From: Deltaproteobacteria bacterium RIFOXYA12_FULL_61_11
Lineage (GTDB): Bacteria > Bdellovibrionota_F > JAHFAK01 > YA12-FULL-61-11
Direction of reading: 5' to 3'
Assembly: GCA_001799195.1 (NCBI GenBank)
Contig: MGSU01000182.1
Span: 1 to 8,489 of the forward strand
Length of the DNA: 8,489 bases
Shown: in pieces, positions 1-8,489 of the stretch
Numbering within the stretch: the first letter of the stretch is position 1
How the letters are laid out: every line of letters begins with the position of its first letter
The notes under the pieces: model-generated
Seen by the model: only the letters and a program-made list of their open reading frames with translations
Databases searched by the model: none
What the model was told of the DNA's origin: nothing
Position numbers and translations under genes: made by a program

Positions 1-196
1 TGCGTTCGAAGGTCGCGGCGGTCGTGCCCTCCTGCCAGCACGACTCGTCCCATGCGATTGCCTCGAGTTCCGCGAGTGCTTCTTCGCTCGGCCCGAACAG
101 GGGACAGAACGCGCTGGTCGCGCCCCCGCTGCCGAACCCGAACACGCCGAGCAGGATGAAGGAGAGGAGCAGCGTGCACACGCGACTGGTCTTCAT
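1..196 (-). CDS. Small secreted protein of unknown function, N-terminal part only
   Basis: The reading frame starts at ATG 196 and runs off the left edge after 65 codons, so the C-terminus is missing. The start MKTSRVCTLLLSFILLGVF is a standard signal peptide: a short positive stretch, then a hydrophobic core of about 15 residues, then small residues (GSGGATSA) suited to signal peptidase I. The predicted mature part begins near AFCPLFGPSEEAL and contains two cysteines (FCPLF and ESCWQ) in the visible portion, which may pair in the periplasm. A GGGGGT ribosome binding site (201-206) lies just upstream, matching the G-rich sites of other genes here. It has its own possible promoter and is probably not part of the kinase operon, whose stop is 179 nt upstream. 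I do not recognise the family; the export call is the only functional statement I support. Confidence 0.7.
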   Translation of the reverse strand, partial: MKTSRVCTLLLSFILLGVFGFGSGGATSAFCPLFGPSEEALAELEAIAWDESCWQEGTTAATFER

Positions 197-375
197 GGGA
201 ACCCCCGTGAAAACAGAAATAGGACAGAAAAAATCAATGCAACAGCAATACCAATGATAACACAATGAATACTAAGCTAACGTAGGCAGTAAATGAAAAC
301 TAAATCGAGGCATTACTTTTGTCAATGCGACAGGGGTGGGGCGCTGCCCCCTCGGTGATCGCGTGAGCGACGCGC
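197..375. other. AT-rich intergenic gap with a GC hairpin after the kinase stop
   Basis: No credible gene is visible here. On the minus strand a short GC stem (GGGGC-AGC-GCCCC, 338-350) follows the kinase stop codon by about 25 nt. It could help end transcription, but no T-run follows it, so an intrinsic terminator is not established. The remainder (about 197-330) is AT-rich and holds the candidate promoter elements for the downstream secreted-protein gene. Confidence 0.4.
254..262 (-). promoter_or_regulatory. Possible extended -10 promoter for the small secreted protein gene
   Basis: Reading on the minus strand, the AT-rich gap contains TG-T-TATCAT. This is an extended -10 element (TGn) followed by a hexamer matching TATAAT at five of six positions. 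The -35 region at the right distance is poor, which extended -10 promoters can tolerate. A perfect TTGACA lies further upstream (320-325) but its 17-bp partner (TAGTTT) is weak. Transcription would start near 247, giving a leader of about 50 nt before ATG 196. Confidence 0.4.
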
Positions 376-2181
376 TCAGGTGCGCCGCCAGGTCCTGCCG
401 ATGCGTTCGATCGTGGCCGGGGTAAGGGGAGCCTCGAAGTAGGCGGCAGCTCCGGCGGCCAGGGCGGAGGGTTCCATGACCGAGGCCGAAGAACACGACA
501 GGGCGAAGATGGTGAGTTCCGGGCGCAGAGCCTTGAGTTGGCAGATGAGGCCGAGGCCATCAGCACCTTGCCCCTCGCCGAGGTGGAGATCGGTGATCAC
601 CACCTCGACCGGATGGTTGGCCAGCAACTCCAGGGCTTCCTCGGGACCGGCCGCGGTGAGGATGGCGTGCTCGGAGGTCGCGCGAAAGCGTTGGGCGAGC
701 AGAGTCCTCGTTCCCTCGCGGAGGAGGGGGTCGTCGTCGACGATCAGTAGGGCCGAGGTGGTGGTTGCTCGTGGGGTAGCTTCTGCCAACACCACCTTCG
801 GTAGGGGAGCGTGGCGCATCGGACAGATGCCGGTCGCGAAGTCGCTGCCCCGGGGATGGAGGGGCAGCGTCTGTCCCGGTTCTGGATGGTCGGAGCAGGG
901 CAGGGTGAAGCTGAAGCAGGTTCCGGTTGCGACCGCGCTCTCGACCCAGATCCGCCCGCCGTGGTCCTCGACCACCTTCTTGCAAATGGCCAGACCGAGG
1001 CCCGTCCCGCCTGGTTTTCCATGGGTGTAATACGCCTCGAAGAGGTGCTCTTGCACCTCGGGTGGGATCAAGCTGTTGCTGTTGGTGATGGAGAGGCGCA
1101 TCCAGTGGCCGGGGGTATCCGGCAAGGCCTCGCTCGCAAGGTGGATAGTACCCGTGCCGTGCATGGCCTCGACCGCGTTCGCAAGGAGGTTGATGAATAG
1201 GCGCAGGATCTTGGTCTCGTCGACGTAGGGAGTGAGCCGAGGGGTGAGGTCGTAGGCGAGGGTTACCTGGCCGGGGTGGGTAGTGAAAACCTCGGTGGCC
1301 GCGGTCGAGAGGAGGTCCTGGAGATTGCAGGGCTTCTGGTGCAGGTTGCCGGTGGAGGCAAACTGCAGGACCTCAGAGAGCATGGTCTCGATCCGCTTCC
1401 CACTCTGCTCGATTGCGGTCTGCCAACGCGGGAGGAAATTGGGGTCACTACCTTGCTCTGGCAACAAGGTAAAGAAAGTGCGCATGGCCGCGAAGGGTTT
1501 GCGGAGGTCATGAGCGAGCATGGCCGAGGTTTTGCCGATGGCCGCGAGCTTGGACTGCTCTTGCAAGGAACGGGTGAGGTGGCGGAAATCGGTTTGGAGG
1601 TCGGCGAGTTCTTTGATGTTGGGGGGAGGTTCCTCGGGCCTCAGGAGGCGTTGGATCGGGCCGACGAGTTCCTTGCCGAGATGGCGATGGAAGCCGTGGA
1701 GCACCAGCAGAATATAAGCAAAGAAGCACAATAATAATAACGAATAGGGCCCCAGCATGACGAGATAATCAAGTGCGGGGTAGTCGAGCACCAGTTCGAG
1801 TTGGCGGGTGGACTGATGGAGCGGCGCGCGGATGCGGAGGGTTGTCAAAGATAGGGGCTCGCGACAATGGTCGCCGAGGTCGTAGAAGGCGACCCGAAGC
1901 GCCCCGGTACGGTCGCAAATGGCCAAGAAGGTTGCCCGGTAATGACTGCGGAGCAATTCCGCGTGTGCGTTCATGGAGGTCTGGTCGCGGCGATCGTATT
2001 GCATCCCCAGGGCAAGGGCGTCATCCAGGATCTCTTCTTCGCGTTGCTGGTGCCACTTCCGACCGAGCATGGCCGAGAGGAGGAGTTGGAAGCCGAGGGT
2101 CACGAGCATCAGGACGAGGATCTTGCGGTTGATCTTGGCGCTGAACCACGTTTGGATCGAAGGTGCGTTTGACTGTGTCAC
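376..2181 (-). CDS. Transmembrane hybrid sensor histidine kinase with C-terminal receiver domain
   Basis: A 601-residue membrane sensor kinase. Order of parts: transmembrane helix about 21-39; periplasmic segment about 41-138 with two cysteines (C89, C106); second helix about 139-162; HAMP-like linker to about 210; dimerisation/phosphoacceptor helix with AHDLRKP (H224); ATPase domain with N-box [10 protein letters not shown] (331-340) and G-box GGTGLGLAI (391-399); linker of about 45 residues; receiver 476-601 with acidic pocket D482/D483 and phosphoacceptor D531. The usual D-x-G-x-G ATP-lid box reads NSNSLIPPE (N367), a variant also found in kinases with an N-S-G-S box. The receiver has alanine (A584, in YFEAPLT) where the conserved lysine should be. 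GTG 2181 is chosen because AAGGAG lies 7 nt upstream and the start overlaps the stop of the radical SAM gene (GTGA). A longer frame to 2319 would run far into that gene. No Hpt or DNA-binding domain follows, so the downstream partner is encoded elsewhere. Confidence 0.88.
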
Positions 2182-3284
2182 GAACCCACTCCTTGGCGTT
2201 GTTGCGGATCGGTTTCCGACCAGCAACCGGGGTCTTTGGCGTGAAAATGCCCGTGCTCGGCATAGGCCGCGTTCTGATCTCCGCCAGCGCAGCGGGAATA
2301 GGTGGAACATTGTCGGCACGCGTCGACGGGTTCAGTGCGAAGGGCTTCGAACTCGGGTGAGAAATAGAGAGATCTCAGGTCGTGCTCGAAGATGTTGCCC
2401 AGCACGAGACCGAGACGGCTCGTCGGACGCAGTCCGCCATCCGGTTGCACGGTGAGTCCGTAAAAACCCTGGCCGAATTGCCCGCCGGCTTTGGGCTCGA
2501 GGAGGTGCATCAAGGGAAGGCCACGGTTGGTGGTGAGACCAATGCGGTTGGAGGCCTCCAGGATAGCGCAATAGGCTCGGCGGAGAGCTTCGCCGTGCAA
2601 GGGGGTGCAGGCCGGATCGGCGGCAGGTCCCGAGGCGCGGCCGGAGGGGATGAGACGGCAAAAATCCATGGACCTCGCACCGAGCCGTCTTGCCAGGAGG
2701 AACATGGCCTCGATACCATCGGCGTTGTGGTGCGAGAGCGTGCATTGCAGTGAGAAGGGAACTTTGTGCATCCGCAAGATGGAAGCCCCCCGGCAGGTTG
2801 CCTGGAAGGAGCCAGCGCCTCGAACCCGGTCGTGACTGGGCTCGTCCCAACCATCGAGGCTGAGCTGCACTGTGGCTCGGTGCTGGTGCAGCAACCGTGC
2901 GCGCTGCTCGTCGAGCAGTGTTCCGTTGGAAAGGACGCTGAGTTCGCAGCTCGGTACAAGCTCTTGGGCCAGGTTCAAGAAACGTTCGAACCAGGGTAGG
3001 AGGAGGGGTTCTCCGCCGGCGAGAGCGACATGGGACCTCGTAGCGAGGAGTGTGGTCAGCTCGGCGAACTGGAGGAGGATCCTGCGCCACTGTTCCGGTC
3101 CGAGTTCCTCGACTGCGCGAGGAGGGCCGTCGCCGAGATAACAGTGGCGGCAGCGCAGATTACAGCGCCAGGAGGGTTCGCATTGCAGGGTAAAGATGCG
3201 CTCGTGTGTCGCTGCGGAGGCGATAAGCCAACTTTGAGCTCGATCCAAGAATTTTGTCCACCAGTTCGTCCTCGCGACGCTCAT
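2178..3284 (-). CDS. Radical SAM protein with partial SPASM domain, likely peptide-modifying
   Basis: A 368-residue radical SAM enzyme. The SAM/[4Fe-4S] motif is CNLRCRHCY (C41, C45, C48); GGEP (90-93) is the SAM-binding motif after the second strand; SLDG (142-145) is also typical. The C-terminus resembles SPASM: a PDGGLRP..LGNIF segment (281-299), then C323-x2-C326-x5-C332 and C354. The SPASM seven-cysteine pattern is incomplete: the usual PC reads PT (T288), and the cysteine after x3 is D336. SPASM enzymes mature peptides and proteins (PqqE, anaerobic sulfatase maturases, many RiPP maturases); NirJ-like cofactor enzymes are an alternative. ATG 3284 is chosen because GGAGGTGA lies 8 nt upstream; GTG 3296 and ATG 3293 sit on or too near that site. 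The neighbouring 50-residue peptide is the natural substrate candidate, but that is inference. No RRE or PqqD-like gene is visible. Confidence 0.88.
2189..2194 (-). promoter_or_regulatory. Ribosome binding site that fixes the GTG start of the kinase
   Basis: AAGGAG on the minus strand is followed by 7 nt and then GTG at 2181. It lies inside the last codons of the radical SAM gene, whose TGA stop shares bases with the GTG start. This 4-bp overlap is a classic translational-coupling arrangement and argues against the longer kinase reading frame. Confidence 0.8.
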
Positions 3285-3292
3285 GACAAGCA

Positions 3293-3300
3293 TCACCTCC
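3293..3300 (-). promoter_or_regulatory. Strong ribosome binding site overlapping the stop of the binding-protein gene
   Basis: GGAGGTGA on the minus strand is a full-length match to the anti-Shine-Dalgarno sequence, 8 nt before ATG 3284. Its last three bases are the TGA stop of the solute-binding protein gene. Ribosomes finishing that gene would be placed on the next start, tying expression of the binding protein and the radical SAM protein together. Confidence 0.8.
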
Positions 3301-4909
3301 AGGAATAGTTTTGGAGGAAGAACATGCTTGCCCCGCGACCTTTGAAGGTGAGCTTACGGTGGTTGTAGAGCATGGAAGCGCTACTGTAGCCGAGGTGTAT
3401 TGCTGGAACTTCAGAATAAATTGCTCTATTTACCTCTTGATATGCGTTGTGTAATTCTTCGAAGTTGAGTAGACTTCTTGCCTTTTCAATGGAATATTGC
3501 ACGTTGGTACCCTCAAGAGATTGCCTCGCCAGGGCGCCATGTGTTCCGAAGAGATGATATAAACCATCCGGATCATCACATCCAATACCTACACTACGAT
3601 AGTAAAAATCCCATGGATCATTGAGTGTCTCAATATTTTTATATTCTTGATAAGACAAGATCCTTGATGCAGGTGTTATCGCAATGCCTAATTGCTGGAG
3701 AAATAGAGCAACAAAATCGTGGAATCGGCTGTTTTGATCTACTCCTTTGAAAATGAACAATGGTTTTCTGTTAATGGTTTCAATAAGTTCATGTATTTCG
3801 TCATTCGTTATTGCTGTTAATTCAACAATGTCTTGTTCTGAAAGGCGCCCCGGTTGGCTTGGCAAAAAGAATTGAATATCAGTTTTTGTTTTATATTTTT
3901 CAAATTCTTGCAGTTGATTAATATTAGAATAAAAGTACCTCTGGAAAAGTTGTCTTGTGTGTATATCTGAAAGAACATTATTACCTTTTGTATTTATAGT
4001 AAGAAATAAGTGCGTATCAATTTTCCCGGGAATTTCTTCGTATCGATTTGTAAAACCATTTGATTTGTTTTTGCAAATATTGGAAGGTGAAACAAATGGG
4101 GGGATAAGTATCATGTCATACGCTTCTTCACAAATGGCGGTTTCGAAACTGTTGCGATCAAGAATATCAATTTCAATTGTTTCAATAGAAGGAGCAGGTA
4201 AGTAATAAGGATTCTTTTGTAAGGATATATGTTGTTCAGTGACTTTTGAAAAGCAGAAGGGACCAGTTCCGAGATGTTGGCCTTGTAATCCAATTTTAAA
4301 AATCGAATACCTGATCCCGCTTATTTCCATGAGGATATCTCGGTAGGGTCGTTCAAACTCAAAGATTAGAGTACCAACGTCTGGAGTTTTAATACCAACA
4401 ATGTCACCACTATGTTCGAAATCCATAAAACCAACTAATGCATATAAAACATCTCTAGTTGCTTGGTTTTTATAAATTGGGGTCTGACGCAGGGATTCAA
4501 GCATGGATTCTTTATACAAGAAAGAACTAATAGGGGAACCGTCGGAAAATCGTTTATCAAGGTTGAGCCAGAAAGTGACCTGTCGTCGGTCTTCACTAAC
4601 TCGCCATTCTTTTGCAATACCAGCAGAGTAAAAACCATTTCCATTATCAATGGTAAGGGGTTCAAAACCTGCTGACAATAAAATATCAGCAAGAGCTGTC
4701 GATTGACGAGCAGGTTTCAATTCCCCAAGTAACCCGTGAACCGCATAGTGTAAAGTCCGCTGGTTGTTGGGCATTATTTCATCACCTTTTGAAAAAAAGG
4801 AATAATATATTGTGAACAGGGCAATAAACCCAGTTATAAGTGAAAAGAAAATGATGAATAACTTATTTTTTATTGTGATTACTCCAGTCGCTAATGGACC
4901 CTCGTGCAT
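3293..4909 (-). CDS. Membrane-anchored family-5 extracellular solute-binding protein
   Basis: A 538-residue protein of the SBP_bac_5 (DppA/OppA-like) fold. Landmarks in the expected order: IAKEWRVSEDRRQVTFWLN with RFSDGSPIS (98-128), GTGPFCF with L..NPYY (214-236), DPDGLYHLFGTHGA (446-459), and a C-terminal PAIHLGYSSASMLYNHRKL (502-520). Family members bind peptides, oligosaccharides or metal chelates in the periplasm. This one has no lipobox or cleavable signal. Instead, K14/K16 precede one hydrophobic helix (about 17-39), implying an uncleaved anchor with the binding domain outside. ATG 4909 follows an AGGA site at 7 nt; a GTG at 5050 would add 47 residues read out of frame through the peptide gene and lies almost at the predicted transcription start. 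No permease or ATPase genes are nearby, so a sensing or capture role is more likely than classic import. The gene is strongly AT-rich (21 of 60 G/C at 3841-3900), unlike its operon partners. Confidence 0.82.
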   Translation of the reverse strand: MHEGPLATGVITIKNKLFIIFFSLITGFIALFTIYYSFFSKGDEIMPNNQRTLHYAVHGLLGELKPARQSTALADILLSAGFEPLTIDNGNGFYSAGIAKEWRVSEDRRQVTFWLNLDKRFSDGSPISSFLYKESMLESLRQTPIYKNQATRDVLYALVGFMDFEHSGDIVGIKTPDVGTLIFEFERPYRDILMEISGIRYSIFKIGLQGQHLGTGPFCFSKVTEQHISLQKNPYYLPAPSIETIEIDILDRNSFETAICEEAYDMILIPPFVSPSNICKNKSNGFTNRYEEIPGKIDTHLFLTINTKGNNVLSDIHTRQLFQRYFYSNINQLQEFEKYKTKTDIQFFLPSQPGRLSEQDIVELTAITNDEIHELIETINRKPLFIFKGVDQNSRFHDFVALFLQQLGIAITPASRILSYQEYKNIETLNDPWDFYYRSVGIGCDDPDGLYHLFGTHGALARQSLEGTNVQYSIEKARSLLNFEELHNAYQEVNRAIYSEVPAIHLGYSSASMLYNHRKLTFKGRGASMFFLQNYSWR

Positions 4910-5015
4910 CGGAAATTCCTGTCTGTTCAGCTTGAACAAACACCTGCAATGCCTGCAACTGGAATGGAAGTAATACAAGGATGGAAATGACTGCCCTGGC
5001 CAAGAAGCTACGCAT
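4863..5015 (-). CDS. Candidate 50-residue exported peptide, possible radical SAM substrate
   Basis: The frame reads ATG 5015 to TAA 4863. An AGGGGGG ribosome binding site ends 4 nt before the ATG, and it is the first start after the promoter at 5062-5090. The product begins MRSFLARAVISILVLLPF, a clear n-region and hydrophobic core, with signal peptidase sites after A22 (LQA) or A29 (VQA). Cleavage at A29 would release a 21-residue polar peptide ending DWSNHNKK. The frame overlaps the first 47 nt of the solute-binding protein gene in another frame. A short exported peptide at the head of an operon with a SPASM-type radical SAM gene suggests a RiPP precursor; W44-S45-N46 and H47-N48-K49 fit the aromatic-x-N/D/K/R pattern modified by three-residue cyclophane-forming enzymes. 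This is inference. It could also be a leader peptide regulating the binding-protein gene, or a chance frame. Confidence 0.55.
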   Translation of the reverse strand: MRSFLARAVISILVLLPFQLQALQVFVQAEQTGISDARGSISDWSNHNKK

Positions 5016-5019
5016 ATAT

Positions 5020-5026
5020 CCCCCCT
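5020..5026 (-). promoter_or_regulatory. G-rich ribosome binding site of the candidate peptide gene
   Basis: AGGGGGG on the minus strand ends 4 nt before ATG 5015. It resembles the sites before the metalloprotease (GGGGGA) and the secreted protein at the left edge (GGGGGT), which supports real translation of the small frame. The spacing is slightly short when measured from the last G and normal when measured from AGGGG. Confidence 0.5.
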
Positions 5027-5061
5027 GGTAGTTTCCATGGTCACTAACACCGGCGAACCAC

Positions 5062-5090
5062 CTCATAGCAGAAACGCGGGCTGTGGTCAA
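5062..5090 (-). promoter_or_regulatory. Sigma-70-type promoter of the peptide/binding protein/radical SAM/kinase operon
   Basis: On the minus strand: TTGACC (-35, 5085-5090, five of six to TTGACA), a 17-bp spacer ending TGC, then TATGAG (-10, 5062-5067, four of six to TATAAT). The TG one base before the -10 adds an extended -10 element. Transcription would start near 5055, giving a leader of about 40 nt before the peptide ATG. This placement excludes the GTG at 5050 as a sensible start for the binding protein. Confidence 0.6.
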
Positions 5091-5390
5091 GAGGTCCACA
5101 TCGCAGCCGCGGGTGGTTCTTTGTGCCTCAGCGGCAGGCTTTCAACTTCTAGGCCACGGGTACTTGGTGGTCGGTGTCGGAAAAACAAAGAGATAGAATC
5201 GTGAAGCAGCATGCGATTCGGGAAACTGAATTGCGGGATAGCCTGTTAAGCTATTGGAAAAGTAGATTCAATTCTCACTATCAAGTTGCAACTCATTATG
5301 AGAAAGAGGATTCGATAACCCGAATCTTTTCGATGGTTCGAATTCGACAAGCGGGACTGTGCGGTACGGTTAGGAGGAGGTGTAGTCGTA
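5091..5390. other. Intergenic region with clustered short inverted repeats, no credible gene
   Basis: This stretch lies between the metalloprotease stop and the operon promoter and is AT-richer than the flanking coding DNA. I see no coding frame I would defend. It is rich in short inverted repeats sharing a GATTCG/CGAATC core: GAATCG (5196-5201) against CGATTC (5214-5219); GCGATTC (5213-5219) against GAATTGC (5228-5234, one G-T pair); GATTCGGG (5215-5222) against CCCGAATC (5319-5326); and GATTCG-ATAACC-CGAATC (5309-5326) followed on the plus strand by TTTT. TTCTCA (5272-5277) also pairs with TGAGAA (5299-5304), and CTCATTATGAG (5292-5302) is a perfect palindrome. Some of these may end metalloprotease transcription, bind a regulator, or belong to a structured RNA; I cannot decide between these. 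Confidence 0.5.
5309..5330 (+). terminator. Weak hairpin with short T-run
   Basis: GATTCG, a six-base loop ATAACC, then CGAATC and TTTT on the plus strand form a 6-bp stem with a minimal T-run. No gene on the plus strand needs it. On the minus strand the same hairpin lies about 65 nt past the metalloprotease stop but is followed by a mixed CT stretch (CCTCTTTCTC), so its terminator role is doubtful in either direction. Confidence 0.25.
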
Positions 5391-8078
5391 TTATCTCCGC
5401 TTTGGCTTCGCCTTCTTCTCCACATCCGACGAAGCGTCGTCGTCGTCCTCGTCGTCCTCGTCCTCGTCGGCGAGTTCGTCGAGCGCCTCGAGGATCTCAA
5501 CGAGCTCGTGCCGGTAGAGGCGCAGGTTGTCGCCGAGGCTGCGCTCGAAGGCGTCGTCGACCGGTTTACCGTGCGGGGCAAGGTCGTTGAGCCGCGGTTC
5601 GAGTTCCTTGACGAGATCCTTGGCTTCCGCGACCTTGCGGTCCTTGCTCAGGAAGGCCTTGGGTACGAGGGTTTCACTGGAGAGGAGCCCGATCGCCGCG
5701 AGGCGGGTTTCGAGGTTGTAGCGTGGGCGGTGGAGTTGAATGGTAAAGCCTTCCTTGGGAAGTTTTTTCTCGTAGATCTCGGCTGCCTCGGCCCCGAGGA
5801 CCTTGCCGACGAGGGCGTAGATCTCGGTGAGGTACTCGTCGGGATAGATCGGAGCGATGGTCATGGTCGAGAGCTTGGCGAGGAGCAGGGCCGCAAGTTT
5901 GTGGTTGAGATCATCGAAGACCACCTCGCCGAGGGCCTTGGCGTGATCACGCTCGGCCTGCGACAGAGCGGTTTGGAAGGCCTCGGAGCGCAGGTAACGG
6001 GTGTACTTGTCCTTGAGCTGGGGGATGGGCAGGAAGGTGAAGTCCTTCATCCGCTTGTCCTGCGGCAGGAGCCGCTCGAAGACCTTTTTGTAGCCGCCGA
6101 GGGATCGGATGGTCCGCTTGACGAAATCCACGCTCTGGCGCTGCCAGCGTTGGGGATCGACCAGTTCCGGGGTCTGCCCCTTCTCGAGCGCTGCGAGGTA
6201 GAGGCGTTCGGGCAACAAATGGTCGAAGAAGCGGAAGCCGATGGTCTTGGTGAAGGATTTCGCCAAGTTGTCGGCGACCTGTTCCCGGCCGATCGATTGC
6301 AACTGCACGGAGTTCATCGAGGTTTCTTTGAGGGTGAGCAGGTCCTCGGCCAGGCGGTAGGGCATCATGGCCAAACGTTCCCACATGGCCTCGAGGTCGT
6401 GGAGGATCACGTTGGGGCTACCGTCGCTGCGTTCGCAGTCGATGGTGCTACCGACATGCCCGTCGGTACAGAAGCGCGGGGGCGAGAGCTGCTCGGGGGT
6501 TACCTCTTCTTTTTGATAACCCCAGGTGATGGCGACCCGGTCGTATTCGAAGGTCGCGGCGTTGCCCAAGATGTGTTCGCCGGCCAGGACATCCTCCCGG
6601 AAGTCCAAATAATCCATGACCGAGCTGGTGACCGGGGCGTTGGACGGGCGTTTCCCCTCCATCATGGCGAAGAACCCGGCCTTTACCCCCTGGTAATCGA
6701 GCTGGCTGGCCAGGGAGCCGGCGAAGTTGTGCCGCAGCCCGAGGACGTGTCCGAGTTCGTGGGTCAGGACCGAGGTCAGGTAGGCCTGCGCGATCCGTTC
6801 ATCCGACTCTCTGGCGTCGTCTTCTTGGCTGAGCAGGTCGAGCACGGCCAGGTCGGCGTCGGCGCCGAGCTCATAGTCGCACAGGTGCTGGGTCTCGAAA
6901 CCGGAGAGAGCCAGTTTGGAGTGACGGGCTTGCTCATGGTGCGTCTCGCGGTGGTGCAGACGCCGATAGAGGTGACGCAGGGCCTCCCTCGCGCCGGTGG
7001 TGAAGACCGAGGGCAGGAAGACTCTGGCATTGAGGAGCTCGCCGCTGACCGGGTCGGCCATGAAGGTGGCGAAGGCCGCTCCGGCCTCGTCGTTGCTGGC
7101 CCAGTGCAGGACGTTCAGGTGCGGGGCGAGCAGATCGGTGCCCTGCTCGGCCCGGACGAAGGAGAAGGCGTCCTTGCCGAGAAGCTTCTGCGTGATGCGG
7201 TTCCAATAGCCGAAGGAGGCCGCGAGCACGGCGTCGTACTCGTGCGGGAAGGCCGGGTCGACGGTGAAGGTCACGGGCAAGGTCGCGGGGTTCCAGCGCA
7301 TGGCGTGGATGATCTGCCGGCCGGTCGCGGGTTCGAGCTGGAGGGGGGCCTCGAAATAGCCAATACGGTGCTGATGGGTGGTCAAGCGGCCCCGGTAGTC
7401 GAGGTTGGCCAGGTAGGGGCGGAAGTAGTAATTGACCTGGAAGGTCAAGCGCAGGCCGACCTCTCGGGCGCCCAGGCCCACGAGCTGTACCTGGTGTTTG
7501 ATCCAGGCGTGGGTGCGGGTGTTCTGCAGGGCCTCGATATAGCTGTTGTCGATGCCCAGGGCGAGATCGGCGCCGATGCCCAGGTCTCCGACTCCGTCAT
7601 CGGTGGCCGTGTAGTTCTCGGTGAGATAGAGCGCGCGCATGCCCGCGTCGAAGTCGAAGACCACGAAGCTCTTCGTCGAGCTGAGGATAGCGAAGCTGGC
7701 CAGCAGCTTGCCCTGCGGCAGCTCGGAGTTGACCACGTGGCCGGTGGTGTCTTCCAGGAGTACCAGTTTGCCGCCGCGTTCCACGAAGCGTACCAGTTTG
7801 TTGCCGAGGAACTCGGGGCTGGGGTCCGGCAGGGCCGAGACCATGAGGGTGGAGAGGAGCAGGGGTTGATCGAGGTGGTCCCGCCGTATCGCGACGTACT
7901 TGCGGTTGTCCCAACGCTTCAGGCCGAGCAGGGAGACTGCCTTGGAGGCCAGGTCTACACCGCTCCCGCGGGTGACGACTGCCGGGCTGCCAAGTCCGGT
8001 GAAGAGCTGTGCGCGATCCTCCGCGGCTTGTCCGAGGGTGGTGACGAGGAGGAAGACGAGTGCGATGAGATGGGTCAT
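5391..8078 (-). CDS. Secreted zinc metalloprotease, met-zincin type (DUF5117/DUF4953-like)
   Basis: An 895-residue exported protease. MTHLIALVFLLVTTLGQA is a signal peptide with likely cleavage after A18. The zinc site is H440-E441-L-G-H444-VLGLR-H450, the extended HExxHxxGxxH motif of metzincins, followed by NFAGS. The Met-turn is SSVMDY (485-490), about 38 residues later. This HELGH..GLRHNF..SVMDY arrangement, the size and an N-terminal segment like DQPLLLSTLM (70-80) match the large bacterial zinc-dependent proteases annotated as DUF5117 plus DUF4953 (EcxA-like). The C-terminus (about 600-865) is helical-looking and charged. It ends in an acidic run (DEDEDDEDDDD, 871-881) and a basic tail (KKAKPKRR). 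ATG 8078 follows a GGGGGA ribosome binding site. Substrate unknown; it probably acts in the periplasm or outside the cell. It has its own leader, so I treat it as separate from the downstream operon. A long open frame on the opposite strand is a shadow. Confidence 0.9.
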   Translation of the reverse strand: MTHLIALVFLLVTTLGQAAEDRAQLFTGLGSPAVVTRGSGVDLASKAVSLLGLKRWDNRKYVAIRRDHLDQPLLLSTLMVSALPDPSPEFLGNKLVRFVERGGKLVLLEDTTGHVVNSELPQGKLLASFAILSSTKSFVVFDFDAGMRALYLTENYTATDDGVGDLGIGADLALGIDNSYIEALQNTRTHAWIKHQVQLVGLGAREVGLRLTFQVNYYFRPYLANLDYRGRLTTHQHRIGYFEAPLQLEPATGRQIIHAMRWNPATLPVTFTVDPAFPHEYDAVLAASFGYWNRITQKLLGKDAFSFVRAEQGTDLLAPHLNVLHWASNDEAGAAFATFMADPVSGELLNARVFLPSVFTTGAREALRHLYRRLHHRETHHEQARHSKLALSGFETQHLCDYELGADADLAVLDLLSQEDDARESDERIAQAYLTSVLTHELGHVLGLRHNFAGSLASQLDYQGVKAGFFAMMEGKRPSNAPVTSSVMDYLDFREDVLAGEHILGNAATFEYDRVAITWGYQKEEVTPEQLSPPRFCTDGHVGSTIDCERSDGSPNVILHDLEAMWERLAMMPYRLAEDLLTLKETSMNSVQLQSIGREQVADNLAKSFTKTIGFRFFDHLLPERLYLAALEKGQTPELVDPQRWQRQSVDFVKRTIRSLGGYKKVFERLLPQDKRMKDFTFLPIPQLKDKYTRYLRSEAFQTALSQAERDHAKALGEVVFDDLNHKLAALLLAKLSTMTIAPIYPDEYLTEIYALVGKVLGAEAAEIYEKKLPKEGFTIQLHRPRYNLETRLAAIGLLSSETLVPKAFLSKDRKVAEAKDLVKELEPRLNDLAPHGKPVDDAFERSLGDNLRLYRHELVEILEALDELADEDEDDEDDDDASSDVEKKAKPKRR
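5436..5468 (-). repeat. Low-complexity GAC/GAG triplet run encoding the acidic tail of the protease
   Basis: The minus strand is a run of GAC and GAG codons giving DEDEDDEDDDD. On the plus strand it appears as imperfect TCG/TCC triplets. Such runs can change length by replication slippage without shifting the frame. The acidic block may bind calcium or keep the exported chain soluble; this is only a suggestion from composition. Confidence 0.7.
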
Positions 8079-8101
8079 GGCGTTCCCCCAAAGGTGTGTT
8101 T

Positions 8102-8118
8102 GCGGGGCTCTCCCCCGC
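8102..8118 (-). promoter_or_regulatory. GC-rich hairpin in the metalloprotease mRNA leader
   Basis: GCGGGG-GAGAG-CCCCGC on the minus strand forms a perfect 6-bp all-G/C stem with a five-base loop, ending 23 nt before ATG 8078 and about 10 nt before its ribosome binding site. It may stabilise the mRNA or affect translation. It has no T-run on either strand, so it is not a plausible intrinsic terminator. Confidence 0.4.
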
Positions 8119-8137
8119 GTACGAGCTGACCTCCCGT

Positions 8138-8143
8138 AGCATA
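8138..8143 (-). promoter_or_regulatory. Possible -10 element for the metalloprotease gene
   Basis: On the minus strand AAGAATATGCTACGG contains TATGCT (four of six to TATAAT) about 60 nt before ATG 8078. The -35 position (TTCCGG at 18 bp spacing) is poor. Transcription from here would include the leader hairpin at 8102-8118. The gap between this gene and the preceding stop is only 121 nt, so readthrough from the upstream gene is also possible. Confidence 0.3.
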
Positions 8144-8182
8144 TTCTTGCCGAGAAGTCATCCGGAATAGTGGGAGAGGGTT

Positions 8183-8195
8183 GCTCGCGTCGAGC
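8183..8195 (-). terminator. Short hairpin just after the upstream gene, weak terminator candidate
   Basis: GCTCG-ACG-CGAGC lies 4 nt after the TGA at 8200-8202 on the minus strand. The stem is only 5 bp and is followed by AACCCTCTCCC rather than a T-run, so termination here is unproven. Confidence 0.2.
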
Positions 8196-8199
8196 GGAG

Positions 8200-8489
8200 T
8201 CAGGTCTCGGAGAGGCCGAGGCGACGTTTGTGTTGGCGGAGCATCATCCGGCGCACGGTCAGGCCGAGTTCCCGGTCGCGCTCGAGCAAGGGCGCCACGG
8301 TGCGTTCCACGCGCTGCACGACCTCGCGAGGAAGTCCGGTGGGGGTGGCTTTGTAGGTTTCCTCGGGTTCGAAGTGTTGCCGCTGCGGCAGCGTGGGTAG
8401 GTCGGCGAGCGGTTTAACCGTGCTGCGCAGGCCGGTGATCCCGAAGACCGGATGGCAACGCTGGAGCTTGGCGAGGAGATCGTGGCGCA
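8200..8489 (-). CDS. C-terminal part of an unrecognised protein
   Basis: A frame open from the right edge to TGA 8200-8202 gives 95 residues; the start lies outside the window. The visible end is charged and probably cytoplasmic: it opens RHDLLAKLQRCHPVFGITGL, continues through a proline-rich stretch (PLADLPTLPQRQHFEPEETY), and ends in an arginine-rich, probably helical segment (VVQRVERTVAPLLERDREL, then RRMMLRQHKRRLGLSET). The other two minus-strand frames are less convincing: one is stopped and the other reads as low-complexity Ser/Pro/Arg. I do not recognise the family and see no catalytic motif. It ends 121 nt before the metalloprotease start on the same strand, so they could share a transcript. 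Confidence 0.6.
   Translation of the reverse strand, partial: RHDLLAKLQRCHPVFGITGLRSTVKPLADLPTLPQRQHFEPEETYKATPTGLPREVVQRVERTVAPLLERDRELGLTVRRMMLRQHKRRLGLSET

Follow-up and report, generated by a model that had tools for sequence, protein, structure and literature searches.

A candidate peptide signalling operon with a radical SAM enzyme, a binding protein and a hybrid kinase in a Bdellovibrionota_F genome

Introduction

What might a bacterium do with an operon that sets the gene for a short, signal-peptide-like product beside genes for a family-5 binding protein, a radical SAM enzyme and a hybrid kinase? Such an operon lies in the window, the whole 8,489-nucleotide stretch of DNA that we analysed, which is one entire contig (MGSU01000182.1; G000:C182) of the 4.64 Mb draft genome of Deltaproteobacteria bacterium RIFOXYA12_FULL_61_11. 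Firmicutes supply the best-known cases of modified-peptide signalling via a membrane kinase, and a family-5 chitin-oligosaccharide binding protein regulates the hybrid kinase ChiS in Vibrio. The original prediction held that the enzyme modifies the peptide, that the binding protein captures it or a related ligand, and that the kinase reports its presence. Here we compare the operon with a second copy in the same genome and with two loci of a relative, and we tentatively favour, as the best reading, ComQXPA-like peptide signalling with a radical SAM modifier and a solute-binding protein (SBP) as co-receptor.

Results

A compact operon behind a conserved promoter

Four genes on the minus strand are close-packed behind a promoter-like sequence, and the predicted four-gene operon is real; its coordinates, protein families, GTGA overlap and stop codon within a Shine-Dalgarno sequence were all correct when checked against the sequence. 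The first gene (4863..5015) encodes a 50-residue peptide with a signal-peptide-like segment at residues 1–22, a constant part at 1–28 and a variable core at 29–50. It overlaps by 47 nt the gene for a 538-residue family-5 SBP (3293..4909; PF00496), which is followed by the genes for a radical SAM/SPASM enzyme (2178..3284; PF04055 and PF13186) and a hybrid kinase-receiver protein (376..2181; HisKA, HATPase_c and Response_reg in Pfam). The start of a fifth conserved gene (1..196, also minus strand) runs to the contig end. This gene encodes a signal peptide, belongs to no Pfam family and is kept after the kinase gene in the second copy of the operon, locus L009 (9574–10464; ~296 aa). An AT-rich gap divides it from the kinase gene, and it may be a separate unit.

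The promoter (5062..5090, minus strand), recognised from its sequence and from L009, consists of TTGACC (5090–5085), a 17-nt spacer and an extended −10 element, TGC-TATGAG (5067–5062). It had been described as a good promoter. It scores 9/12, and its hexamers and spacing are identical in the L009 operon; it was missing from our promoter-scan list because the −10 element lacks the final T. The DNA around it is 88% identical between the two copies over 180 bp. The stop codon of the SBP gene lies inside GGAGGTGA in the window, where the L009 equivalent is GGAAGTGA, and the enzyme and kinase genes share the same GTGA overlap in both copies. GC content is 32–43% in the window peptide and SBP genes versus ~62% around them.

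Upstream of the window operon is a met-zincin gene (DUF4953; 8078–5391, minus strand) for an 895-residue protein with a signal peptide and an acidic C-terminal tail. We ruled it out as part of the operon, given that a helicase gene stands at that place in L009. Since the upstream genes differ, what was duplicated is the operon together with its promoter. Permease and ATPase genes of an Opp/Dpp-type importer are absent from the window, from L009 and from both enzyme loci of the relative (L016 and L017). The earlier statement that no transporter genes accompany the binding protein holds for this genome and fails in the relative, where both loci contain an MFS gene.

A radical SAM clade that keeps the Aux II ligands

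The window enzyme matched PF04055 (E 1.1e-16) and the SPASM domain PF13186 (1.3e-4), both above cut-off. A paralogue, 83% identical, is encoded in L009 on another contig of the same genome. In a tree of the four locus enzymes (window, L009, L016 and L017) and 24 other radical SAM proteins, the four formed one clade with 100/99 support. All of them keep the CX3CX2C motif and the Aux II ligands (C323, C326, C332 and C354 in the window), and in all of them the three canonical Aux I cysteines are gone: most of the SPASM-type relatives compared have these residues, and here they are replaced by F/S/N, T/S and D/N (F, T and D in the window). The clade has neither the complete seven-cysteine SPASM motif, with Aux I and Aux II, nor the Twitch pattern, in which Aux I alone is retained; it displays the opposite of the latter. 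Judged on these residues, it may be a new SPASM variant defined by the loss of the Aux I ligands and the retention of the Aux II ligands.

No NCBIfam equivalog scored above cut-off for the window enzyme, the best reaching 97.7 bits versus 400. AhbD and NirJ were among the best NCBIfam models, and a heme-enzyme reading was rejected because these matches were far under cut-off and heme genes are absent nearby. Among solved structures, the peptide maturase SkfB and the sulfatase maturase anSME come closest to the enzyme, in which no leader-binding domain (RRE) was recognised. An enzyme profile run against 386 genomes recovered only generic SPASM enzymes outside the phylum (best 1e-59 versus ≤1e-192 within it). 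A contig scan gave one 27% match in an Acidobacteria MAG, and plasmids and viral contigs contained no wider homologues. With E values as high as 10 admitted, a radical SAM query matches 34 places in the window genome (4.6 Mb), and many of these are convincing radical SAM genes.

The binding protein and the kinase

The window SBP matched PF00496 with an E value of 2.7e-19 (70 bits versus a cut-off of 32.4) and has an N-terminal membrane helix at about residues 17–38 and no lipobox. Its nearest solved relatives are peptide- and nickel-binding proteins and, weakly, also the pheromone-binding PrgZ; a search of the 386 genomes with an SBP profile found no close relatives outside the phylum. The kinase consists of a transmembrane segment, a periplasmic domain of ~98 residues (41–138), a second transmembrane segment, and HisKA, HATPase_c and receiver domains. 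AlphaFold confidence was too poor for use (pLDDT 54 for the SBP and 56 for the kinase sensor).

The peptide core and the binding protein diverge together

The gene order of L009 is that of the window: peptide (4752–4898), SBP, enzyme, kinase, and then the fifth gene. The window genome holds no copies of the peptide or promoter beyond these two; a weak match at C338:18126 proved unrelated. The two copies have diverged very unevenly. Between window and L009, dS is 0.42 for the kinase, 0.60 for the enzyme and 0.11 for the peptide leader (residues 1–28), and the C-terminal half of the peptide, its core, and the SBP are synonymously saturated. Third-position identity is 0.93 in the leader, 0.26 in the core, 0.41 in the SBP, 0.68 in the enzyme and 0.76 in the kinase (p 3e-6 for leader versus core; p 3e-33 for SBP versus kinase), and at the border between leader and core, nucleotide identity drops from 97% to 44%. 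GC3 is 0.30–0.33 in the SBP genes and 0.70–0.78 in the adjoining genes. Within the kinase, conservation is highest in the periplasmic domain, with 96% identity and a dN of 0.018.

Peptide core and SBP thus show cassette-like divergence, and the two copies suggest that they may behave as one exchangeable specificity cassette. The simplest account would be that they were inherited or exchanged jointly, out of low-GC sources, within surroundings that remained similar. Core and SBP have diverged beside a kinase sensor domain that is nearly identical, which supports an arrangement, extrapolated from two copies, in which the SBP would read the peptide and the kinase would read the SBP. Two further stretches stand out in the comparison of the copies. 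Enzyme residues 277–322 (window 2456–2319), in the auxiliary-cluster domain, have a dS of 1.65 versus 0.4–0.65 around them, and this block is possibly a second exchanged segment. Promoter and leader DNA (window 5110–4930), the non-coding part included, is closer between the copies than the kinase gene, which is maybe a sign of gene conversion or of a regulatory RNA element.

Peptide, enzyme and kinase are linked in four loci

Besides the window genome, the genome database contained a single member of the phylum, a class-level relative (G001) with ~35% GC at its two enzyme loci, whose enzymes show 31–35% identity. The L016 locus comprises a sigma-54 activator, MFS, enzyme, SBP, a second SBP lacking a signal, peptide and kinase genes; L017 comprises enzyme, peptide, MFS, kinase and NtrC-type regulator genes, with no SBP. 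Peptide and kinase genes are therefore present at all four enzyme loci and an SBP gene at three. The expectation that the gene set recurs was upheld for peptide and kinase, found with the enzyme in three further loci, and failed for the SBP at L017. Because that locus has enzyme, peptide and kinase genes, the SBP is not obligatory. We also observed that the first SBP of L016 has KKKK after its helix, that the second (L016:5093-6556) starts MDTKNEFLTLAVP and has no signal or transmembrane segment, and that a second MFS-like gene and an ATP-grasp-like ORF, recognised by eye, are convergent to the operon (L016:8997-10812, minus strand).

Each of the four loci has a signal-peptide-like ORF of 46–50 residues. 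The window and L009 peptides are 72% identical overall (96% in the leader and 37% in the core), and their reading frame is supported by a 1-nt indel directly before the ATG, after which the frame is open, and by the single internal indel, a multiple of three (L009). The two peptides of the relative, 46 residues each with a Shine-Dalgarno sequence and a signal-like N-terminus, had been under our initial ORF size limit; they match one another as homologues, at E 1.4e-6 in a set of 903 ORFs. HMM comparison detected no peptide homology across the two genomes. An unbiased small-ORF screen of 87 kb and 58 kb, which asked for a Shine-Dalgarno sequence, a basic N-terminus, a hydrophobic core and a position outside large genes, passed only the L016 and L009 peptides, the latter out of 814 small frames; those of the window and L017 failed. 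The linkage of enzyme, small ORF and kinase is far from chance.

In all four peptides a conserved L follows a small residue, A or S, in a signal-peptidase-like context. In the window the signal is likely cut at LQA|LQ, and cleavage across the set would fall after LQA, SVA or AVS. Cysteine is absent from all four, which makes thioether chemistry within the peptide impossible. Tryptophan stands 5–7 residues from the end in the window and L009 peptides and at the end in L017, and L016 has F. Both peptides of the window genome carry W-S-N. W-S-N is a motif type used by cyclophane-forming enzymes.

Sigma-54 sites in the relative

RpoN is encoded in both genomes. The sigma-54 site TGGCAYNNNNTTTGCTTA occurs five times in the 2.2 Mb of the relative, and a reversed control occurs nowhere. 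Three of the five sites are at radical SAM loci: one precedes the MFS-led operon of L016, another the L017 enzyme gene, and the third a truncated sigma-54 activator gene beside L017. NtrC-type genes adjoin these loci. With perfect sites and NtrC-type activators nearby, positive feedback would be expected, and this logic supports a circuit in the relative. Neither the window nor the L009 operon has a sigma-54 site, so a feedback loop is a reading of the relative and not of the window; no separate response regulator gene was found near either of these operons.

The relative also has at least five near-identical copies of a gene for a REC-less NtrC-type activator (starting MKRAFITEHGPLVRRLSELRKLKGSTITIHIYGESG), each preceded by a sigma-54-like site; contig ends fall inside them (L017:1-129, minus strand, and the contig ends of C64, C91, C14 and C54, loci L069, L076, L077 and L078). 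Four copies adjoin NtrC-type regulator genes. At L069, L076 and L077, an SBP, a hybrid kinase and an NtrC-type regulator form a recurring module, accompanied by methyltransferase/SDR, hydrolase/MATE-like or aldolase genes and no peptide that we could see. The SBPs of these peptide-less loci belong to SBP_bac_5, SBP_bac_1 and Peripla_BP_6, and several such loci end in the repeated activator gene with its sigma-54 site. On this gene content, SBP and kinase are habitually paired in the lineage.

Discussion

A tentative circuit and its rivals

We infer a circuit that runs from the enzyme's substrate and its modification, through export and binding, to the identity and direction of the signal and its feedback. 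The radical SAM enzyme would act in the cytoplasm on a pre-peptide with a Sec-type signal and modify it; the signal peptide would drive export and then be cleaved, giving a mature peptide of 24–28 residues. This peptide would be captured by the membrane-anchored family-5 SBP, and the hybrid kinase, through its small periplasmic domain, would take up the signal from the loaded SBP. The kinase of the relative could then act through NtrC-type activators on sigma-54 promoters before the peptide/enzyme operons, giving positive feedback. Peptide core and SBP might be swapped jointly to change specificity. Several points count against signalling: radical SAM enzymes do not usually act on small peptides exported by Sec, and the enzyme has no recognised leader-binding domain; the peptides of the two genomes lack detectable homology; neither copy in the window genome has a sigma-54 site or separate response regulator; L017 has no SBP and one SBP of the relative has no signal or transmembrane segment; and no means of crossing the outer membrane is encoded.

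The peptide could instead be an autoinduced RiPP natural product such as a bacteriocin, with SBP and kinase inducing production on sensing the product or a competitor peptide. The gene content is of the same kind as in lantibiotic-like regulons, the core is variable, and the MFS gene of both relative loci could serve export or immunity. However, both copies in the window genome lack an immunity gene, a dedicated protease and a peptide exporter, the peptide has a plain signal sequence, and the ~24–28 residues after the predicted cut are not visibly membrane-active; we consider this reading unlikely. We regard with similar doubt a three-component environmental sensor, in which the SBP senses an outside oligopeptide or solute for the kinase, and peptide and enzyme are the controlled output. 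Its main support is the set of SBP, kinase and NtrC loci of the relative, with other SBP families and enzymes and no peptide, which allow a plain sensor, and a general sensor beside an unrelated peptide is possible. A nutrient sensor of this kind is CuaD-CuaSR (PMC10384115). Against the sensor reading, peptide core and SBP diverge jointly, unlike the rest, and L017 joins enzyme, peptide and kinase without any SBP.

The peptide might also be a small membrane regulator of the kinase, a connector like MgrB or SafA held by an uncleaved N-terminal anchor, with the enzyme acting elsewhere. Its length of 46–50 residues is similar to that of known connector peptides, and it has one hydrophobic segment and a kinase gene in the same operon. 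We nevertheless think this quite improbable, because of the signal-peptidase-like context in all four peptides, the constant presence of a peptide gene beside this enzyme clade, and the kinship of the enzyme with maturases of peptides and sulfatases. On balance a modified-peptide signal with an SBP co-receptor is favoured over an antimicrobial, a solute sensor and a connector peptide. We advance more cautiously still, as somewhat less likely, the full proposal: that a poorly sampled diderm phylum has a family of Sec-exported autoinducer peptides, modified by a radical SAM enzyme with only an Aux II cluster and read by a membrane-anchored peptide-binding protein and a hybrid kinase, with specificity changed by joint core/SBP swaps.

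If true, such signalling in a Gram-negative-type genome, through a radical SAM enzyme and a periplasmic co-receptor, would extend bacterial communication in both its chemistry and its phylogeny. With its two diverged cassettes, the window genome offers a ready test of signal specificity, and the enzyme clade would help to show what Aux II alone does.

Comparison with known systems

The original prediction knew of no named system with this gene set, and we likewise found none in a limited library of open-access papers on radical SAM enzymes, RiPPs and two-component autoinducers. Like SkfB and anSME, the enzyme has a radical SAM core and an auxiliary-cluster domain, and those enzymes act on peptides or proteins. 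SkfB is a Twitch enzyme that keeps only Aux I (PMC6231123), whereas the enzymes described here have the Aux II ligand set alone and no recognised RRE. Radical SAM RiPPs have been tied to quorum sensing in the SCIFF ranthipeptides and streptide (reviewed in PMC8326336), which likewise combine a SPASM-type enzyme beside a short peptide with a link to cell-cell signalling. Those systems have Rgg/SHP or unknown regulators and RiPP leaders, in contrast to the cysteine-free peptides, signal-like N-termini and lost Aux I ligands seen here.

ChiS and LuxP/LuxQ are systems in which an SBP works with a kinase. In the three-component system CuaD-CuaS-CuaR, the SBP CuaD binds the kinase CuaS (PMC10384115), and there, as in the window, an SBP gene without its own transporter lies beside a membrane kinase gene. 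Unlike that system, the operon has a peptide and a radical SAM enzyme, and its SBP is of family 5 and membrane anchored.

The favoured circuit would work like ComQXPA of Bacillus, in which ComQ modifies ComX and ComP senses ComX (PMC4008528). The window operon is not a ComQXPA member because the defining isoprenyl transferase (PF00348) is absent, the putative modifier being a radical SAM/SPASM enzyme (PF04055/PF13186). It differs further in the signal-like N-terminus of the peptide, the added SBP, the hybrid kinase and, in the relative, the sigma-54/NtrC output. The peptides resemble those of ComQXPA in part: the latter have 52–73 residues and Trp within 5–10 residues of the C-terminus, and ours have 46–50 residues and an aromatic residue near the C-terminus, which is W in that range in the window and L009, W at the very end in L017 and F in L016. 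Both systems place adjoining genes for a modifier (a putative one here), a short variable pre-peptide and a membrane kinase together (PMC4008528), and in both the peptide is the most variable component and the kinase side the most conserved.
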